DNA from: an uncultured Bacilli bacterium
GTDB lineage: Bacteria; Bacillota_I; Bacilli_A; RFN20; CAG-826
Direction of reading: 5' to 3'
NCBI GenBank assembly: GCA_944363525.1
Contig: CALVUF010000002.1
Span: 186,001 to 250,000, forward strand
Length of the DNA: 64,000 nt
The position numbers and the translations under genes were made by a program. The notes beneath the pieces were generated by a model. That model worked only from the letters and a program-made list of their open reading frames with translations. It was not told the DNA's origin and ran no database searches. This document shows, piece by piece, positions 1-64,000 of this stretch (position 1 is its first letter; every line of letters begins with the position of its first letter).

Positions 1-2348
1 AGTTCCAGGAGATGCTGAAAAACGGCAAAACCATCGAGGATATCAAATACGAGGCGTTCGCCGTCGCCCGCGAAGGGGCCCGTCGGGCCATCGGTCAGTT
101 CCCGTATAAGGTTCAGATCATCGGCGCCTTGGTCTTAAACGACGGCAACATCGCCGAAATGAAGACCGGCGAAGGCAAAACCTTGACCGCGACCATGGCC
201 GTCTACCTCAACGCCTTGACCGGCGATGGGGTCCACGTCGTCACCGTCAACGAGTACTTGGCCGACCGTGACGCCAACTGGATGGGCAGCATCTATCGCT
301 TCCTCGGCTTGACCGTCGGGGTCAACCTCTCCTCGAAAACCAACAGTGAGAAAAAGGAAGCCTACCTTTGCGATATCACCTATACCACCAACTCGGAATT
401 GGGCTTCGATTATCTTCGTGACAACATGACCCAATCCTTAAGCGCTCGGGTCCTCCGGGGGCTCAAATACGCGGTCGTCGATGAAGCCGACTCGGTCTTG
501 ATCGATGAATCGCGGACTCCGCTTATCATCTCCGGCGGCCAGCGGGCCCCGGCCTCCCAATACATGGTGGCCGACCGGTTCGTCAAATGCCTGAAGGCCG
601 AGAAGGATTTCACCGTCGACATCAAGACCAAGACCTGCTCCCTCACCGATTCGGGGGCCGATAAAGCCGAAAGGATGTTCGGGGTCCGGAACCTTTACGA
701 TCCGGGCAACCAGGAACTCGTCCACCGGATCCATCAGGCTTTGAAGGCCAACTACATCATGAAGCGGGACGTCGAGTACATGGTCGACAAAGACCGGACG
801 GTTCAGCTCATCGACCAGTTCACCGGCCGTATCCTCAAGGGCCGGGAATACAACGACGGCTTACAGCAAGCGATCCAGGCCAAAGAAGGGGTCGAGATCA
901 AGCAAGAGACCACCGTTTTGGCCACCATCACCTATCAGAACTTCTTCCGGCTTTACAAGAAGATGTCCGGCATGACCGGCACCGCCAAGACCGAGGAAGA
1001 GGAATTCGAGAAGATCTACAACATGAAGGTCATCGTCATCCCGACCAACCGGCCGATCGCCCGTATCGATGACCTCGATTACATCTATGGCACCCACAAA
1101 GCCAAGCTCAAAGGCTTGGTCGAGGAAGTCAAAGCCCGGCACGAGAAGGGACAGCCGGTTCTGATCGGCACCGTCTCGGTCGAATCGAACGAAGAGATCT
1201 CCGGTTTATTGACCAAAGCCGGGATCCCCCACGAAGTCTTAAACGCCAAAAACCAAGCCCGCGAGGCCGAGATCATCTCCCACGCCGGCGAGAAAGGGGC
1301 GGTCACCCTAGCCACCAACATGGCCGGCCGTGGTACCGACATTAAGTTAGGGCCGGGCGTCAAAGAGCTCGGTGGCCTCTGCGTCTTAGGCACCGAACGG
1401 CACGAATCCCGCCGTATCGACAACCAGTTACGGGGCCGGTCGGGCCGGCAAGGCGACCCGGGCTATTCCCGTTTCTACGTCTCCTTTGAGGACGAACTCA
1501 TGCGCCGCTTCGTCGATGACAAGCGCCGGGAGTTCTTCATCAAGCAACTCGGGGAAGACCACGTCGAGAACAAACTCATCCAAAACGTCGTCACCAACGC
1601 CCAGAAGCAAATCGAGGGCCGGAACTTCGATACCCGGAAGAACCTCCTCGATTATGACGATGTCCTCGCCAAGCAAAGACAGATCATCTACGATCGCCGC
1701 GATTCGATCATGATGGCCGGCGACATCAGCGAGATAATCCATGATTTCTTCGTCGAAACCGGGGCTTACTTAGCCAAGAAAGCCTCCAACAATGGCCGCG
1801 ATGAAGGCTTGATCAATGGCGAGGCCCTCCGGAAATTGGTGGAGCCGAGCTTCGTGCCGGAAGGCAGCTTCCCGGCTAAAGCCTATGACGAGGCCTCGGT
1901 CGAAGAAGGCGGCGAGGACTTAGGGGAATTCCTCTATGCCCGTTACCTCAAGCGGAAAGCCGATTGGCCCGAAGGAGCCGCCGATCAGATCGAGCGCTCG
2001 GTCTCGCTGTCGGTCATCGACCGGAACTGGACCCGCCATATCGACACTATGGCCCATTTACGGGAAGCCATCGGCCTCCGTTCCTATGCCCAGACCAACC
2101 CGTTGCAGGATTACGTCAACGAGGGCTATGGCTACTTCCGGGAGATGAATCAGAACATCGCCGTCGACTCGGTTTATAACTTCCTCAACATCAAGCCGCG
2201 GATCCCGACTCCGACCCCGGTGAAGGAAGAGGAAAAGCCGGCGGAAGCCAAAGCCGAAGATAAACCGGCCGAAGCTAAGGAACCAACCCCGGCCCAGAAG
2301 GAGGAAAAACCCGTTGAGGCCAAACCGGAACCGACCGAATCCAAATAA
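1..2348 (+). CDS. secA: Protein translocase ATPase SecA (5' partial)
   Basis: SecA is the ATPase that pushes unfolded preproteins through SecYEG at the inner face of the membrane. The frame is open from base 3 and begins inside the conserved N-terminal region (EAFAVAREGARR), so roughly the first 60-80 residues lie outside the window. Walker A (TGEGKT) and the DEAD-type Walker B (VVDEADSVL) are visible, followed by the second helicase domain with TNMAGRGTDI and QLRGRSGRQGD. The C-terminus is not the usual Cys-rich zinc finger: after about residue 730 it is a run of Pro/Glu/Lys/Ala repeats (KPAEAK-type) with no cysteines. It is followed 15 bp later by prfB, a classic secA-prfB order in Bacillota. 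Confidence 0.97.
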   Translation, partial: FQEMLKNGKTIEDIKYEAFAVAREGARRAIGQFPYKVQIIGALVLNDGNIAEMKTGEGKTLTATMAVYLNALTGDGVHVVTVNEYLADRDANWMGSIYRFLGLTVGVNLSSKTNSEKKEAYLCDITYTTNSELGFDYLRDNMTQSLSARVLRGLKYAVVDEADSVLIDESRTPLIISGGQRAPASQYMVADRFVKCLKAEKDFTVDIKTKTCSLTDSGADKAERMFGVRNLYDPGNQELVHRIHQALKANYIMKRDVEYMVDKDRTVQLIDQFTGRILKGREYNDGLQQAIQAKEGVEIKQETTVLATITYQNFFRLYKKMSGMTGTAKTEEEEFEKIYNMKVIVIPTNRPIARIDDLDYIYGTHKAKLKGLVEEVKARHEKGQPVLIGTVSVESNEEISGLLTKAGIPHEVLNAKNQAREAEIISHAGEKGAVTLATNMAGRGTDIKLGPGVKELGGLCVLGTERHESRRIDNQLRGRSGRQGDPGYSRFYVSFEDELMRRFVDDKRREFFIKQLGEDHVENKLIQNVVTNAQKQIEGRNFDTRKNLLDYDDVLAKQRQIIYDRRDSIMMAGDISEIIHDFFVETGAYLAKKASNNGRDEGLINGEALRKLVEPSFVPEGSFPAKAYDEASVEEGGEDLGEFLYARYLKRKADWPEGAADQIERSVSLSVIDRNWTRHIDTMAHLREAIGLRSYAQTNPLQDYVNEGYGYFREMNQNIAVDSVYNFLNIKPRIPTPTPVKEEEKPAEAKAEDKPAEAKEPTPAQKEEKPVEAKPEPTESK

Positions 2349-2363
2349 AGAAGAAGGGAATAT

Positions 2364-3489
2364 ATGAAAGAGCTAGTCGAGTTAAAACAGCAAGCCCAGT
2401 CCTTGGGCGAACTGGTTTCGCAGCTCGGTGACTCTCTTTGACCTGCCGAAGATAGAGAAAGAGATCGCCGAACTTGAAGCCAAGCAAAGCGAGGAGGGGT
2501 TTTGGAATGACCAAAACATGGCCAAGACGGTGTCGAGCCGCTTGGCGGCTCTAACCCATAAGGTTGAACGGTACAAGCATGCCGTTTCGACCTACGAAGA
2601 CATCAAGGGAATGCTTTCGGAAACCAGCGAATCCGATAAGGATATGCTGGAGCTTCTATCTTCGATTGAAGACGATTTAGGCAAGGATTGCGAGGATTTA
2701 CGTCATCAACTCCTCTTCTCCGGCGAATACGATGCCTTAAACTGCACCCTCGAAATCCATCCTGGGGCCGGGGGCACCGAAGCTCAGGATTGGGCCCAGA
2801 TGCTTTTGCGTATGTATGGCCGCTGGGCCGAGCGGAATGACTACAAGATCCAGACCATCGATATCCAAGACGGCGACGAAGCCGGCATCAAGACCGCGAC
2901 CATCAAAGTCATCGGCAATGATGCCTACGGGATGCTGAAGGGAGAAAAGGGAGTCCACCGGCTGGTTCGGATCTCACCTTTCGACGCCAACGCGCGGCGC
3001 CATACCTCCTTTGCCTCGGTTAACGTCATCCCCGAGTTCGGGGCGGTGTCTGACATCGTCATCGACCCCAAAGATCTCCGGGTCGATACCTTCCGCAGCG
3101 GCGGGGCCGGCGGGCAAAACGTCAACAAGGTCTCCTCGGCCGTCCGAATCACCCATATCCCGACCGGCATCGTCGTCCAATGCGAGATTGAGCGGAGCCA
3201 ATTGATGAACAAGGCCACCTGCATGAGCATGCTGACCGATAAACTCATGCAGCGGAAACTCGAGGAACGGGACGCCAAGCTCAAATCGATCGTCGGCGAG
3301 CAGAAAAACATCGAATGGGGCTCGCAAATCCGGAGTTACGTTTTCCAACCGTATACCATGGTCAAAGACCATCGGACCAATTTCGAGATGGGCGACATCC
3401 AAGGGGTGATGGATGGCAACCTCAACCCCTTTATCTTCGCTTATCTGGAAGAGGAGGCTAAGAAGAATGAAGGGAAGCCTAAAAAGTAA
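2364..3489 (+). CDS. prfB: Peptide chain release factor 2 (programmed +1 frameshift)
   Basis: RF2 releases the finished peptide at UAA and UGA. Translation starts at the ATG at 2364 after an AAGAAGGGAA ribosome site. It reads 25 codons to an in-frame TGA at 2439-2441 and must shift +1 at CTT TGA C to continue as Asp-Leu-Pro. The joined protein is about 374 residues, the normal RF2 length. The UGA-recognising tripeptide SPF (about 204-206) and the catalytic GGQ (about 249-251, in GGAGGQNVNKVSS) are present. An alternative GTG at 2428 opens the long frame but lacks the first helix and has no good ribosome site. The 3' end overlaps yitT by 23 bp. Confidence 0.95.
2427..2442 (+). promoter_or_regulatory. 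RF2 autoregulatory frameshift site
   Basis: The slippery codon CTT (2436-2438) is followed by the stop TGA (2439-2441) and a C, the conserved CTTTGAC heptamer of prfB genes. A short purine run, GGTG, at 2427-2430 is the only Shine-Dalgarno-like stimulator and is weaker than the usual AGGGGG. Low RF2 lets the ribosome slip and make more RF2. Confidence 0.9.
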
Positions 3490-4450
3490 GCTGTTCAGCA
3501 AAGAAGGACGGCGGACCATCCTCAATTTCTTGCTGATGGTCGTCGGCTCCTTCGTCTTGGCTTTTGGCAACGCCGCCTTCATCGTCCCTTCGGATTTAGT
3601 CACCGGCGGGGTCTCGGCGATCGGCGTTATCATTCAGTTCTACATTGAGCAAAGCGGCTCGACATTCCAAGCGGTCGATATCGTGACCGCGGTTTTGACC
3701 GTTGGCTTATTCTTAGTCGGGGCGGTGGTGCTAGGAAAGAAGTTCACCGCCCATACCTTCGTGGCCTCGATCCTTTATCCGGCTTTCTTCGCCTTATTGT
3801 ATCGGACTGATTTCCTCAAGCCGATCTATACCCAGCTCATCGATTTGGATGAGCCGATGGTGGGCTCGTTGCTTTGCGCCCTCTTCGGCGGTGTCTTCGT
3901 CGGCTTAGGGGTGGCCATCACCTTCAAAGGCAATGGCTCGACCGGCGGGGTCGACGTCATCTGCGCCATCCTCGGGAAGTACTTCAATATCCGCGAATCC
4001 TATACCTCGGCCGTCATTGATACCGCCTTGGTCGTCCTCGGCATGGCTTGCCGTTACACCATCCCCAATAATATCCCCTTAGGGTTGATTGGCATCCTCT
4101 CGGCCTTAGTCGCGGCCGCCATGATCCAGATCACCTACGTCGCCTCCAACAACTTCGTCCTCTGCGACGTCATATCCAGCGAGTATGAGAAGATTGTCGA
4201 TTTTATCCAGGACGACCTTGATCGGGGCTGCACTTTGCTCAACACCATCGGGGGCTATACCGGCGAGGACCGGTTGATGGTCCGGGTGGCCTTAAGCAAA
4301 TCGGAAGCCCAGGAGCTGAAGCGTTTCATCGCCGACACCGACCCCAGGGCCTTCCTAACCATGGTCGATGCCTCGGCCATCAACGGCGAAGGCTTTGCCC
4401 CAATCGTTTACAAACGGCGCAAAGGCAAGGACGATGGACCGCGAAAATAA
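3467..4450 (+). CDS. YitT/DUF161-DUF2179 family membrane protein
   Basis: A 327-residue integral membrane protein of the YitT family; the transported substrate is unknown. Five or six hydrophobic segments occupy about residues 15-240, including the family-typical STGGVDVI stretch. A soluble C-terminal DUF2179 domain (about 245-320, with GCTLLNTIGGYTGE) follows. The start at 3467 is preferred over an in-frame GTG at 3413, because GAGGAGG lies 9 nt upstream and the longer start would add a non-homologous, Arg-rich tail. It overlaps prfB by 23 bp and uvrB by 17 bp, so it is translated as part of the operon. Confidence 0.85.
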   Translation: MKGSLKSKLFSKEGRRTILNFLLMVVGSFVLAFGNAAFIVPSDLVTGGVSAIGVIIQFYIEQSGSTFQAVDIVTAVLTVGLFLVGAVVLGKKFTAHTFVASILYPAFFALLYRTDFLKPIYTQLIDLDEPMVGSLLCALFGGVFVGLGVAITFKGNGSTGGVDVICAILGKYFNIRESYTSAVIDTALVVLGMACRYTIPNNIPLGLIGILSALVAAAMIQITYVASNNFVLCDVISSEYEKIVDFIQDDLDRGCTLLNTIGGYTGEDRLMVRVALSKSEAQELKRFIADTDPRAFLTMVDASAINGEGFAPIVYKRRKGKDDGPRK

Positions 4451-6419
4451 GCCGTTCAAACTGATCAGCAAGTTCGCCCCGACCGGCGATCAGCCCCAAG
4501 CCATCGCCAAGATCCTCCAAGGGATAGAGCAAGGAAAACGGATTCAGGTCATTCAGGGGGCGACCGGGACGGGAAAAACGTTCACGGACGCCAATATCAT
4601 CGCCGCCTTGAACCGGCCGACTTTGGTTATGGTCCATAACAAGACTTTGGCCAGCCAACTCTATGGCGAATTCAAGGAACTATTCCCGGAGAATCGGGTT
4701 GAGTATTTCATCTCCAACTTCGATTTCTATCAGCCGGAAGCCTATATCCCGAAGTCCGATACCTACATCGATAAGAACGCGGTCACCAATATGGAACTTG
4801 ACATGATGCGGACCAGCGCCATGAACTCGGTCTTATCGCGGCGCGACACCATTGTTGTGGCCTCGGTGGCCGCCATCTATGGGCTAACCGATCCGGCGGA
4901 ATACGAAGGATTGATCTTTGAAATCCGGGTCGGGGAAACGCTGGACCGGAAAGGGTTATACAAGCAGCTGATCGATGCCCAGTACACCCGGGATAATTTC
5001 GAATTGAAGCCCGGGACCTTCCGGGTCCATGGCGACATCATCGACATCGCCCCGGCGACCCATGATTATTTTATCCGTGTCGATTGTTTTGGCGATGAGG
5101 TCGAGAATATCTTCCAAATCAATTCGATGACTGGTGAAATTGAGCGAACCTATGCTACCTATCCGATTTTCCCGGCTTATGATCATGCCTCGACTAGAAA
5201 GAGGATTGAGGCGGCCTGCAAGACGATTAAGGAAGAGTTGGAGGAACGGCTGAAGTTCTTCCGGGACAATGGCAAATTGCTCGAGGCCGAGCGACTGGAG
5301 ATGCGGACGAAGCAGGACATTGAAAGCATGCTTGAATTCGGCCGCTGCCCAGGGATCGAGAACTATTCCCGCCATATCGATGGGCGGAAGCCGGGGGAAC
5401 GACCCTTCACCCTCATCGACTATATGCCGAAGGATTATCTGCTGCTGCTCGATGAATCCCACGTCACCATCCCCCAAATCCGCGGGATGTACAACGGGGA
5501 CCGGTCGCGGAAGGAAACCTTGGTTGAGTATGGCTTCCGTTTGCCCTCGGCCCTCGATAACCGCCCCTTGAACTTCCAGGAGTTTGAGAATCTGATGGCG
5601 AGCTCGGTCGTCTGCACTTCAGCCACCCCGGGGGATTATGAACTGGAGCACTGCAACCACGAGGTGGTGGAACAGATCATCCGGCCGACCGGTTTGCTTG
5701 ATCCGATCATCTCGGTTCGGCCGACCAAAGGACAGATCGATGACCTCTTGTCGGAGATAAAAAAGCGGACCGAGCGGAACGAACGGACGATGATCGTGAC
5801 CTTGACCATCAAGATGGCCGAGGATTTGACCGCCTATTTGAAGGAGAAGGGGATTAAGGTCACCTACCTTCATAACGAGACAAAGACCTTAGAACGAAGT
5901 CAAATCATCTATCAGCTCCGGAAAGGGAAATACGATGTCTTGGTTGGCATCAACCTCCTTCGGGAAGGACTTGATATCCCGGAGGTATCTTTGATTGCCA
6001 TCCTCGATGCCGATAAGGAAGGGTTCCTCCGTTCGACCAGGTCGTTGATCCAAATCATCGGCCGGGCGGCGCGGAATGCCAATGGGCAAGTCATCATGTA
6101 TGCCGATTCCTACTCCGACTCGATGAACGAAGCTATCGCCGAGACGATGCGGAGGCGGAAGATTCAAGAGAAATACAACGAGGAGAACGGCATCATCCCG
6201 ACCACCATCATCAAGGAGATAAGACCGCCTTTGTCCAACAGTGAGAACGAGACCAAGAAGCTCATCAATAGCGATGGCAAGACCAGCCGGAAGGAAATGG
6301 AGATCCGAATCAAAGACCTCGAGAAGCAGATGTATGCGGCGGCCAAGGTGTTCGATTTCGAACGGGCGGCCGAGCTCCGTGACATCATCTTCGAGGCGAA
6401 AGCGAGTTTAGAGAAATGA
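4434..6419 (+). CDS. uvrB: UvrABC system protein B
   Basis: UvrB is the damage-verifying helicase-like subunit of nucleotide excision repair; it is loaded by UvrA and recruits UvrC. The protein is 661 residues, the usual length. Walker A GATGTGKT is at 42-49. The beta-hairpin that inserts at lesions (FYQPEAYIPKSD) follows, then a DEAD-type LLLDESH, motif VI QIIGRAARN, and a C-terminal UVR coiled-coil that binds UvrC (AAAKVFDFERAAELRD). The ATG at 4434 has AAGG upstream and gives the conserved N-terminus; an upstream in-frame start at 4368 would only extend into yitT. Its TGA overlaps the next gene as ATGA. Confidence 0.97.
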   Translation: MDRENKPFKLISKFAPTGDQPQAIAKILQGIEQGKRIQVIQGATGTGKTFTDANIIAALNRPTLVMVHNKTLASQLYGEFKELFPENRVEYFISNFDFYQPEAYIPKSDTYIDKNAVTNMELDMMRTSAMNSVLSRRDTIVVASVAAIYGLTDPAEYEGLIFEIRVGETLDRKGLYKQLIDAQYTRDNFELKPGTFRVHGDIIDIAPATHDYFIRVDCFGDEVENIFQINSMTGEIERTYATYPIFPAYDHASTRKRIEAACKTIKEELEERLKFFRDNGKLLEAERLEMRTKQDIESMLEFGRCPGIENYSRHIDGRKPGERPFTLIDYMPKDYLLLLDESHVTIPQIRGMYNGDRSRKETLVEYGFRLPSALDNRPLNFQEFENLMASSVVCTSATPGDYELEHCNHEVVEQIIRPTGLLDPIISVRPTKGQIDDLLSEIKKRTERNERTMIVTLTIKMAEDLTAYLKEKGIKVTYLHNETKTLERSQIIYQLRKGKYDVLVGINLLREGLDIPEVSLIAILDADKEGFLRSTRSLIQIIGRAARNANGQVIMYADSYSDSMNEAIAETMRRRKIQEKYNEENGIIPTTIIKEIRPPLSNSENETKKLINSDGKTSRKEMEIRIKDLEKQMYAAAKVFDFERAAELRDIIFEAKASLEK

Positions 6420-7042
6420 CCCACGATGTTTATTTGTTTGATTTCGACGGCACCCTAGCCGACAGCAAGGAATCGTTGGTCCCGGTCTATAAGGCCGGGT
6501 TCAACCTGATCGGGATGGACGTCACCCCCGAGCAATGCGTCCACTTCATGCACCATAACCTTTTGGAGACGATGCAGGAGATGAAGGTCAAACCCGAGGA
6601 TTATGAACGGTTCGTCACTCGGATCGTTGAGGCGCTGGATTATGAGGAATCAATTAAGTTAATCCGCCCATTCCCCGAGGTGGAAAAAATTCTGCAAAAC
6701 TTACATAAGGAGCGCAAAATCCTAGCGGTTGTATCCGGAAACGGTTCCGGTCACATCCAACTGGTCCTTAAACAATTCGGCTGGGACCACTACTTCCAAA
6801 CCATCATCGGGTCCGACATGTATAAGCATGGCAAACCGTCCCCGGAACCGTTATTGATGGCCCTCGAGCACCTGGGAATCGAAGACAAATCAAAGGTCAT
6901 CTACATCGGCGACTCCTTTCAGGATAAGGCGGCGGCCGAGGCGGCGGGGCTATCCTGCCAACTAGTTGACCGGAACCACGAATATCCGAAAGAAGTTGGA
7001 GCAGTGTACTCGCTAGATGAATATAGCGAATTCGCCGCCTAA
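6416..7042 (+). CDS. HAD-superfamily phosphatase (phosphoglycolate phosphatase-like)
   Basis: A 208-residue cytosolic phosphatase of the HAD superfamily, subfamily I with an alpha-helical cap. The nucleophile/acid pair is in FDFDGT (Asp9, Asp11). Motif II is in VVSGNGSG, the motif III lysine is in KHGKPSPEP, and motif IV is GDS in IYIGDSFQDK. The cap has the size seen in Gph/PpaX proteins, so a phosphoglycolate or pyrophosphate-like substrate is plausible but not provable. It is translationally coupled to uvrB through a 4-bp ATGA overlap and ends the operon. Confidence 0.85.
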   Translation: MTHDVYLFDFDGTLADSKESLVPVYKAGFNLIGMDVTPEQCVHFMHHNLLETMQEMKVKPEDYERFVTRIVEALDYEESIKLIRPFPEVEKILQNLHKERKILAVVSGNGSGHIQLVLKQFGWDHYFQTIIGSDMYKHGKPSPEPLLMALEHLGIEDKSKVIYIGDSFQDKAAAEAAGLSCQLVDRNHEYPKEVGAVYSLDEYSEFAA

Positions 7043-7098
7043 GATAACGGGCAGGGTTCGGTTGGTAAAAGGCTAATTAGCATCGGAAAAATCCGCGG

Positions 7099-7127
7099 TT
7101 GCAAAAATAGACTATTCAGTCTATCCT
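7099..7127 (+). promoter_or_regulatory. Promoter of secG with a palindromic spacer
   Basis: TTGCAA (7099-7104) and TATCCT (7122-7127) are 17 bp apart. A perfect 7-bp inverted repeat, ATAGACT-ATTC-AGTCTAT (7107-7124), fills the spacer and touches the -10 hexamer, where a repressor would block polymerase. Confidence 0.6.
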
Positions 7128-7161
7128 ATGTGTCGCACGTTCGCAAAGGAGGAACGAAACT

Positions 7162-7434
7162 ATGGCATGGTATGACATCATATTCATCATCGTCAGCTTG
7201 ATCATCATCGTTTTGTCCCTTCTCCAAGGCGGTAAATCGGAAGGGGCTTCGGGCGCCATCACCGGCGGCGGGCTCAACGTCTTCGCCAAAACCAAGGAAC
7301 GGGGTTCGGAGAAAGTCATTACCTGGCTCACCTTCGGCTTCGCCATCGTCTTCCTCTTCCTGGCTCTGATCATCTCGGTCATCTCGCCGGAAACGGCGGC
7401 TGAATCCACCAGCGCCATCAGCGGTTCGCTTTAA
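7162..7434 (+). CDS. secG: Preprotein translocase subunit SecG
   Basis: SecG is the small accessory subunit of the SecYEG channel. The 90-residue protein has two hydrophobic helices (about 5-22 and 52-72). Between them is the conserved cytoplasmic loop with LLQGGKSEGASGAITGG, which carries the family's Gly/Ser-rich stretch. AAAGGAGG lies 8-10 nt before the ATG. It is a single-gene unit: promoter at 7099, terminator at 7442. Confidence 0.92.
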   Translation: MAWYDIIFIIVSLIIIVLSLLQGGKSEGASGAITGGGLNVFAKTKERGSEKVITWLTFGFAIVFLFLALIISVISPETAAESTSAISGSL

Positions 7435-7441
7435 TCCCATT

Positions 7442-7466
7442 AACGCCTCGCCGAGGCGTTTTGTTT
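7442..7466 (+). terminator. Rho-independent terminator after secG
   Basis: Stem AACGCCT (7442-7448) pairs with AGGCGTT (7454-7460) across the loop CGCCG and is followed by TTTGTTT. Confidence 0.85.
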
Positions 7467-7479
7467 ATGGAGGGAATGC

Positions 7480-8283
7480 ATGGATATCAAAAGTTTCGTC
7501 GCTAAACGGAAAGCCGAACTTTCCGCGATGGCTAAATCCCTTCCGGTCGTTCCGACTTTGATGATCATCCAAGCCAATGATGACCCGGCCTCCAATTCCT
7601 ATGTCCGGGGTAAGATCAAAGACGGGGAGGAGATCGGCTTTAAGGTGTTGCTAAATAAACTGCCGACCACCGTTACCCAAGCGGAATTGCTTAAGGAAGT
7701 CGAGAAAGCCAACGAAGACCCCAATATCCATGGGCTGATCGTCCAATTGCCTTTGCCGAAGCAGATCGATGAGAAGGCGGTCAAACTGGCGGTCAATCCT
7801 TCTAAGGACGTCGATGGGTTCCATCCCCTTTCTTCCTTCATTCCCTGCACCCCAAAAGGGATCGTCGCTTACTTAAAGGCCGAAGGCTTTGATTTCAAAG
7901 GCAAGAACGCCGTCGTCTTAGGCCGGAGCGAGATCGTCGGCAAGCCGATGGCTAAGTTCTTGCTTTCCTTAGATTGCAACGTCACCGTCCTCCATTCGAA
8001 GACCTCAATGGAGGATAAAAAAGCCTATATCAAGATGACTGACCTTATCGTTGTCGCCATCGGCCGGCTTGGTTATCTAGACAACTCGTTTGAATACAAA
8101 TCATCGGCCGTCATCGTCGATGTCGGAATCAACCGCGGGGAGGACGGGAAACTCCATGGCGATGCAGTGCCCAATCTTCCCGTTGCCATCCAAACCCCGG
8201 TTCCTGGGGGAGTGGGGCTTTTGACCCGACTGGCTTTGATGGATAATCTAATGGAGGCGGTAAACCATGAACTTCGCGATTAA
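7480..8283 (+). CDS. folD: Methylenetetrahydrofolate dehydrogenase/cyclohydrolase
   Basis: FolD interconverts 5,10-methylene-, methenyl- and 10-formyl-tetrahydrofolate, supplying one-carbon units for purines and thymidylate. The 267-residue protein has the folate-site lysine motif SYVRGKIKDGEEIG, QLPLPKQID, the PSKDVDGFHP signature, the NADP-binding VLGRSEIVGKPMA and the C-terminal TPVPGGVGLLTR. It is slightly shorter than the usual 280-290 residues but no domain is missing. The ribosome site GGAGGG precedes the ATG. The gene overlaps the following ThyX-like gene by 17 bp, so the two are co-translated. Confidence 0.96.
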   Translation: MDIKSFVAKRKAELSAMAKSLPVVPTLMIIQANDDPASNSYVRGKIKDGEEIGFKVLLNKLPTTVTQAELLKEVEKANEDPNIHGLIVQLPLPKQIDEKAVKLAVNPSKDVDGFHPLSSFIPCTPKGIVAYLKAEGFDFKGKNAVVLGRSEIVGKPMAKFLLSLDCNVTVLHSKTSMEDKKAYIKMTDLIVVAIGRLGYLDNSFEYKSSAVIVDVGINRGEDGKLHGDAVPNLPVAIQTPVPGGVGLLTRLALMDNLMEAVNHELRD

Positions 8284-8884
8284 CAACACCTATGTCTATG
8301 GATTGGAACGGGCGGTCAAAGCCTCGGGCAATCCGATGCGGACCAAAATCGACACCAGCGACCCGACGGAGAAGGACTTCCTCCGGGCCGAGAAACTCGG
8401 TTCCTGCCCCGGCGGGGAAGGTCATGATAACTTCCTTAAAGGCATCTTGGTCCATCTTGATGTCACGGCCCCGCTTTATTGGTGGAAAGAAGCCCAGCGT
8501 TACCACTGGTTCGATTTCGTCTCCTCTCAGTCGACCATGCATTGCTTATTGAAATTCGATATCGTAACCCAATGCGTCGAGGAGACCGACCCGGTCATCC
8601 TTGAACGGATGCGTTCTTTAGTCGCTTCCTATAACGATATCCCTGACGATGAAGAGCATAAGGACGAGAAGAAATCCGCTTGGCGGGTTCTCGTCGCCTC
8701 TTTGCCTTGTGGCTTCTGCCTCTCGGCCACCATGACGACCAATTATCAGCAATTGAAGACCATGTATCGGCAACGCCGTTACCATAAGCTCAAGGAATGG
8801 CATATCTTCTGCGACTGGTGCGAGTCGCTGCCTCGTTTCAAGGAATTGGTGGGGATTTCTAATAATTTTGCAGAATCCAAGTGA
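8267..8884 (+). CDS. Divergent ThyX-like protein (phage-type family)
   Basis: A 205-residue soluble protein I place in the ThyX superfamily by two local resemblances. The stretch from APLYWWKEAQRYH to SSQSTMH lines up with the ThyX segment APxxxWxQWxRHR...S. NYQQLKTMYRQRRYHKLKEW lines up with the late NLRSLLHFLxLR...AQWE segment. The canonical RHR motif is altered to RYH, so thymidylate synthase activity is uncertain. Very similar proteins are carried by Bacillota phages. Overlap with folD is notable because FolD makes the methylene-folate that ThyX consumes. GGAGG precedes the ATG. It could instead be a non-enzymatic relative. Confidence 0.55.
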   Translation: MNFAINNTYVYGLERAVKASGNPMRTKIDTSDPTEKDFLRAEKLGSCPGGEGHDNFLKGILVHLDVTAPLYWWKEAQRYHWFDFVSSQSTMHCLLKFDIVTQCVEETDPVILERMRSLVASYNDIPDDEEHKDEKKSAWRVLVASLPCGFCLSATMTTNYQQLKTMYRQRRYHKLKEWHIFCDWCESLPRFKELVGISNNFAESK

Positions 8885-8894
8885 AATTGTGAAA

Positions 8895-8922
8895 AGCCGC
8901 TGCTTCTAAACAGCGGCTCTTC
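8895..8922 (+). terminator. Terminator after folD-thyX-like
   Basis: An 8-bp stem AGCCGCTG/CAGCGGCT (8895-8902 with 8911-8918) has an 8-nt loop. Only a short CTTC tract follows, so it may be leaky. The rest of the gap to 8976 is AT-rich without further signals. Confidence 0.6.
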
Positions 8923-8975
8923 GCTAGGAGGTATACTGCGTTGAAGTTGTTTTGCAGTTTTAATTGACAAGAAAG

Positions 8976-9737
8976 TTAGTTATTTATATTTACTGGTCGT
9001 GCATTGTATACGGGGCCTATTAACTTTATTTCTTTGGAAGTCTCAGCCAAGACAACCCCCTTCTTATTTTGTTGTTTTACTGTTACGATGTAAGTTCCGT
9101 GAGCAAGATTAATGAAAGGCACAAACAAGGTGTCTGCACTTACTATTTTCTCCTCGACTGGATATCGCTCGTAGACGTTATATCTGATTTCAATTTTGCT
9201 TTCCAAAGTCACGATTGTGCTATCGACGTAATTGCAGGCCTTTTTGTAATATGTGTTGATTATGTTTTCGCCGCTAGTCAATTGGAGAGAAATATCGGAA
9301 GCGTCTTTTTCTTTCTTTTCCTTCGCTTTCTTTGAAGCAAAAGCCTCATCAGAAGCGTCAATATACTCAAAGTTGATAATTACCGGGTCAGCTAAATCGT
9401 TTACCCAATGTATGATCAGTTTGGCGGGTCGCTCAGACGAATCCCTAAACTGGAATTTGGGCGAGACACACGCCAAGATGTTTGATTTATCGGCGATTGT
9501 TCTTTCCTTTACGGTATCTTTAATTAACCCATCGCCTATTTTCCATTCTACGAAAGAGATGGCATTTCCAATAGATTTGTTAGAAACGGCAAATATTTCG
9601 TAATTGGATATGTCTAAGTCGTCGTTTTGATAAATTTTGGCAACGTCGTTTGTCACTTTGATGTTTTGAAATTTTGGCTTGGCTTTGGGACATAGTAAGG
9701 CTACTCTTTTCATGAGAGCATTTTGATATTTGTTCAT
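8976..9737 (-). CDS. Unknown protein, second gene of accessory pair
   Basis: I do not recognise this 253-residue protein. It has no signal peptide, no membrane segment and few cysteines. Residues about 135-150 are a Lys/Glu/Ala-rich charged linker separating two beta-rich halves. The second half (FVPFINLAHGTYIVTVKQ) resembles an immunoglobulin-like beta sandwich, but this is only an impression. It starts 2 bp after the stop of the upstream HTH-repeat gene with AGAGGAG as ribosome site, so the two are made together. Codon use is clearly more AT-rich than the core genes around it, suggesting acquisition. Confidence 0.7.
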   Translation of the reverse strand: MNKYQNALMKRVALLCPKAKPKFQNIKVTNDVAKIYQNDDLDISNYEIFAVSNKSIGNAISFVEWKIGDGLIKDTVKERTIADKSNILACVSPKFQFRDSSERPAKLIIHWVNDLADPVIINFEYIDASDEAFASKKAKEKKEKDASDISLQLTSGENIINTYYKKACNYVDSTIVTLESKIEIRYNVYERYPVEEKIVSADTLFVPFINLAHGTYIVTVKQQNKKGVVLAETSKEIKLIGPVYNARPVNINN

Positions 9738-9739
9738 GG

Positions 9740-11536
9740 CTACTCCTCTTTTGCAAATTTAGCAACTATCGATATAGCTTTTCTTAAATCATCCTCGTTT
9801 ATTTTTATGGATTTTTTCAATAAGTGAATGCGTTGATTGCGGTACAATCTAACTTTGTTTAGAACTTCTTGATCGCGCTCGCTGAAGTTCGCTTCAATTG
9901 CAGACGGAAGATCAAAATCTAGTGGGTCCTCGTCATTATCGTTTTCAGTTTTAGAGCGGAGCAAATATTCGAGCTTGCTTATTAAATCGGCTGCACAGCG
10001 ACGATAGTCTCCACTATCCAATTCCTTTACGAGTATTGGCGTTGCAAATTCCTTAATTGTCTCTTGAATTTCGGATTGCATCTTTGCGGTCTTTGTCATC
10101 TTGTTGCGGAAGATGTTTAAAAGCATTTTTACGTCGGCGCCTTTGTCCCCGTAGCAGAAAGTTTTTATGTAAAGGAGGTTGGATTCCTCGACCTCCGTTG
10201 GAGTTTTTAAACTTTCCTTTTCAAATTTTGATTTTAAGGTTTCTTTGGCGGCCCCTTTGGTAAAATCACCTTGTACACTTAAGTCGTAGTCAACCGCCAT
10301 TTCGAACGCTTGCCTGTATTCATCTTTTTCAAGGTGACGGTTGAATTTTTCGAGCCTCAAGAGCGGAAGCTGTAGTGCCCGTTTAGTTAAGTTATACCCA
10401 TTGTGTTTGTCTTTAGCGAAGCGGCCTATTTCAAATATTCCATCTCGAGTGTATGAGGCTATAAGAACGTCTTCTTCTGTGCTATTTCCTTCATTTTTAA
10501 GTTCAACTAGTTCCGCTTCTCGCAAGTCAAAACCTTCCACACCAATCTTTACGTTTATATTATTTAGTCTTCTGGCGATGTCGGGATATCCGCAATCTAT
10601 CGCTGCCTGGTAAATAGCTTTTGGTATTCTTATGCACCTTACTCCGTTCCTGTTATATCCTATTAGCAAGTCGCTGTCGTATTTTATTTCGGTGGTTAGA
10701 CAAAGACGGGGATAACTCCTGTTTTCGCCGCTCTCATTTACGCGTTTTATTGCTTTGTCATTAATTTGTTCTATTGTTGATAACGCTAGTTTGGCAACTG
10801 CTTCGTTTTTCGCGTACATAGCTGCCTGTACGTAGATTGGGTACATTGTTTGGAAGGTAGTATATTGATATGAAAACGGCACTTCTTTTCCGTATACATC
10901 AACGAAGTTTCTTTGATGGGCGGTAAGTAACCAAGTAATATTTGGGCTAGACGGGCTCTCGAAAGCCATCATTTCCTCAAGGAAAGCACTTTTCCCGTCT
11001 TGCTTGATTTTGTCTGGATAGTTGTAAGTAAGCCAACTCCCCATATCGGGATATCCGAATTTGTAGACCTTTTTTAGATTCTTGGTTTTGAAAAGCATTC
11101 TTAGGATATTAATATCAATTGGATATCCTCGTCTCGCGGGAAAAGACGGTTTGGTTTTTTCTAATATGTAGTTAAAGATGTGGGTGGAATTATATTTTAC
11201 GATATAGGAAATAAGACTTTGACCAAACTCGTCTGTTCTCAATAAATAGTAATCCTTCAAAACAGATGGATCATTATACAAACAGGCATATTCGTATGAG
11301 GAAATCGGTCTGTTGTTCTCCTTTTGTATCTTGCCAGTTATTAAATAATCTAGGTTGGTGCTGAGCACATCCGTTAGTTTAACTAGATTGTTAATCTCCG
11401 GAATGTCGTTATCTGCCTCCCATTTGCTTATGGCTGCCTCAGTAATAGATAGTTCTTTTGCCAATTCGTTTTGCGTTAAGCCTTTGCTCAATCGCAATTC
11501 TCGGATTCTGGTTCCGATAGTTTTTTCTGTTTTCAT
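9740..11536 (-). CDS. XRE-type HTH protein with long ankyrin-like repeat region
   Basis: A 598-residue protein. Residues about 1-65 are a clear Cro/C1-type helix-turn-helix (LTQNELAKELSITEAAISKWE). The rest is alpha-helical. It contains ankyrin-like units such as DEFGQSLISYIVKYNSTHIF and a second set with CGYPDIARRLNNIN. This gives a DNA-binding head on a protein-interaction scaffold. The ATG at 11536 is chosen because AAAGGAG sits 8 nt upstream and it starts directly at the HTH; an in-frame ATG at 11560 lies before that ribosome site. No enzyme motif is visible. It is AT-rich relative to the core genome and coupled to the unknown gene downstream. Confidence 0.7.
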   Translation of the reverse strand: MKTEKTIGTRIRELRLSKGLTQNELAKELSITEAAISKWEADNDIPEINNLVKLTDVLSTNLDYLITGKIQKENNRPISSYEYACLYNDPSVLKDYYLLRTDEFGQSLISYIVKYNSTHIFNYILEKTKPSFPARRGYPIDINILRMLFKTKNLKKVYKFGYPDMGSWLTYNYPDKIKQDGKSAFLEEMMAFESPSSPNITWLLTAHQRNFVDVYGKEVPFSYQYTTFQTMYPIYVQAAMYAKNEAVAKLALSTIEQINDKAIKRVNESGENRSYPRLCLTTEIKYDSDLLIGYNRNGVRCIRIPKAIYQAAIDCGYPDIARRLNNINVKIGVEGFDLREAELVELKNEGNSTEEDVLIASYTRDGIFEIGRFAKDKHNGYNLTKRALQLPLLRLEKFNRHLEKDEYRQAFEMAVDYDLSVQGDFTKGAAKETLKSKFEKESLKTPTEVEESNLLYIKTFCYGDKGADVKMLLNIFRNKMTKTAKMQSEIQETIKEFATPILVKELDSGDYRRCAADLISKLEYLLRSKTENDNDEDPLDFDLPSAIEANFSERDQEVLNKVRLYRNQRIHLLKKSIKINEDDLRKAISIVAKFAKEE

Positions 11537-11607
11537 TGAAACATCTCCTTTCAAGGGCATTCAACGCGTTTTGTCTTTTCAATAAGTTTTTGAATTTCGG
11601 CAACTTT

Positions 11608-11689
11608 TGTTCCTATATGCACAAATTGTGCCAGCCATTAACGTAACGTCAAGCAAGCGACAATTTGAAATTTCGCAAGTGACGCTTGC
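11608..11689 (-). promoter_or_regulatory. Promoter/operator region of the HTH-repeat gene
   Basis: On the minus strand TATAGG is preceded 18 bp upstream by TTAATG. The spacer contains the perfect palindrome GCACAA-A-TTGTGC (11619-11631). A second inverted repeat, GCAAG-N5-CTTGC, is at 11675-11689. The HTH protein made from here is the obvious candidate to bind them. Confidence 0.4.
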
Positions 11690-11751
11690 AAATTAGAAGC
11701 GCTCGTCTTTTTCACATAACCCGGCAAACATTTTAGCTGGTATACAATTTA

Positions 11752-12516
11752 TTAGTGGTGAGATGGATTCCCAGACTTGAATTGTCCAAATACCGAAATT
11801 AGCGATTCGGGATCTTCAATAATTGCACTGAATGTATATGGATCAATTCGTTCGGTAGTTTTGATGGATATCTGTCCTTTCTTTCTTCTTGGACTTTCGT
11901 CTTTAGTTGTTTGTATTGCAACAATATTTTCCAACGCAATATCGATAGCAGATTCGATTTTGCCGTCGTAGCAATCGAAATGGAGTTTTTCAGGCGTTAA
12001 ATAACCGACTAGCGCTTTTCGATATGAGACTATTTTTGAGAGCATCGTAATTAAGCAAATAATAAATAGTGCATAGGTAAAAATAGAAGCTAAAAGCAAA
12101 GGAAAATTTGCATCGTTTCGGAAAGACATTAACGTAGACCATATTGCAATTCCTAGTAGAAGCGCCAAGAACACACAATTCGTTAAAATCGTTCTAGCGT
12201 TCGGTTTTTTGCGATATATGCAGTAAATGTTATAAACTTGGTTGCTGATGCGGACTGGTTCGATTGAAGATGCGTTGTTGGTCTTTCGAATTGGGACGCC
12301 ATCGGGCGTAATTTCGATCCCATCGTCATAAAGGTCGGTTATCGAAACGCCAAACCTTGTCGCGAGTTGTTCGATATTAGCTCGTTTAATATCTTGAACT
12401 TGTCCAGATTCCCATTGACTTATTGACTGCCGGGATAAGCCGAGGTAATCGGCTAATTGTTCCTGGGTCATTCGTCTGGATTGTCTTAATCGATAAATCT
12501 TTTCTCCGATTTTCAT
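11752..12516 (-). CDS. XRE-family HTH membrane-anchored regulator
   Basis: A 254-residue protein. Residues 1-60 are a well-conserved Cro/C1 helix-turn-helix (MTQEQLADYLGLSRQSISQWE). Two hydrophobic helices lie at about 125-170. A soluble C-terminal domain of about 80 residues (from YLTPEKLHFDCYDGKIESAI) looks like a PH-like beta domain. Such proteins are membrane-tethered regulators; the signal is unknown. The start at 12516 is chosen because an upstream in-frame ATG (12600) lies inside the tRNA terminator hairpin. There is no Shine-Dalgarno: a TATAAT ends 9 nt before the ATG, so the mRNA is probably leaderless. AT-rich, part of the accessory block. Confidence 0.75.
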   Translation of the reverse strand: MKIGEKIYRLRQSRRMTQEQLADYLGLSRQSISQWESGQVQDIKRANIEQLATRFGVSITDLYDDGIEITPDGVPIRKTNNASSIEPVRISNQVYNIYCIYRKKPNARTILTNCVFLALLLGIAIWSTLMSFRNDANFPLLLASIFTYALFIICLITMLSKIVSYRKALVGYLTPEKLHFDCYDGKIESAIDIALENIVAIQTTKDESPRRKKGQISIKTTERIDPYTFSAIIEDPESLISVFGQFKSGNPSHH

Positions 12517-12525
12517 TAGTAACTG

Positions 12526-12554
12526 ATTATATGAAATTATGCTCGCCTCAACAA
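12526..12554 (-). promoter_or_regulatory. Leaderless promoter of the HTH membrane regulator
   Basis: On the minus strand TTGTTG (12554-12549) and TATAAT (12531-12526) are 17 bp apart. The ATG follows the -10 hexamer after 9 nt, leaving no room for a ribosome site. Confidence 0.6.
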
Positions 12555-12578
12555 ATGTATCTGTTGCCTTGGCTTTAT

Positions 12579-12604
12579 CAAAAAAGCCATGGACATCCAT
12601 GGCT
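12579..12604 (-). terminator. Terminator of tRNA-Ala
   Basis: A near-perfect hairpin, AGCCATGG with CCATGGCT (12597-12604 and 12585-12592) and a 4-nt loop, is followed on the minus strand by TTTTTT. Confidence 0.85.
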
Positions 12605-12630
12605 TGTGGCCAACGGCCTTTGATTCAGGG

Positions 12631-12706
12631 TGGTGGAGCATATCGGGATCGAACCGACGACCTCATCGTTGCGAACGATGCGCTCTCCCAACTGAGCTAA
12701 TGCCCC
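12631..12706 (-). tRNA. tRNA-Ala(CGC)
   Basis: The minus strand folds into a complete cloverleaf. The acceptor stem is GGGGCAT with ATGCTCC (one G-T pair). A D arm TAGCTCAGTTGGGAGAGC is present. The anticodon stem CATCG/CGATG encloses the loop TTCGCAA, giving anticodon CGC for alanine codon GCG. The T arm contains GGTTCGATCC. The 3' CCA is encoded (12631-12633). A promoter-like TATAAT lies just upstream on the minus strand (about 12716-12722). Confidence 0.95.
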
Positions 12707-12854
12707 GAGCGCGTCTATTATATACTTCTCGATTGAGTAAACAAGCCTAGCTTACGGGAAAATCCCGATGGCGTCTTTCAAGGTCTCCGCGAGGGAAAAA
12801 TCAAGACTACTTCGCCATGAGTTTTTGAATATCATTATCCCCACAGGAGGGAGC

Positions 12855-14096
12855 ATGGAAGAGGTTTACGCGGTCATCGACTTGAAAAGCTTTTACGCCT
12901 CCTGCGAATGCGCGGCCCGGGGGCTCGACATCTTTTCCACTCCTTTGGTCGTGGCCGATAAGACCCGCAGCGCCAATTCGATCGTCATGTCGACCACCCC
13001 ATTCCTTAAGGCCAACTATGGCATCCCCAATGTCTGCCGAATCGGCGATTTGCCGAAAGTCCCGGGGATCATTTTCGCCAAGCCTCGGATGGCCTATTAC
13101 CTCGAAATGTCCGCAAAAGTCGTGTCGATATTCTTGGATTTCCTCGATGAAGAGGATGTCCATGTCTATTCGGTCGACGAATCCTTTCTTTACCTTACCC
13201 CTTATCTTTCCTTATATAAGATGACGGCTGAGGAACTATGCGCATCAATTCAAAAGAAGATCAAAGATGAATTGGGTTTGGTCGCCACCGTCGGGATGGG
13301 ACCGAATATGTTCCTAGCCAAAATATGCTTGGATAACGAAGGGAAGAAGAACCCACCTTACCGGGCGCGGTGGGGCTATGAGGATGTGAAGACCAAGCTT
13401 TGGGCCATCAAGCCGATCACCAAGATCTGGGGGATATCCAATGGCATCGGCTCCCACTTGGACCGGTTGGGCATCCGGAGCCTTGAGGAACTATCGCAAG
13501 CCGACCCCTATCTATTGAAACGGGAGTTTGGGATTTTAGGGTCCCAACTCCATGACTTAGCCAATGGCATCGACCGGACCGATATCCGGGAGAAATATGT
13601 CCCAAAGGAAAGAAACCTCAGCATCGGTCAAACCTTGATGCGGGATTATGACGTCAAGGGGGCGAAGCTGGTCTTAAGGGAAATGGTCGATGACCTTTGC
13701 CTGCGGCTTAGGATGGCTGGTTATAAAGCTAGACGGGTTGGATTGTTTGTCGGTTACGCCAATGAAGGAGGGTTCTCCCGCCAAGCGAGCTTCGATTATG
13801 CGACTGACGACAACAACACTTTATATAAAGAAGTGATGGGGGTATTTGACCGTTTCATCGAGGACCGGCCAATTCGCCATCTAGGCGTGACCTTCGCCAA
13901 ACTTGGCCATTATGACTTCCGGCAGGAAAGCATCTTCCTTTCGGCCGAGGAGGCGGCGAAGCGCGAACAGCTTAATCATGCCTTGGACACCATCAAATCG
14001 GTCTTTGGGAAGGATGCCTGCCTCCGGGCTTCCTCTTTGACTAAGGATTCGACCGTTTTGACCAGGCATAAGCAAATCGGAGGCCACAACGCATGA
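12855..14096 (+). CDS. Y-family DNA polymerase (UvrX/YqjW-like)
   Basis: A 413-residue translesion DNA polymerase of the DinB/UmuC superfamily. The catalytic carboxylates are in AVIDLKSFYASCE (Asp9) and YSVDESF (Asp108, Glu109). The palm, fingers and helix-hairpin-helix (thumb) regions follow, then a C-terminal little-finger domain. Sequence details and the partner gene match the Bacillota UvrX/YqjW branch rather than DinB. The ATG at 12855 has AGGAGG 4 nt upstream; a start at 12768 would add an unrelated tail. I see no LexA-type GAAC-N4-GTTC box upstream. It overlaps the YolD-like gene by ATGA. Confidence 0.88.
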   Translation: MEEVYAVIDLKSFYASCECAARGLDIFSTPLVVADKTRSANSIVMSTTPFLKANYGIPNVCRIGDLPKVPGIIFAKPRMAYYLEMSAKVVSIFLDFLDEEDVHVYSVDESFLYLTPYLSLYKMTAEELCASIQKKIKDELGLVATVGMGPNMFLAKICLDNEGKKNPPYRARWGYEDVKTKLWAIKPITKIWGISNGIGSHLDRLGIRSLEELSQADPYLLKREFGILGSQLHDLANGIDRTDIREKYVPKERNLSIGQTLMRDYDVKGAKLVLREMVDDLCLRLRMAGYKARRVGLFVGYANEGGFSRQASFDYATDDNNTLYKEVMGVFDRFIEDRPIRHLGVTFAKLGHYDFRQESIFLSAEEAAKREQLNHALDTIKSVFGKDACLRASSLTKDSTVLTRHKQIGGHNA

Positions 14097-14401
14097 ACGC
14101 CGACCGGGGGATGATGAAATGGATGCCCTATCAATCGTTGGTTGAGCAGGGGACTTTTCTCCGTCGGATGCGTTATGAGAAGAACAAGGTTGAACGGCCC
14201 CGGATTTCATCCGAAAGGGCAAACGACATCAATGATATCCTCACCACCTATGGCGGGGAGGAGGTTAAGGCCCGTTATTACGAGGACGGGTACTTATTCG
14301 ACCTAAGCGGCCATATCGATAAGATTGACGCGGTCTGGCATTACCTATCGATCAACGGCAAGAAGATCCAGTTCGTTAACCTCATCAATTTGGAGCGATA
14401 A
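14093..14401 (+). CDS. YolD-like protein
   Basis: A 102-residue small protein of the YolD-like family. It has the N-terminal DRGMMKWMPYQSL motif and the later beta-rich part ending in KIQFVNLINLER. YolD-like proteins are typically encoded directly after UvrX-type polymerases and are thought to assist or regulate them; the exact role is unsettled. The 4-bp overlap with the polymerase gene means the two are coupled. Confidence 0.85.
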   Translation: MNADRGMMKWMPYQSLVEQGTFLRRMRYEKNKVERPRISSERANDINDILTTYGGEEVKARYYEDGYLFDLSGHIDKIDAVWHYLSINGKKIQFVNLINLER

Positions 14402-14405
14402 AAAA

Positions 14406-14431
14406 GAGGCCCGGTTAAGGGCCTCCGTTTT
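14406..14431. terminator. Bidirectional terminator
   Basis: AGGCCC (14407-14412) pairs with GGGCCT (14419-14424). A T-run follows on the plus strand (CCGTTTT) and a longer one on the minus strand (opposite AAAAAA). It serves the polymerase/YolD operon and the small minus-strand gene. Confidence 0.8.
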
Positions 14432-14445
14432 ACGGTCGTTATCGA

Positions 14446-14595
14446 TTATAAGGTGGCGTAGAAGCCATACCGCCCATACGAATAGCTGGTGCAAAGGGCG
14501 GCGACGGCATTGGCGTACATCTTGCACTCTTCGACTTTCGCGAGATCCTTTTCGTCTTCGCTCATACCGTAGGTGTAATCAACATACTCATTCAT
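14446..14595 (-). CDS. Tyrosine-rich 49-residue small protein
   Basis: A probable small gene: the ATG at 14595 is preceded by AGGAGG with ideal 9-nt spacing. A promoter-like TTAGCA-17-TATAGT lies on the minus strand near 14644-14672, and a terminator follows. The protein is acidic in the middle (SEDEKDLAKVEE) and ends in a Tyr/Gly-rich tail (CTSYSYGRYGFYATL). Eight of 49 residues are tyrosine and two are cysteine. No signal peptide or membrane helix is evident. It could be a short regulatory protein or a peptide precursor; I do not recognise the family. A stable leader hairpin, GCTTGG/CCAAGC (14621-14638), lies between promoter and ribosome site. Confidence 0.6.
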   Translation of the reverse strand: MNEYVDYTYGMSEDEKDLAKVEECKMYANAVAALCTSYSYGRYGFYATL

Positions 14596-14658
14596 ATGTC
14601 GTATCCTCCTGTTTGTTAACGCTTGGTTTTTCCCAAGCACCGAAACTATAAGAGGCAT

Positions 14659-14894
14659 TTGTTGAATTGCTAAAAATGTAAGCGTTTTCTGAAAAGGCTT
14701 TCAAAGATTGATTGAATAAAGATGGCCCTTTATCGAATAAATTTTAAGTCAATGTAATCGCTTTCAAAGGTTTGTAAGAGGTTTGTAAATGATTTTGATA
14801 AAGTTTTTCATGCATTTTCATCGGTTGCGAAGTTACCAATAAAAAAACTAATAACTAACTTTTATTTGACTAACTTTTTAAGTATAATCTTGAT
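14659..14894. other. AT-rich intergenic region
   Basis: About 235 bp with no coding potential. It holds the divergent promoters of the small Tyr-rich gene and the DUF3990 gene. It also has loose repeats: GCTTTCAAAG twice near 14697 and 14761, and GTTTGTAA twice near 14772. Confidence 0.5.
14854..14888 (+). promoter_or_regulatory. Leaderless promoter with direct-repeat operator
   Basis: TATAAT at 14883-14888 ends 6 nt before the ATG of the DUF3990 gene. The direct repeat ACTAACTTTT occurs at 14854-14863 and 14869-14878, flanking the -35 position. This suits autoregulation by a toxin-antitoxin complex. Confidence 0.5.
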
Positions 14895-15752
14895 ATGAGC
14901 TATAGGTATTCATTCAAAAAAGACGTAGAAGCACTCTCAGAAATTGAAAGGCAATCCATATCTAACGATCTTAAAAAGCAATTAGGTATTTCGCTGCCAG
15001 TTCTCCTTTCTTCAAACGAAGAGTTCATCAGTGATTCGACCTTGATGAAGTTTTATGAGTGGCTGTATCAAAATGGTTATCGCTTAAATAAAACTAAGAT
15101 TGAATTTTTGACCGAAGATCTGCAGGCCGGTCATTCGCTTTTGTTTCATGGCTCAAAATATGGATTTGACAAAATTGATCCTTGTGGTGGCCGTCCAAAA
15201 GCTGATTTTGCTAACGGTTTTTATTGTTCCGAGTTTTATCAATCGGCTCTTTCGTTCGTTTGCGACCTTCCCGCCTCGTCTGTTTTTGTCTTTGATTTTT
15301 CGCTGTCCGATGGATTAAAGGTGGAGCATTTTAACTGCAACCGCGATTGGATGCTTGCGATTTGTTATTTTCGCGGAATGCTGGGAGCATACAGCGAACA
15401 TCCTTTAATAAAAGAACAGATCGATCGCGTGCAAGCAGCCGATTTAATCGTTGCTCCCATCGCCGACAACCGTATGTTTGCCATAATGGGACAATTTGCC
15501 AATGGCGACATTACTGATATTGAAGCTCAACACGCTCTGTCGGCTTCGCGCCTTGGTAAGCAGTATGTTTTCAAAACCCCCAAAGCAGTTTCTTGCTTGT
15601 CCTTTTGCGAACGGCTGTTTTTGTCCGATGGTGAAAAATCACATTGTGCATTAGTTCAAGAGGATTCGGCTCGGGAGATTCGAACAAAGCTGAAATTAGC
15701 TAAAAGAAAGTTTAAAGGTCAGGGTGACTATATCGAGGATATTTTGAAATGA
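14895..15752 (+). CDS. DUF3990 protein, probable ADP-ribosyltransferase-fold toxin
   Basis: A 285-residue protein. Its core (about 78-250) matches my memory of DUF3990: LLFHGSKYGF (the His-Gly-Ser of the ART fold), GGRPKADFANGFY, then VAPIADNRMFAIM and LGKQYVFKTPKAVS. DUF3990 proteins have an ADP-ribosyltransferase-like fold and usually sit beside a small partner, so a toxin role is reasonable but unproven. The N-terminal 75 residues are an extra helical region. Codons are AT-rich relative to the core genome. It overlaps the next gene by ATGA, the usual toxin-antitoxin coupling. Confidence 0.75.
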   Translation: MSYRYSFKKDVEALSEIERQSISNDLKKQLGISLPVLLSSNEEFISDSTLMKFYEWLYQNGYRLNKTKIEFLTEDLQAGHSLLFHGSKYGFDKIDPCGGRPKADFANGFYCSEFYQSALSFVCDLPASSVFVFDFSLSDGLKVEHFNCNRDWMLAICYFRGMLGAYSEHPLIKEQIDRVQAADLIVAPIADNRMFAIMGQFANGDITDIEAQHALSASRLGKQYVFKTPKAVSCLSFCERLFLSDGEKSHCALVQEDSAREIRTKLKLAKRKFKGQGDYIEDILK

Positions 15753-16315
15753 GAGATTTCGACGAATTTGGCCGTTTGTTAGCTGAATATCAAGCAAACA
15801 TATTTCTAAATTCGGCTGAGGAATTTTCGTGCTCGAGCCCAGTTTTCATTCGCCGGTTCATGAAATCGGATTTTGCCTATTTTCTTGACAAAGCAAAAAT
15901 GTATCAGGTCGATGAGCTTCTTGGGACCGCTTTTGATGCCTTAAAGGAACAATATGGCGATAAAGGATATGGTCACGTCAAATGGCCGGAGCCGGTTATG
16001 GAATGGATCGGCTATTTTTCCCGTTATGTCTGCTACACCCGGCAGTTGACCTCGGCAGCCTTTTACCAAATCTTCTCGATGAAGGATTTAGCCCGGCGTT
16101 ATTACGTATACCACACTCAAGACTTCGAATGGGGGCTTGACCGATTGAAGGAACGTTATCATTACAATGAGGATGACCTTGATCGGGATTTGTTGCTTAA
16201 AAAGTTTTTACGGGCTTCTCGTGATGGGAAAGACAAGGAACTCTTACGTTTCTACACCGAGCAGAAAGCCCGGATCGATAAAGAAAACGGCCCTTGCGGA
16301 CCGTTAGGTTACTAA
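15749..16315 (+). CDS. Partner of DUF3990 protein, probable antitoxin
   Basis: A 188-residue soluble helical protein; the N-terminus has the phrase NIFLNSAEEFSCSSPVFIRRFM. I recall this family as the regular neighbour of DUF3990 genes, with later motifs like EWIGYFSRYVCYT and YHTQDFEWGLDRL. The proposed job is neutralising the upstream protein. Start and stop are linked to the toxin through ATGA. Base composition changes within the gene: the first third is AT-rich like the toxin, while the rest uses host-like GCC/CGG codons. It ends 9 bp before the convergent aminopeptidase gene. Confidence 0.65.
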   Translation: MRDFDEFGRLLAEYQANIFLNSAEEFSCSSPVFIRRFMKSDFAYFLDKAKMYQVDELLGTAFDALKEQYGDKGYGHVKWPEPVMEWIGYFSRYVCYTRQLTSAAFYQIFSMKDLARRYYVYHTQDFEWGLDRLKERYHYNEDDLDRDLLLKKFLRASRDGKDKELLRFYTEQKARIDKENGPCGPLGY

Positions 16316-16324
16316 GTTTAGGGA

Positions 16325-17551
16325 TTAAATCGCCCAGTTGCCTTGATCGAAGATGGTGACTTCGTTTCCTTCGGTGGTGGTGCCGACGATCTTTAAGTCG
16401 GCGTTGCCGATCATAAAGTCGACGTGGCTCATCGAGGAGTTGATGCCGAAGTCTTCCAACTCTTTGTCGGTGTATTTCTCGTGGTTCGGATAAAGGTTGG
16501 TGAACCCGCGCCCGATGGCTAGATGACAGGCGGCGTTCTCGTCGAATAAGGTATTGTAGAAGAGGATGCCGGTGTTGTTGATGGGGGAGTCATAGGGCAC
16601 GAGGGCGCATTCGCCAAGATACCCGGCCCCTTCGTCGAGGGCGATGATCGATTCAAGGACGTCTTTTCCTTGCTCGGCCCCGACTTCGACCGCTTTGCCT
16701 TCGTGAAAACGGATCCAGAAGTTTTTAACTAAGTGGCCTTGATAGGCTAAGGGCTTCGAGGCGTAGACGATGCCTTCGGCCTGGCCTTTGATCGGGGAGG
16801 TGAAGCATTCTTCGCTCGGGATGTTCGGCTGGAAATAGGCCCCACCGATGGTCCGCTCCCCGCCCCCTAGCCAAATGACGTCGGGGTTGAGGCCGACGGT
16901 CAAGTCGGTCCCGTTGCTCGAAATGTAATGGAGCGATTTCAAATGCAACGAATTGAGTTTTGCGCACTTTTGCTTGAGGATGTGGTCATGGTCTTCCCAA
17001 TTGGCGATTGGGTCACCGGTATAGGCCCTGGAGGCGACGAGGATCGCTTCCCAGAGTTTTTTCATCCCTTCGGCCTTGGTTAACTCGGGGAAGACCTTTT
17101 TGGCCCATTTCTCGCTCGGAATGGCGGCGATGCACCATTGATAACGGTTCTCCCGTTTCTTGATAAGCGGCTCGACCTCGGCGTTTTTGGCCGATTTGAT
17201 CCGAGCGGCTTTCTTCGGGTCGGTGCCTTTTAAAGCATCGGGGTCATCGGAATCGAGCCAGAGGAAGCAGGGCAAGGTATCGGTGAACCATTGCTGATAG
17301 GCGACTTCCTGGGGCAGGTTCTTCAAAAAGGGGCGGAGATGCCCTTTCTTCAGATCGATTCGATTGAGTTTCTCCGATTGCCAGTTCATCACGACCCGGC
17401 TGGCTCCGGCGTTATAGCATTCCTTGGCCACCATGGCGGCGATTGCCTCTTGATCGACGTTGGCTTTGATGATGACGGCTTGGCCCGGCTTAATGGCCAG
17501 CCCCGAACGGACGATCAATTTGGCATAGGATTTAAGAATGGCTTTTTTCAT
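16325..17551 (-). CDS. M29-family aminopeptidase (AmpS/PepS-like)
   Basis: A 408-residue cytosolic metallo-aminopeptidase of family M29, which removes N-terminal residues from peptides. The likely metal ligands are in NIPSEECFTSP, EGAGYLGECALVPYDS, ENAACHLAIG and SMSHVDFMIGNADL, in family order, and the length is normal. The N-terminal domain (about 1-200) has KPGQAVIIKANVDQE. A weak AAGGAC ribosome site precedes the ATG. It stands alone on the minus strand, convergent to the toxin-antitoxin pair and divergent from the DUF308-like genes. Confidence 0.92.
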   Translation of the reverse strand: MKKAILKSYAKLIVRSGLAIKPGQAVIIKANVDQEAIAAMVAKECYNAGASRVVMNWQSEKLNRIDLKKGHLRPFLKNLPQEVAYQQWFTDTLPCFLWLDSDDPDALKGTDPKKAARIKSAKNAEVEPLIKKRENRYQWCIAAIPSEKWAKKVFPELTKAEGMKKLWEAILVASRAYTGDPIANWEDHDHILKQKCAKLNSLHLKSLHYISSNGTDLTVGLNPDVIWLGGGERTIGGAYFQPNIPSEECFTSPIKGQAEGIVYASKPLAYQGHLVKNFWIRFHEGKAVEVGAEQGKDVLESIIALDEGAGYLGECALVPYDSPINNTGILFYNTLFDENAACHLAIGRGFTNLYPNHEKYTDKELEDFGINSSMSHVDFMIGNADLKIVGTTTEGNEVTIFDQGNWAI

Positions 17552-17626
17552 GGCTTTTTACTTCCAGTCCTTTCTTGACGCGATATACTTTAAGCGAATT
17601 TCCGGAAACCACAAACGAATTTGAAT

Positions 17627-18400
17627 ATGGATAACGAAAAGCAAAAGAAGATATCCCATCTTTGGGGGGCGTGGAACCTGATTGAAGCGTTCCTACTTAT
17701 GGCTGCCGGCGCCCTCTCGATCGCCGTCGCCATCCTTTTCACCAAGGATAATCCCGACCAGTCGCCGATCCAGACGGTTTTAGCCATCGTGGTTGGGGTA
17801 TTCATAGCCATGGACGGGGTCTTGCGGATCGTCATGGTCATGACCAAGCAGAAAAGGACCCCCGATTCCTCCATCATGCTGATCGGGGGGTTCGAGATCA
17901 CCGCGGGCGTGGTGGTCGCCATCATGCATAAGGCCTTCATCGACATCATCGTCAATTTCCTTGGGGTGTTGCTCCTGGTCATCGGCTTTCTCTTCGTCTT
18001 GTTCTCGATTCTTATGATTGCCCGGAAAAATGCCCCGACATTCTTCATGCCGATCATCGAGATCATCTTCGGGGCCATCCTATTAGCCATTGGCTTGACC
18101 ATACTCCTCCTCTATTACGGGTCGGACATCGGGATGCGGAACAAAGTGACCTTGATCGTCATCGGGGCGGTCATGGGCATCGCCGGCTTGGCCCAGGCCA
18201 TCATCACCGGCATCTCACTCCGGAAGGCCAAGAAAGCCAATTACGTCGTTCCGATCGAGGATGTCGAGGTGTTTGATTTCGATGAGCCCGAACAACCGAG
18301 AAAATCGGTTAAGAAAGAGCACAAAAAACTTAAGAAAGAAGATATCATAGAGATACCTTCCTCCGACCCGAAGCAAATCGAGTCGAAGGACAAAGAATAA
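17627..18400 (+). CDS. DUF308/HdeD-like membrane protein, paralogue 1
   Basis: A 257-residue integral membrane protein. Six or seven hydrophobic helices fill residues about 12-200, arranged as repeated pairs (AFLLMAAGALSIAVAI, then FLGVLLLVIGFLFVLFSIL). A charged cytoplasmic tail rich in Lys/Glu (KSVKKEHKKLKKED) follows. The fold resembles DUF308/HdeD-type proteins, whose function is unknown. ATG 17627 is preferred to TTG 17621, although neither has a good ribosome site. It is followed 12 bp later by a paralogue of similar organisation, so the two may form a hetero-complex. Confidence 0.75.
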   Translation: MDNEKQKKISHLWGAWNLIEAFLLMAAGALSIAVAILFTKDNPDQSPIQTVLAIVVGVFIAMDGVLRIVMVMTKQKRTPDSSIMLIGGFEITAGVVVAIMHKAFIDIIVNFLGVLLLVIGFLFVLFSILMIARKNAPTFFMPIIEIIFGAILLAIGLTILLLYYGSDIGMRNKVTLIVIGAVMGIAGLAQAIITGISLRKAKKANYVVPIEDVEVFDFDEPEQPRKSVKKEHKKLKKEDIIEIPSSDPKQIESKDKE

Positions 18401-18412
18401 GGAGGATCAATC

Positions 18413-19252
18413 ATGTTTAGAAAAGGGAAAGTCGGCTGGCTGCTGCTTAACATATTCGAGGCGTTGTTGCTCATCGTCGCCGGCGTCTTGGCCATGGCCT
18501 ATTGCCAAAACGAAGGGTTTCAGAACGCCATCATCCTGACCATCGGCTGCTTAGTCATCGCCGATGCGGTGCTCCGGATCGTCTTAGACGTCGTCTCGGT
18601 CGTCAATATCGGGGACGTCACTTTGATCAAGACCACCTATGGCCAGGCCGTCACCGGGGCCTTGGAGATGGCCTGCGGCGTCTTGCTCGTCGTCATCGGG
18701 TCGGATTTGGAGACGGCCACCATCGTTTTCCGCTTCATTGGCATATTCATCGGCACGCTTGTCGCCATTGCCGGGTTGGTCGCCATCGTCTACGCCATCG
18801 TCTATTTGATTAAGAAAGCCGGCGAGACCTGGAAGAACATCGTTTTGATCGTCATCGGGGTCTTGTTGATCGCCGGGGGCATCACGGCCGCCATCTTGCT
18901 GGAACGGAACATCCTAGTTATCTTCTTGGTCTTATTCGGCATCATTCTTGCTTTAGCTGGGGCGCTGGTCCTCTATTTGACCATCGCCTATTACGTCGAG
19001 ATTAAACGGGCCGAGAAAGCCGAGAAAGCGACCGCTTCGATGAATAAGGAAGTGGTGGAGGTCCAGGTTGAGGAACCGGTCACCGAGGAAGAAAAGAAAG
19101 AAGACACCCCGGCGGAAGAAACCAAGGCTGAAGAGAATCAGACCGAGGAAACTCCTTCCGAAGCGAAGGAAGAAGAACCCGAAGCCAAGGACGAACCGGC
19201 TGAGGAATCGCCGGAAAACACTCTTTCCGAAGATAAAACTAGCGAAGAATAA
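18413..19252 (+). CDS. DUF308/HdeD-like membrane protein, paralogue 2 with acidic tail
   Basis: A 279-residue membrane protein sharing the N-terminal pattern of the upstream gene (NIFEALLLIVAGVLAMA; IADAVLRIVLDV). Six hydrophobic helices end near residue 192. An extremely acidic Glu/Pro/Lys tail of about 75 residues follows (EEPVTEEEKKED and similar). GGAGG lies 8 nt before the ATG. The tail composition resembles the SecA tail in this genome. Four bp separate its stop from nrdG, so all three genes are probably one transcript. Confidence 0.75.
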   Translation: MFRKGKVGWLLLNIFEALLLIVAGVLAMAYCQNEGFQNAIILTIGCLVIADAVLRIVLDVVSVVNIGDVTLIKTTYGQAVTGALEMACGVLLVVIGSDLETATIVFRFIGIFIGTLVAIAGLVAIVYAIVYLIKKAGETWKNIVLIVIGVLLIAGGITAAILLERNILVIFLVLFGIILALAGALVLYLTIAYYVEIKRAEKAEKATASMNKEVVEVQVEEPVTEEEKKEDTPAEETKAEENQTEETPSEAKEEEPEAKDEPAEESPENTLSEDKTSEE

Positions 19253-19256
19253 CCCT

Positions 19257-19949
19257 ATGGATTTCTCCGGCTGGGAGAAACTCTCCCTAGTCGATTTCGA
19301 CGATTACGTCACCTCGACTTTATTCTGCGCCCATTGCAATTTCCGTTGCCCCTTTTGTCATAACGGGGCTTTGGTCTTGGGGCAGGATGTTTCCTATATC
19401 CCTTGGGCTGAGATTGAGGAGTATCTCCGAAAAAGACAGGGAGTTCTGGAAGGCGTCTGCGTCTCCGGCGGGGAGCCAACTTTAATGGACGATATCCTGG
19501 ATAAGCTGGCGACCATCAAATCCTATGGCTATAAAGTTAAGCTTGATACCAATGGCTACCGGCCAGAGATAATCGAAGAGGCGATTAACCAGGGCTTAGT
19601 CGACTACATCGCCATGGACATCAAGAACTCGACTGAACGCTACCCCGAGACGGCCGGTCTATCTTATTTCGAGATCGATTGGATCAAACGCTCAATCGCC
19701 TTAATCATGGGTTCAGGCCTCGAATATGAGTTCCGGACCACCATCATCAAGGAATTCCATGACGAGGAATCGATAAAGGGGGCGGCTCGCCTAATCGCTG
19801 GAGCCAAGAAATACTTCCTTCAGATGTATATTGACCGGGAAGGGTGTCTGGAACATGGGTTCCACGCTTTCGACAAAAAAGAGGCGGAAGCGCTCCGCCT
19901 CGCGGCTAGTGAATTCGTTCCCAATACAAAGCTTAGGAATTACGACTGA
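19257..19949 (+). CDS. nrdG: Anaerobic ribonucleotide reductase activase (NrdG2-type radical SAM)
   Basis: A 230-residue radical SAM enzyme that generates the glycyl radical on NrdD. The iron-sulfur motif CNFRCPFC (Cys27, Cys31, Cys34) matches CX3CX2C, and SGGEPTLMDD is the SAM-binding GGE motif. Length and the WEKLSLVDFDDY opening fit the anaerobic RNR activase branch rather than pyruvate formate-lyase activase. ATG 19257 is chosen: it begins at the conserved opening, 4 bp after the previous stop, and a longer frame upstream is an Arg-rich shadow of the acidic tail gene. Its end overlaps the convergent trxB by 17 bp, and nrdD lies just beyond. Confidence 0.85.
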   Translation: MDFSGWEKLSLVDFDDYVTSTLFCAHCNFRCPFCHNGALVLGQDVSYIPWAEIEEYLRKRQGVLEGVCVSGGEPTLMDDILDKLATIKSYGYKVKLDTNGYRPEIIEEAINQGLVDYIAMDIKNSTERYPETAGLSYFEIDWIKRSIALIMGSGLEYEFRTTIIKEFHDEESIKGAARLIAGAKKYFLQMYIDREGCLEHGFHAFDKKEAEALRLAASEFVPNTKLRNYD

Positions 19950-20841
19950 GGTATTTCTCGACCGACACCGCGGCGATCGCCCCGTCCGAGACGGCGGTGA
20001 CGACCTGCCGCGTTTTCTTTACCCGGCAATCCCCGGCGGCAAAAAGTCCCGGCGTCTTGGTTTGCATATCCTCATCGACGGTGATGAAGCCTTTTTCTAA
20101 GTCGACTAAGGGGGCGAAGGCTTCGTTATGGGGGACCTGCCCGATGGCGACGAATACCCCATCGGCGTTTAGTGTCTCCATTTCGCCGCTTTCCTTATTC
20201 AGGAACCGGACGCCGGTTAATTCCTTATCGCCTAATAATTCCTTGGATTCGAGGTTATGGCGAATGACGACATTTGGCAGGCTTTCCATCCGTTTAACGA
20301 TGATTTCATCGGCAAAGAATTTTCCGAAAAGGGTGCAAATCGTGACTTTCTTGCATAGATTCGCCAAAGAGATGGCGTATTGGACGGCGGTGTTGCCATC
20401 GCCGACGACCAAGACATCTTGGTCCTTATAGAAGGCCCCATCGCAGGTGGCGCAGTAACTAAGGCCATGGCCGACGAATTGCTCTTCTTTGGGGAGGCCG
20501 AGGCTTCGATGGGAGACGCCGCTGGCGATGATGACGGCTTTGCTTTCCTCTATTGTTCCATAATCGACTTGGAAATGGGCCTCGCCGAGCTTTTTGATGG
20601 TGGTGACTTCTCCGAAGTCGAAATGGACCCCGAGGTTATCGATTTGATTGAATAGTTTATCGGCCCATTCCATCCCGGAGATGGATTCGATGGCCGGGTA
20701 ATTCTCTAACCTTGGCGATTTGGCGATCTGGCCCCCGATGCCTTCCTTTTCAATCAATAAGACATCGAGGTTGCTCCGAAGCAAATAGAGAGCGGCGCTT
20801 AAGCCGGCGGGGCCGGCGCCGATGATGATGACGTCGTGCAT
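19933..20841 (-). CDS. trxB: Thioredoxin-disulfide reductase
   Basis: A 302-residue FAD/NADPH flavoenzyme that reduces thioredoxin-like proteins. The FAD motif GAGPAGLSAALYL is at 8-20, the redox site CATC at 130-133, the NADPH motif VVGDGNTAVQYA follows, and the C-terminal FAD motif is GLFAAGDCR. The ribosome site AAAGGA is 6 nt upstream. The gene lies directly downstream of nrdD, whose product carries its own redoxin-like tail, so TrxB is a good candidate to reduce that tail. A terminator separates the two, so trxB is expressed by readthrough or from its own weak promoter. Confidence 0.93.
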   Translation of the reverse strand: MHDVIIIGAGPAGLSAALYLLRSNLDVLLIEKEGIGGQIAKSPRLENYPAIESISGMEWADKLFNQIDNLGVHFDFGEVTTIKKLGEAHFQVDYGTIEESKAVIIASGVSHRSLGLPKEEQFVGHGLSYCATCDGAFYKDQDVLVVGDGNTAVQYAISLANLCKKVTICTLFGKFFADEIIVKRMESLPNVVIRHNLESKELLGDKELTGVRFLNKESGEMETLNADGVFVAIGQVPHNEAFAPLVDLEKGFITVDEDMQTKTPGLFAAGDCRVKKTRQVVTAVSDGAIAAVSVEKYLSRNS

Positions 20842-20853
20842 AGTAATCCTTTC

Positions 20854-20882
20854 GTAAAAAGGCCTCCGGTTAGGGAAGCCTT
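20854..20882 (-). terminator. Terminator between nrdD and trxB
   Basis: AAGGCTTCC pairs with GGAGGCCTT on the minus strand (20882-20874 with 20867-20859, one G-T pair). The loop is 6 nt and TTTTACG follows. Confidence 0.75.
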
Positions 20883-20888
20883 ATTATT

Positions 20889-23267
20889 TTAGTTTGCTTT
20901 GGTTGAATCAATGTAGCCTTTGATGAGAGAGGCGTTCTCGTAAGTCGAGTAGGAGTCGCCATTGGGGACGACGAGGGTCGGAGCTTGTTTGACCCCATAG
21001 GCCTTGGTCGTCTCAACGTTGGTGGTCGCGTCGATCATATGGTAATGGATGCCGGACTTATCAAGGAGCATCTTGGCCATCTTGCAGTTGGGGCAGGTCG
21101 GAGAGGTGAAGAGGAGGATCTCATTGAGTTTGGGAGCCGCGTTCTTCTGCTCACCGAACTGGCAGCAGGCGCCATCATGGACATGGACGTCGGAGGACTT
21201 GCTCATATCGTAGGTCTTCCGCATCTTGAATTCCTGGGACTTGCCGGCGTTCCAGTTCTTGACCGGCCGGTAGTAACCGGTGATCCGGGAGTAGACCTCG
21301 GTTTCCTTGCCGCAGATGGGGCACTTGTATTCTTCCCCGGTGATGTAGCCATGGTCTTCGCAGACCGAGTAGGTCGGGGACATGGTGTAGTAGGGGAGTT
21401 TGTAGTTCTCGGCGATCTTCCGGACCAGCTTCATGCAGGATTCCCAGTTCGGGAGCCGCTGCCCTAAGAAGGCGTGGAAGACGGTGCCGGAGGTATAGAG
21501 GGTCTGGAACTGATCCTCGATATCGAGGGCCTCGAAGATGTCGGAGGTGAAGCCGACTGGCAAGTGCGAGGAGTTGGTATAGAACGGGGTATCGCCGTCT
21601 TTGGAGGCGGTGATGATGTCCGGATACCGTTCCTTGTCGTGCTTGGCTAACCGATAGGCGGTCGATTCGGCCGGGGTAGCCTCGAGGTTATAGAGGTCGC
21701 CGTACTTCTCTTGGTAGTCAGAGAGGCGGGTCCGCATGTGGTTGAGGACTTCGACGGTGAACTCCTGTGCTTCCTTATGGGTGAGGTCAGCTTTGATCCA
21801 ACGGGCATTGAGGCAGGCTTCGTTCATGCCAACTAACCCGATGGTCGAGAAGTGGTTGTTGAAGGAGCCAAGGTAATGCTTGGTGTAAGGATAGAGGCCG
21901 GCTTCGAGCAAACGGGAGACGGTTTCCCGCTTAACCTTGAGCGAACGGGCCGATAGGTCCATCAAGCGGTCAAGTCGGGCATAGAAATCTTCCTTATCGG
22001 TGGCTAGATAAGCGATCCGCGGCATGTTGATGGTGACGACGCCGACCGAGCCGGTGCTTTCGCCCGAGCCGAAGTAACCGCCGCTCTTCTTGCGGAGCTC
22101 GCGGAGATCGAGCCGGAGCCGGCAGCACATCGAGCGGACGTCGCTCGGCTTCATATCGGAGTTGATGTAGTTGGAGAAGTAGGGGGTGCCGTATTTGGCG
22201 GTCATGGTGAAGAGAAGCTTATTGTTCTCGGTGGCCGACCAATCGAAGTCCTTGGTGATGGAGTAGGTCGGGATCGGATATTGGAAGCCGCGGCCATTGG
22301 CGTCGCCTTCGATCATGGTCTCGATGAAGGCTTTGTTGACCATCGCCATCTCCTCTTTGCAATCGCCATAGGTGAAGTCCATTTCCTTCCCGCCGACGAT
22401 GGCCGGGAGATTGGCCATGTCATCGGGGACGGTCCAGTCGAGGGTGATGTTGGTAAACGGCGACTGGGTGCCCCAACGCGAGGGGGTATTAACCCCAAAG
22501 ATGAAGGACTGGATGCACTGCTTGACCTCGGAGTAGGAGAGGTGATCGACTTTGACAAAGGGGGCGAGGTAGGTGTCGAAGGAGGAGAACGCCTGGGCGC
22601 CGGCCCATTCGTTTTGCATGATGCCGAGGAAGTTGACCATCTGGTTGCAAAGGGTCATGAGGTGCTTGGCGGGGGCGCTGGTGATCTTGCCCGGGACGCC
22701 GCCTAAGCCTTCCTTGATTAATTGCTTCAAGGACCAGCCAGCGCAGTAGCCGGTCAGCATCGAAAGGTCATGGATATGGATGTCGGCATTCCGGTGAGCG
22801 TCGGCGATGTCTTTGTCATAGACTTCACTTAACCAGTAGTTGGCGGTGACGGCGCCGGAGTTGGAAAGGATCAGCCCACCAACTGAATAGGTGACGGTCG
22901 AGTTTTCCTTAACCCGCCAGTCGGCGACTTTGAGGTAGGAATCAACGACGTTTTTGAAGTCGAGGGTGGTGCTCTTGACTTGACGTAGGGCCGCTCGCTT
23001 GGTCCGATAATCCATATAGGATTTAGCGACGTCGACGTAGCCAGCCTGGATCAAGACGATTTCAACCGCGTCTTGGATGTCCTCAACGCCAATTTGGTCA
23101 TTGTGGACCTTGCTATTGAAAACCGAGGTGACCCGGAGGGCCAATAGTTCGATAACATCATCGCTGATGGTCTTGTTCTCGGCGGTGAAAGCCCGGGACA
23201 TCGCGGATTGGATTTTCTTCAGATCGAAGGGCACTAAGGTCCCGTCGCGTTTGACAACTTGCAGCAT
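20889..23267 (-). CDS. nrdD: Class III (anaerobic) ribonucleotide reductase with fused C-terminal redoxin domain
   Basis: A 792-residue enzyme reducing ribonucleotides to deoxyribonucleotides without oxygen. Residues 1-95 are an ATP-cone allosteric domain (VVKRDGTLVPFDLKKI). The ten-stranded barrel follows. Near the end is a zinc site (SVCEDHGY...CPICGK) and the glycyl-radical loop SRITGYYRPV (Gly near 664). Beyond the usual end lies a glutaredoxin/thioredoxin-like domain of about 75 residues, starting near 717, with CPNC at 725-728 and a cis-Pro stretch QAPTLVVPN. The redoxin probably supplies electrons to the active site, recharged by TrxB next door. NrdG is encoded nearby on the other strand. 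A structured leader precedes the gene. Confidence 0.95.
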   Translation of the reverse strand: MLQVVKRDGTLVPFDLKKIQSAMSRAFTAENKTISDDVIELLALRVTSVFNSKVHNDQIGVEDIQDAVEIVLIQAGYVDVAKSYMDYRTKRAALRQVKSTTLDFKNVVDSYLKVADWRVKENSTVTYSVGGLILSNSGAVTANYWLSEVYDKDIADAHRNADIHIHDLSMLTGYCAGWSLKQLIKEGLGGVPGKITSAPAKHLMTLCNQMVNFLGIMQNEWAGAQAFSSFDTYLAPFVKVDHLSYSEVKQCIQSFIFGVNTPSRWGTQSPFTNITLDWTVPDDMANLPAIVGGKEMDFTYGDCKEEMAMVNKAFIETMIEGDANGRGFQYPIPTYSITKDFDWSATENNKLLFTMTAKYGTPYFSNYINSDMKPSDVRSMCCRLRLDLRELRKKSGGYFGSGESTGSVGVVTINMPRIAYLATDKEDFYARLDRLMDLSARSLKVKRETVSRLLEAGLYPYTKHYLGSFNNHFSTIGLVGMNEACLNARWIKADLTHKEAQEFTVEVLNHMRTRLSDYQEKYGDLYNLEATPAESTAYRLAKHDKERYPDIITASKDGDTPFYTNSSHLPVGFTSDIFEALDIEDQFQTLYTSGTVFHAFLGQRLPNWESCMKLVRKIAENYKLPYYTMSPTYSVCEDHGYITGEEYKCPICGKETEVYSRITGYYRPVKNWNAGKSQEFKMRKTYDMSKSSDVHVHDGACCQFGEQKNAAPKLNEILLFTSPTCPNCKMAKMLLDKSGIHYHMIDATTNVETTKAYGVKQAPTLVVPNGDSYSTYENASLIKGYIDSTKAN

Positions 23268-23659
23268 ATTACTTACTCCATTCCCTTCCCCCGACGGGCT
23301 TCGAAAGGCTCATGGCGTTTCCCTCTCGCTAGTTGAGCCCTCACCCTTTAGGGGTCGTGCGAGGGTTATTCTAGGAGCATGAAATCAAAAATCAAATCAT
23401 ATGCACTGCCTCCTCCGTGAAACTTTTCAAAGGGGTTGACTTACCTATTGATTTATTAAAAATGCTTTATCCATCGACACTTTAAAGAACGATTAGTAGA
23501 AATTTAGTGGGAATCAAAAGATAAAACGCCTCTATATAAAATTGAAAACCCTATACAGTGTATAGGATTTCCCGAATATTAGTGTGTTTATCGGAACAAC
23601 TGATTTTCGGTTGACGGAACGAATACAAAATGGTTGAAGCCAGGTTCGATTTTTCGGCG
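23268..23659. other. 392-bp intergenic region with GC-rich leader of nrdD
   Basis: No gene is visible. The half next to nrdD (23270-23410, minus-strand 5' UTR) is GC-rich and can pair with itself, for example CCCTC with GAGGG and CCC with GGG around 23330-23365. It ends in AATGGAGTAAGTAATATG with GGAG as ribosome site. It does not match a riboswitch I know. The other half is AT-rich, likely holds the nrdD promoter, and contains a long hairpin at 23545-23572. No clear NrdR box was seen. Confidence 0.45.
23545..23572 (-). terminator. Long hairpin downstream of cvpA (terminator or operator)
   Basis: CCTATAC and GTATAGG (23550-23556 and 23560-23566) are perfect 7-bp arms with a 3-nt loop. On the minus strand the stem can extend with A-T and G-T pairs to about 12-13 bp and is followed by GTTTTCAATTTT. 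Position after cvpA suggests a terminator; the short symmetric core could also be a regulator site. Confidence 0.5.
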
Positions 23660-24412
23660 TTATTTGGCGAAAAATCCGATGACCTTTGAATAACCAAGGT
23701 CGGTCTCAATGAACCATTTGGCGATTGAGAAACCATCCTCGTTGATTCCGATGATGTCGGCGAGGTAGTTGCCGAATCCCGACCCGGAGGAGATGAGCAA
23801 AGTCACGACGAGGGAGATGACCCAGCAGATAGCGAAGGCTTTGACGGCCCCAAGGACTAAGCCTAGTAGACGAGAGAAGAGAGTTGGCTTGGTTCCCCCT
23901 TTCTTCACGATTAGGCAAATGACCCAAATGAGGAAGCGGATGACGATGAAGGCAATTAGAAAGACGATGATATAGGCTAAGCCGGAGCAGAAAATTGAGG
24001 TCAGGGTGTTGGCAATCGTTTCCCCAGCCGAAGCGAGGGGCTTATCCGCGAGGGCGGATTGCAACGCTTCGATTAATGGTCCATGGACAAACTCGGGGAT
24101 GTGGAGGTCGCTTAGGACCTCGCCTAAAACCGCTTCGTTATTGGCGGTGAAGCTGGGTATGGCTTTGAGTAACGTCCCGATGTTCTCGTTAAGAGCGCCA
24201 TATATCTTTTCCCCGACTGCCGATTCTTCTAATGCTTTGCCAACCGGATTGGCCAGCAGGAAACAAGCGCCAACCGCAAGACCCAAGGAGATAATGGTGA
24301 AAAGGGTCTTCATCCCACCTTTCCAGAAACCAATCAATAAGGTCAGGAGGATGATGACGATGTAGAGGATGCTGAGCCAGTCGAATTCCTGAATAGAAGA
24401 TAAAATTTGCAT
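23660..24412 (-). CDS. CvpA family membrane protein
   Basis: A 250-residue integral membrane protein of the CvpA/colicin V production family. The N-terminal half has the family pattern WLSILYIVIILLTLLIGFWKG followed by TLFTIISLGLA. A soluble stretch of about 60 residues and then two or three further helices with RLLGLVLGAVKAF close the protein. The molecular role of CvpA proteins is unresolved. There is no Shine-Dalgarno: a consensus-like promoter TTGACT-17-TAATAT ends 9 nt before the ATG, so it is read as a leaderless gene. Confidence 0.85.
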   Translation of the reverse strand: MQILSSIQEFDWLSILYIVIILLTLLIGFWKGGMKTLFTIISLGLAVGACFLLANPVGKALEESAVGEKIYGALNENIGTLLKAIPSFTANNEAVLGEVLSDLHIPEFVHGPLIEALQSALADKPLASAGETIANTLTSIFCSGLAYIIVFLIAFIVIRFLIWVICLIVKKGGTKPTLFSRLLGLVLGAVKAFAICWVISLVVTLLISSGSGFGNYLADIIGINEDGFSIAKWFIETDLGYSKVIGFFAK

Positions 24413-24450
24413 ACGCCTAGAATATTAGATACGCCTACGATTTTAGTCAA
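24411..24450 (-). promoter_or_regulatory. Leaderless promoter of cvpA with direct repeats
   Basis: On the minus strand TTGACT (24450-24445), 17 bp, TAATAT (24427-24422), 9 nt, ATG. The 9-mer TAGGCGTAT occurs twice (24437-24429 and 24419-24411), 18 bp apart. The copies straddle the -10 hexamer, and the second runs into the start codon. Confidence 0.7.
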
Positions 24451-24561
24451 TTTCTTTCGCGGAACCATTGTTTTGCGGGCTTTTTATTTTGAACTGCGAT
24501 TCTTTTGAATTAAGGCTAAACTCTAGGCAAGAATGGGAAAGGCTAAAATCTGAATAAATAG

Positions 24562-24591
24562 TTTAACATTGCTTAAGCAAACCGGCATAAT
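24562..24591 (+). promoter_or_regulatory. Promoter of mscL with palindrome
   Basis: TTTAAC (24562-24567) and CATAAT (24586-24591) are 18 bp apart. The spacer holds the perfect 12-bp palindrome TTGCTTAAGCAA (24569-24580). It closely resembles ATTGCTAAAGCAAT in the divergent promoter region at 31735-31748. Confidence 0.55.
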
Positions 24592-24614
24592 CACCGCCGG
24601 GAGTGGAAAAAACT

Positions 24615-25283
24615 ATGTCCAAAGAAAAAACCAAAAAGAACTCCACCGTCAAAACATGGTGGAAGGAATTCAAAGCCTTCATCTCGCGGGGTAACATCCT
24701 CGATCTGGCCGTCGGCGTTATCATCGGCGGCGCCTTCAACGCTATCGTCACGGCCTTCACCTCGATCTTAATGTCGGTCTGCACTTGGGGCGTCCCGGGC
24801 GGCTTATCCGGCTTAGTCACCGTCTTGCCGGCGGCTAACGAAAACCAAAAAGCTCCGAACAACATTATGCTTGGTGGCGAGCCTTTAAAGCAGGTTTATA
24901 GCACCACTGAATGGCTGGCTCTTTCCCAAAATGCTGAAAAGACTGGTTTCAACAACACCATTGCTGCCATGTATACCAAACACGGCGGCTCCTATTACTT
25001 CAGCAACGCCGCCATCATCGATTGGGGTGCCTTCATCAACGCCATCATCTCCTTCCTCATCATCGCGTTGACCCTCTTCGTCATCATCAAAGTCGTCAAC
25101 TACCTTCAGAAGAAGCGCGAAGCCCTCAAGGCCCAAGCCTTGGAAGCCTACTACGAGAAACATCCGGAAGAGCGCCCGGTCCCCGAAGCTCCGGCTCCGG
25201 CCAAGCCGACCACCGAAGAATTGCTCACCGCGATCCTCGAAGAACTCAAGAAAAAATCCGATTCCGGCGAATCGGCGAAGTAA
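24615..25283 (+). CDS. mscL: Large-conductance mechanosensitive channel MscL, enlarged loop
   Basis: MscL opens under membrane tension to release solutes during osmotic downshock. The N-terminal amphipathic segment and first helix are typical (WKEFKAFISRGNILDLAVGVIIGGAF). The second helix is at about 135-155 (FINAIISFLIIALTLFVIIKVVN), followed by a charged C-terminal helix (EELLTAILEELKKK). At 222 residues it is much longer than the usual 120-150, mainly because the periplasmic loop (about 52-130) is expanded. ATG 24615 has GGGAG about 12 nt upstream; an in-frame GTG at 24603 is an alternative that adds four residues. Confidence 0.92.
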   Translation: MSKEKTKKNSTVKTWWKEFKAFISRGNILDLAVGVIIGGAFNAIVTAFTSILMSVCTWGVPGGLSGLVTVLPAANENQKAPNNIMLGGEPLKQVYSTTEWLALSQNAEKTGFNNTIAAMYTKHGGSYYFSNAAIIDWGAFINAIISFLIIALTLFVIIKVVNYLQKKREALKAQALEAYYEKHPEERPVPEAPAPAKPTTEELLTAILEELKKKSDSGESAK

Positions 25284-25303
25284 ACACCCTACTGACGAAG
25301 ACG

Positions 25304-25333
25304 ACGCCTCCATTCGGGGGCGTTTTCTTTATT
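25304..25333 (+). terminator. Terminator after mscL
   Basis: ACGCCTCC (25304-25311) pairs with GGGGGCGT (25316-25323, one T-G pair) around ATTC and is followed by TTTCTTTATTT. Confidence 0.85.
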
Positions 25334-25361
25334 TGGGTAACTAGAGTACAATGCCCCGGTT

Positions 25362-26456
25362 ATGAAAAGACGCATCAAGTTCAATCGCATCCTTAATTTC
25401 CGCGATTTAGGCGGTTACGAATGCCGTTATGGGGCCACTTCCTATAATGTGGTCTACCGCTCGGGTCGGTTATCGGACGCTGACGAGGACGATATCAAGA
25501 AACTCGAATCGCTCCACTTGGCCTCCATCATCGATTTACGCGACGAGCCCGCGAAAACCGATAAGCCGGAGTTGGCCTTGTTGGGCGCTGAATTGATTTC
25601 CCTGCCGGTCAACGGGGCCGGCCGGATCCCGACCGATCAAGACGATCAGGTCTTATCCTATATGGAGATGGTGGAGGAGCCATATTCGGCAAGGAAGATA
25701 TTCCAAGCCATCCTCAATGCACCCAAGCCGACCGTTATCCATTGCAACGCCGGGAAGGATCGGACCGGGGTCTTCGCCTTGTTGCTTTTATTGGCCAACG
25801 GAGTCGATATTGAAGACATCAACGCCGATTACTTAGCCTCCTTTGCCTACCTTCACGATATGGAGAAGCGGGTCAAAGACGGTTTGACCTCAATCCCGCC
25901 TTTCATCATCGTCCCCGATGAGTTCTACCTCGACCGGTTCCTGGAGATGTTCTTCAATCGGTATGAGACTTTAGAAGGGTATTTCGAAACCATTGGATTA
26001 AGCGAGGATGAGATCAAAGGGTTATCCTCGTTGCTTGGCAAGCAGGAAAAAAGCTGTGGGGCGGTCTTGTTCCACCATGGCAAAGTCTGCATCGAGCATA
26101 TGGCCGCCGGCCATTACTCCATCCCCAAAGGCCATGTCGAGCCATCCGATCTCTCGGAGGAGATGACGGCCTTAAGGGAGATAAAGGAAGAGCTTGGCAT
26201 CAACGCCTCGATCCAATCCGGCTTCCGGCAATCGATCGTCTATTCGCCCTCGGACGGGGTCATCAAGGAAGTGGTGTTCTTCGTCGCCCAGACCGCTGAG
26301 GAGAAATTCCATCTTCAGGAAAGCGAGGTCCAGGATGCCTATTGGATGTCGCCGGCTGATGCGATGCGGGTCCTAAGTCACGACAGTGATCGCCGTATCG
26401 TGACCGCCGCCTCCTATTTCGAAGCCGGCGATTCGTTACAGAAGATCGTCGAATAA
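25362..26456 (+). CDS. Tyrosine-phosphatase-like / Nudix hydrolase fusion protein
   Basis: A 364-residue two-domain protein. Residues 1-215 are a protein-tyrosine/serine phosphatase of the DSP-like bacterial family. The opening FNRILNFRDLGGYE is typical, and the P-loop HCNAGKDRTG has Cys128 and Arg134. Residues about 230-360 are a Nudix hydrolase with the box GHVEPS...LREIKEELGI (257-280); it is one residue longer than the standard spacing. Nudix domains of this look act on dinucleoside polyphosphates or diphosphoinositol-like substrates, but the substrate is not deducible. TACAAT ends 9 nt before the ATG with no ribosome site, so the gene is probably leaderless. It overlaps the convergent hydrolase gene by 21 bp. 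Confidence 0.85.
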   Translation: MKRRIKFNRILNFRDLGGYECRYGATSYNVVYRSGRLSDADEDDIKKLESLHLASIIDLRDEPAKTDKPELALLGAELISLPVNGAGRIPTDQDDQVLSYMEMVEEPYSARKIFQAILNAPKPTVIHCNAGKDRTGVFALLLLLANGVDIEDINADYLASFAYLHDMEKRVKDGLTSIPPFIIVPDEFYLDRFLEMFFNRYETLEGYFETIGLSEDEIKGLSSLLGKQEKSCGAVLFHHGKVCIEHMAAGHYSIPKGHVEPSDLSEEMTALREIKEELGINASIQSGFRQSIVYSPSDGVIKEVVFFVAQTAEEKFHLQESEVQDAYWMSPADAMRVLSHDSDRRIVTAASYFEAGDSLQKIVE

Positions 26457-27365
26457 TTCTAACAACCGTTTCATGAAGAGGTCCGGTTCCTCAAAGGCCG
26501 GGAGATGGCCCGAGTGTTCGAAGGCATAAAACCCTTTCTTTGGGGCTTCGACTTCCTGCTCAATGAAATGTTTGGCTAGGGTGAAGGGGCAGATGAAGTC
26601 ATTGACCCCTTGGAAGACGTAATAGGGGATCCCAAACCGGGGATCGTCATCAAGGACCCATTGGTTCTCATTACCCAAGGCTTTACTGGTTCTTTTGACC
26701 CCGTATTTCCAGCCGAGCTTATCGCGAAGGGCGTACTCCTTCGATTTGTAGAAGGGAATGATCTCCCTTTCCTCGTAACTCGGGTAATCTTCCGGTTCAA
26801 AGGCCGGATAGAGCAAGGAATGGAATAGGGAAGCGTCCTCTTCGGATGCAAACTTCCCATCTTTCGGCGGGGCAATGGTCAGGAAGTCTTTTAGTTTCTC
26901 CCCTTGGAGGCGTTTCTTCAAGGCGGCGTACTGGGCGTCTAGGGTTTTGCTCATCGACACCAATTGGCCATAGCCGACGTAAGCATCGAAAAGAGTTGGA
27001 TATTTCTTGATGGCGAGGCTGCCGATGTATGAGCCCCAGGATTCGCCGATGAGGATGACCGCGGTCACCCCGTAATGGCTTTTGAGATACTCCGCCCATT
27101 CGCGGATGTCGGTGACGAAGTCATCGATTCGAAAAGCCGAATCCTTCATAAATTGATGGTAAGAGCCCCCGGTCCCCCGTTGGTCATAGGCGCAGACTAG
27201 GGTATGCTCTCCTAACGGACTGAGCTTATCGATTATCTTATGCCGGTTGGGGTTGCCCGGTCCCCCATGGACGAAAAGGAGGGCGGCTTTCCCTTGCTTC
27301 CCGAAGACATGGCCGGCTTGCTTTACTCCGTTGACTTTGATCCGGATCTTCTCATTGATGTCCAT
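26436..27365 (-). CDS. Alpha/beta hydrolase, proline iminopeptidase-like
   Basis: A 309-residue alpha/beta-hydrolase. The oxyanion segment is FVHGGPGNPN, YDQRGTGGS follows, the nucleophile elbow is GESWGS, and the catalytic His is in FEHSGHLPAFEEP. The HGGPG and DQRGxG motifs are those of proline iminopeptidases (family S33), which remove N-terminal proline, but related hydrolases share them. ATG 27365 begins the conserved domain; an upstream in-frame start would extend inside the ligase gene. It overlaps the upstream RimK-like gene by 14 bp and is probably co-translated, so it may act on peptide bonds made by that ligase. Confidence 0.82.
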   Translation of the reverse strand: MDINEKIRIKVNGVKQAGHVFGKQGKAALLFVHGGPGNPNRHKIIDKLSPLGEHTLVCAYDQRGTGGSYHQFMKDSAFRIDDFVTDIREWAEYLKSHYGVTAVILIGESWGSYIGSLAIKKYPTLFDAYVGYGQLVSMSKTLDAQYAALKKRLQGEKLKDFLTIAPPKDGKFASEEDASLFHSLLYPAFEPEDYPSYEEREIIPFYKSKEYALRDKLGWKYGVKRTSKALGNENQWVLDDDPRFGIPYYVFQGVNDFICPFTLAKHFIEQEVEAPKKGFYAFEHSGHLPAFEEPDLFMKRLLELFDDLL

Positions 27366-28239
27366 AAACGGTCTTCTCGATATAGGCGGCGTACTTCCTA
27401 GCGACGTTGATCCCGGTGGTTTTCTCGATTCCCTCAATGAAGGCGTTGGAGTTGACCTCGCAGACGATCGGCTCGCCTTTTTCGCCTTGTAACAAGTCGA
27501 CCCCGGCGTAATCGAGGCCGAGGAGGCTCACGCAGCGTTTGCCCAATTCCTTATAGGCTTCGGGAATCGGGACGTTCTCCCCGTGTCCCCCCTGGGCGAC
27601 GTTGCTCCGGAAGTCGAAGGGGTTGACCCGTTTCATGCCGGCGACGAATTCGCCCCCGACGTAGATGAGCCGGTAATCCATCCCGGCTGAGCTTTGGATG
27701 AAGCGTTGATAAAGCCGAGGCGAACGGAGGTTGTTTTTGTCGAATTCTTTTAGTTCGTTCAGGTTTTGCAGCAAAAAGACGTTGTTGCCCAACGATCCGT
27801 AATTCAATTTGGCGACCAAAGGATAGCTTAGCTGGTCTCCAATTGATGATAGATATTTCTCATCGTTTTCCTGTCCGACGTAATTCAGGGCCGGGGCGAT
27901 GGTTAGGGGCATGGGGAGGCCTTGATTGGCCAAGGCGAGGTAAGTGGCCATTTTATCGTCGCAGAGTTCAATGGCCCGGGCGGAGTTGAATAGGCGGTAG
28001 CCCATCCTCTCGAGCCCATAGGCGGCGTAGCGGTCTTTGTCTAAGAAGACGATGAAATCGGCTTCAGCCAATTGACTGATGACCTTGCCGTCATCCTGAA
28101 TAAATATCCCGGCGTCTCCGGTACGACATAGGGTTAGGGGGATATCGAGTTTAGTCAGTTCTTCTTTTAAGCGGCTATAGAAATTCTGAACCCCGGAATA
28201 GAGGCGATATTGGTTGGCGATGGCGTATCCTTGGCGCAT
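27352..28239 (-). CDS. RimK-like ATP-grasp ligase
   Basis: A 295-residue ATP-grasp enzyme of the RimK/alpha-glutamate ligase group, which joins an amino acid to a carboxylate using ATP. The ATP-grasp core is visible: LVAKLNYGSLGNNVFLL, the region YRLIYVGGEFVAGMKR, the family signature FRSNVAQGG, and the Mg-binding end GVDLLQGEKGEPIVCEVNSN. The substrate may be a peptide, a protein tail or a cofactor. ATG 28239 is preferred to 28275: AATAAT ends 6 nt upstream with no ribosome site (leaderless pattern) and the longer form adds a charged tail. It is divergent from nadE. Confidence 0.82.
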   Translation of the reverse strand: MRQGYAIANQYRLYSGVQNFYSRLKEELTKLDIPLTLCRTGDAGIFIQDDGKVISQLAEADFIVFLDKDRYAAYGLERMGYRLFNSARAIELCDDKMATYLALANQGLPMPLTIAPALNYVGQENDEKYLSSIGDQLSYPLVAKLNYGSLGNNVFLLQNLNELKEFDKNNLRSPRLYQRFIQSSAGMDYRLIYVGGEFVAGMKRVNPFDFRSNVAQGGHGENVPIPEAYKELGKRCVSLLGLDYAGVDLLQGEKGEPIVCEVNSNAFIEGIEKTTGINVARKYAAYIEKTVYGHQ

Positions 28240-28245
28240 GCGGTC

Positions 28246-28308
28246 ATTATTCTCTTTTTGTCGAATAAGAGGCAACAGTTAGGCGTCCTGGCATTAAAGT
28301 GCTATTAT
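28246..28308. promoter_or_regulatory. Divergent leaderless promoters of rimK-like and nadE
   Basis: On the minus strand AATAAT (28251-28246) ends 6 nt before ATG 28239. On the plus strand TATTAT (28303-28308) ends 9 nt before ATG 28318. Neither gene has a Shine-Dalgarno sequence. The -35 hexamers are poor. Confidence 0.45.
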
Positions 28309-28317
28309 TTTGTCGTT

Positions 28318-30429
28318 ATGAAAATCTTACCGATCACCGCCCTCCGCGACACCAATAGTCTGGAGGGTCTAGTCAGTGATTCCCCTTCGCCGATCCATAT
28401 CAGCAAAAACGGTCAGGAATCGATGGTCATCATGAGCGAGGACCTCTATGAGCAGCTTGCCGGGAATGGCAGCCCGAACCTCGATTCCGTTCAGATTGGG
28501 GCCGTCGATCCCCTTTACCATGATGATCCTTTGGGTTTCGTCCGGGTCCGTTCCTGCGCCATCCCCATCCATTTATCCAATGTTGAGGCCAATGTAAGCG
28601 AGATTAAGAAATCATTGCTTAAATGCCAAGCGGATGGGGTGAAGGTCGCCTGCTTCCACGAGCTTTGCCTGTCTGGCTATACCTGCGGGGACCTATTTCT
28701 AGACGATACTTTGCTTTCTTCTTGCTTAACCGGCCTATTGGACTTAAAGCAATTCTCCACCGATCTTGATGTCGTTTTCGCCGTCGGCTTGCCTTTTGCC
28801 TATGGGCACCGGCTATATAACGTCGCGGCCTTGCTAAGCCACGGCCATATCCTCGGCTTAGTTCCGAAGAAAGCCATCCCCAATTACCAGGAGTTCTATG
28901 AGAAGCGTTATTTCCATGGCTATGACGGGCCGAACGAGATGGTTTATCTTGGAGGCGAGAAGGTGCTGTTTGGCAACTGGGTCACCTTCGTCGACTCCCG
29001 TTATCCGGAATTAGCAATCGGGATTGAGATCTGCGAGGACCTCTGGGTTCCTTCCTCTCCGTCTATCGATCTATCTTTGGCTGGAGCGAACTTGATCCTC
29101 AACCTCTCGGCCTCCAACGAGACGGTCGGGAAGGCCTCCTATCGTTCGGACTTGGTCCGGATGACCTCGGCGAAGCTGATGAGCGCCTACGTCTATTCCG
29201 ATGCCGGGCAAGGGGAATCGACCACCGACTGCGTGTATTCCGCCCATAACCTCATCGCCGAGAACGGGGCGATCCTTAGTGAGAGCAAACTATTCGCCTT
29301 TGAGGACGCGACCGCCGATATCGACATCGAGAAGCTTTTGGCCGAGCGGCGGAAGATGAATAGCCTCGGCGACAATAAGAAATTCGCTAAAGTCTATTTC
29401 TCTTTAAAGTTGGAGACTCCAAAGAAAACTCTCCGGCATTACGCCCGGAACCCGTTTATCCCGGAAGAGAAGGAAGTCGATATCGACCGGGCGAAGGAAG
29501 TGCTGTCGATGCAGGTGGCGGGCTTAGCCAATCGGCTGCAGGCGATCCACTGCCAAAAAGCCATCGTCGGCTTAAGCGGGGGTCTGGATTCAACCTTGGC
29601 CTTGCTCGTCGCGGTCGAGGCCTTCAAGAAACTGAATTTGCCTTTGACGAACGTGACCGCGATTACCCTTCCGGCCTTCGGGACCAGCCAAAGGACCCAT
29701 GACAATGCGATGAACCTCGCTAAGGAACTAGGAGTCTCCTTCCGGGAAATATCCATCAAGGACACCCTTCGTTCCCACTTAAAAGATATCGGCCATGACG
29801 AGAATAACCATAACGTGGCCTACGAAAACGCCCAGGCCCGGGAAAGAACCCAGGTGTTGATGGATATCGCCAATGACGAGGGGTCGCTCATGATCGGGAC
29901 GGGGGACTTATCGGAGCTGTGCTTAGGTTGGTGCACTTACGGGGGCGATCATATGTCGATGTATGGGGTGAATGCCTCAATCCCCAAGACCTTGGTCCGT
30001 TATCTTTGCTTAGGCTATGCGAAAATGCATCCGGAGGCCGCCTCATCGTTATTGGACATCATCGATACTCCAATCTCCCCGGAGTTACTGCCGACCAAAG
30101 ACGGGGTCATCGCCCAAAAGACCGAAGATACGGTTGGGCCGTATGAACTGAACGATTTCTTTATCTACCACTTTCTTCGCTTCCGTTATCGGATGCCGAA
30201 GCTCTATTTCATTGCTACGCAGGCTTATGAAGGGGTTTACGACAAAAAGACCATCAAACATTGGCTGAAGAAATTCATCGTCCGTTTCTACCATAACCAG
30301 TTCAAGCGGAGCTGCCTGCCCGATGGGCCGAAGGTCGGCTCGGTCGCCATCTCCCCTCGGGGCGATTGGCGGATGCCATCGGACGCCGATGTTTCGCTCT
30401 TAGAAAAGACCATCGATGGGTTAGAATAA
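28318..30429 (+). CDS. nadE: Glutamine-dependent NAD+ synthetase with Phd/YefM-like N-terminal domain
   Basis: A 703-residue protein that converts nicotinate-adenine dinucleotide to NAD+ using glutamine and ATP. Residues about 75-370 are the nitrilase-type glutaminase (catalytic Glu115 in FHELCLSGY, Lys in LVPKKAIPN, Cys239 in IEICEDLW). Residues about 385-703 are the synthetase with the PP-loop SGGLDS at 420-425. Unusually, residues 1-50 read as a Phd/YefM antitoxin fold (ILPITALRDTN...IHISKNGQESMVIMSEDLYEQL), with no stop or ribosome site before the NadE part. The usual long NadE is about 640 residues. TATTAT ends 9 nt before the ATG, giving a leaderless start. It is followed 16 bp later by a DUF2188 gene. 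Confidence 0.93.
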   Translation: MKILPITALRDTNSLEGLVSDSPSPIHISKNGQESMVIMSEDLYEQLAGNGSPNLDSVQIGAVDPLYHDDPLGFVRVRSCAIPIHLSNVEANVSEIKKSLLKCQADGVKVACFHELCLSGYTCGDLFLDDTLLSSCLTGLLDLKQFSTDLDVVFAVGLPFAYGHRLYNVAALLSHGHILGLVPKKAIPNYQEFYEKRYFHGYDGPNEMVYLGGEKVLFGNWVTFVDSRYPELAIGIEICEDLWVPSSPSIDLSLAGANLILNLSASNETVGKASYRSDLVRMTSAKLMSAYVYSDAGQGESTTDCVYSAHNLIAENGAILSESKLFAFEDATADIDIEKLLAERRKMNSLGDNKKFAKVYFSLKLETPKKTLRHYARNPFIPEEKEVDIDRAKEVLSMQVAGLANRLQAIHCQKAIVGLSGGLDSTLALLVAVEAFKKLNLPLTNVTAITLPAFGTSQRTHDNAMNLAKELGVSFREISIKDTLRSHLKDIGHDENNHNVAYENAQARERTQVLMDIANDEGSLMIGTGDLSELCLGWCTYGGDHMSMYGVNASIPKTLVRYLCLGYAKMHPEAASSLLDIIDTPISPELLPTKDGVIAQKTEDTVGPYELNDFFIYHFLRFRYRMPKLYFIATQAYEGVYDKKTIKHWLKKFIVRFYHNQFKRSCLPDGPKVGSVAISPRGDWRMPSDADVSLLEKTIDGLE

Positions 30430-30445
30430 AGCAGGAGGGAAATCA

Positions 30446-30685
30446 ATGGCGGAATCCACCAAGGTATACCACATCTCCAAACGGAAAGAGGATGGCAAAT
30501 GGACCATCAAGTTCGCCGGCGGGGAGAAGGTCATCAAACTGTTCAAGACCAAAGAAGAAGCCATCGCCTATGGGGACGCGGTCGCCGGCAATCAAAAAGG
30601 CATCGTCTTAGTCCACGCCTCGAAAGGGGCGAAGGCCGGCAAGATCCAGAAACAGAAGAAAGCCGGGGCCAAGAACGTTAAGTAA
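30446..30685 (+). CDS. DUF2188 family small protein
   Basis: A 79-residue basic protein. Residues about 6-55 match DUF2188 (VYHISKRKEDGKWTIKFAGGEK...FKTKEEAIAYG), a small beta-rich domain of unknown function. The C-terminus is a Lys/Ala/Gly tail (KGAKAGKIQKQKKAGAK) that may bind nucleic acid. GCAGGAGG lies 8 nt upstream. It follows nadE closely and precedes the GtrA gene by 2 bp, so the three are one transcript. Confidence 0.8.
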   Translation: MAESTKVYHISKRKEDGKWTIKFAGGEKVIKLFKTKEEAIAYGDAVAGNQKGIVLVHASKGAKAGKIQKQKKAGAKNVK

Positions 30686-30687
30686 CC

Positions 30688-31224
30688 ATGACTAAATTGT
30701 CTTTCCTTAAGGATAAGGGTTTTTGGACTGAACTTATCCGCTTCCTGATCGTCGGGGTCTATGGGACGCTGATCGATTATGTCGTTGAGGTTTGGTGCAC
30801 CTCGATCTTTTCCTCTTGGATCGCGGGGACGGGCATTATCGTCGCCTTCTTTATCCAGTTCTTTATTTCAATCATTGGCTTCGTTGTCGCGACCCCGGCG
30901 ACTTGGAGCCTTTCGTCGGTCTGGGCCTTCCGGGATTATCAAAACGAAGCCGAGAACAAATCGCTGAAAGGGGCGTTGAAGTTCACGTTCTGGGCTTTCC
31001 TTGGCTTATTAGGCGCCTCTTTCATCCAATTCCTCGGTTATATGACCTGCCTTGAATGGTCGGGCTTAGGCATTAATATCCTTGATATCGATTTCTCGAG
31101 TTTGTTTGGGGCCGATATCCCGGTCTTCATCGCCTATACCATCGTCTTCGTCTTAAAGACCGGCTTCAACACCGTTTTCAATTATTTGACGAGGAAATTC
31201 ATCCTTTATAAGAAGCAGGCTTAA
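30688..31224 (+). CDS. GtrA-like membrane protein
   Basis: A 178-residue membrane protein of the GtrA family, thought to help move lipid-linked sugars for cell-surface glycosylation. Four hydrophobic helices are visible. The opening ELIRFLIVGVYGTLIDYVVE and the closing FNYLTRKFILY are family-typical. The loop between helices two and three is longer than usual. It starts 2 bp after the DUF2188 gene and overlaps the convergent kinase gene by 4 bp. Confidence 0.78.
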   Translation: MTKLSFLKDKGFWTELIRFLIVGVYGTLIDYVVEVWCTSIFSSWIAGTGIIVAFFIQFFISIIGFVVATPATWSLSSVWAFRDYQNEAENKSLKGALKFTFWAFLGLLGASFIQFLGYMTCLEWSGLGINILDIDFSSLFGADIPVFIAYTIVFVLKTGFNTVFNYLTRKFILYKKQA

Positions 31225-31709
31225 TCGACGTAGATCTCGCCGACGTAATCGAAATGCTTTTTGCATTCCTCACTCGGATCCTCGTAATGGGCGGCCATGT
31301 CGAGGATGACATTGTCGGGGACCCATTTCTCCTTCGGCCGTTGATGGTTCCGTTGGAGGCAGACTTTATAGTCGTGGAGCTTCAATAGGATTAATAGATA
31401 ACGGTCAAAGCCCGGCAGATGACGGCGGAAGTAAAGCCGCCTTTCGTCATAAAGCATCGTGGTGTCGAAGATGATGGTGACCGATTCTTTATTGTCGCGA
31501 AGTTCAGCCGCCCGACGGATCATCTCGTCATAGACGATCATCATGTTCATTCCCGGCGGGAACTTGTCATAGCCCCCGTATTTCTCTTTCCGCACTTCAT
31601 CGGCGGCGATGACGACGACTTCCTCGTCAGGATGTTCCCTCGCATATTTAGCCGAGAAGGTGGACTTGCCGATGGCCGCGGGTCCGCTGACGAAGATGAG
31701 TTTTTTCAT
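31221..31709 (-). CDS. P-loop kinase-like ATPase (AAA_33/zeta-toxin-like)
   Basis: A 162-residue nucleotide kinase-like protein. The P-loop GPAAIGKST is at 9-17, and the second motif is in TIIFDTTMLYDERR (Asp and Thr as in polynucleotide-kinase-like proteins). A lid region with RPKEKWVP follows. The substrate is unknown. A paralogue sits at 54238-54753. The promoter TTGCTT-17-TAAAAT ends 9 nt before the ATG, so this is a leaderless gene. Confidence 0.75.
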   Translation of the reverse strand: MKKLIFVSGPAAIGKSTFSAKYAREHPDEEVVVIAADEVRKEKYGGYDKFPPGMNMMIVYDEMIRRAAELRDNKESVTIIFDTTMLYDERRLYFRRHLPGFDRYLLILLKLHDYKVCLQRNHQRPKEKWVPDNVILDMAAHYEDPSEECKKHFDYVGEIYVD

Positions 31710-31718
31710 AACACGCGC

Positions 31719-31753
31719 ATTTTATTCATTGCCTATTGCTAAAGCAATAAAAT
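31719..31753. promoter_or_regulatory. Divergent overlapping promoters with shared palindrome
   Basis: Minus strand: TTGCTT (31747-31742), 17 bp, TAAAAT (31724-31719), 9 nt to the kinase ATG. Plus strand: TTCATT, 17 bp, TAAAAT (31748-31753), serving the lipoprotein gene. The palindrome ATTGCT-AA-AGCAAT lies at 31735-31748 and overlaps the minus -35 and the plus -10, so one bound protein could close both. Confidence 0.65.
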
Positions 31754-31772
31754 CCCTTGGGGGGAGATATTC

Positions 31773-33023
31773 ATGAAACAGTTTGCCTTGTTCGCCCTAA
31801 GCCTAAGCCTTCTATCTTGTTCGGGGGTCGAGTCGTCTTCGGCTTCCCCGAGTCAATCGGAACCATCAGTTGAATCGACGCCGACTTCGACCGACGGCGT
31901 TTCCTCGTCCAGCAGTTCTTCTTCGGAAAGCTCGACCATCGAAGAGAAGCCGGCTTCGGAAACGATGAGCCAAGAGGACTGGGACCATTGCTTTGATTAT
32001 GACCAATATTCCAATGTTACGATCGACGTCTTGTTCACCAAGAGTTTTCCTGGACCGGAGGAACGGGCGATCTTAGAGGATTCAGTCATTTACTATTTTG
32101 ACGATGGGGCGACGATGATTGAGAAAGGGGAGGATAAAGCCTATTACGAAACCGCGGATGGTGTCTCCTATCGTTATGAGGCAAAGGATGATGCTTACGT
32201 TCGGGTTCCTCTAGAGCAAAGCATCAATCCGGAATATTACCTGGCCGATTTCTTCTTCCCCCTTAAGCAGGGATACGATGACATGACCTATAAGGTTACC
32301 GAGGAGCGCTACTATTTCAGTGGGTCAATGTCGATCAATCACCTTGAACCCTTGGTTGGCCAAACCTTCACCGAGGTCAGGGCCCGGATTGAAGGCGGCC
32401 GGGTGACCGGGATGTGGGGCAGTTACCAAACAGAGGAAAGCATCTACTCCTTCATAATCTTGTTCGACGATTTCAATCAAACCGTGGTCGATTTGCCGAG
32501 TTATCGAGTCGAATCGTCGGCTTTTGACAAATTAGCCGATGTCTCGAAATATGGGGATTTTACGGCACATTGCACTTGGCTGGATGAAGAAAAGGAACAG
32601 GAGATTGATGCATATGTCGATGGAGACATCGTTTTCTATTACATCGACGAAGGGGAGAAAGTCAGTCAAACCTATTATGACTTCAATCAGGGAGTCAAAA
32701 CATCCTACATCAACAACGGGCCGGATTCTCAAACGTTGACCGAACCAATCGCGGACGGTTTTGCCCCGGCCGACGCTATCGACGAGATGATCCCTTCTTT
32801 CGTCGGCTGCGAGGAACATTTCGTCTTTGATGGGGAAGCGTATGTCAACAAAGATGAACTTACCGCTAGCCTAGGCGGGAATTCTATCGCCGTCAGCGAT
32901 GCCACCCTTGCCTTTGAGGGCGAACATCTCACTTCGATGGAATTGATTTTCTACCTCGATGGCCTGGAAGTCATATATCTCTTAACCTTCATCGATTTCG
33001 GCTCGGTGGCGTCTATTGCTTGA
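31773..33023 (+). CDS. Lipoprotein with Ser-rich linker, unknown function
   Basis: A 416-residue exported lipoprotein. The signal peptide ends in the lipobox LLSC (Cys16). A Ser/Pro/Glu-rich linker of about 50 residues follows. The rest is an acidic, beta-rich domain with repeated TYYDF/YYFDDG-like strands, possibly two copies of one fold (about 65-235 and 245-410). I do not recognise it. GGGGGGAGA is the ribosome site. The gene is transcribed divergently from the kinase gene through a shared palindromic promoter region. Confidence 0.75.
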   Translation: MKQFALFALSLSLLSCSGVESSSASPSQSEPSVESTPTSTDGVSSSSSSSSESSTIEEKPASETMSQEDWDHCFDYDQYSNVTIDVLFTKSFPGPEERAILEDSVIYYFDDGATMIEKGEDKAYYETADGVSYRYEAKDDAYVRVPLEQSINPEYYLADFFFPLKQGYDDMTYKVTEERYYFSGSMSINHLEPLVGQTFTEVRARIEGGRVTGMWGSYQTEESIYSFIILFDDFNQTVVDLPSYRVESSAFDKLADVSKYGDFTAHCTWLDEEKEQEIDAYVDGDIVFYYIDEGEKVSQTYYDFNQGVKTSYINNGPDSQTLTEPIADGFAPADAIDEMIPSFVGCEEHFVFDGEAYVNKDELTASLGGNSIAVSDATLAFEGEHLTSMELIFYLDGLEVIYLLTFIDFGSVASIA

Positions 33024-33054
33024 ATTTCCAATAATCTTGCTTAACAATTGAGCT

Positions 33055-33426
33055 ATGGAATCCTATACCAAATCCCAAGAAGACTTCTTAGAAGCCCTGC
33101 TGATGCTTGAGGAAGCGAAGTTGCCATTAGAGACGACTAAGGTGGCGGCCATCCTCCACGTCAGCAAGCCGGCGGTCCACCAGATGGGCCACGAATTGAT
33201 CGATAAAGGTCTCATCACCCGGATCGATTATGGCGATATGGCCTTAACCGAGAAGGGAAGGGCAGTCGCGACCAATGTGTTGCACCGTCATCGGGTGTTG
33301 AAGAAATATCTATTGTCCTTAGGCGTGAGTGAGGAAGTCGCCGAGCATGATTGCTGCTTGATTGAGCATGTGCTAAGCGAAGAGACCTTCCAAGCCATCA
33401 CCTCCGACTTAGAGAAACGTTCTTAA
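33055..33426 (+). CDS. DtxR/MntR-family metal-dependent regulator
   Basis: A 123-residue regulator with an N-terminal winged helix (TTKVAAILHVSKPAVHQMGHEL) and a dimerisation/metal domain (HRHRVLKKYLLSLGV, then LIEHVLSEET). It lacks the SH3-like third domain, as MntR does. Candidate ligands are Asp10 and Glu13 (MntR-like), His79, and Cys101-Glu104-His105 (DtxR-like Cys instead of the MntR Glu), a mixed set. TAACAA ends about 6-7 nt before the ATG with no ribosome site. Its 3' end overlaps the convergent unknown gene by 4 bp. Confidence 0.82.
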   Translation: MESYTKSQEDFLEALLMLEEAKLPLETTKVAAILHVSKPAVHQMGHELIDKGLITRIDYGDMALTEKGRAVATNVLHRHRVLKKYLLSLGVSEEVAEHDCCLIEHVLSEETFQAITSDLEKRS

Positions 33427-33914
33427 CGTTCCAATGAATCGTAATAGGCCGTGGGGTAATGCCCCTGGCCTTTTGTTTTGGCTTCTTCGATATCTTTAGC
33501 TAAGCCAAAAGCCACCATCCATTCTGGCTGGACCTCAAGGATCGGGGCGAGCAGGCGGGCTTTGATGTGCTGCAAGAACTTAGCCGAGGCGAATTCCTTC
33601 CGATAGGGGTTGATGCCGAGGTAGGCATCGACTAGGCGAAGGATGCTGTCCTCTATTTCGATAAGCAGATTGATATCTTCTTTCGTATAAGTTTTTGAGG
33701 CGAATAAAGACGGATAATCGATAAGCATCCGATTGGCCGGCAGGTTAAGGATTATCTCTTTTTCTTTTTCCAAGTAAGGTGATTCGGATTGGATAGAGAT
33801 GAATTCCGGGGCCAAGACCTGTTTTAGATAGGTCAAAGCCTGGTCGGGCTCGGGGGTTATTTTGGAGTAATGGCCCCGGATTTCCGCGAGCATGTCGTTA
33901 ACGGTGGCCATCAT
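33423..33914 (-). CDS. Unknown soluble protein
   Basis: A 163-residue, mainly helical, acidic protein with no signal peptide or membrane segment. I do not recognise it. It opens MATVNDMLAEIRGHYSKI and ends GQGHYPTAYYDSLER. Two adjacent ATG codons (33914 and 33911) could each start it; there is no clear ribosome site, and TATACT lies about 17 nt upstream on the minus strand. It is convergent with the DtxR-family gene and divergent from the flavoprotein pair. Confidence 0.65.
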   Translation of the reverse strand: MMATVNDMLAEIRGHYSKITPEPDQALTYLKQVLAPEFISIQSESPYLEKEKEIILNLPANRMLIDYPSLFASKTYTKEDINLLIEIEDSILRLVDAYLGINPYRKEFASAKFLQHIKARLLAPILEVQPEWMVAFGLAKDIEEAKTKGQGHYPTAYYDSLER

Positions 33915-34015
33915 GATTTTCCCGTAGGGAAGTATAGTCAGTTCGAGTTTACTTGAATAGGGCTAAAAAGGGTGGCGGAGCAGTGGTAATCTATTACGGC
34001 AAAGGCAAGGGAAGT

Positions 34016-35155
34016 ATGAACGTCGGCATCATCGGTGGCTCCATCAGCGGACTCTATGCCGCGATCGCGATCAAAACGAAATATCCGGATTATACGGTTT
34101 ACGTCATTGAGCAGAACGATCGCTTGCTGAAGAAGATCTACGCCACCGGGAACGGGCACTGCAATTTGCTTAATGCTGATTTAAAGGCTGAACGCTACTC
34201 CCATTCGAAGTGGATCGAGAGTTATTTGAAACGCTTTCCATATCAACGTTTAACTGATTATTTAACTAAGTTAGGCATCCCTTTGCTCCGAAAGGGGGAT
34301 TTGGTTTATCCCCTTTCCTATTCAGCCGGGTCTTTCTGCCGTTATTTGATTGAGTTGGCTAATAAGCTTGGCATCAAGGCTTATGTTAATGAGAAGGTTA
34401 TTGACTATGGGAAGGGGACCATTAAGACCGACAAAGGCAGCCATCATTACGATCTATTGATCTTCGCCTTCGGAGGGCAAAGTCAAAGCAACCTGGGAAG
34501 CGATGGCTCGTTGTTCCCCGTCTTGAAAAAGCACGGCTATGACATTGTACCCTTGCGTCCGGGGCTGGTGCCCATTAAGACCAAACAAAAGACTAAGGGG
34601 CTAAAAGGGGTCCGCCATGAGGCCTTAGTCAAAGCTTACGATAACCATAACCAACTCCTTTTCGAGGAAGCGGGGGAAGTGCTATTTAAAGAGGATGGCC
34701 TCTCGGGCATCGTCATCTTCAATCTTTCCAGCCATTTGGTTAGAGCTGGCGGGGATCAATTTCGGATCACCCTCGATCTATTTCCGGATCACACCGAAGA
34801 CGATTTATTTGCCTTGGCTTACAGCAACCCCACCCCCGGTGCTTATCTCTATACCTTGGTTGAATATCCGTTAGGGATTTACGTCCGTAATCAACTGAAG
34901 AATCTTTCTGACATAAGAGGGTTTTGCAAGGCTTTGAAGAATCTTTCCTTCGATTTCGATAGTTTTTATTCCTTCGTTTCTTCCCAGGTCACCATCGGGG
35001 GCGTGAGCCTATCGGACGTGACTTCGGAATTGGTCAGTAAGAAGGAAGAGAGCGTTTATTTCATCGGCGAGTGTTTAGACGTCGATGGTGACTGCGGTGG
35101 CTATAACCTGTCGTGGTGCCTAATAAGCGCCTTAACGGTTTCGGAGGCCTTATGA
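34016..35155 (+). CDS. HI0933/BaiN-like flavoprotein
   Basis: A 379-residue FAD-dependent oxidoreductase of the HI0933/BaiN family. The N-terminal dinucleotide-binding motif GIIGGSISGLYAAI is followed by KKIYATGNGHCNLLN, the family's characteristic GxGRCN-type loop. The end, GECLDVDGDCGGYNLSWC, closes over FAD. The substrate is unknown. ATG 34016 is preferred to 33953 because it starts directly at the Rossmann strand and has AAGGGAAG upstream. It overlaps the following flavoprotein gene by ATGA. Confidence 0.88.
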   Translation: MNVGIIGGSISGLYAAIAIKTKYPDYTVYVIEQNDRLLKKIYATGNGHCNLLNADLKAERYSHSKWIESYLKRFPYQRLTDYLTKLGIPLLRKGDLVYPLSYSAGSFCRYLIELANKLGIKAYVNEKVIDYGKGTIKTDKGSHHYDLLIFAFGGQSQSNLGSDGSLFPVLKKHGYDIVPLRPGLVPIKTKQKTKGLKGVRHEALVKAYDNHNQLLFEEAGEVLFKEDGLSGIVIFNLSSHLVRAGGDQFRITLDLFPDHTEDDLFALAYSNPTPGAYLYTLVEYPLGIYVRNQLKNLSDIRGFCKALKNLSFDFDSFYSFVSSQVTIGGVSLSDVTSELVSKKEESVYFIGECLDVDGDCGGYNLSWCLISALTVSEAL

Positions 35156-36570
35156 AGTACTTTATCCGCGATGTCCCGATCCCCTCTTTCGATCCGGCTC
35201 ATCTTATTCAAAATCTTTCCGACCGGATTGGGATTAAGAAGACCGCCTTCCGATATGAGCTCGTAAGTGCTTCTGCCTCTTTTATCAACGGCCAACTCGT
35301 CTATGCCGGGGATTTCTGCATCGAGACGATGGAATTCATCCGTCGGACGACCATCTCTTTCTCCGAGGCCTTGGTTAATCCGCCGAAAGGCCGTTATTTA
35401 GGCAAAGGGTCGCCAATTATTATTGGGGATTCGCTGTCCGGGCTCTATGCTGCGGCTTTCCTTTCCTTAGCTGGGGCCAAGCCGATATTGCTTAGCCCGG
35501 CGAAAGAGGAAAAGGGGCTCGGGTACCGTTTCCGACGAACCGGGGGATTCCTGGATTTGAATTCCGCTAGCCCGTTTGGCAAGCACTTTGCCTTGGATAT
35601 CCTTTCGCGGATTGAGAAGAAATCCTTCTCCCGTTTCACCTTCCTTAGCCACGAGGAAGCCTCGAAACTAGTCGACTCTTTAACCCATGACATACTAAGC
35701 CGTGGGGGTACGATCCTTTTTGATTGCCAACCGACGGCGATTAAGACTTTCTTAGGCAAAGCGAAAGCAATCGAATTTATTCAGCAAGGAAAAGCCCGGG
35801 CTTTGAAAGGCGATTGCTTCTTGCTCTCCGATTTGCCAATCGGCTCGCCTTTATATCATGATTTGCATTCCAGGGATAATCATCGGGAACCGAGTTATCT
35901 CAATATCCTAGCCATGAACCGGACTCGGGACGTCGATGCGGCTTTATACCATGCGTTAGCCCCTAAGGAGCCCCGTTATTTCCATTATGGGCAAAAGGCC
36001 TTGCTCCCCTTTCCCTTTGGCTCGGCTTGGGCTTTAAAGGAAGGGAATGGGCTTTATGCCTGTCCTTCGATCGATAAGCCCACCGTGTTAGGCCATTCTT
36101 TGGCGATCCTATATGTTCCTTTGCCTTCTAACCTGAATCCAGAACGGATCAATGAATGGATGGGCAGCGAATCCTATCGGGATTCCTTGCCTTTGTCCTT
36201 GCCCTCGGAATCAGTGGCCGATTGCCTTAAAGGCAGCGAGCCTTATTCTTTTGGCCTAGTTCGCGGTCAAGCCGACCATGGCTTCCATCTAGCGTCCTTG
36301 CCAGGCATTATCCCCGCCTTAGGCGATTCGATCGCCCACGCGGTCTATGAGGCCAAACGGAAATACCCCTATTTCTTCGTCGATTCGACCTTGCTCACCG
36401 GCTTTACCATCACTGGGGCCACTCCTTCGATCGTTAAGCCTACTTCGAGGGGCGAAACTGCGATCAAGGGGCTCTATTCCTCCCTTCCGGATTACCAAGG
36501 GGAAATCGAGGTCAATAAGGCGGCAAGCAAGGGTGTCTTTGCTGTCGTTAATGCCTTACCTATCGGGTAA
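35152..36570 (+). CDS. FAD-dependent dehydrogenase-like protein, divergent
   Basis: A 472-residue protein resembling the uncharacterised FAD-dependent dehydrogenases (COG2509 group): a small N-terminal domain, then GRYLGKGSPIIIGDSLSGLYAAAF. In this motif the expected GxGxxG is altered to GDSLSG. The C-terminal end, where the family has a Gly-rich GEGAGYAGG loop, reads SSLPDYQGEIEV. FAD binding may therefore be weakened or the protein repurposed. It is coupled by ATGA to the HI0933-like gene, and the two presumably work together. Confidence 0.7.
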   Translation: MKYFIRDVPIPSFDPAHLIQNLSDRIGIKKTAFRYELVSASASFINGQLVYAGDFCIETMEFIRRTTISFSEALVNPPKGRYLGKGSPIIIGDSLSGLYAAAFLSLAGAKPILLSPAKEEKGLGYRFRRTGGFLDLNSASPFGKHFALDILSRIEKKSFSRFTFLSHEEASKLVDSLTHDILSRGGTILFDCQPTAIKTFLGKAKAIEFIQQGKARALKGDCFLLSDLPIGSPLYHDLHSRDNHREPSYLNILAMNRTRDVDAALYHALAPKEPRYFHYGQKALLPFPFGSAWALKEGNGLYACPSIDKPTVLGHSLAILYVPLPSNLNPERINEWMGSESYRDSLPLSLPSESVADCLKGSEPYSFGLVRGQADHGFHLASLPGIIPALGDSIAHAVYEAKRKYPYFFVDSTLLTGFTITGATPSIVKPTSRGETAIKGLYSSLPDYQGEIEVNKAASKGVFAVVNALPIG

Positions 36571-36578
36571 AAATCGTG

Positions 36579-36607
36579 TTGACTATCTTTAATAGATAGA
36601 CTTTAAT
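36579..36607 (+). promoter_or_regulatory. Promoter with palindromic spacer
   Basis: TTGACT (36579-36584), 17 bp, TTTAAT (36602-36607). The spacer contains the inverted repeat CTATCT-TTAAT-AGATAG (36583-36599). It drives the membrane protein gene at 36659. Confidence 0.7.
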
Positions 36608-36658
36608 TTTCTACGGCGCTTTCTAGACCCCTAGGATCCGTTTACTTGAGGAAAAGAT

Positions 36659-37642
36659 ATGAACAACAAATCGCTTAGAAACTACTCCTCGATGAGATAC
36701 GTAAATTTAGCTATCTTCACCGTCCTTTTCGCTGGTTTTTTGACTTTAGCCATCTATTTCGCCTTCTTGATCACCCCGTACCTTTGGGTCAGCGGCGTCA
36801 AGGCTCCGATCGAGAATATGCCGGATGACTTTTCGACTGGTCTCGGGGTCATGCTCGGGGCCATTGGCATCGCCGGGTCGCTTATCTCGGGCTTCGGCTT
36901 CTACTACTCTCTGATGTCGATTCTTAAAAACGACGATGAATACGTCATCAAAGGGTTTGCTTCCTATATCGCCATTGGCTATATGGTTTCGATCGCTTTG
37001 TTCTTGAACGCGGTTTGGCTCTACCGGTTAACCACCACCGAAATCGGTTATGAGGAAATCGCCTTCGTCATCGTCATTTACCTCATCGCCTTGATTGTCG
37101 CCTTAATTGCCTCCAACGTCCCCCTTGTTAAGCTTTATGGCGAGGATGATCATTCCAATCGGACGATGAAGGTCATCGTCGGTTCCTTAGCCGCGGTTGA
37201 TTTGGGCGTTGCCATCCCATTCCTCGTCTCCTATTTCGTTTGTTTGTCCTCCGGTTCCTTTGCCAATAAGGACATCGTCTCGACCAAGTTCTTGGTCTAT
37301 GGGTTGATTCCTTTGTTAGCCTTCGTCGTCTTCGCCGTTGCCTTCTATTCCTTCTGCAAAGGGGAGAAAGCCAAGAAGGAGACCAAGCTTGGCATGGGCC
37401 TATTCACCGGTGGGACCATCATCAATGGGGCGGCGATCCTACTGACTGGTATCTTCGCTCAGGTCTGGGACACCAAGAAAGTCTCCTTTCTCGATGCCGG
37501 GCGGGGCACCTATGACCATGTCATCGAGTTTGCCGTCATCTCCTATATCCTAGCGGCCGTCATTATTCTTGGCTCGATTGGCTTAGTCGTTTATTCCTTG
37601 GTTCCACACAAGAAGAAGGAAAAGGCGATTAGCTATAAGTAA
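36659..37642 (+). CDS. Polytopic membrane protein, unknown family
   Basis: A 327-residue integral membrane protein with eight predicted hydrophobic helices in four pairs, joined by short charged loops. It has a basic N-terminus and a Lys-rich C-terminus (PHKKKEKAISYK). No transporter signature is visible and I do not recognise it. GAGGAAAAG is the ribosome site. It is a single-gene unit between its own promoter and terminator. Confidence 0.7.
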   Translation: MNNKSLRNYSSMRYVNLAIFTVLFAGFLTLAIYFAFLITPYLWVSGVKAPIENMPDDFSTGLGVMLGAIGIAGSLISGFGFYYSLMSILKNDDEYVIKGFASYIAIGYMVSIALFLNAVWLYRLTTTEIGYEEIAFVIVIYLIALIVALIASNVPLVKLYGEDDHSNRTMKVIVGSLAAVDLGVAIPFLVSYFVCLSSGSFANKDIVSTKFLVYGLIPLLAFVVFAVAFYSFCKGEKAKKETKLGMGLFTGGTIINGAAILLTGIFAQVWDTKKVSFLDAGRGTYDHVIEFAVISYILAAVIILGSIGLVVYSLVPHKKKEKAISYK

Positions 37643-37662
37643 TCGATAGCGTCTAAAACGCA

Positions 37663-37688
37663 TAGCCGTCCTGCTGGGGCGGCTTTTT
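37663..37688 (+). terminator. Rho-independent terminator
   Basis: AGCCGTCC (37663-37670) pairs with GGGCGGCT (37676-37683, one T-G pair) across TGCTG, followed by TTTTTG. Confidence 0.88.
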
Positions 37689-38035
37689 GTTGCGGTTGGA
37701 TAATTTGCTAATCGTTGTCTCGAGAAGCGCCTGGATGGGCTTGAATCGCTTTGTAGGCCTTTTGCTAATGAGCTGCTTGGGTCTAGAGTGAATAGATATC
37801 TAATTTGTTCTTCCTTCCTTGTCCTGGCTGGCGGGGAACGGCCGTCCTTTTGGTTCTTCCAAGGAAAGGATGACTCGGACCTCGCTTTTCCCTTGGATAC
37901 GTCTATGGCGATTAAGGGGAGATTGGATTACATCATTCTGAATCCCTCCTTCCGGGCATATCCGGATGGTTGCTGAGTCTTCGCGGCCAAGTCCGAGGCT
38001 GATATTCGTTTATGTCTCATTTTTATCGAAAGGCT
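37689..38035. other. 347-bp gap without convincing gene
   Basis: Between two convergent units. A GTG-initiated frame of 62 codons (37788-37976) has no ribosome site and no recognisable product. The sequence has core-like GC content, so it may be gene debris. Confidence 0.4.
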
Positions 38036-38072
38036 GGCAAAAAAGAAAACCCCCAACGGTTGGGTCGGGGGT
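38036..38072 (-). terminator. Terminator of the minus-strand surface cluster
   Basis: On the minus strand ACCCCC pairs with GGGGGT (38072-38067 with 38054-38049). An alternative inner CCCAAC/GTTGGG pairing exists. TTTTCTTTTTT follows. It closes the transcript from 51.98 kb. Confidence 0.85.
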
Positions 38073-38092
38073 GAAGCTTTAATCAGGAAAGA

Positions 38093-40435
38093 TTAAGCAG
38101 CGGTGAGGGGGACAAGATAGAAGGAGACGGTGTTGGCCCGGGTTTGAACCTTGAAGTTGCATTCAAAGGTAGAAACGGGGGTTGGCAATTCAATCTCAGT
38201 ATCGTGATGGAAAACAGCATTGGTCGGGGCGGTAACCTCAACGTGCTCGTCATCGAACAAATTGCCGTCGACAGCATCAGCAACAACAGCCGAGATAGCA
38301 TAGCCGGTTGGGGCAGTGACTTTCCATGCATGTTTGACATAGAAACGAGCTGGAGCAGTGTACTTAAGTCCGGTACCTTCGTCGTTGAGCGCAATATCAG
38401 ACCTGCTATCCGCTTTCGTCCAAGCGAAGTTCAAACCTTCGTAGTTGATGGTAACTTCCGTCAGAGAGAGAGAAACGTTATCACTTGCAGTGGTGAACTC
38501 CGTTTTGGTGAAATCAAGGGTCACCGGAGTCCCGGTCGGTTCATAGGTGTCAACCGGTTCGTCGGGCTCATCCACGATTTCGTATTCGCCCCAATCAAAG
38601 AAAGTGGCTTTATAGGCATCGGAGTCCGACAGGGTATCCCAATATTGGAGGGAAATGGTGTCGTAGGTTCCGCTGGAGCCGATGAAGACGTGCTTGGCAT
38701 CTTCTCCTTCACCGAGAGTGGCATGGAAGACGTTTTCGGTCTCGTCGTATTGCCAATTGAAGGCGGTATCGACGAGGAGGATGTTGTTGTGCATCTTATC
38801 GTCGTCGCCGAGCGCGCGTTCGGCGCCAAGATATTTACCGGCGGAACCAACCCGGAGAGTCCAGGTGCCGTCGGCGTTCTTGGTCGGTAAGATATCGGCG
38901 GCTTCTTCCCATTCTTCGGTGTTGGTGACTTTAACGGTTCCGTAGTAGTAGCCGTCCATTGATCCGGTCATAAGGAGATAACCGTCGATCGATTTGGAGG
39001 TGTTGTGAACGCCGAATTTCTTGGCGGTGCCGCTGGTCGGAGTGGTAGCGATCGGCCCTTCGGTCATCGGAGCCTCGTCTTCGGGGATGAAGTAGCCGGT
39101 GTAGAGGTGAGCCGGATAATCGGTTTCACCTAAACCTTCTTCACCGATGACGTAAACACCAAAGGTAGTGTATTTGTCGCCAGAGAAACCGACATAGACT
39201 TCGACGGCCGATTCACCTTCGCCTAAGGTTGTAGTGAACATGTTCTCGGTTTCGTCGTAATCCCAATAGTAGGCTTCATCTTGATAGACGTAGTTGTAAT
39301 GAGTGCCGCTGACGGTAGCGCCGATGTATTTTCCGGTGCTCTCGACTTGGAGGGTGACACCATTGTCGGTCCGCTGAGGAATGACGTCGGCGCCTGCCGA
39401 GTTTTCGGTAGTGGAAGCGCCATAGAATCCGCTCATTTCGCCGGTCGCGATATACACGACGCCATCTTTGCGTGCTGCGCCGAACTTATAAGCGGTCTTG
39501 GAGAAGAACTCGGTGATTTCCTGATATCCTTCTTTGAAGGTATAAGGACGAAGAGCCCACATGGCTTTCGCGTCGTCAACGGTCTTGTAGGTATAGACGG
39601 AGATGGTGTCGTAAGTGCCACGTCCACCGAGGAAGACGTTCATATCGGTGCCGTTTTCATCTTTGAGCACCGCGTGGAAGAAGCCGTTCTCGGTATCATA
39701 ATCCCAGTTGAAGGCCTCATTGACATAAGCGAAGTTAAGATGATATTTGCCGTCGGTTCCGGTCGCGTAGGTCGCGGCGACGTATTTGTTGTTGGCTTCG
39801 TTTTGGATTGTCCACTTCCCGTTGTTGGCGGCAAGCTTAAAGGTCGCGGCGACGTTGTATTTGGTCGTTGGGACGGTCGCGCCGTAAAAACCGCTCATCT
39901 CGCCGGTGGCGAAGATCGGATCGGCGCCATTGATGGAGAAGCCAAACTGGTAGGAGCCTTCGGCTAAGGTCGAAACGACATGAGGCCCGAATTCCGAAGC
40001 GGGGGCCGCCTCTTTGACAACAACCTCAAAGGAATCGGTGACCGAAGCTCCATCCGGGTTGGTGACGGTGACGGTTAAGGTCGCCTTGCCGGCTTTCTTC
40101 GGGGTGGCATTAAGACCGATGGTGGAGACGATGGTCGGATCGGACGAAGTGACGGTCAGCCGGCCTTCGTTGAGCAAGTTCGCAGGGACGGCGGCAGGGC
40201 TGGTGGTGATGGTCAACGTCCGATTTTCCGGAGTCGCGACATACCAAGGCTCGGCAAAGTCGATCTTGTTGTCAATCGTGACGGCGGTGTAGGTCGTTTG
40301 CGGCTTCACTTCGCTGGTGCTGTCGCTGGAACTGCCGGTGTCGACTGGGCTGGATGAACTAGTCGAATCGGTCGGTCCGCAGGCGGCAAGCCCTAACGAT
40401 AGCAAGGCGGCTAAGGTAACAATTTTCTTATTCAT
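38093..40435 (-). CDS. Large repeat-containing lipoprotein
   Basis: A 780-residue surface lipoprotein. Lipobox LAAC with Cys19, Ser/Thr linker to about 45, then an Ig-like beta domain (about 50-142, ending TVTNPDGASVTDSFEVVV). Three related modules of about 115-130 residues follow (about 160-285, 310-425, 470-600). Each has ATGEMSGFYGA or TGSMDGYYYGT, then a NKYVAAT or GKYLGAE turn, then FNWDYDTENGFFHA-type strands and a closing GTYDTIS. The C-terminal 150 residues are another beta domain. A binding role at the cell surface is plausible. It is the last gene of the nuclease/ABC cluster. AAGGAGG precedes the ATG. Confidence 0.85.
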   Translation of the reverse strand: MNKKIVTLAALLSLGLAACGPTDSTSSSSPVDTGSSSDSTSEVKPQTTYTAVTIDNKIDFAEPWYVATPENRTLTITTSPAAVPANLLNEGRLTVTSSDPTIVSTIGLNATPKKAGKATLTVTVTNPDGASVTDSFEVVVKEAAPASEFGPHVVSTLAEGSYQFGFSINGADPIFATGEMSGFYGATVPTTKYNVAATFKLAANNGKWTIQNEANNKYVAATYATGTDGKYHLNFAYVNEAFNWDYDTENGFFHAVLKDENGTDMNVFLGGRGTYDTISVYTYKTVDDAKAMWALRPYTFKEGYQEITEFFSKTAYKFGAARKDGVVYIATGEMSGFYGASTTENSAGADVIPQRTDNGVTLQVESTGKYIGATVSGTHYNYVYQDEAYYWDYDETENMFTTTLGEGESAVEVYVGFSGDKYTTFGVYVIGEEGLGETDYPAHLYTGYFIPEDEAPMTEGPIATTPTSGTAKKFGVHNTSKSIDGYLLMTGSMDGYYYGTVKVTNTEEWEEAADILPTKNADGTWTLRVGSAGKYLGAERALGDDDKMHNNILLVDTAFNWQYDETENVFHATLGEGEDAKHVFIGSSGTYDTISLQYWDTLSDSDAYKATFFDWGEYEIVDEPDEPVDTYEPTGTPVTLDFTKTEFTTASDNVSLSLTEVTINYEGLNFAWTKADSRSDIALNDEGTGLKYTAPARFYVKHAWKVTAPTGYAISAVVADAVDGNLFDDEHVEVTAPTNAVFHHDTEIELPTPVSTFECNFKVQTRANTVSFYLVPLTAA

Positions 40436-40468
40436 GTTTCCTCCTTGTTTACCTTGTTTTCTTTCTCC

Positions 40469-40942
40469 TCATTGGACGAAAGTGTGGTTGTTGATATCCC
40501 TCAAGATCCCGTGGTAAAGGCGCCGCTTGTAGATACCGACGCTGACAAGGGCGATGCCCAGGATCAGAAGAATCGAAGAGATGATCGTCAAGACGATGAA
40601 GACGTAGAACTCGGCGCAGGTGGTGTCGAGCACGAAGCCTTGACTTGGCCGGTTGGCCAAAAGGAAGAAGATGAGGCCGAGGATCAGCAAGATGAGGCCG
40701 ACCGATCCTAAGCCCATGCCGGAAGCATAGTTGTTGTTGGCCCGCTGGATTTCCGCGTGGGTGGCTCGGGAAAGGGATTTGATTTCCTTTTCATCGGCAC
40801 CGGCGTGGATCGCTTCGCCGCAGCGGGGACAAACGTATTCGATTCGAGATTCCGTCCCGGCTCCTTCGATATTCTCGATAGAGGGTGTTTTCTGCTCGAT
40901 CTTGTGCTCGTTTATGTGGTATCCGCAGTGATAGCAATACAT
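40469..40942 (-). CDS. Zinc-ribbon protein with two membrane helices
   Basis: A 157-residue protein. Residues 2-45 are a zinc ribbon (CYHCGYHI...YVCPRCGEAI, two CxxC pairs). Two hydrophobic helices lie at about 80-100 and 112-140. ATG 40942 is chosen because AAAGGA lies 7 nt upstream and it begins at the first CxxC. Function unknown. It sits between the two large lipoproteins of the cluster. Confidence 0.75.
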   Translation of the reverse strand: MYCYHCGYHINEHKIEQKTPSIENIEGAGTESRIEYVCPRCGEAIHAGADEKEIKSLSRATHAEIQRANNNYASGMGLGSVGLILLILGLIFFLLANRPSQGFVLDTTCAEFYVFIVLTIISSILLILGIALVSVGIYKRRLYHGILRDINNHTFVQ

Positions 40943-40953
40943 CGTTTTGTCCT

Positions 40954-42780
40954 TTAGGCTGCCTGGTTGATCCACTTCAATCCATCAGCGTTATTCGGAT
41001 TGATTTGCCAATGGATCCGATTGGTGGTCGATTTGTGGAGGGTGAAGACGCCTTCGAGATAGAAGCTCTGGCCTTTGAAGTCATCGATGTCCCAAATCCA
41101 GTTCGGACGGTCGGGATCGCCGGCATAGGTGAAGGTGAGGTAGGCGTCGAAATCCACGCCCGAGAGGTAGAGGGTGGCCTCAGAACCATCGACATAGCCG
41201 CCTTCGACGGTGACTGGATCGGTGACCTTGATGTAGGTGTTGTAATAGGTCAGATCCTTGTTGCTGACGAATTTGTTGACCTCGGCGGCGCTCATCTCTA
41301 GCGGGGCGAATTGATGGATATCGTTGTTTTCTTCGGCCGTTAAGATAACAGAGGATTCGTTATCCGAATAGCCGGAGGCTCGCGGGAAATTGGTGTCGGT
41401 GATTTGGAACCCGAATTGGGAATCGAGGGCAAGCCCTTTCACCTCAACGTAGGTATTGACTTTGGTGTATTTCGAGGGGATTGGGCTCATGCCGGTGAAG
41501 ACGTTGATGGCCCCGTATTCAATATCGCTCCCACCATCGACTTCGGTAATGTCTTGGAGATAGAGGATATTGTTGGAATAGCCAATGACGGTACCTTGGA
41601 CCGAGACCTTGCGGTTGTTGTAGTAGTTGCCTGCGACCAAAGTTAAGGAAGTCGTTTCGCCATCGATGGTCCAAACATAATCTAAGCCAGAGACGATGGG
41701 AAGGAAATTGGTCCCCTCGATGTCGTAGCCAAGATATTGATCGCCAATGCCGATGGTGTAGCCGCCGGTGACGGAAGTGACGGTGAAGGTACCGGCCGAA
41801 GTCAATTGATCGGTGGTGCTTAAGACCCCGTTGGCGACCGATCCAGTTAAATACACGTTATGGCCTAAGGTTGAATCGGCGTAACCGAGTTTGTATTCGC
41901 CGTTGTCGATTGAATCGGCGGCCACTCCGTTAGCGTCGAATAGGCTGACACGATTCTCATTGGTTACCTCTTCGTCCCAGATGAGGTCAGCGCCGTTGGT
42001 GCCGCTGACGAGGGCGAAGTATTCGCTCCCATCCAAGGAACGGCCTTGCCCATCGGTGGCAACCTGATATTCCCAGCCTTTCTTAACCTCGTTTTGGATT
42101 TCGTTGATTCCGGTTGGAATGTATTCGGTGTCGTAGTTGTAATCGGGATCTGGCCCAGAGAACATATTGAGTTCATAGGCCCGAGCTTGGGTGTCGGCAT
42201 TTAGGAAGTAATCCGAAAGCTGGGGAATCTCGCCGGTGTTACGGGCGGTTGAAAACCCTTGCTCGACGATCATCAGATTGAGAAGGTGCATTTCTTCCTT
42301 TGGGGCGTTCTTTTTCTCGGTGTTGACGTAAATGCAGGAGAGGTAACGTTCGCCGGTCGAGTCATGCTGAGGGGCAGCGTATCGATCATAGATGGCCCCG
42401 GTGATGACGATGGTGCCGTTTTCCTGAGCCTCGGTCAAAATCGATTTGGTGTAATTGGAAGCTGCCTTTCCCCAAGGCTCGACCTTGCCGGTGGATTCCG
42501 GGGTGTCGATGCCATAGAAACGGCATTTGATCCGTTCGCTTGAGGTTTCTTTGATTACCGGAGTGAAATGGGCAGTATCGCCATCGATGGGGTACATTTC
42601 CTCCATTTGGCCCACGCCATCTTTGTAGAAGTCCTTCCCTTGGTAATCGAGTTGTAAGGTAACCTGCGAGGAATAATCAACCCATTCCGGCAAAGTGGAT
42701 CCGCTGCTATCGGTCGGATGATCGCAACCGGCCAGCAGGAAGAGGGAGAAGAGACTTAGTAATGCGACTTTCTTTTTCAT
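40954..42780 (-). CDS. Surface-anchored staphylococcal-nuclease-like lipoprotein
   Basis: A 608-residue exported lipoprotein (lipobox LAGC, Cys19). Residues about 38-215 form a thermonuclease (SNase) domain. Candidate catalytic residues are Asp66/Asp68 in PIDGDT, Arg87 in CRFYGIDTPE with Glu95, and Arg145 in STGERYLSCIYVN. That places the calcium ligands, both arginines and the general-base Glu in family order. Next comes a module like those of the 780-residue lipoprotein (KLGYADSTLGHNVYL...), and after it an OB-fold-like region (VQGTVIGYSNNILYLQDI). It should cleave extracellular DNA/RNA at the cell surface. GGAGG is 6 nt before ATG 42780. It lies directly downstream of two ABC binding proteins. 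Confidence 0.88.
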   Translation of the reverse strand: MKKKVALLSLFSLFLLAGCDHPTDSSGSTLPEWVDYSSQVTLQLDYQGKDFYKDGVGQMEEMYPIDGDTAHFTPVIKETSSERIKCRFYGIDTPESTGKVEPWGKAASNYTKSILTEAQENGTIVITGAIYDRYAAPQHDSTGERYLSCIYVNTEKKNAPKEEMHLLNLMIVEQGFSTARNTGEIPQLSDYFLNADTQARAYELNMFSGPDPDYNYDTEYIPTGINEIQNEVKKGWEYQVATDGQGRSLDGSEYFALVSGTNGADLIWDEEVTNENRVSLFDANGVAADSIDNGEYKLGYADSTLGHNVYLTGSVANGVLSTTDQLTSAGTFTVTSVTGGYTIGIGDQYLGYDIEGTNFLPIVSGLDYVWTIDGETTSLTLVAGNYYNNRKVSVQGTVIGYSNNILYLQDITEVDGGSDIEYGAINVFTGMSPIPSKYTKVNTYVEVKGLALDSQFGFQITDTNFPRASGYSDNESSVILTAEENNDIHQFAPLEMSAAEVNKFVSNKDLTYYNTYIKVTDPVTVEGGYVDGSEATLYLSGVDFDAYLTFTYAGDPDRPNWIWDIDDFKGQSFYLEGVFTLHKSTTNRIHWQINPNNADGLKWINQAA

Positions 42781-42793
42781 TGGCTGCCTCCGA

Positions 42794-44263
42794 TTAATGG
42801 AATTGCTGCTTGGCGTTGTTGATGGCCGAGTCAAAGGCCGAGGTCACGCTTTGGTTTTGGGTAATGACGGCGCTTAAGATCGTCCCAACCTGATCGCGTA
42901 GGGCGGCCGAGCCGACGAACACTGGGGTGGTGATGTAATTGCCGTCGATGTCGTTTTGCAAAATAGACGAAGTCTGAACGTAGGGGTCGTTGGTGTCGTT
43001 CATGAATTGCTGATAGACCGCCGATTCGTAAGCACTGGTGCGGACTGGGACATAGCCTTCCGAGCCGAGGACGCAGATTCGGGCGTTGACGTCGGGATTG
43101 GTAATGTATTTGACGAATTCCCAGGCATAATGGGTCCGGCGATCGGCGTCAGCCCCTTGCGTCTTAAGCAAGGTTAAGGTCGGGCCTTGGGTAACGTAAG
43201 CCGGCTCTTCGGAATCGCCCGGGACTTTGCAGATGCCGACTTCGAAGGCATCGGAAGTGGGGATATTGTAACCGGTTCCGCCGCTGGAGCCGATGGAGAA
43301 GATGGTCTTTTGCTCAACGAAGGCGTTGGAACCGTATTCCCCCTCAAGGGCTTTGGTGGTGAAGACGCCGCTCCGATAGGCATCGGCCAACGATTGGATT
43401 TCCGCTTCGGCTTTGGTGCGGTTCTCCCCGGATTCGAAGCCGATGACGCCCATGCCATTATCGCCGATTTCGCTATAGGGGATGTTGTTTTGGACCATCT
43501 TAGTGATGAAAAGATTGGAATCGGAATCGTAGTAGACCGGCTCTTCGCAGGAAGTAAGGATGTCGGCCTTGTGATCGACTATGAATTGGCCGAGGCCCAT
43601 CAATTCGTCCCAAGAGATTGAATTGAGCCAAGCGTCCATCGCTTCGTCAGACTCAACGTTGACGCCATCGGGCTGGTAGAGGGCCATAGCCCGGTAGAAA
43701 GCGCCTTTGTTGTAGAACATAACCTCAGACGATTTCATGAACGGGATCGAATAGGCCCCATCCTCTTGATACATCCTGGATTCGGCGATGAAGGCCGGGA
43801 TGAAGTCGGATTCATCGTAAGCGAAACCGCCGACCGAATCGCCGAGCCACGTTTGTTTTCCAAAGCCGATCTCTTCGTCGTTGAAGTAATCTTCAAGGTT
43901 AACGACGGTGCCTTCGTTGGCTTGGTAAAGGTAGTTGGCGACGTTGTCGGGGTAGGCGACGGCGATATTGGGGTAAGAGCCAGTGCCGAAGCCGTTGATA
44001 ATGAAGTTCTCAACCTCATCATAGTTGCCGCGATAGTTGGCCTCGACGTTGACTTCGACCCCTTCGTTCTCATAAACCAACTCCTCGAAATCCTCAATAA
44101 CGTTGGCGAGGTAATCTTGGGTGGTTTTGCCGAAGGTGTGCCAGAAGGTGACGGTAACGGGGCCAGTTGGGGTGCTGTTGGTATCTCTTGGCCCGCAGCC
44201 GGCCAAGACGCCTAGGAGAGCAATGCTGCTCACTAGGCATTGGATTTTGGATAGTTTCATCAT
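42794..44263 (-). CDS. ABC transporter solute-binding lipoprotein 1
   Basis: A 489-residue lipoprotein (lipobox LAGC) of the family-1 (sugar-type) extracellular solute-binding proteins. The opening VTVTFWHTFG and the later FNPDV/KYITNPDVNARI-like region are typical. It captures the ligand outside the membrane for the permeases encoded next in the cluster. The ligand is not readable from sequence; context suggests nucleic-acid breakdown products or an oligosaccharide. AGGAGA precedes two adjacent ATG codons (44263, 44260). It is a diverged paralogue of the next gene. Confidence 0.9.
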   Translation of the reverse strand: MMKLSKIQCLVSSIALLGVLAGCGPRDTNSTPTGPVTVTFWHTFGKTTQDYLANVIEDFEELVYENEGVEVNVEANYRGNYDEVENFIINGFGTGSYPNIAVAYPDNVANYLYQANEGTVVNLEDYFNDEEIGFGKQTWLGDSVGGFAYDESDFIPAFIAESRMYQEDGAYSIPFMKSSEVMFYNKGAFYRAMALYQPDGVNVESDEAMDAWLNSISWDELMGLGQFIVDHKADILTSCEEPVYYDSDSNLFITKMVQNNIPYSEIGDNGMGVIGFESGENRTKAEAEIQSLADAYRSGVFTTKALEGEYGSNAFVEQKTIFSIGSSGGTGYNIPTSDAFEVGICKVPGDSEEPAYVTQGPTLTLLKTQGADADRRTHYAWEFVKYITNPDVNARICVLGSEGYVPVRTSAYESAVYQQFMNDTNDPYVQTSSILQNDIDGNYITTPVFVGSAALRDQVGTILSAVITQNQSVTSAFDSAINNAKQQFH

Positions 44264-44322
44264 CGCTCTCCTATTTGTCTGTGTTGGTTAGTTGGTGATC
44301 AACTTATCGAATCGAATGCTGA

Positions 44323-45831
44323 TTACTTGATGGCCGCCAAAGCGTTGTTGTAGGCGGTGGCGAAGATGGTGTCGAGTTCGGCATCGGTCAACACATGGTC
44401 AGAGGAGACGGCTTGCTGGACGATGGAGCCGGCTTGGTTACGGCATTCCGAGGAGCCAACGAAGGCTTCCGAAGTGAACATGTAGTTGGTGATGTTGGAG
44501 TAGTACTGCATGCCGCGGGCAGTTAGAAGTTCAACGTTCTCCTTGCCAGTGGTGGCATAAGCATCTTGATAAGCTTGCGACTCCATCGAGGAAGTGCGAA
44601 TCGGCATATAGCCGGTGGAGTTAAGAGCCCAGTTGGTGGCGTTGTCGGTCTCGGTCATGAACTTGTAGAAGAGCCAGCTGGCCATGATCCGATCGGTATC
44701 GATGACGCCATTGTTCATGTGTCTCAAAACGGTCATCGAGGGGCCTTGGGACATGAGGGCAACCTTATGGCCGTTGCCAGCCGGAGCCTGCGGAACCCGG
44801 GCGACATTCGGGGTCCAGGCATCGTTGCTCGGTTGCTGGTAGGTAATGCCACCGGTCGAGCCGATGGAGAAGAGGACTTTCCGTTCGGCTGAGAGGGTGT
44901 TGACGTAACCGCCAGCCGCGCCTTGGGTGGTGAGGTATTTCTTGGTAGCGGCATTGTTGAGCATCTTCATGAGCTCTTTCATGCCATCGTTATTAAAGTT
45001 AACCGAGCCACGGCCAGAGGCATCGATTGAGGTATAGGCATAGCCATACTGTTCGGCGAGGGTGATGAAGAAGTTGTCATCGGAGTCATAGCCGACGATG
45101 GCGGAATGGGCACCCGAATCGACCCAGATTTTGTCGGTCAGTCCGTTGTTGTAGGTCACGAGCGCCGGGCAGAGCTTGTTGAACAGTTCATCCCAGGTCA
45201 GGGTGTTGAAGTATTCTTCGGTCAGCGGATTGCCGTTGTTGATGGTGGGATCGATCGATTTGAGATTGATGCCAACGAGGGCCGGGTTGTAGAACATGGC
45301 TTCGGTCGATTTGGAGAACGGAACCGAATAGGTGCCCTCGATGTTGTATTCCTGCCCTTCCTCGACGAAGGCCGGGATTAGGTCGGCCATGTCTTCGTCG
45401 GTCCAGCCGTATTCCGGGTCTTCGATGTAATCGGTGAGGTCGACGGCGTTGCCATAGTAGATATATTCGGCGACGTGGTCAGGGTAGCAATAGGCGAGGT
45501 CGGGGTAGGTGCCAGTCGAGAAGCCGGTGATGATGTTTTCTTTTAGGGTGTCGTAATTCCCGGAGACCTGCTCGTTTTTGACGGTGATGAAAGGTTCTTT
45601 CTTATTGAAAGCGGTGACGTAGTTGTTGAGGATGGCCTGTCCGGTTTCGCCGGCGGTGGTCCAAAGAGTGATGGTGACGGGATTGTCCTCGCCGAAATAC
45701 GGAACATACTCGTCCGCGGGGGTCTTGGAGCTGTTGGGGGAAGAGCTGGAATTCCCAGCCCGGTTGCAGGCCACGAGGAGCAAGGCAGCCGAGAGAACGG
45801 TGATTCCTTTCGCTAAGCGACTTTTGTTCAT
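44323..45831 (-). CDS. ABC transporter solute-binding lipoprotein 2
   Basis: A 502-residue lipoprotein (lipobox LVAC) paralogous to the neighbouring binding protein; both share GNYD...IITGFSTGTYPDLAYCYPDHVAEY-like segments. Family-1 solute-binding fold. AAGGAGG lies 7 nt before ATG 45831; a longer in-frame start at 45885 lacks a ribosome site and would precede the signal peptide. Two binding proteins for one permease pair may widen the ligand range. Confidence 0.9.
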   Translation of the reverse strand: MNKSRLAKGITVLSAALLLVACNRAGNSSSSPNSSKTPADEYVPYFGEDNPVTITLWTTAGETGQAILNNYVTAFNKKEPFITVKNEQVSGNYDTLKENIITGFSTGTYPDLAYCYPDHVAEYIYYGNAVDLTDYIEDPEYGWTDEDMADLIPAFVEEGQEYNIEGTYSVPFSKSTEAMFYNPALVGINLKSIDPTINNGNPLTEEYFNTLTWDELFNKLCPALVTYNNGLTDKIWVDSGAHSAIVGYDSDDNFFITLAEQYGYAYTSIDASGRGSVNFNNDGMKELMKMLNNAATKKYLTTQGAAGGYVNTLSAERKVLFSIGSTGGITYQQPSNDAWTPNVARVPQAPAGNGHKVALMSQGPSMTVLRHMNNGVIDTDRIMASWLFYKFMTETDNATNWALNSTGYMPIRTSSMESQAYQDAYATTGKENVELLTARGMQYYSNITNYMFTSEAFVGSSECRNQAGSIVQQAVSSDHVLTDAELDTIFATAYNNALAAIK

Positions 45832-45924
45832 GTAATTCCTCCTTAATGAACTGGTCGATTTATATTCACGCGCCCGCTTATCCAAACGATCAAGATGGGC
45901 GGATGAACCGATGTAAATGGGCGT

Positions 45925-46908
45925 CTAGCCCTTGATGCCGGCGCGGCCGACGCCACGCATGATATATTTACGGAAGAAGACGAAGAGCAGGAATAGCGGA
46001 ACGGTGACGCAGACGGAAGCAGCCATCTGATAGCCGTATTCGACTTGTCCGCCGGCGTCGTTATTGACGAAGGCGCTGCCGCGGAGACCGTTGGAGATGA
46101 GCTGGTAGTCTTCGTTGAGGGTGATCAACTGGGGCCAGACGTAGGAGTTCCAGGTCCCCATGAATTTTAAAATGGTGATCGAAATAAGGGAAGGCGCAGC
46201 AAGCGGGACCATGACCTTCCAAAGGAAGTTCCAGTCCGACTTGCCGTCGACTTTGGCGGCCAAGTAGAGTTCGTTCGGGATCTGCTTGAAGGTCTGTCGT
46301 AACAAGTAGATGTAGAAGACCGAGACCCAGAACGGGACGATCATGGCGGCATAGGCATCCATTAGGGTTTGGCCTTCGCCGACCCAGCCGAAGGAAGCGA
46401 CGGTGATGAAGTTCGAGATGACCATCATTTCGCCTGGGATCATCATGGTCATTAAGAAGAGCATGAACAAGGGCTCTCTTCCTTTGAACTTCAGCCGAGC
46501 GAAGGCAAAGCCAGCAAAGATGGTAGTTAATAATGTGCCTAACGTCGAGAAGATGGCGACGACGATGGTGTTGAACATGTAGTTGGTGAAGTCAAACACC
46601 TGGAAGACATAGACGTAGTTGCTCCACATGACGATGGAGGGGAAGAAGGTCTGGGTGGTGGCGATGATTTCCGACCGTTGCTTTAGAGAGGTGATGATCA
46701 TCCAGTAGAAGGGGAAGACCATCATGAGGGCCAAGAAAAGGATGAAGGCATAGGTGATGGTCATCATCACGATATGGCCGATTTTCTGACTCCGTTTGAT
46801 GGCGTCGACCGTCTTGCCGGAATCCTCGATGGAGAGGACGATCTTCGGTTTCTCGACTAAGGCGGGTTTTTCTTCCTTTTTGAGGAATTTCTTGAAAACG
46901 TTTTTCAT
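45925..46908 (-). CDS. ABC transporter permease (MalG/UgpE-type)
   Basis: A 327-residue inner-membrane permease. A charged N-terminal tail of about 45 residues is followed by six helices. The cytoplasmic EAA loop that docks on the ATPase is ELYLAAKVDGKSDWNFLWKV. It pairs with the permease at 46924 and the ATPase at 47967; the three genes are 11-16 bp apart. It is the last of the three before the binding proteins. Confidence 0.93.
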   Translation of the reverse strand: MKNVFKKFLKKEEKPALVEKPKIVLSIEDSGKTVDAIKRSQKIGHIVMMTITYAFILFLALMMVFPFYWMIITSLKQRSEIIATTQTFFPSIVMWSNYVYVFQVFDFTNYMFNTIVVAIFSTLGTLLTTIFAGFAFARLKFKGREPLFMLFLMTMMIPGEMMVISNFITVASFGWVGEGQTLMDAYAAMIVPFWVSVFYIYLLRQTFKQIPNELYLAAKVDGKSDWNFLWKVMVPLAAPSLISITILKFMGTWNSYVWPQLITLNEDYQLISNGLRGSAFVNNDAGGQVEYGYQMAASVCVTVPLFLLFVFFRKYIMRGVGRAGIKG

Positions 46909-46923
46909 TTTCTATGCCCCTCC

Positions 46924-47955
46924 TTAGTAATGGACGCGCGTCTTGGAGACGGCGAACTGCAAGAACGTGAAGATCAAGATGATGGCGAACAGGAACACCG
47001 CCGCGGCCGCCGCATAGGAGGTCGAGGTACTGAGGTTATCGTAGATGTAATAGACGATGGTGTACATGTTCGGGACTCCGTATTTTCCGGATGTTCCGGG
47101 GCCGTTGAACAAAGCGACGATTGAGGTGTATTCCTTGAACGCCCCAATGAAAGAAGTGACAAGGAGATACATAATTTGCGGCGAAAGCAGAGGGACGGTG
47201 ATTCGCCACAAAGTCTTCGCATGGCCAGCGGCATCGATTTGAGCCGCTTGGTAGTACTGCTTATCGATGCCTTGCAGGCCGGATAAAAGAACCAAGATCT
47301 TAAAGGGGATCGAGGACCAGACGATGTAGATACAAAGGGGTACAAAGCCCATTGCGCGGGTGGCGCCGAAGACCCAGGCGGTGTCGGTGCCGAAGATGTA
47401 GTTGATGACGCCTTGCTGGTCGAAGATAACGGAGAAGACCATGCCGATGGCGATGCCGTTGGTGACGTAGGGGAGGAAGAAGACGGTTTGCAGGAACTTC
47501 TGGAACCATTTGATCGAGTTCAAGGCAACGGCGATGATCAAGGCCAACAAGGTTGAAACCGGGACCGTCAGGAAGACGATCAAGAAGGTATTGGGAATGG
47601 CGTAATCGACGAAATCGGTGACGACCGCGCCGGAAGTGGTGGGAGTCAAACCAAGGATAACGCCGAAGTTGTTGATGGTGAATCCATCGTATTCGCCGGT
47701 CGCGTATTTATAGTTCTCGGTGAAGGCGATGAACATGGTATTCACCAACGGATAAAGGAGGAAGACGGCGACCAGGATAATGACTGGGGCGAGGTAAAGC
47801 CAGGCTTTCCAGTTGTTCTCGCTGGCGATGTCCTGGATACCGGTGACTTGGTATTCCTTTTTTCGCTTACGGGTGGAGACGAGGCGAATGACGGTATCCG
47901 TCTTCTCCTCGTGGTACCCGAGGCTTGGTTTTTCTTTGACCAGTGCTTCTGCCAT
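46924..47955 (-). CDS. ABC transporter permease (MalF/UgpA-type)
   Basis: A 343-residue permease with six helices after a basic 45-residue N-terminus. The EAA loop QYYQAAQIDAAGHAKTLWRI is well preserved. It forms the transmembrane channel with the MalG-type partner and starts 11 bp after the ATPase gene. Confidence 0.93.
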   Translation of the reverse strand: MAEALVKEKPSLGYHEEKTDTVIRLVSTRKRKKEYQVTGIQDIASENNWKAWLYLAPVIILVAVFLLYPLVNTMFIAFTENYKYATGEYDGFTINNFGVILGLTPTTSGAVVTDFVDYAIPNTFLIVFLTVPVSTLLALIIAVALNSIKWFQKFLQTVFFLPYVTNGIAIGMVFSVIFDQQGVINYIFGTDTAWVFGATRAMGFVPLCIYIVWSSIPFKILVLLSGLQGIDKQYYQAAQIDAAGHAKTLWRITVPLLSPQIMYLLVTSFIGAFKEYTSIVALFNGPGTSGKYGVPNMYTIVYYIYDNLSTSTSYAAAAAVFLFAIILIFTFLQFAVSKTRVHY

Positions 47956-47966
47956 TGGGGTACCTC

Positions 47967-49892
47967 TTAGTCTAGATAGATTCTTTGTTCGGTTTCGCCA
48001 TCAAAGATGAACATCTTATTAGGCTTGACAGTCAGACAAAGCTTGGTGTCGTTGGTTTGGTCTTCAGCCGAGATGATGACTTTGAACGTTGGCTTGGTGC
48101 AGGAGGGGTTATTGGCGACGATGGAAATGTCGCGACCGAGAATCTGAATCATCTCAACGTTGCAGTGGAGCCCTTGGCCTTCTTTGGGTTTATCCATCGA
48201 GAAGCCTTCGGGGCGGATGGCGACGTAGACGTCTTTGTCCTCCTTGAGGGCTTTGGACTTCTTGTCTTCATAGACCACGTCATCGCCGACTTTGACCTGG
48301 CCGCCGCCGATTTGGCCTTTGAAGACGTTGATCGGCGGGGTGCCAAGGAACATGGCGACGAAGAGGTTGGCCGGGTTGTTATAGACGTTCTGCGGGGCAT
48401 CGATCTGCTGCATTTCGCCTAACTTCATGACGACGATTTCGTCGGAGATGGACATCGCTTCCTCCTGGTCATGGGTGACGAAGACGGTGGTGATGCCGGT
48501 TTCCTTTTGGATACGGCGGATTTCTTCCCGGGTTTGCAGACGTAACCGGGCGTCGAGGTTGGAAAGCGGCTCATCGAGGAGGAGGACCTTCGGTTTCTTG
48601 ACGAGGGCCCGGGCGATGGCGACCCGTTGCTGCTGACCGCCGGAGAGCTGGTTCGGCTTCCGTTGCAAATACTCATCGACTTGGACGAGTTTGGCGGCGT
48701 CATAGACGATATCCCGCCGTTCTTCTTTGGTTAAGCGGCGGTGGGCGATGGCTTGGGTGAGTTCCATCGAGATATCGGATAAGTCGAATTCTTTGGTGAG
48801 GAATGCCTTCGAGTCCTCAGCGACCTCTTTACCGACTTTATGGAGACGGAAGTAGACCTTGGTCTTGCCTTCGGCGTAATAAAGTTTGAAGTCGGAGATG
48901 GAGAGGTGCTTCAAAGCGAATTGCTTCTTGAATTGGAGGGTGAGTTCGCCGTTGCGGACGTTGGTGATGGAGACGACGTGAGAAGAGAAGGCGGCGCCGG
49001 CGTTGAGTTCGTTGATGGTGGCTTCGAAATCCGCCCGGCGGACTTTGACGATCCGGGCCATGAGTTCGTATTCGCCATTTTGCAGACGGGAGATGATGAC
49101 GCCTTCGGAAACGCCATGCTTATGGATGATGGCCTTGATGGCCTTGATGGTCTCGTCGATGGTGGCGGTGTTGAACTTCTTGCCGAGGTTGCCTTTGTAG
49201 AGGACATCGAGCATTTCCGAGTCGCTTTCCTTGTTAACGGTGGCTCGGAAGGAGGCGTCATAGAGGGCTTCGCTCGTCTGTTCGTATTTCTCCTCGACTA
49301 ATTCGGCGTTCTCGATGACGAGGGGGAAGTTCTTCTTGTAAAGATCGGCCACGACTTGGGATACGTTGAGGAGGTCGACGTGGAGAGTCAACTTGTTGCC
49401 GTTTTGTTCGGTGGCGACGGCGACGTTGCGTTTCTTTAAGCCAATCCGTTTGGCTAAAGCGACGACCGATTTGGCGATGCCGTCGAATAGGTCGCTTTTC
49501 TTTAAGTTATAAGTATAAGTTAAATGGAAATTGAAGAAGGTGACGAGGGGCACTTCGACCTTAAGATTAGTGAGTGGGAACTCGATGTTCTTATAGATCG
49601 ACATATGCGGGTAAAGGGCGTAGTTTTGGAAAACCAAGCCGATGCCGCGCTTTTCCGGAGCGAGGTTGGTGACTTCTTGGTCGCCGAACCAGACTTCGCC
49701 GGAAGTGGGGCTTTGTAAGCCGGAGATCATGTAAAGGGTGGTCGATTTGCCACACCCGGAAGGGCCGAGCAAGCCGACTAACTTGCCATCGGGCACGACG
49801 AAGCTCATGTCCTTGACCGCGACGGTGTCACGGATGTTCTTTTTCGCGTCCCCCGGGAAGATCTTGGTTAGGTCCTTGATTCTGATTTCCAT
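47967..49892 (-). CDS. ABC transporter ATPase (MalK/UgpC-type) with large insertion
   Basis: A 641-residue ATPase of the importer CUT1 family. Walker [10 protein letters not shown] (43-51), Q-loop FQN (Gln89), then an insertion from about 112 to about 385. Signature LSGGQ (416-420), Walker B VLLLDEP (436-442), D-loop SNLD and switch His474 follow. The C-terminal MalK-like OB domain is at about 515-641. The usual length is about 370. The insertion sits in the helical subdomain that contacts the permeases and contains at least two similar alpha/beta units ([15 protein letters not shown]...; [21 protein letters not shown]). AGGAG is 6 nt before the ATG. The mycoplasma homologues next to membrane nucleases are also about 585 residues, as I recall. 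Confidence 0.92.
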
Positions 49893-49909
49893 AACTAGCT
49901 CCTATCCTT

Positions 49910-51982
49910 TTATTTCGTTCCGTCATCGTCATTGATGTCGGAATCGAGTTTGAGTTTGATGGCCTTGCGGCGTTCTTTTTCATTCTTGATGGCAACAATG
50001 AGCCAACGGACATAGTAGCCGACTGAGAGGATGGCTAATACCCCAAATACGATGACTAACGGATCGACGGGGTTGAAGACCACGATGGCGTTGTTGAAGG
50101 CGCCCCAGCGGAAGATGCAGGAGACGAAGAAGAGGAGAATGAATCCGAATAAGAAGTAGGCTAATCCGGCGTTGTACCAGAAGGATTTTGGTTTAACACG
50201 ACGGAATTCGTCGTTCTTGAACTTCTGGGTCTTGTAAAAGAAGAGACCTACCGAACCAATCGCCATGATCACGGTGTAAATAATAACGATCAATATCATT
50301 GTCCAATTTAAATCATGGATGTTGGCGAGACTGGCGTCTTCGGTCAGGTTGACCAACCCAAAGCGGGTGTTGACGGAGGAATGGCCGAAAGCCTGGTGGG
50401 TTGTGTCGTTCATCATATCGACGGTAATGGTGAGCGACTCGATGGCTAACGAGACCATGTTGTCGGTGGTGAAATCCTCTCCAACGTCGCTGTTCTTGAT
50501 TAAGAAGGCGAAGGATCCGTCGTTGGTTATCTCAAAGTATTGCAGGGGTGAACTGATGGTGGCGCGGGATTCTTTTAAGGCCCCGTCCTCCCCTTTGTAG
50601 CCGAACCGGTAAACGTAATTGTTTAGAGAGGTGAGACGGAAGCGAATGTGACCGGTCCCTTCTTCAATGGCGTGTCCGTTGGCGGAGTAGGAGGAAGGGT
50701 TGATGACCGGGAAGATATCGGTTTTGATTGTTGAATGTAGGGTAATATTGGTGTAACCGGCGAAACCGGCAGCAGCTTCATAGGTGAACTCGGCAAAGTC
50801 AGACAAATCCAATTTTTGGGCGAATGAGATACGCGCATGGGCAACATAGTTAGTATCGGTGTTCGGGGTTAGGTTACCGTCGGTACCAGTGACAGCATCG
50901 AAGAAGTTAGAGATATAAATGGATTCATCGTCGATCGACTGGCCACTTTCTAGGGGAATATCGATGGTTCGACTATAAGTGTAGGTGCCGACCAAGGCGC
51001 CGACGCCGTTGCGGTAAGTATTGGCTAAATTGATCGTTAATGGTAATTCACGATGATAAGTCGCCCGGGAACCATCGGAGTCGATCATATCGTAGGTGAC
51101 AATGAGGTGCTGGGCTTTATAAGGCGATTCATCGCCACGATCATAGCCGAGGATGAAGTCCTTCCCGTTGCCGAAGGTTGCGCCGGAAAGCACAAAAGGA
51201 CGGAAACTGGCCGGATATTCCCAGTCAGAGTTCCAATGGATATTGCTATCTGGCAAATCAGTCCAGCCTTCTTCAAATGTCTCGGGTTGGGATTCGTGCT
51301 GAAGGTAAATCTGGCAGTTCTCATCCAAACCGGCTAAGGCGTTTTCGGGGACAGTCAGAACCGATTCGGGGATATACAGCTCAGTGATGGAGCCTTGGGT
51401 CTCGGTGTCGATAGCTTCGGGAAGAATGCCGACGACGTTGAGGATGTAATAACCATTTCGCTGAAGTGTGGTCGGGACGTAGACTTTCGAATCCATCACG
51501 TTGTTATCGGTGATTTGGTAGACCTGTCCAGTGTAAGTGGGATAGATCACGTTGCCATCTTCGTCGACGTTGTTTTCGTCAACTGGTACGTCCGGAACGT
51601 AGGTCGGGTCATCAATGGTGATGTTGCAGTTGCGCGAAGAATTGGTAACGGTCGAGATTGAAGAAGAAAAGGTAACGCTGTAGGACTGAACCGAATCAGT
51701 GGTGGTGGAAGAAGTTAAGCTTACGATTAACTCGCCACCCACATCGGTGGCGGTATCACTATAGCCTTTGCCTTGAATGGCGTCGGTAATCTCTGATAGC
51801 TGTTGCCCTTGGATTAGCGTGGAATCTTCGGATTGGCTGGTTGATTCTTCGCCTTCAGCTAGTACAACGCTCGCCGGTTTGGCGCCGACGATAGCCGTTA
51901 GGGCAAAGGCGAGCGAAGCAACGCCAAAGGGTAAAAGCCACCCCAGCGGATGGCGCTTTCTGGTCCGAAAGGTTTTGTCCAT
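49910..51982 (-). CDS. Large exported membrane protein of the nuclease/ABC cluster
   Basis: A 690-residue protein with an N-terminal signal helix (LPFGVASLAFALTAIVGA), a long extracellular beta-rich region of about 540 residues and three C-terminal helices (about 560-580, 600-625, 638-660). A basic cytoplasmic tail follows. One stretch (ITELYIPESVLTVPENALAGL) resembles a bacterial leucine-rich surface repeat. Function unknown; its position directly before the ATPase gene suggests a surface partner of the transporter. It has its own strong leaderless promoter (TTACAT-17-TATAAT-8-ATG), so it begins the main transcript. Confidence 0.82.
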   Translation of the reverse strand: MDKTFRTRKRHPLGWLLPFGVASLAFALTAIVGAKPASVVLAEGEESTSQSEDSTLIQGQQLSEITDAIQGKGYSDTATDVGGELIVSLTSSTTTDSVQSYSVTFSSSISTVTNSSRNCNITIDDPTYVPDVPVDENNVDEDGNVIYPTYTGQVYQITDNNVMDSKVYVPTTLQRNGYYILNVVGILPEAIDTETQGSITELYIPESVLTVPENALAGLDENCQIYLQHESQPETFEEGWTDLPDSNIHWNSDWEYPASFRPFVLSGATFGNGKDFILGYDRGDESPYKAQHLIVTYDMIDSDGSRATYHRELPLTINLANTYRNGVGALVGTYTYSRTIDIPLESGQSIDDESIYISNFFDAVTGTDGNLTPNTDTNYVAHARISFAQKLDLSDFAEFTYEAAAGFAGYTNITLHSTIKTDIFPVINPSSYSANGHAIEEGTGHIRFRLTSLNNYVYRFGYKGEDGALKESRATISSPLQYFEITNDGSFAFLIKNSDVGEDFTTDNMVSLAIESLTITVDMMNDTTHQAFGHSSVNTRFGLVNLTEDASLANIHDLNWTMILIVIIYTVIMAIGSVGLFFYKTQKFKNDEFRRVKPKSFWYNAGLAYFLFGFILLFFVSCIFRWGAFNNAIVVFNPVDPLVIVFGVLAILSVGYYVRWLIVAIKNEKERRKAIKLKLDSDINDDDGTK

Positions 51983-51990
51983 ACGCGCAC

Positions 51991-52019
51991 ATTATAAAGA
52001 CGTTCGCGAGAAAATGTAA
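51991..52019 (-). promoter_or_regulatory. Leaderless promoter of the nuclease/ABC transcript
   Basis: On the minus strand TTACAT (52019-52014), 17 bp, TATAAT (51996-51991), then 8 nt (GTGCGCGT) to the ATG at 51982. No ribosome site is possible. Confidence 0.75.
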
Positions 52020-52076
52020 CCGCGAAAGCAGTCGAAGCGCTTTCGCTGACGTTGCCAATGCTCAAGTTTGCTCAAA

Positions 52077-53078
52077 TTATTCTCTAGTAATTGACTCGAA
52101 CTTGACTGGTGTCTTGTAATTCTGAACTTGGGAGACGACGGCCTCTTCCAGGTTATAGAAAACGGTGGCGTTGGTTGTATCGACTTCCTGCAAATCGAGC
52201 AAATAATCAGCAAAACCCTGCTTTTTCTTTGAGAAACCCATCAAGGTTACTGAGATGATGGCCGGGACCATAAAGGTGAAGACCGAGAGGATTAGAATTC
52301 CGAAATAAAAGATCAGGAAGCGGGCTAGGCTCCGTTGCCAGGTGGGGTTAAGCAAACGGGAATCGACGGTGGAGATTTTGTAAATCGCTTTGCCAAAAGT
52401 CATCCGGCCCCGGCGGAAGATCCACGTTGGGACATAGTAGACGATAATCCCGGCTAGGCAATAGGCGATAGGAACCTCAACGAATACCAAAGTCCGGGAA
52501 ATATACATCGTCAAATCGACGTATTCTTTGAATCTAGTTGCGAGATAGCCATGGCAGTATTCGTTGATGAAGGGCTTGTAGACATTATCGAAATATTGGG
52601 TGTATGAAGCTTTGCAATCGGGATTCATCACGATACTTCCGTCTTTTTCGATGAAGTAGGGTTGACTTAGGAAAGAGGCCGCTAGACGATAGTCGTCATA
52701 AGCATCTTGAATCTCGTCGCCGACCGTGGCCCCTTCGACGGTATAGGCGTATTCGATGAAATCCTCGATGGCGTTTTTGGCTCGATTCATTTTGTTGCTG
52801 GTGGTGTCGGAGGAAGAGGAGATGTCTCCGGCGATGTCGACGACTTGACCTTCTTTCTCAACGTATAGCGAGGATTCTAACTTCATTTCCGTCAAGCGGT
52901 TTTCTTTGGTCTGATAGCCTTCGGTTGACATATAAATCGCCCGGACGCCGACAAAGAGGAAAATGGCCACGACGGCAAAAATCAAGAGGTCGACCAAGCA
53001 AGCGAAAACGCGTCGCCAGAACTTCGGACGCGCATATTTAATTTCCGGGATCAATTCCTCTTGGTTCTGCTCGCTCAT
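52077..53078 (-). CDS. RDD-family membrane protein with extracellular insert
   Basis: A 333-residue membrane protein of the RDD family. The first segment ARPKFWRRVFACLVDLLIFAVVA carries the Arg and Asp pair of the name. The later parts RRGRMTFGKAIYKI and KKKQGFADYLL match the family's second half. Between the first and second helices lies an outside domain of about 140 residues. RDD proteins are poorly understood, sometimes linked to transport. It overlaps the upstream gene by ATGA and precedes the main cluster promoter. Confidence 0.78.
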   Translation of the reverse strand: MSEQNQEELIPEIKYARPKFWRRVFACLVDLLIFAVVAIFLFVGVRAIYMSTEGYQTKENRLTEMKLESSLYVEKEGQVVDIAGDISSSSDTTSNKMNRAKNAIEDFIEYAYTVEGATVGDEIQDAYDDYRLAASFLSQPYFIEKDGSIVMNPDCKASYTQYFDNVYKPFINEYCHGYLATRFKEYVDLTMYISRTLVFVEVPIAYCLAGIIVYYVPTWIFRRGRMTFGKAIYKISTVDSRLLNPTWQRSLARFLIFYFGILILSVFTFMVPAIISVTLMGFSKKKQGFADYLLDLQEVDTTNATVFYNLEEAVVSQVQNYKTPVKFESITRE

Positions 53079-54214
53079 ACGTAATAGCCTTTAGCTTTGT
53101 AAATCTCATCCAACATCTCTTCTTTCATGGAGACGGAATGAGTGAAAATCTCCGTCAAACCTCGATTGAATTTATCGAAAATCACCGTAAAGAAGGCGGA
53201 AATGACCAAAAGAAGCCCAACGATCGAAATACCCAGCAAAGTTGAGATGGAAAACACGTAATTGACCGAAACGGTTGGAACGGGGACGAAGAGTAAGCAG
53301 GGCAGGGTCAAGACGGTGGCGTAGAGCCCTTCTAACAACCGGACCCGTCTGGGCAATAGGGCGAAGCTGACCCGATCGACCCGGTCGACCTTGATGACTG
53401 ACTGGGTGGGGGTCCGCCCCTTTTTATTGACAAGAGGGTAGACGAAATATAATGCGATGGCGGCAATCCCGAATGACATTGCCGAGCAGGCGATGGCCAC
53501 TAGGTCATAGAAGTCCTCGTAATCGCGGATCAAAGCGGTCAAATCGTTATAGCTTTGCGTTGGGTGATCGACTGGTAATGAAAGGTCATTAGCCTCGATA
53601 TCGCCCATCATTGTGTAGAACATGGTCAGGAAGTAATGGTTAAAGGCGCTTTCGTAGGCGGCTGAGCCTTCTTCGTCCATTTGGTCTTTTTCGTCGAAGG
53701 CGGGTTCGAACATGTCCTGATATTCTTTCTTCATTGTTGGCCGACCGGCTTCATCAAGTCGGGACCGGTCGAACATTCCGAGAGAATCGTATTCACCAAT
53801 TAATTCCAGATAAGTCTTTCCGTCTTTATTGGGGTATTTCGAATAGTAATGATGGAAGATCTCATATTCGGATGATCCGCCTTTGACATAAAAAGAAAGG
53901 TAAAGGTCGTAGGTATACTCAAGGTTGTCATTGATGTTGTTTTTGGTTTCGGCCGTTTGATAAAAAAGCAAATCGTTTTCGTAGAGAATGGTATAACGCG
54001 ATTGCTCGTTGGCTACGTTCAAAGACTCTTTGGTGTCGTAGTCGGTGACGCTTTTGGCGATGGGATAGACGATGATGTTGGAGAGGAACAAAGCAAAGAT
54101 AAAGACGAGGAAGAAATCGCCTAAAAAGAGCAACATCCTTTTACCCTTGGTTAAGGGAAAGACATCGAGGGTCGTTCCCCGATGGCTTTGCTGCTCGTTG
54201 TCCTTCTCGTCCAT
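53075..54214 (-). CDS. RDD-like membrane protein, diverged
   Basis: A 379-residue protein with the same plan as the next gene: helix (LLFLGDFFLVFIFALFLSNIIV), an extracellular domain of about 190 residues, then three helices with NKKGRTPTQSVIKV and FDKFNRGLTEIF, RDD-like motifs in altered form. The first Arg of the RDD signature is replaced. TACAAT ends 7 nt before the ATG with no ribosome site. It is coupled to the downstream RDD gene, so the two may form a heterodimer. Confidence 0.7.
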   Translation of the reverse strand: MDEKDNEQQSHRGTTLDVFPLTKGKRMLLFLGDFFLVFIFALFLSNIIVYPIAKSVTDYDTKESLNVANEQSRYTILYENDLLFYQTAETKNNINDNLEYTYDLYLSFYVKGGSSEYEIFHHYYSKYPNKDGKTYLELIGEYDSLGMFDRSRLDEAGRPTMKKEYQDMFEPAFDEKDQMDEEGSAAYESAFNHYFLTMFYTMMGDIEANDLSLPVDHPTQSYNDLTALIRDYEDFYDLVAIACSAMSFGIAAIALYFVYPLVNKKGRTPTQSVIKVDRVDRVSFALLPRRVRLLEGLYATVLTLPCLLFVPVPTVSVNYVFSISTLLGISIVGLLLVISAFFTVIFDKFNRGLTEIFTHSVSMKEEMLDEIYKAKGYYV

Positions 54215-54237
54215 CGATTTAATTGTAGCAACTTATT

Positions 54238-54753
54238 TCAGTGGCGGTTTTGCGCTTTTTGCCGTCTTAGTTCCTCAGCGATGAAATCGGGCCCGACGCG
54301 GATGACCTCGTCATAGGCGTCGGCGACCTTGTTGTCTAATGGTTCATACTGTGCCGCCATCTTCCTCATCGCTTCCTCGGGCACGATCTTCTCTTTCTTC
54401 CGCATCCGGTTCTGGGCGAAGACGTCCTCTAAGGGGATATCGAAGACCACGAGAATATGCTTATCGAACTCTGGGGTCTGTTCCCGGTAGTAATCGCGAT
54501 AAAAGTTGGTCAGGTTGGTGGAATCGGCGATGACGTTAGCATCCTTATCTTGTTCGGCATATTGGTGAATCCGATTCAAAAACGTCTCCCAGACCAGTGG
54601 CTCGTTAGAAAAATCGTCCGCTCGACCGAATAGCTCGATCCTTATCTCGTCGCTAGAGACTATATAGACATGGTCGTGCTCCTGCTGAAAGCGGCGCGCC
54701 CAGGTCGATTTCCCCGATCCGGGCAAGGCTGACAACAGGTAAAGCGTGCGCAT
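54238..54753 (-). CDS. P-loop kinase-like ATPase, paralogue of 31221
   Basis: A 171-residue AAA_33-type kinase. P-loop ALPGSGKST, then VSSDEIRIELFG, ANVIADSTNLTNFYRDYY and the lid FAQNRMRKKEKIVP. Relatives include polynucleotide kinases and zeta toxins; the substrate is unknown. ATG 54753 or 54762 could start it. 54753 leaves the 9-nt gap after the -10 (TATCAT) seen elsewhere and begins at MRTLYLLSALPG. It lies just outside the surface cluster. Confidence 0.75.
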   Translation of the reverse strand: MRTLYLLSALPGSGKSTWARRFQQEHDHVYIVSSDEIRIELFGRADDFSNEPLVWETFLNRIHQYAEQDKDANVIADSTNLTNFYRDYYREQTPEFDKHILVVFDIPLEDVFAQNRMRKKEKIVPEEAMRKMAAQYEPLDNKVADAYDEVIRVGPDFIAEELRRQKAQNRH

Positions 54754-54771
54754 ACGCGCCATATGATATAA

Positions 54772-54925
54772 AAGGAGAGTGACGGGGTCTAGTGAGTTTG
54801 CGTCTAATCTAATGATAAGATTGACTTGCCGTCGAGCTTTAGACGGCGAAAAAAGGCAAAGAAAGTGCTTTCTTATTTTGCACCAGCGTTTATTATGGTA
54901 TTGACTTTTGCTAAAATTCCCATGT
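54772..54925. other. Intergenic region with divergent promoters
   Basis: 154 bp, AT-rich. It contains the minus-strand promoter of the kinase gene near 54763-54791 and the plus-strand TAAAAT (54912-54917), which ends 8 nt before the next ATG. GCCGTC...GACGGC (54826-54847) forms a short hairpin. Confidence 0.4.
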
Positions 54926-55510
54926 ATGGACGAAATCATCCAAGTCAAAACTAAGAAATTCGTGGTCACCTCGGTCAAAGCCGTGCACGAGGACCACACG
55001 ACCTACATCTGCACCTGGGCCGAGCGTGTCTATTGCGTCCGGACCTACAAAACCGGTTATGAGCAAGCCCTCGCCGATTATAAGGAACTGAAGCACGCCG
55101 GCATCAATATGGCCAAGATGTGCTATCACGATGATGAGGCCAAGGTCATCGTCTTCGATTATTTCCCTGAGGACGATTGCCTCAAAGCCCTTTCCCAAGG
55201 ACCTTTGGACGACCGCTATTTCGAAGCCCTCTTCTCTTTATATCGTTTCGCCCGCTTCTCCAAGGTCTCCCTCGACTGGGAGCCCCAGAACTTCATGCTT
55301 CGTGGATCGCAGATGTTCTACCTCCCGACTAAATGGACGGCCTTAACCGATAAGAATCGGCTGGAGCCTACCGCCATCCGTTCCTGGTTCTTAGGCAAAG
55401 AAGGCCGGGCCCTCCTTGCCAAGAAAGGGTATGACGTTTCCTCTCTTCCGACTTTAAGCGAGCCGGAAGTGAACAAGGCGACCGTCTTAGTCACGGTCAA
55501 GCATTGGTAA
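54926..55510 (+). CDS. Unknown protein with kinase-like catalytic-loop motif
   Basis: A 194-residue soluble protein. Residues about 35-120 read like the lobes of a small kinase-like (APH/lipopolysaccharide kinase) fold, with YEQALADYKELKHAGI and VIVFDYFPEDDCLKAL. SLDWEPQNFML resembles the catalytic HxDxxxxN loop, with Asp and Asn spaced correctly, although His is absent. The metal-binding DFG-like motif is not obvious. It may be a pseudokinase. TAAAAT ends 8 nt before the ATG (leaderless). It precedes prs by 3 bp, so the two are co-transcribed. Confidence 0.6.
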   Translation: MDEIIQVKTKKFVVTSVKAVHEDHTTYICTWAERVYCVRTYKTGYEQALADYKELKHAGINMAKMCYHDDEAKVIVFDYFPEDDCLKALSQGPLDDRYFEALFSLYRFARFSKVSLDWEPQNFMLRGSQMFYLPTKWTALTDKNRLEPTAIRSWFLGKEGRALLAKKGYDVSSLPTLSEPEVNKATVLVTVKHW

Positions 55511-55513
55511 GCC

Positions 55514-56470
55514 ATGGATAACGTTAAGATTTTTTCTTTAACCGCCAATCCATCCTTAACTCAAGAGGTATGCAATATCCTCGGGGTTGAGCAGGGCAAA
55601 AGCGAGGTCACCCATTTCTCCGATGGGGAAGTGATGGCCCGTTCCCCTGATTCGGTCCGGGGCAAGACCGTCTACATCATCCAAAGCACCGCCACTCCGG
55701 CGGCCGAAAGGCTGATGGAGCTATTGGTGTTCATCGATGGAATCCGCAACGCCAAGGCCAAAGAAATCAATCTCGTTATTCCTTATTATGGCTTCTGCCG
55801 GCAGGACCGGGTCGCCCGTCCCGGCGAACCGATCACGGCCAAGTTAGTCGCCGACCTCCTCGATACCGTCGGCGTCTCCCGGATCATCACCATGGATCTG
55901 CATACCCCCCAGACCCAAGGTTTCTTCTCCTGCCCGGTCGATGACTTAAGCTCGATTCCTTTATTCGGGGAGCACTTCCGGAAAGAATTCGCTTCCTTAG
56001 GCATCAAGACCGAGGATGTGGCGGTCGTCTCCCCTGATCATGGGTCGATCCATCGGGCTCGGGACTTAGCCTCCGAACTCCCCAATTCGGAAATCGCCAT
56101 CATCGATAAAAGACGACCGGCCCCTAATGTGGCCGAGGTCATGAACATCGTCGGCGAGGTGCGGGGCAAGCACTGCCTGATCGTCGATGACATCATCGAT
56201 ACGGCGGGAACGGTCTTAGCCTGCAGTCACGCGATTCTATCAAGAGGGGCGCTTGATGTCCGAGTGGCCGGCACTCATGCCGTCTTCTCGCCGGGCTCGG
56301 CCGAATTATTGGCCCAGTCCCCGATCGTCGATCTGGTCGTCACCAATTCGATTGAGCATCCGAAGATGAAGGGAGTGACGGTCCTCTCGATTGCCAATAT
56401 GATCGCCGGGGTCATCAAAGCCAGCGTTGAGGGAACGGCGGTTCCCAATTCCTGGATGTCCTTCTATTGA
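55514..56470 (+). CDS. prs: Ribose-phosphate pyrophosphokinase
   Basis: Prs makes phosphoribosyl pyrophosphate from ribose 5-phosphate and ATP, for nucleotide, NAD and histidine synthesis. It is 318 residues. FSDGEV and the flexible catalytic loop (YYGFCRQDRVARPGEPI) are present. The PRPP-binding loop is VDDIIDTAGT. The active-site DLHTPQTQGFF is intact. The gene is coupled to the upstream kinase-like gene and closed by a terminator at 56477. Confidence 0.96.
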   Translation: MDNVKIFSLTANPSLTQEVCNILGVEQGKSEVTHFSDGEVMARSPDSVRGKTVYIIQSTATPAAERLMELLVFIDGIRNAKAKEINLVIPYYGFCRQDRVARPGEPITAKLVADLLDTVGVSRIITMDLHTPQTQGFFSCPVDDLSSIPLFGEHFRKEFASLGIKTEDVAVVSPDHGSIHRARDLASELPNSEIAIIDKRRPAPNVAEVMNIVGEVRGKHCLIVDDIIDTAGTVLACSHAILSRGALDVRVAGTHAVFSPGSAELLAQSPIVDLVVTNSIEHPKMKGVTVLSIANMIAGVIKASVEGTAVPNSWMSFY

Positions 56471-56476
56471 GAAATG

Positions 56477-56503
56477 GTCGCCGAATAAGGCGACTTTTCT
56501 TTT
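56477..56503 (+). terminator. Terminator after prs
   Basis: GTCGCC (56477-56482) pairs with GGCGAC (56489-56494) across GAATAA, followed by TTTTCTTTT. Confidence 0.88.
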
Positions 56504-56539
56504 GCTCTTTGTCTTTTCAAACCGAAATATCTCGGGTTG

Positions 56540-56622
56540 GCGAATCCAAAAAATCGCAGATTTGGGCATTGGCGAATTTAAAAAATCGCATTTGGGACGA
56601 TCCGCGAAATCAAAAAATCGCA
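56540..56622. repeat. Three-copy, 32-bp-period tandem repeat
   Basis: The unit GCGAAnnnAAAAAATCGCA (19 bp) begins at 56540, 56572 and 56604, exactly 32 bp apart. Each unit has short inverted ends (GCGA/TCGC) around an A6 tract. The 13-bp connectors share TTTGGG. Protein-binding iterons or a decaying repeat are both possible. Confidence 0.7.
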
Positions 56623-56655
56623 CGAAAATCGAAGTCCGCCCCTAGAAATTCCAAT

Positions 56656-56684
56656 TTGTATTCGCTGCGAATACGGCCTAACAA
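56656..56684 (+). promoter_or_regulatory. Promoter with palindrome over the -35
   Basis: TTGTAT (56656-56661), 17 bp, TAACAA (56679-56684). The inverted repeat GTATTCGC-T-GCGAATAC (56658-56674) covers the -35 and most of the spacer. No coding gene follows before the hairpins at 56841-56887. Confidence 0.5.
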
Positions 56685-56689
56685 TACTT

Positions 56690-56866
56690 GGATTTAAAGA
56701 GCTCGCGTTTAGCTGAGTTTCTGAAATATGTCCGTCGCAAATTATCTAAATTATTCGATTTTGCGGTGTTTTTTGCTGTTTGTTACTTGTGATGGCACCC
56801 TGAGTCGGAAACGATTGTTAGTCCAAACCCTAGCAAAGGGAATCAGTTGATTCCAAACTGATTTTT
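56690..56866 (+). ncRNA. Candidate small RNA between prs and queT
   Basis: About 175 nt without an open frame, between a promoter (56656-56684) and an intrinsic-terminator-like hairpin. It contains an internal stem CGCAAA...TTTGCG (about 56734-56764). I cannot assign it to a known RNA family. Confidence 0.35.
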
Positions 56867-56887
56867 ACCCCCGAAATCTTTTTCGGG
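56841..56887 (+). terminator. Tandem hairpins before the queuosine operon
   Basis: AATCAGTT (56841-56848) pairs with AACTGATT (56856-56863) and runs into TTT. A second hairpin, CCCGAAA-TCTT-TTTCGGG, lies at 56870-56887. The first looks like a terminator for the candidate small RNA. Confidence 0.5.
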
Positions 56888-56926
56888 CGGGCCCCTCGCT
56901 TTTTCTTAACTGATTTTCCCTTCTTT

Positions 56927-56955
56927 TTGCTTTGCGTAGATTCGGCGTTTATAAT
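56927..56955 (+). promoter_or_regulatory. Promoter of the queuosine operon
   Basis: TTGCTT (56927-56932), 17 bp, TATAAT (56950-56955). Transcription would begin near 56962, at the first base of the candidate riboswitch. Confidence 0.8.
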
Positions 56956-56961
56956 CCCCTC

Positions 56962-57002
56962 TGCTGTTAGTCCTCGGTACCCAGCGTTAAAAAATCAGGA
57001 GG
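56962..57002 (+). promoter_or_regulatory. Candidate preQ1 riboswitch
   Basis: The 5' leader is about 50 nt. Stem GCTG (56963-56966) pairs with CAGC (56982-56985). Its loop holds CCTC (56972-56975), which can pair with GAGG (56999-57002) in the ribosome site. An A-rich segment, GTTAAAAAATCA, lies between. This H-type pseudoknot layout with an A-rich tail and masked Shine-Dalgarno is that of preQ1-I riboswitches, and the genes that follow are preQ1 transport and queuosine synthesis. The sequence is not a textbook consensus match. Confidence 0.55.
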
Positions 57003-57010
57003 CACCTATC

Positions 57011-57523
57011 GTGTCAGACAAACTACTGCTTAAAGTCGCCCAAAACGGAATCGCCGGGGCGATTTATTTTTTGCTATGCCTGCTTTTAAGCGGCATATCC
57101 TACGGGCCGATGCAGATCCGCTTCGCCGAGCTGCTTTGCTTGCTTTGCTTCTTCCGGTCCGATTTCATCAGCGGCGTCACCATCGGCTGCTTCTTGGCTA
57201 ACCTCGGCTCGACTCTGGGCTGGCCGGATATTCTTATTGGGACCGCCGCCACTTTCTTATCCTGCGCCCTTATTTCCTTTGCATCTCCTAGGATGCTTAT
57301 CGCTTGCTTATATCCGATCGCCATTAATGCTTTTGTTGTCGGGGCGGAATTATGCTGGCTTTTAGAGCTTCCTTGGGACACTTATTGGTATCAAGCCGGC
57401 CTCGTCTGTGCCGGCGAGACCATCGCCATCGCCATCGGCTATGTTTTCTTCTTGCTGGTTAAGAGGAACAAAGGGTTCTTCAAGGCCCTTCAGCCCTCCC
57501 GGCATTACCCCTTTAAGTATTAA
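57011..57523 (+). CDS. queT: QueT-family queuosine-precursor transporter (ECF S component)
   Basis: A 170-residue membrane protein of the QueT family, the substrate-binding subunit of an energy-coupling-factor importer for preQ1 or related bases. The family signature ISYGPMQIRFAELLCLL is near residues 30-45. Five or six hydrophobic helices follow, with ANLGSTLGWPDILIGTAATFL. The start is GTG 57011 with AGGAGG 8 nt upstream, which the candidate riboswitch can mask. No queD/E/C/F synthesis genes are seen, which supports salvage of precursor. The shared ECF module must be encoded elsewhere. Confidence 0.82.
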   Translation: MSDKLLLKVAQNGIAGAIYFLLCLLLSGISYGPMQIRFAELLCLLCFFRSDFISGVTIGCFLANLGSTLGWPDILIGTAATFLSCALISFASPRMLIACLYPIAINAFVVGAELCWLLELPWDTYWYQAGLVCAGETIAIAIGYVFFLLVKRNKGFFKALQPSRHYPFKY

Positions 57524-57537
57524 GGGGGTATTTGTAA

Positions 57538-58677
<1,140 letters not shown>

Positions 58678-58680
58678 ACT

Positions 58681-59742
58681 ATGGATATCGAACTGTTTGA
58701 CTTTGCTTTGCCCGAGGAATTGATCGCCCAATCGCCCTTAAAGCAACGGGACGAATCCCGCCTCATGGTCATCGACCGCGAACATCAGACCATCGAGCAT
58801 AAGAAGTTTAAGGACATCATCGATTATTTGGTCCCGGGGGATGTTTTGGTCCGGAACAACACCAAGGTCATCCCGGCCCGCCTAATCGGCACCAAGGTCG
58901 AGACCGGCGGTCATTGCGAGGTCCTGCTTTTAAAGCAACTTCCGGAAAAGGATACCTGGGAATGTCTTGTCGGTGGGGCCCATTCGGTTAAGGTCGGGAG
59001 CAACGTCACCTTTGGCGATGGCTCGTTGACTTGTACCTGCGTCAAGGTCTTGCCCGAAGGGATCCGCCATATGCAGTTCCATTACCAAGGGATATTCCTA
59101 GAGGTTCTGGAACGGCTTGGCAAAATGCCCTTGCCGCCTTATATCAAGAAGCAGGTTGAGGACAATAACGATTACCAAACCGTCTATGCCAAAGTTCCCG
59201 GCAGCGCCGCCGCCCCGACGGCGGGTTTCCATTTCACCCCTGAGCTATTCGAGAAAATCAAAGCCAAGGGGGTTGAGGTGGTGGACATCACCCTAAATAT
59301 TGGTTTAGGCACCTTCCGGCCGGTTAAGGTCAAGGACACTAAAGACCACCATATGCATACTGAGCTATGCGAGATCGATGAGTTGGCGGCGGCCCTCTTG
59401 AATAAAGCCAAAGCCGAAGGCCGGCGGATCATCGCCGTCGGGACGACCTCGGTTAGAACCTTAGAAGCGATATATGGCAAATATGGGGAATTTAGGGCCG
59501 CCAAAGAGAACACTTCGATTTTCATTTCGCCCGGTTATGAATACAAGGCAGTCGATGCCCTCATCACCAACTTCCACCTGCCGAAGTCGACTCTGGTCAT
59601 GCTGGTCTCGGCCTTTATGGGGCGGCAGTGGACACTCCATTGCTACGAAGAGGCCATTAAGGAGAAATACCGTTTCTTCTCCTTTGGCGATTCGATGTTC
59701 ATCTACGGGAAGTTCGATTATTCGAAAGCCATGGATTTATGA
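58681..59742 (+). CDS. queA: S-adenosylmethionine:tRNA ribosyltransferase-isomerase
   Basis: QueA transfers and isomerises the ribose of SAM onto preQ1-modified tRNA to give epoxyqueuosine. It is 353 residues, with the typical opening [43 protein letters not shown] and TTSVRTLE are present, and the C-terminal [18 protein letters not shown] is intact. It starts 3 bp after tgt and overlaps queH by ATGA. Confidence 0.97.
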
Positions 59743-60389
59743 TCGAAGGGAATAAGAAGACCCGTTATTACGATTTCGGGGAAGCGGTCATCGCCTCTTT
59801 GCATGGGGAAAGGAAGAAACTGCTTTTCCACGTCTGCTGCGGTCCCTGCGCCTGTTTCCCCTTAACTTATCTCTGCCCCCATTTCGACGCCACCATATAT
59901 TACTGCAATCCCAATATCTATCCCTCTGAGGAGTATGAAAGACGATTAGGGGAGCTGAAAAAGCTGTTGGCATACCTTAAACGGGACTATGGCTTTGAGA
60001 TCGAATTGGTCGTCCCGCCTTATGACCCCGAGGCTTATAACGAGTTCATTAAGCCCTATGAGCATTTGCCTGAGGGGAGTGAGCGGTGCCATCATTGCTA
60101 TGAATATCGGATGGACGAGGCTTACCAATACGCCGAGGACCATCATTTCGATTACTTCACGACCGTCATGACCGTCTCCCGTCAGAAGTCGAGCGTTGTC
60201 TTAAACGAAGTGGGGCGGAAGCTGGAACTCAAGCACCCCTCCGTCCCTTATCTCTACACCGATTTCAAAAAGAAAGACGGGGCCTTAACGGGCGTCAAAA
60301 TCCGCGACCATTATGGCTTATATAACCAGCAATACTGCGGTTGCCGGGCCTCTTACAACGAATACCTAAAACGGAAGGAAAAGCTCTGA
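59739..60389 (+). CDS. queH: Epoxyqueuosine reductase QueH
   Basis: QueH (DUF208) reduces epoxyqueuosine to queuosine in tRNA. The 216-residue protein has the cluster-binding Cys motifs [24 protein letters not shown] and [13 protein letters not shown]. It replaces the cobalamin-dependent QueG, as common in anaerobic Bacillota. It closes the queT-tgt-queA-queH operon and is translationally coupled to queA. Confidence 0.95.
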
Positions 60390-60450
60390 TTTGCACCTTT
60401 TACCAAAGAAGAGGGTGCAAATCTGCACCTAGGAAACTAGGAAAAGTGCA
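60388..60450. repeat. Inverted repeat and GTGCA sites after queH
   Basis: GATTTGCACC (60388-60397) and GGTGCAAATC (60414-60423) are perfect 10-bp arms. Further TGCAC (60424-60428) and GTGCA (60446-60450) half-sites follow. There is no T-run, so this is unlikely to be only a terminator. It lies just upstream of the HTH gene at 60498. Confidence 0.6.
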
Positions 60451-60497
60451 AAATAACAACTTTTCTTTATTGAATGGTACTTTAATGCTATTGTTGA

Positions 60498-61016
60498 ATG
60501 GTGGATAACGCCCTTAAACCGCTCCGGAAATCTAAGTGGCTGACCCAACGCCAGGCCGCCGAGCTTTTAGGCGTTTCGTTACGTTGCTACCAAGCCTACG
60601 AGAACGAGGTGGCCAAGTGGGGGACAAGGAAATGCCAATGGATGGTTTGTTTCCTGGAAAACTATTCCCCAATCGAGGAGAACAAGGGAATTCTGTCTTT
60701 AGAGCAGATTCGGCAGATAGTCAGCCAGGTCGTATGCGATAAAGACATCGATTTTGTCTACTTATTCGGCTCCTATGCCCAAGGCAAGGCGAATGATCTA
60801 AGCGGCGTCGACCTTCTGATCGATTTCCCAATCATCGGATTGAAATTCTATGGGCTCATCGAGGGACTTAGAGTTTCCCCCCATAAGGTGGTTGACCTCT
60901 TGAGAATTAAAGATCTGCTGGATAACGAACCCCTCCTTCGCAACGTCTTGAAGGATGGGATCAAGGTCTACCAAAGGGTTGGTTTTCCTCCCGATTCGCC
61001 GATCAATAAAAAATAA
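60498..61016 (+). CDS. HTH-nucleotidyltransferase (MNT-like) fusion, altered active site
   Basis: A 172-residue protein. Residues about 8-50 are a Cro-type HTH (LTQRQAAELLGVSLRCYQAYE). Residues about 68-165 are a minimal nucleotidyltransferase (MNT) domain: GSYAQGKANDLSGVDLLID and a late Asp in HKVVDLLRI. The usual catalytic pair SDxD is changed to SGVD (Gly103, Asp105), so transfer activity may be lost or reduced. No HEPN partner gene is adjacent. There is no ribosome site; TTTAAT lies 11 nt before the ATG. GTGCA-type sites flank the gene on both sides and may be its operators. Confidence 0.75.
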   Translation: MVDNALKPLRKSKWLTQRQAAELLGVSLRCYQAYENEVAKWGTRKCQWMVCFLENYSPIEENKGILSLEQIRQIVSQVVCDKDIDFVYLFGSYAQGKANDLSGVDLLIDFPIIGLKFYGLIEGLRVSPHKVVDLLRIKDLLDNEPLLRNVLKDGIKVYQRVGFPPDSPINKK

Positions 61017-61026
61017 GTTCGAATAA

Positions 61027-61055
61027 TTAATATTTGTGCATAATGCACATATAAT
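61027..61055 (+). promoter_or_regulatory. Promoter with TGTGCAT-A-ATGCACA palindrome
   Basis: TTAATA (61027-61032), 17 bp, TATAAT (61050-61055). The perfect 15-bp palindrome TGTGCATAATGCACA fills 61035-61049. It may be an upstream promoter of the ribosomal operon or part of the HTH-MNT regulon. Confidence 0.5.
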
Positions 61056-61149
61056 CAAAATTCCTTTGATGCCATCGAAACTATTTTTCGCTCTTTGACG
61101 GTTGACGGGGAAAACACAAGATTAATGCCGATAAAATCTCAAACTTTTT

Positions 61150-61178
61150 GTTGACCTCTCGCCCCCATACGCGTACCC
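61150..61178 (+). promoter_or_regulatory. Promoter of the S10 ribosomal operon
   Basis: TTGACC (61150-61155), 17 bp, TACCCT (61173-61178). It lies just upstream of the structured leader. Confidence 0.65.
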
Positions 61179-61184
61179 TTGTAC

Positions 61185-61300
61185 ACGCTAGCGCTTGCGA
61201 TGAAGAGCGAGGTTGCTGACACACCTACAGGCGTTGTCATGAAAGGTGGTCAGGGAATTCGCCCCGAGCAAACGCTAGAAGCCTGAAATACCATTGGAGG
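61185..61300 (+). promoter_or_regulatory. Ribosomal S10-operon leader (L4-leader-like)
   Basis: A GC-rich leader with outer pairing CTAGCG (61187-61192) with CGCTAG (61274-61279) and inner stems including GGTGGTC and GGGGCGAA-type elements. The stretch GACACACCTACAGGCGTTGTC looks like the Bacillota L4/S10 leader, where ribosomal protein L4 binds and represses the operon. Assignment is from memory of that leader and position. Confidence 0.55.
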
Positions 61301-61307
61301 AACAGAA

Positions 61308-61619
61308 ATGGCAAAAGAAAAAGCGATCCGCGTTCGCTTGCTCGCCTACGACCACAAGATCCTCGACCTCTGCGTCGAGAAGATCCTCAACGTCGCCGAG
61401 AAAACCGGAGCCGGCGTCAAGGGCCCAATCCCCTTGCCGACCGAGAAACAGGTCTACACGATCTTACGCGCTACCTTCAGATACAAGGATTCGCGTGAAC
61501 AGTTCGAGATTCGGACCCACAAGAGATTGATTTATATCACCCACCCGCAGAAAGGGACCATCGATGCGCTTCGCAACCTCGATCTCCCGAGCGGCGTCGA
61601 GATCGACATTAAGTTATAA
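61308..61619 (+). CDS. rpsJ: 30S ribosomal protein S10
   Basis: S10 sits in the 30S head and also acts as NusE in antitermination. It is 103 residues, with [17 protein letters not shown] and the conserved [17 protein letters not shown] region. GGAGG lies 8 nt before the ATG. First gene of the operon. Confidence 0.98.
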
Positions 61620-61633
61620 GGAGGACCTGATCA

Positions 61634-62353
61634 ATGAAATCCATCATCGGAAGGAAAATGGGCATGACCGAGGTCTTCGCCGCCGACGGGACCATGTACC
61701 CGGTCACCGTCGTCGAAGTCCTTCCCAACGTCGTCATCGCCAAGAAGACGAAAGAGAAAGATGGCTATGAGGCCATCGTCGTCGGCTATGAGGATAAGGC
61801 CGAGCGCCACCTCAACAAAGCCGAGAAGGGCATCTACAAGAAAGCCGGCGTCGCCACCAAGGAAGCCATGTACGAGCTCAAGGGCGACGAGGTCTACGCC
61901 AAGAACGTCGGCGAGACCCTGACCGCCGATCTGTTCAAGACCGGCGAGGTCATCGACGTCATCGGCCATAACAAAGGCCATGGCTACTCCGGCACCATCA
62001 AGAAGTACCATCACCACATCGGCCCGAAAGGCCATGGGTCCGGCTACCACCGCCAGATCGGCTCCCTTGCCAACAACGGCCGTGACAACAACCGGGTCAT
62101 CCCGGGCAAGAAGATGTCCGGCCACTGGGGCCCGGAGCAGGTGACCATCCAAAACGTCACCATCGTCGAGAGCAACCCTGAGAAGGGCTACATCCTCGTC
62201 AAAGGCGGCCTCCCGGGGCCGAAGAAGGCGATCGTCATGCTCCGCTCGCCGGTCCGCAAGCAATTCAAGACTCCGTCGGTCAAGGAAATCCTCGACGTCG
62301 CGGCTAAGGAAGCCGCCGCCAAGGCCGCCACGGAAGAGAAGAAAGGAGAATAA
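61634..62353 (+). CDS. rplC: 50S ribosomal protein L3
   Basis: L3 lines the peptidyl-transferase region of the 50S subunit. It is 239 residues. The opening is IIGRKMGMTEVF, with the central HGSGYHRQIGS and the MSGHWGPEQVTIQN segment. The C-terminus is a short Ala/Lys-rich tail (KEAAAKAATEEKKGE) longer than in many homologues. AAGGAGG is upstream. Confidence 0.98.
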   Translation: MKSIIGRKMGMTEVFAADGTMYPVTVVEVLPNVVIAKKTKEKDGYEAIVVGYEDKAERHLNKAEKGIYKKAGVATKEAMYELKGDEVYAKNVGETLTADLFKTGEVIDVIGHNKGHGYSGTIKKYHHHIGPKGHGSGYHRQIGSLANNGRDNNRVIPGKKMSGHWGPEQVTIQNVTIVESNPEKGYILVKGGLPGPKKAIVMLRSPVRKQFKTPSVKEILDVAAKEAAAKAATEEKKGE

Positions 62354-62358
62354 CAACC

Positions 62359-62994
62359 ATGGCTGAAAAGAAAATCAGCTTGAAGGTGGTCAATCTCAAA
62401 GGCGAAGCCGCCGGCGAGATCGAAGTCTCCGCCTCGGTGTTCGGGGTCGAAGCCAACCAGCAGGTCATCAAAGACGCCGTCACCGTTTACCAAGCCAATC
62501 TCCGCCAAGCCACGGCGAAGACCAAGAAACGCCACGAAGTCCACGGTACCAACAAGAAGCCGTGGAGGCAAAAGGGCACCGGCCGGGCCCGCGCGGGCGA
62601 CTGCAAGTCCCCGATCTGGGTCGGCGGCGGCACCGTCTTCGGGCCGGATGGGAATCAGAACTACAAGCTCTCCCAGAACAAGAAAGCCCATAACCTCGCC
62701 CTCAAAGGCGTCCTCTCCGAGAAAGTGGCCCACGGCCTGATCGTCGTCGATTCGCTTAAACTCGACACCGCCTCGACCAAAGCCTTCGCTTCCTGCTTGG
62801 AAGCCATCAAGGCCGAGGGCAAGACCCTGGTCGTCTTCGGGGAAGAGAACGACAACCTCGTCCTCTCGGCCCGGAACCTAGCGAACGTTGAGCTCGCCGA
62901 GATCACTAACGTCTCGGTCTACGATGTCCTCAACAACACCAACCTCGTCATCAGCAAAGATGACATCAAGAAAATCGAGGAGGCCCTGAAGTAA
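62359..62994 (+). CDS. rplD: 50S ribosomal protein L4
   Basis: L4 lines the exit tunnel and in many Bacillota represses its own operon through the leader RNA. It is 211 residues. The extended loop [19 protein letters not shown] is intact. It starts 5 bp after rplC. Confidence 0.97.
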
Positions 62995-62995
62995 T

Positions 62996-63397
62996 ATGGC
63001 TGAGGAAAAGAAAGTCGAAGCGGTCGAAGAAACCGCCAAGCCGGCAAAGAAGAAGGCCGCCAAGAAAGAGGAGGTTAAGGCTCCGGCCCACACCTTCGCC
63101 AAAGCGACCCATCATGACTTCGAAGTCATCGTCGCCCCCCACATCACCGAAAAGACCATGGCGCTTATGCAAAACGCCAACAAGGTCACGATCAAAGTCG
63201 CCGACAAGGCCAACAAGATCGAAATCAAGGATGCTTTCCAGCGCATCTTCCAGGTCAAGGTCACCGACGTCAAGGTCATCAACCAGCGCGCCAAGGAAAC
63301 GACCCGCGGCTCCCGCTACAAGGGGACCATCTCCGGCTATAAGAAAGCCGTGGTCACCATCGCCGAAGGGGAAGCCATCGACCTGTTCAAGGAGTAG
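62996..63397 (+). CDS. rplW: 50S ribosomal protein L23 with N-terminal extension
   Basis: L23 surrounds the tunnel exit and docks trigger factor and SRP. The normal domain starts near residue 38 (FEVIVAPHITEKTMALMQ). An extra Lys/Ala/Glu-rich segment of about 37 residues precedes it. GAGGAGG is 10-15 nt upstream of the ATG, which lies 1 bp after the rplD stop. Confidence 0.96.
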   Translation: MAEEKKVEAVEETAKPAKKKAAKKEEVKAPAHTFAKATHHDFEVIVAPHITEKTMALMQNANKVTIKVADKANKIEIKDAFQRIFQVKVTDVKVINQRAKETTRGSRYKGTISGYKKAVVTIAEGEAIDLFKE

Positions 63398-63461
63398 GCA
63401 CACCCGTCTCTATATCTATTAAGGATATAAAGACAAAGAATCCAATATAGGAGAAAGAAAA

Positions 63462-64000
63462 ATGGCAATCAGAACTTACCGTCCGTACACCAAGTCGCGC
63501 CGGTCCATGACCAACTCGACCTTCGCGGACATCACCAAGACCTCTCCTGAAAAGAGCCTCCTCGCCCCGAAGAAACATACGGGCGGGCGCAACAATCAGG
63601 GCAAGATCACCTGCCGCCACATCGGCGGGGGCAACAAGAACCGTTACCGCATCATCGACTTCCGGCGCCGCAAAGACGGCATCCCGGCCACGGTCAAGGC
63701 GATCGAATACGATCCGAACCGGAACGCCAACATCGCCCTCATTTGCTACGCCGATGGCGAGAAAGCCTACATCATCGAGCCGAAGGGCTTGAAAGTCGGC
63801 GACTCCGTCATCTCCGGCGCCGCCACCGACATCAAGGTCGGCAACTGCTGCGAGCTCCAGAACATCCCCGAAGGTACCTTCGTCCATAACCTCGAGCTCC
63901 AGCCGGGCAAAGGCGCCCAGATGTGCCGGGCGGCCGGCACCTCGGCTCAGGTCCTCGGCTTAGATGGCAATTACGTCATCGTCCGCCTCGCCTCGAGCGA
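63462..64000 (+). CDS. rplB: 50S ribosomal protein L2 (3' partial)
   Basis: L2 helps subunit association and peptidyl transfer. The first 179 codons are present, with [25 protein letters not shown] and [17 protein letters not shown]. The window ends before the C-terminal histidine region. AGGAGA is the ribosome site. The 64-bp gap after rplW holds a small hairpin, TATATC/GATATA. Confidence 0.98.

Follow-up and report, generated by a model that had tools for sequence, protein, structure and literature searches.

We identify a conserved H-type pseudoknot arrangement of 41 bases (positions 56962-57002) directly ahead of queT in a 64 kb window, the whole stretch of DNA analyzed here, which comes from a 1.57 Mb genome of the genus Candidatus Alloenteromonas (placed by NCBI in Bacillota incertae sedis). 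From sequence comparison, this leader is very probably a translational OFF riboswitch of the preQ1-I class acting on a preQ1 salvage operon. It is class I by fold, in a lineage-specific version that differs from types I-III by an extra C (giving ACC) and a G.U ceiling. The first-pass annotation of this leader holds as an observation, and the core of its interpretation is largely right.

Results

Genomic setting and architecture of the leader

The queT-tgt-queA-queH operon spans positions 57011-60389 (Table 1), and relatives retain this gene order 3' of the element as far as their loci extend. QueF is absent from 30 of the 31 genus genomes, that of the window among them, and the same holds for full-length QueC; a single genome, G011, has both. 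Weak QueC matches in other genus genomes are read as partial ones to related ATP-binding proteins. With neither QueF nor full-length QueC in the genome, preQ1 must be imported, and QueT, Tgt, QueA, and QueH should suffice for its uptake and use. QueA and QueH are required only when preQ1 is the base inserted, and the operon is best read as one of preQ1 salvage.

Table 1. Features of the queT leader and operon (positions in the 64 kb window)
Feature	Positions	Strand	Remarks
Presumed -10 box, TATAAT	56950..56955	+	read from sequence
P1, 5' strand, UGCUG	56962..56966	+	top pair G56966-C56982 is the pocket floor
Loop, TTAGTCCTCGGTACC (DNA)	56967..56981	+	15 bases; UUAGUCCUCGGUACC in RNA letters
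Loop U	56967	+	U6 equivalent
Loop anti-Shine-Dalgarno, CCUC	56972..56975	+	
Loop ceiling, GG	56976..56977	+	
Loop A56979-C56980-C56981	56979..56981	+	one C more than relatives
P1, 3' strand, CAGCG	56982..56986	+	
A-rich loop L3, AAAAAA	56989..56994	+	invariant in 10/10 genus copies
P2, 3' strand, UC + Shine-Dalgarno AGGAGG	56995..57002	+	Shine-Dalgarno at 56997-57002; UCAGGAGG ends in it
queT, queuosine precursor transporter	57011..57523	+	GTG start; PF06177, 120 bits
tgt, tRNA-guanine transglycosylase	57550..58677	+	TIGR00430, 520.6 bits
queA	58681..59742	+	NF001140, 466.4 bits
queH, epoxyqueuosine reductase	59739..60389	+	PF02677, 180 bits

A single short element lies between the TATAAT (56950) and the GTG (57011). 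The first-pass annotation had proposed the whole leader as a candidate preQ1 aptamer, and a preQ1-I-like aptamer does make up nearly all of it. The same annotation placed the predicted transcript start at the first base of the aptamer. This stands in part: the match is plausible, but the presumed -35 box (TTGCTT, 56927-56932) is weak, a consensus promoter scan returns no sigma-70 site, and the arrangement is absent in several relatives. Five of the ten genus copies, including the window's, carry a perfect TATAAT 6-9 bases 5' of P1, and a sixth has TATACT 6 bases 5' of it; in L008 a TATAAT lies 30 bases ahead of P1, and L007, L009, and L011 have none there. By sequence, a transcription start at the edge of the aptamer is plausible and not kept in all relatives.

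Conservation and distribution of the element

A search for QueT relatives in 61 genomes matched 29 of them. Among the 31 genus genomes, 15 bear queT and ten of these carry the element, in each case adjoining queT; it was not found in the other five queT-bearing genomes (G002, G003, G011, G016, and G017). Across the ten copies 33 positions are invariant, including CCUCGG and ACC. Mean pairwise identity is 0.91 within the element, 0.33 over the 40 bases that precede it, and 0.57 over the 60 that follow, and the QueT protein diverges to 38.5% identity while the element stays near-invariant. This conservation between diverged flanks indicates that the element is real beyond chance.

A covariance model built from the ten genus copies (R1) finds one strong copy per genome (62-72 bits) in ten of the 31 genus genomes, always at queT. 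Across 279 genomes of the order it adds no other strong copy, and in a sample of 395 genomes of the class strong copies occur only in the window's own genome and in G009. A scan for the core pattern with P1 left free, across the genomes of 84,980 species, yields 12 matches; nine belong to queT leaders of Alloenteromonas, every one of them with P1, and the remaining three are unrelated chance matches that lack it.

Covariation in P1 and P2

The GCTG/CAGC stem proposed earlier is supported by covariation of P1 across queT leaders. Because the MAFFT alignment (A2) sets the genus's extra C after P1, which makes P1 uncountable there, pairs were counted by a script on anchors that do not use P1, in 47 distinct contexts (at least two false contexts stay in this count, a row for L009 that is not its aptamer and L014, which is no aptamer). 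P1 pairs 1-5 form in 85-94% of these contexts and in 2-47% after a one-base slide; after slides of two or three bases, single positions still reach as much as 74%. Positions 3 to 5 show several standard pair types, and the outer pair is U.G, C-G, or A-U within the genus. P1 thus covaries strongly, where the first-pass annotation had held that a lack of covariation would count against an aptamer.

For P2, the support amounts to one evolutionary event between two genera, since the helix is invariant within the genus. Relative to the sister genus g50 the ceiling changes from UG/CA to GG/UC, which amounts to one compensatory pair plus a G-C replaced by G.U; none of 500 shuffles attains the P2 covariation score, and every slid version scores zero. 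When loops and tails are permuted, own pairs beat swapped ones (0 of 5000 permutations reach them, by a statistic that ignores relatedness); for most rows of genus g1 the own fit is near or slightly above the swapped one, so that g1 is not singled out. The folding energy of the leader alone carries no signal (z 0.33; 119 of 200 shuffles fold equally well), because the program is blind to pseudoknots.

A pseudoknot between CCTC (56972-56975) and GAGG (56999-57002), hiding the Shine-Dalgarno sequence, had also been proposed. The two strands are complementary, partly trivially because CCUC pairs with any GGAGG, and the Shine-Dalgarno sequence is hidden in either register, but the homologues favor the other one. 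Pair counts do not separate CCUC-GAGG from CCU-AGG with a bulged C (paired in 98.9% and 100% of cells, respectively). Homologues use CCUUG/CAAGG without a bulge or CCC(A)UG/CAGGG, in which a single base bulges out; as CCU(C)GG/UCAGG, which takes up the Shine-Dalgarno bases AGG at 56997-56999, follows the same register, we prefer it as the better fit, by homology rather than proof.

Relatives in the order and detection by covariance models

We collected another 120 queT leaders from the order without regard to the element (L095, L102, and L111 were excluded as duplicate genomes). A mechanical scan assigns a preQ1-I-like element to 74 of them, the false match L177 included, and slightly wider rules, with L177 removed and L155, L188, and L101 set by hand, assign one to 76; with 25 known positives added, the tally is 101 of 145 leaders. 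By eye, and outside these counts, L206 and L214 look broken, whereas the scan seems to have missed elements in L193 and L213. The 76 share P1, UU/UC, a C-rich loop, (A)AC, an A-tract, and the Shine-Dalgarno sequence, a few being type I with UC. The leaders fall into a type I group from other families (UC before P1, CUA tail), a group spread over many genera of this family, with UU..CCUUG..AAC and a CAAGG tail, one with CCC(A)UG and CAGGG in g40 and g25, one with CCUCUG and CAAGGAGG in g50, and the Alloenteromonas form with CCUCGG..ACC and UCAGGAGG.

Two variations among these leaders deserve mention in their own right. In eight g50 genomes (L179, L182, L183, L190, L192, L194, L204, and L212) CUC replaces AAC at the end of the loop and the tail reads CAGGGAGG; the UC that then precedes P1 is that of type I, and the preQ1-I type may have switched within this one genus. 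In g40, g25, and g55 leaders (L125, L127, L160, L199, L169, and others), CCC(A)UG or CCC(A)UUG loops face CAGGG or CAAGGG tails, so that P2 carries a bulged A and loop and tail lengths change together.

A second covariance model, built without this genus (R2), has the leader as its best match in the 64 kb window, at exactly 56962-57002 (12.4 bits, E 0.16); on the whole genome it does not report the leader and reports a different place at 12.1 bits. On the genus loci it detects eight of the ten leaders (L002, L003, L004, L006, L007, L009, L011, and L017; E 3.4e-5 to 0.13), the best being L017 at 3.4e-5, with three at about 0.002 or below. L005 and L008 were not detected, and the five queT loci judged free of the element gave no match. 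In the covariance-model check suggested earlier, this ranking and the genus copies speak for an aptamer, the weak score and the missing Rfam match against it. By sequence, homology to preQ1-I elements is clear through intermediates and weak for the window's copy alone.

The Rfam preQ1 families give no match on the leader, even with the threshold relaxed to E 10 over 231 bases; it thus falls short of the RF00522 gathering score of 39, which is no biological criterion, and neither the preQ1-II model (RF01054) nor the preQ1-III model, which we take to be RF02680, matches in it. The elements of relatives that RF00522 does report, plainly classical preQ1-I ones among them, score 20.6-27.5 bits, again below the cut-off. 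Elsewhere in the window, RF01054 matches at 59671-59780 on the minus strand (21.7 bits against a cut-off of 47), antisense in queA/queH coding DNA; we reject this match as chance. In G011 (L234:1596-3604) a classical type I preQ1-I element and a terminator-like hairpin precede queC, a Vut_1 transporter gene, and queF. RF00522 scores this type I element at 22.6 bits, and because so unmistakable an element also falls below the cut-off of 39, the lack of an Rfam match says little for novelty. A literature search found no publication on riboswitches in Alloenteromonas.

Assignment to class and type

The class I pocket described in PMC11625349 has a G-C floor, a preQ1-pairing C ahead of the 3' strand of P1, a U following its 5' strand, and an A contributed by L3. 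The leader has the G-C floor, C56981 directly before the P1 3' strand (invariant in 10/10), an invariant U56967 directly after the P1 5' strand, and an A-rich L3 with six invariant A. It also has a loop-tail P2 with one compensatory pair, for which all slides are worse and two registers are possible. L3 is expected to line the P1 minor groove, with A56994 the likely ligand-contacting A by analogy with the same source.

According to PMC11625349, types II and III have AC before the P1 3' strand and type I has UC. The leader fits neither rule, because an extra C follows AC in 10/10 copies: CC precedes P1, U56995 occupies the C31 position of type I, and the AC of types II and III is present but one C removed from P1. 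The first-pass annotation had rightly noted that the loop departs from the known preQ1-I consensus, but it did not name this extra C, the most unusual feature. Its further suggestion of a separate variant class is not needed, since intermediate forms connect the leader to ordinary preQ1-I elements. Types I-III were reportedly defined in a 2014 paper.

Compared with type II (Tte and Bsu; PMC11625349), the leader shares the H-type pseudoknot, the G-C floor, the U after P1, the C before the P1 3' strand, the A-rich L3, the Shine-Dalgarno sequence in P2, and a ceiling pair that joins a loop G to the first base past the A-tract. It differs in that the type II AC adjoins P1 and its ceiling is G-C, where the leader has ACC and G.U; the loop here is 15 bases (13 in two relatives). 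With type III (E. coli yhhQ; PMC10622847) it has in common a pyrimidine-rich loop that pairs with the Shine-Dalgarno sequence, UU after P1, and a translational design, but that type is described there as almost exclusively gammaproteobacterial, with a shorter loop and AC, whereas we find ACC in Bacillota. Type I (Can, with two stacked ligands; PMC8752633) resembles it in the UU after P1, in a 3' tail C that here comes one base later, and in a pyrimidine before the specificity C (C here, U there), and differs in its CUA tail (UCA here), its C31 (U here), and its UC motif (absent here). Closest at hand are the g50 aptamers (L062, L137, L143, and others), which share the place before queT, the CCUC loop core, and the AAAAAA..AGGAGG tail; they combine a UG/CA ceiling with AAC before the C of P1, whereas the leader combines GG/UC with ACC.

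Discussion

We propose that the leader adjusts preQ1 salvage to the supply of the base, where ligand identity, OFF direction, and translational mode are what we infer. At low preQ1, P2 would be open and the AGGAGG of queT free, so that queT-tgt-queA-queH would be translated and preQ1 imported and built into tRNA. At high preQ1, the ligand would sit between P1, on the floor G56966-C56982, and P2, pairing with C56981 or C56980, and CCU(C)GG would be locked on UCAGG with the Shine-Dalgarno bases hidden. The pocket candidates (G56966-C56982, C56981 or C56980, U56967, and A56994) are mapped from PMC11625349. The preQ1-I switch of Listeria queT acts on translation (PMC12519234), and feedback of preQ1 on queT translation would, by analogy, be the natural reading here.

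The features that set the leader apart invite other interpretations of its pocket. The extra C, the C in place of A/U before the specificity base, and the G.U ceiling all line the pocket and are fixed in 10/10 copies, and alterations of the pocket may be a sign that ligand preference is new (PMC11625349). An aptamer of preQ1-I fold whose altered pocket favors another 7-deazapurine, such as preQ0 or queuine, or a different stoichiometry nevertheless seems unlikely to us: the operon encodes the two enzymes specific to preQ1 insertion, no QueF is present to use preQ0, and C31, key to the second ligand of type I (PMC8752633), is replaced by U. The inserted C and the G.U ceiling, which leave one base more between ceiling and floor, could reshape the pocket into a fourth preQ1-I type with a recognition mode unlike types I-III, possibly with a second ligand or an altered choice between preQ1 and preQ0; we hold this only tentatively and consider it doubtful.

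Structures that bind no metabolite must also be weighed. A conserved anti-Shine-Dalgarno structure or a protein-binding site would fit a loop that matches the Shine-Dalgarno sequence anyway and an ordinary folding energy. The A-tract, the floor G-C, the UU, and the C before P1, however, together form the class I ligand-binding set, which homologous queT leaders keep along with P1 covariation, and we judge such a ligand-free role very improbable. A chance inverted repeat beside an A-rich Shine-Dalgarno region could likewise go unrecognized by Rfam and fold no better than shuffled sequence (the z of 0.33), yet near-perfect conservation in ten genomes amid diverged flanks refutes it, and a pattern scan that matches only queT leaders save for three chance matches without P1 speaks against it; we give coincidence almost no weight. 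The preQ1-I riboswitch on preQ1 salvage is the reading we retain.

Our data suggest that, across this order of uncultured Bacillota, the Rfam cut-off misses many of the preQ1-I elements that precede queT. The leader is a natural pocket variant, with its extra C and G.U ceiling, that has close relatives on both sides, and it bears on the question of how an aptamer that ranks among nature's smallest can accommodate one more base in its pocket. The locus further links queuosine in these bacteria with preQ1 import.

Two further features of the locus are recorded here. Between prs and the queT promoter, positions 56537-56622 hold a 19-base unit (GCGAATCCAAAAAATCGCA) in three imperfect copies, spaced 32 bases apart. 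The gene 3' of queH, ahead of ribosomal protein genes (60498-61016), encodes a protein that is HTH-like in its N-terminal part and has an MntA-like nucleotidyltransferase domain, with PF18765 above its cut-off and NF047752 below.
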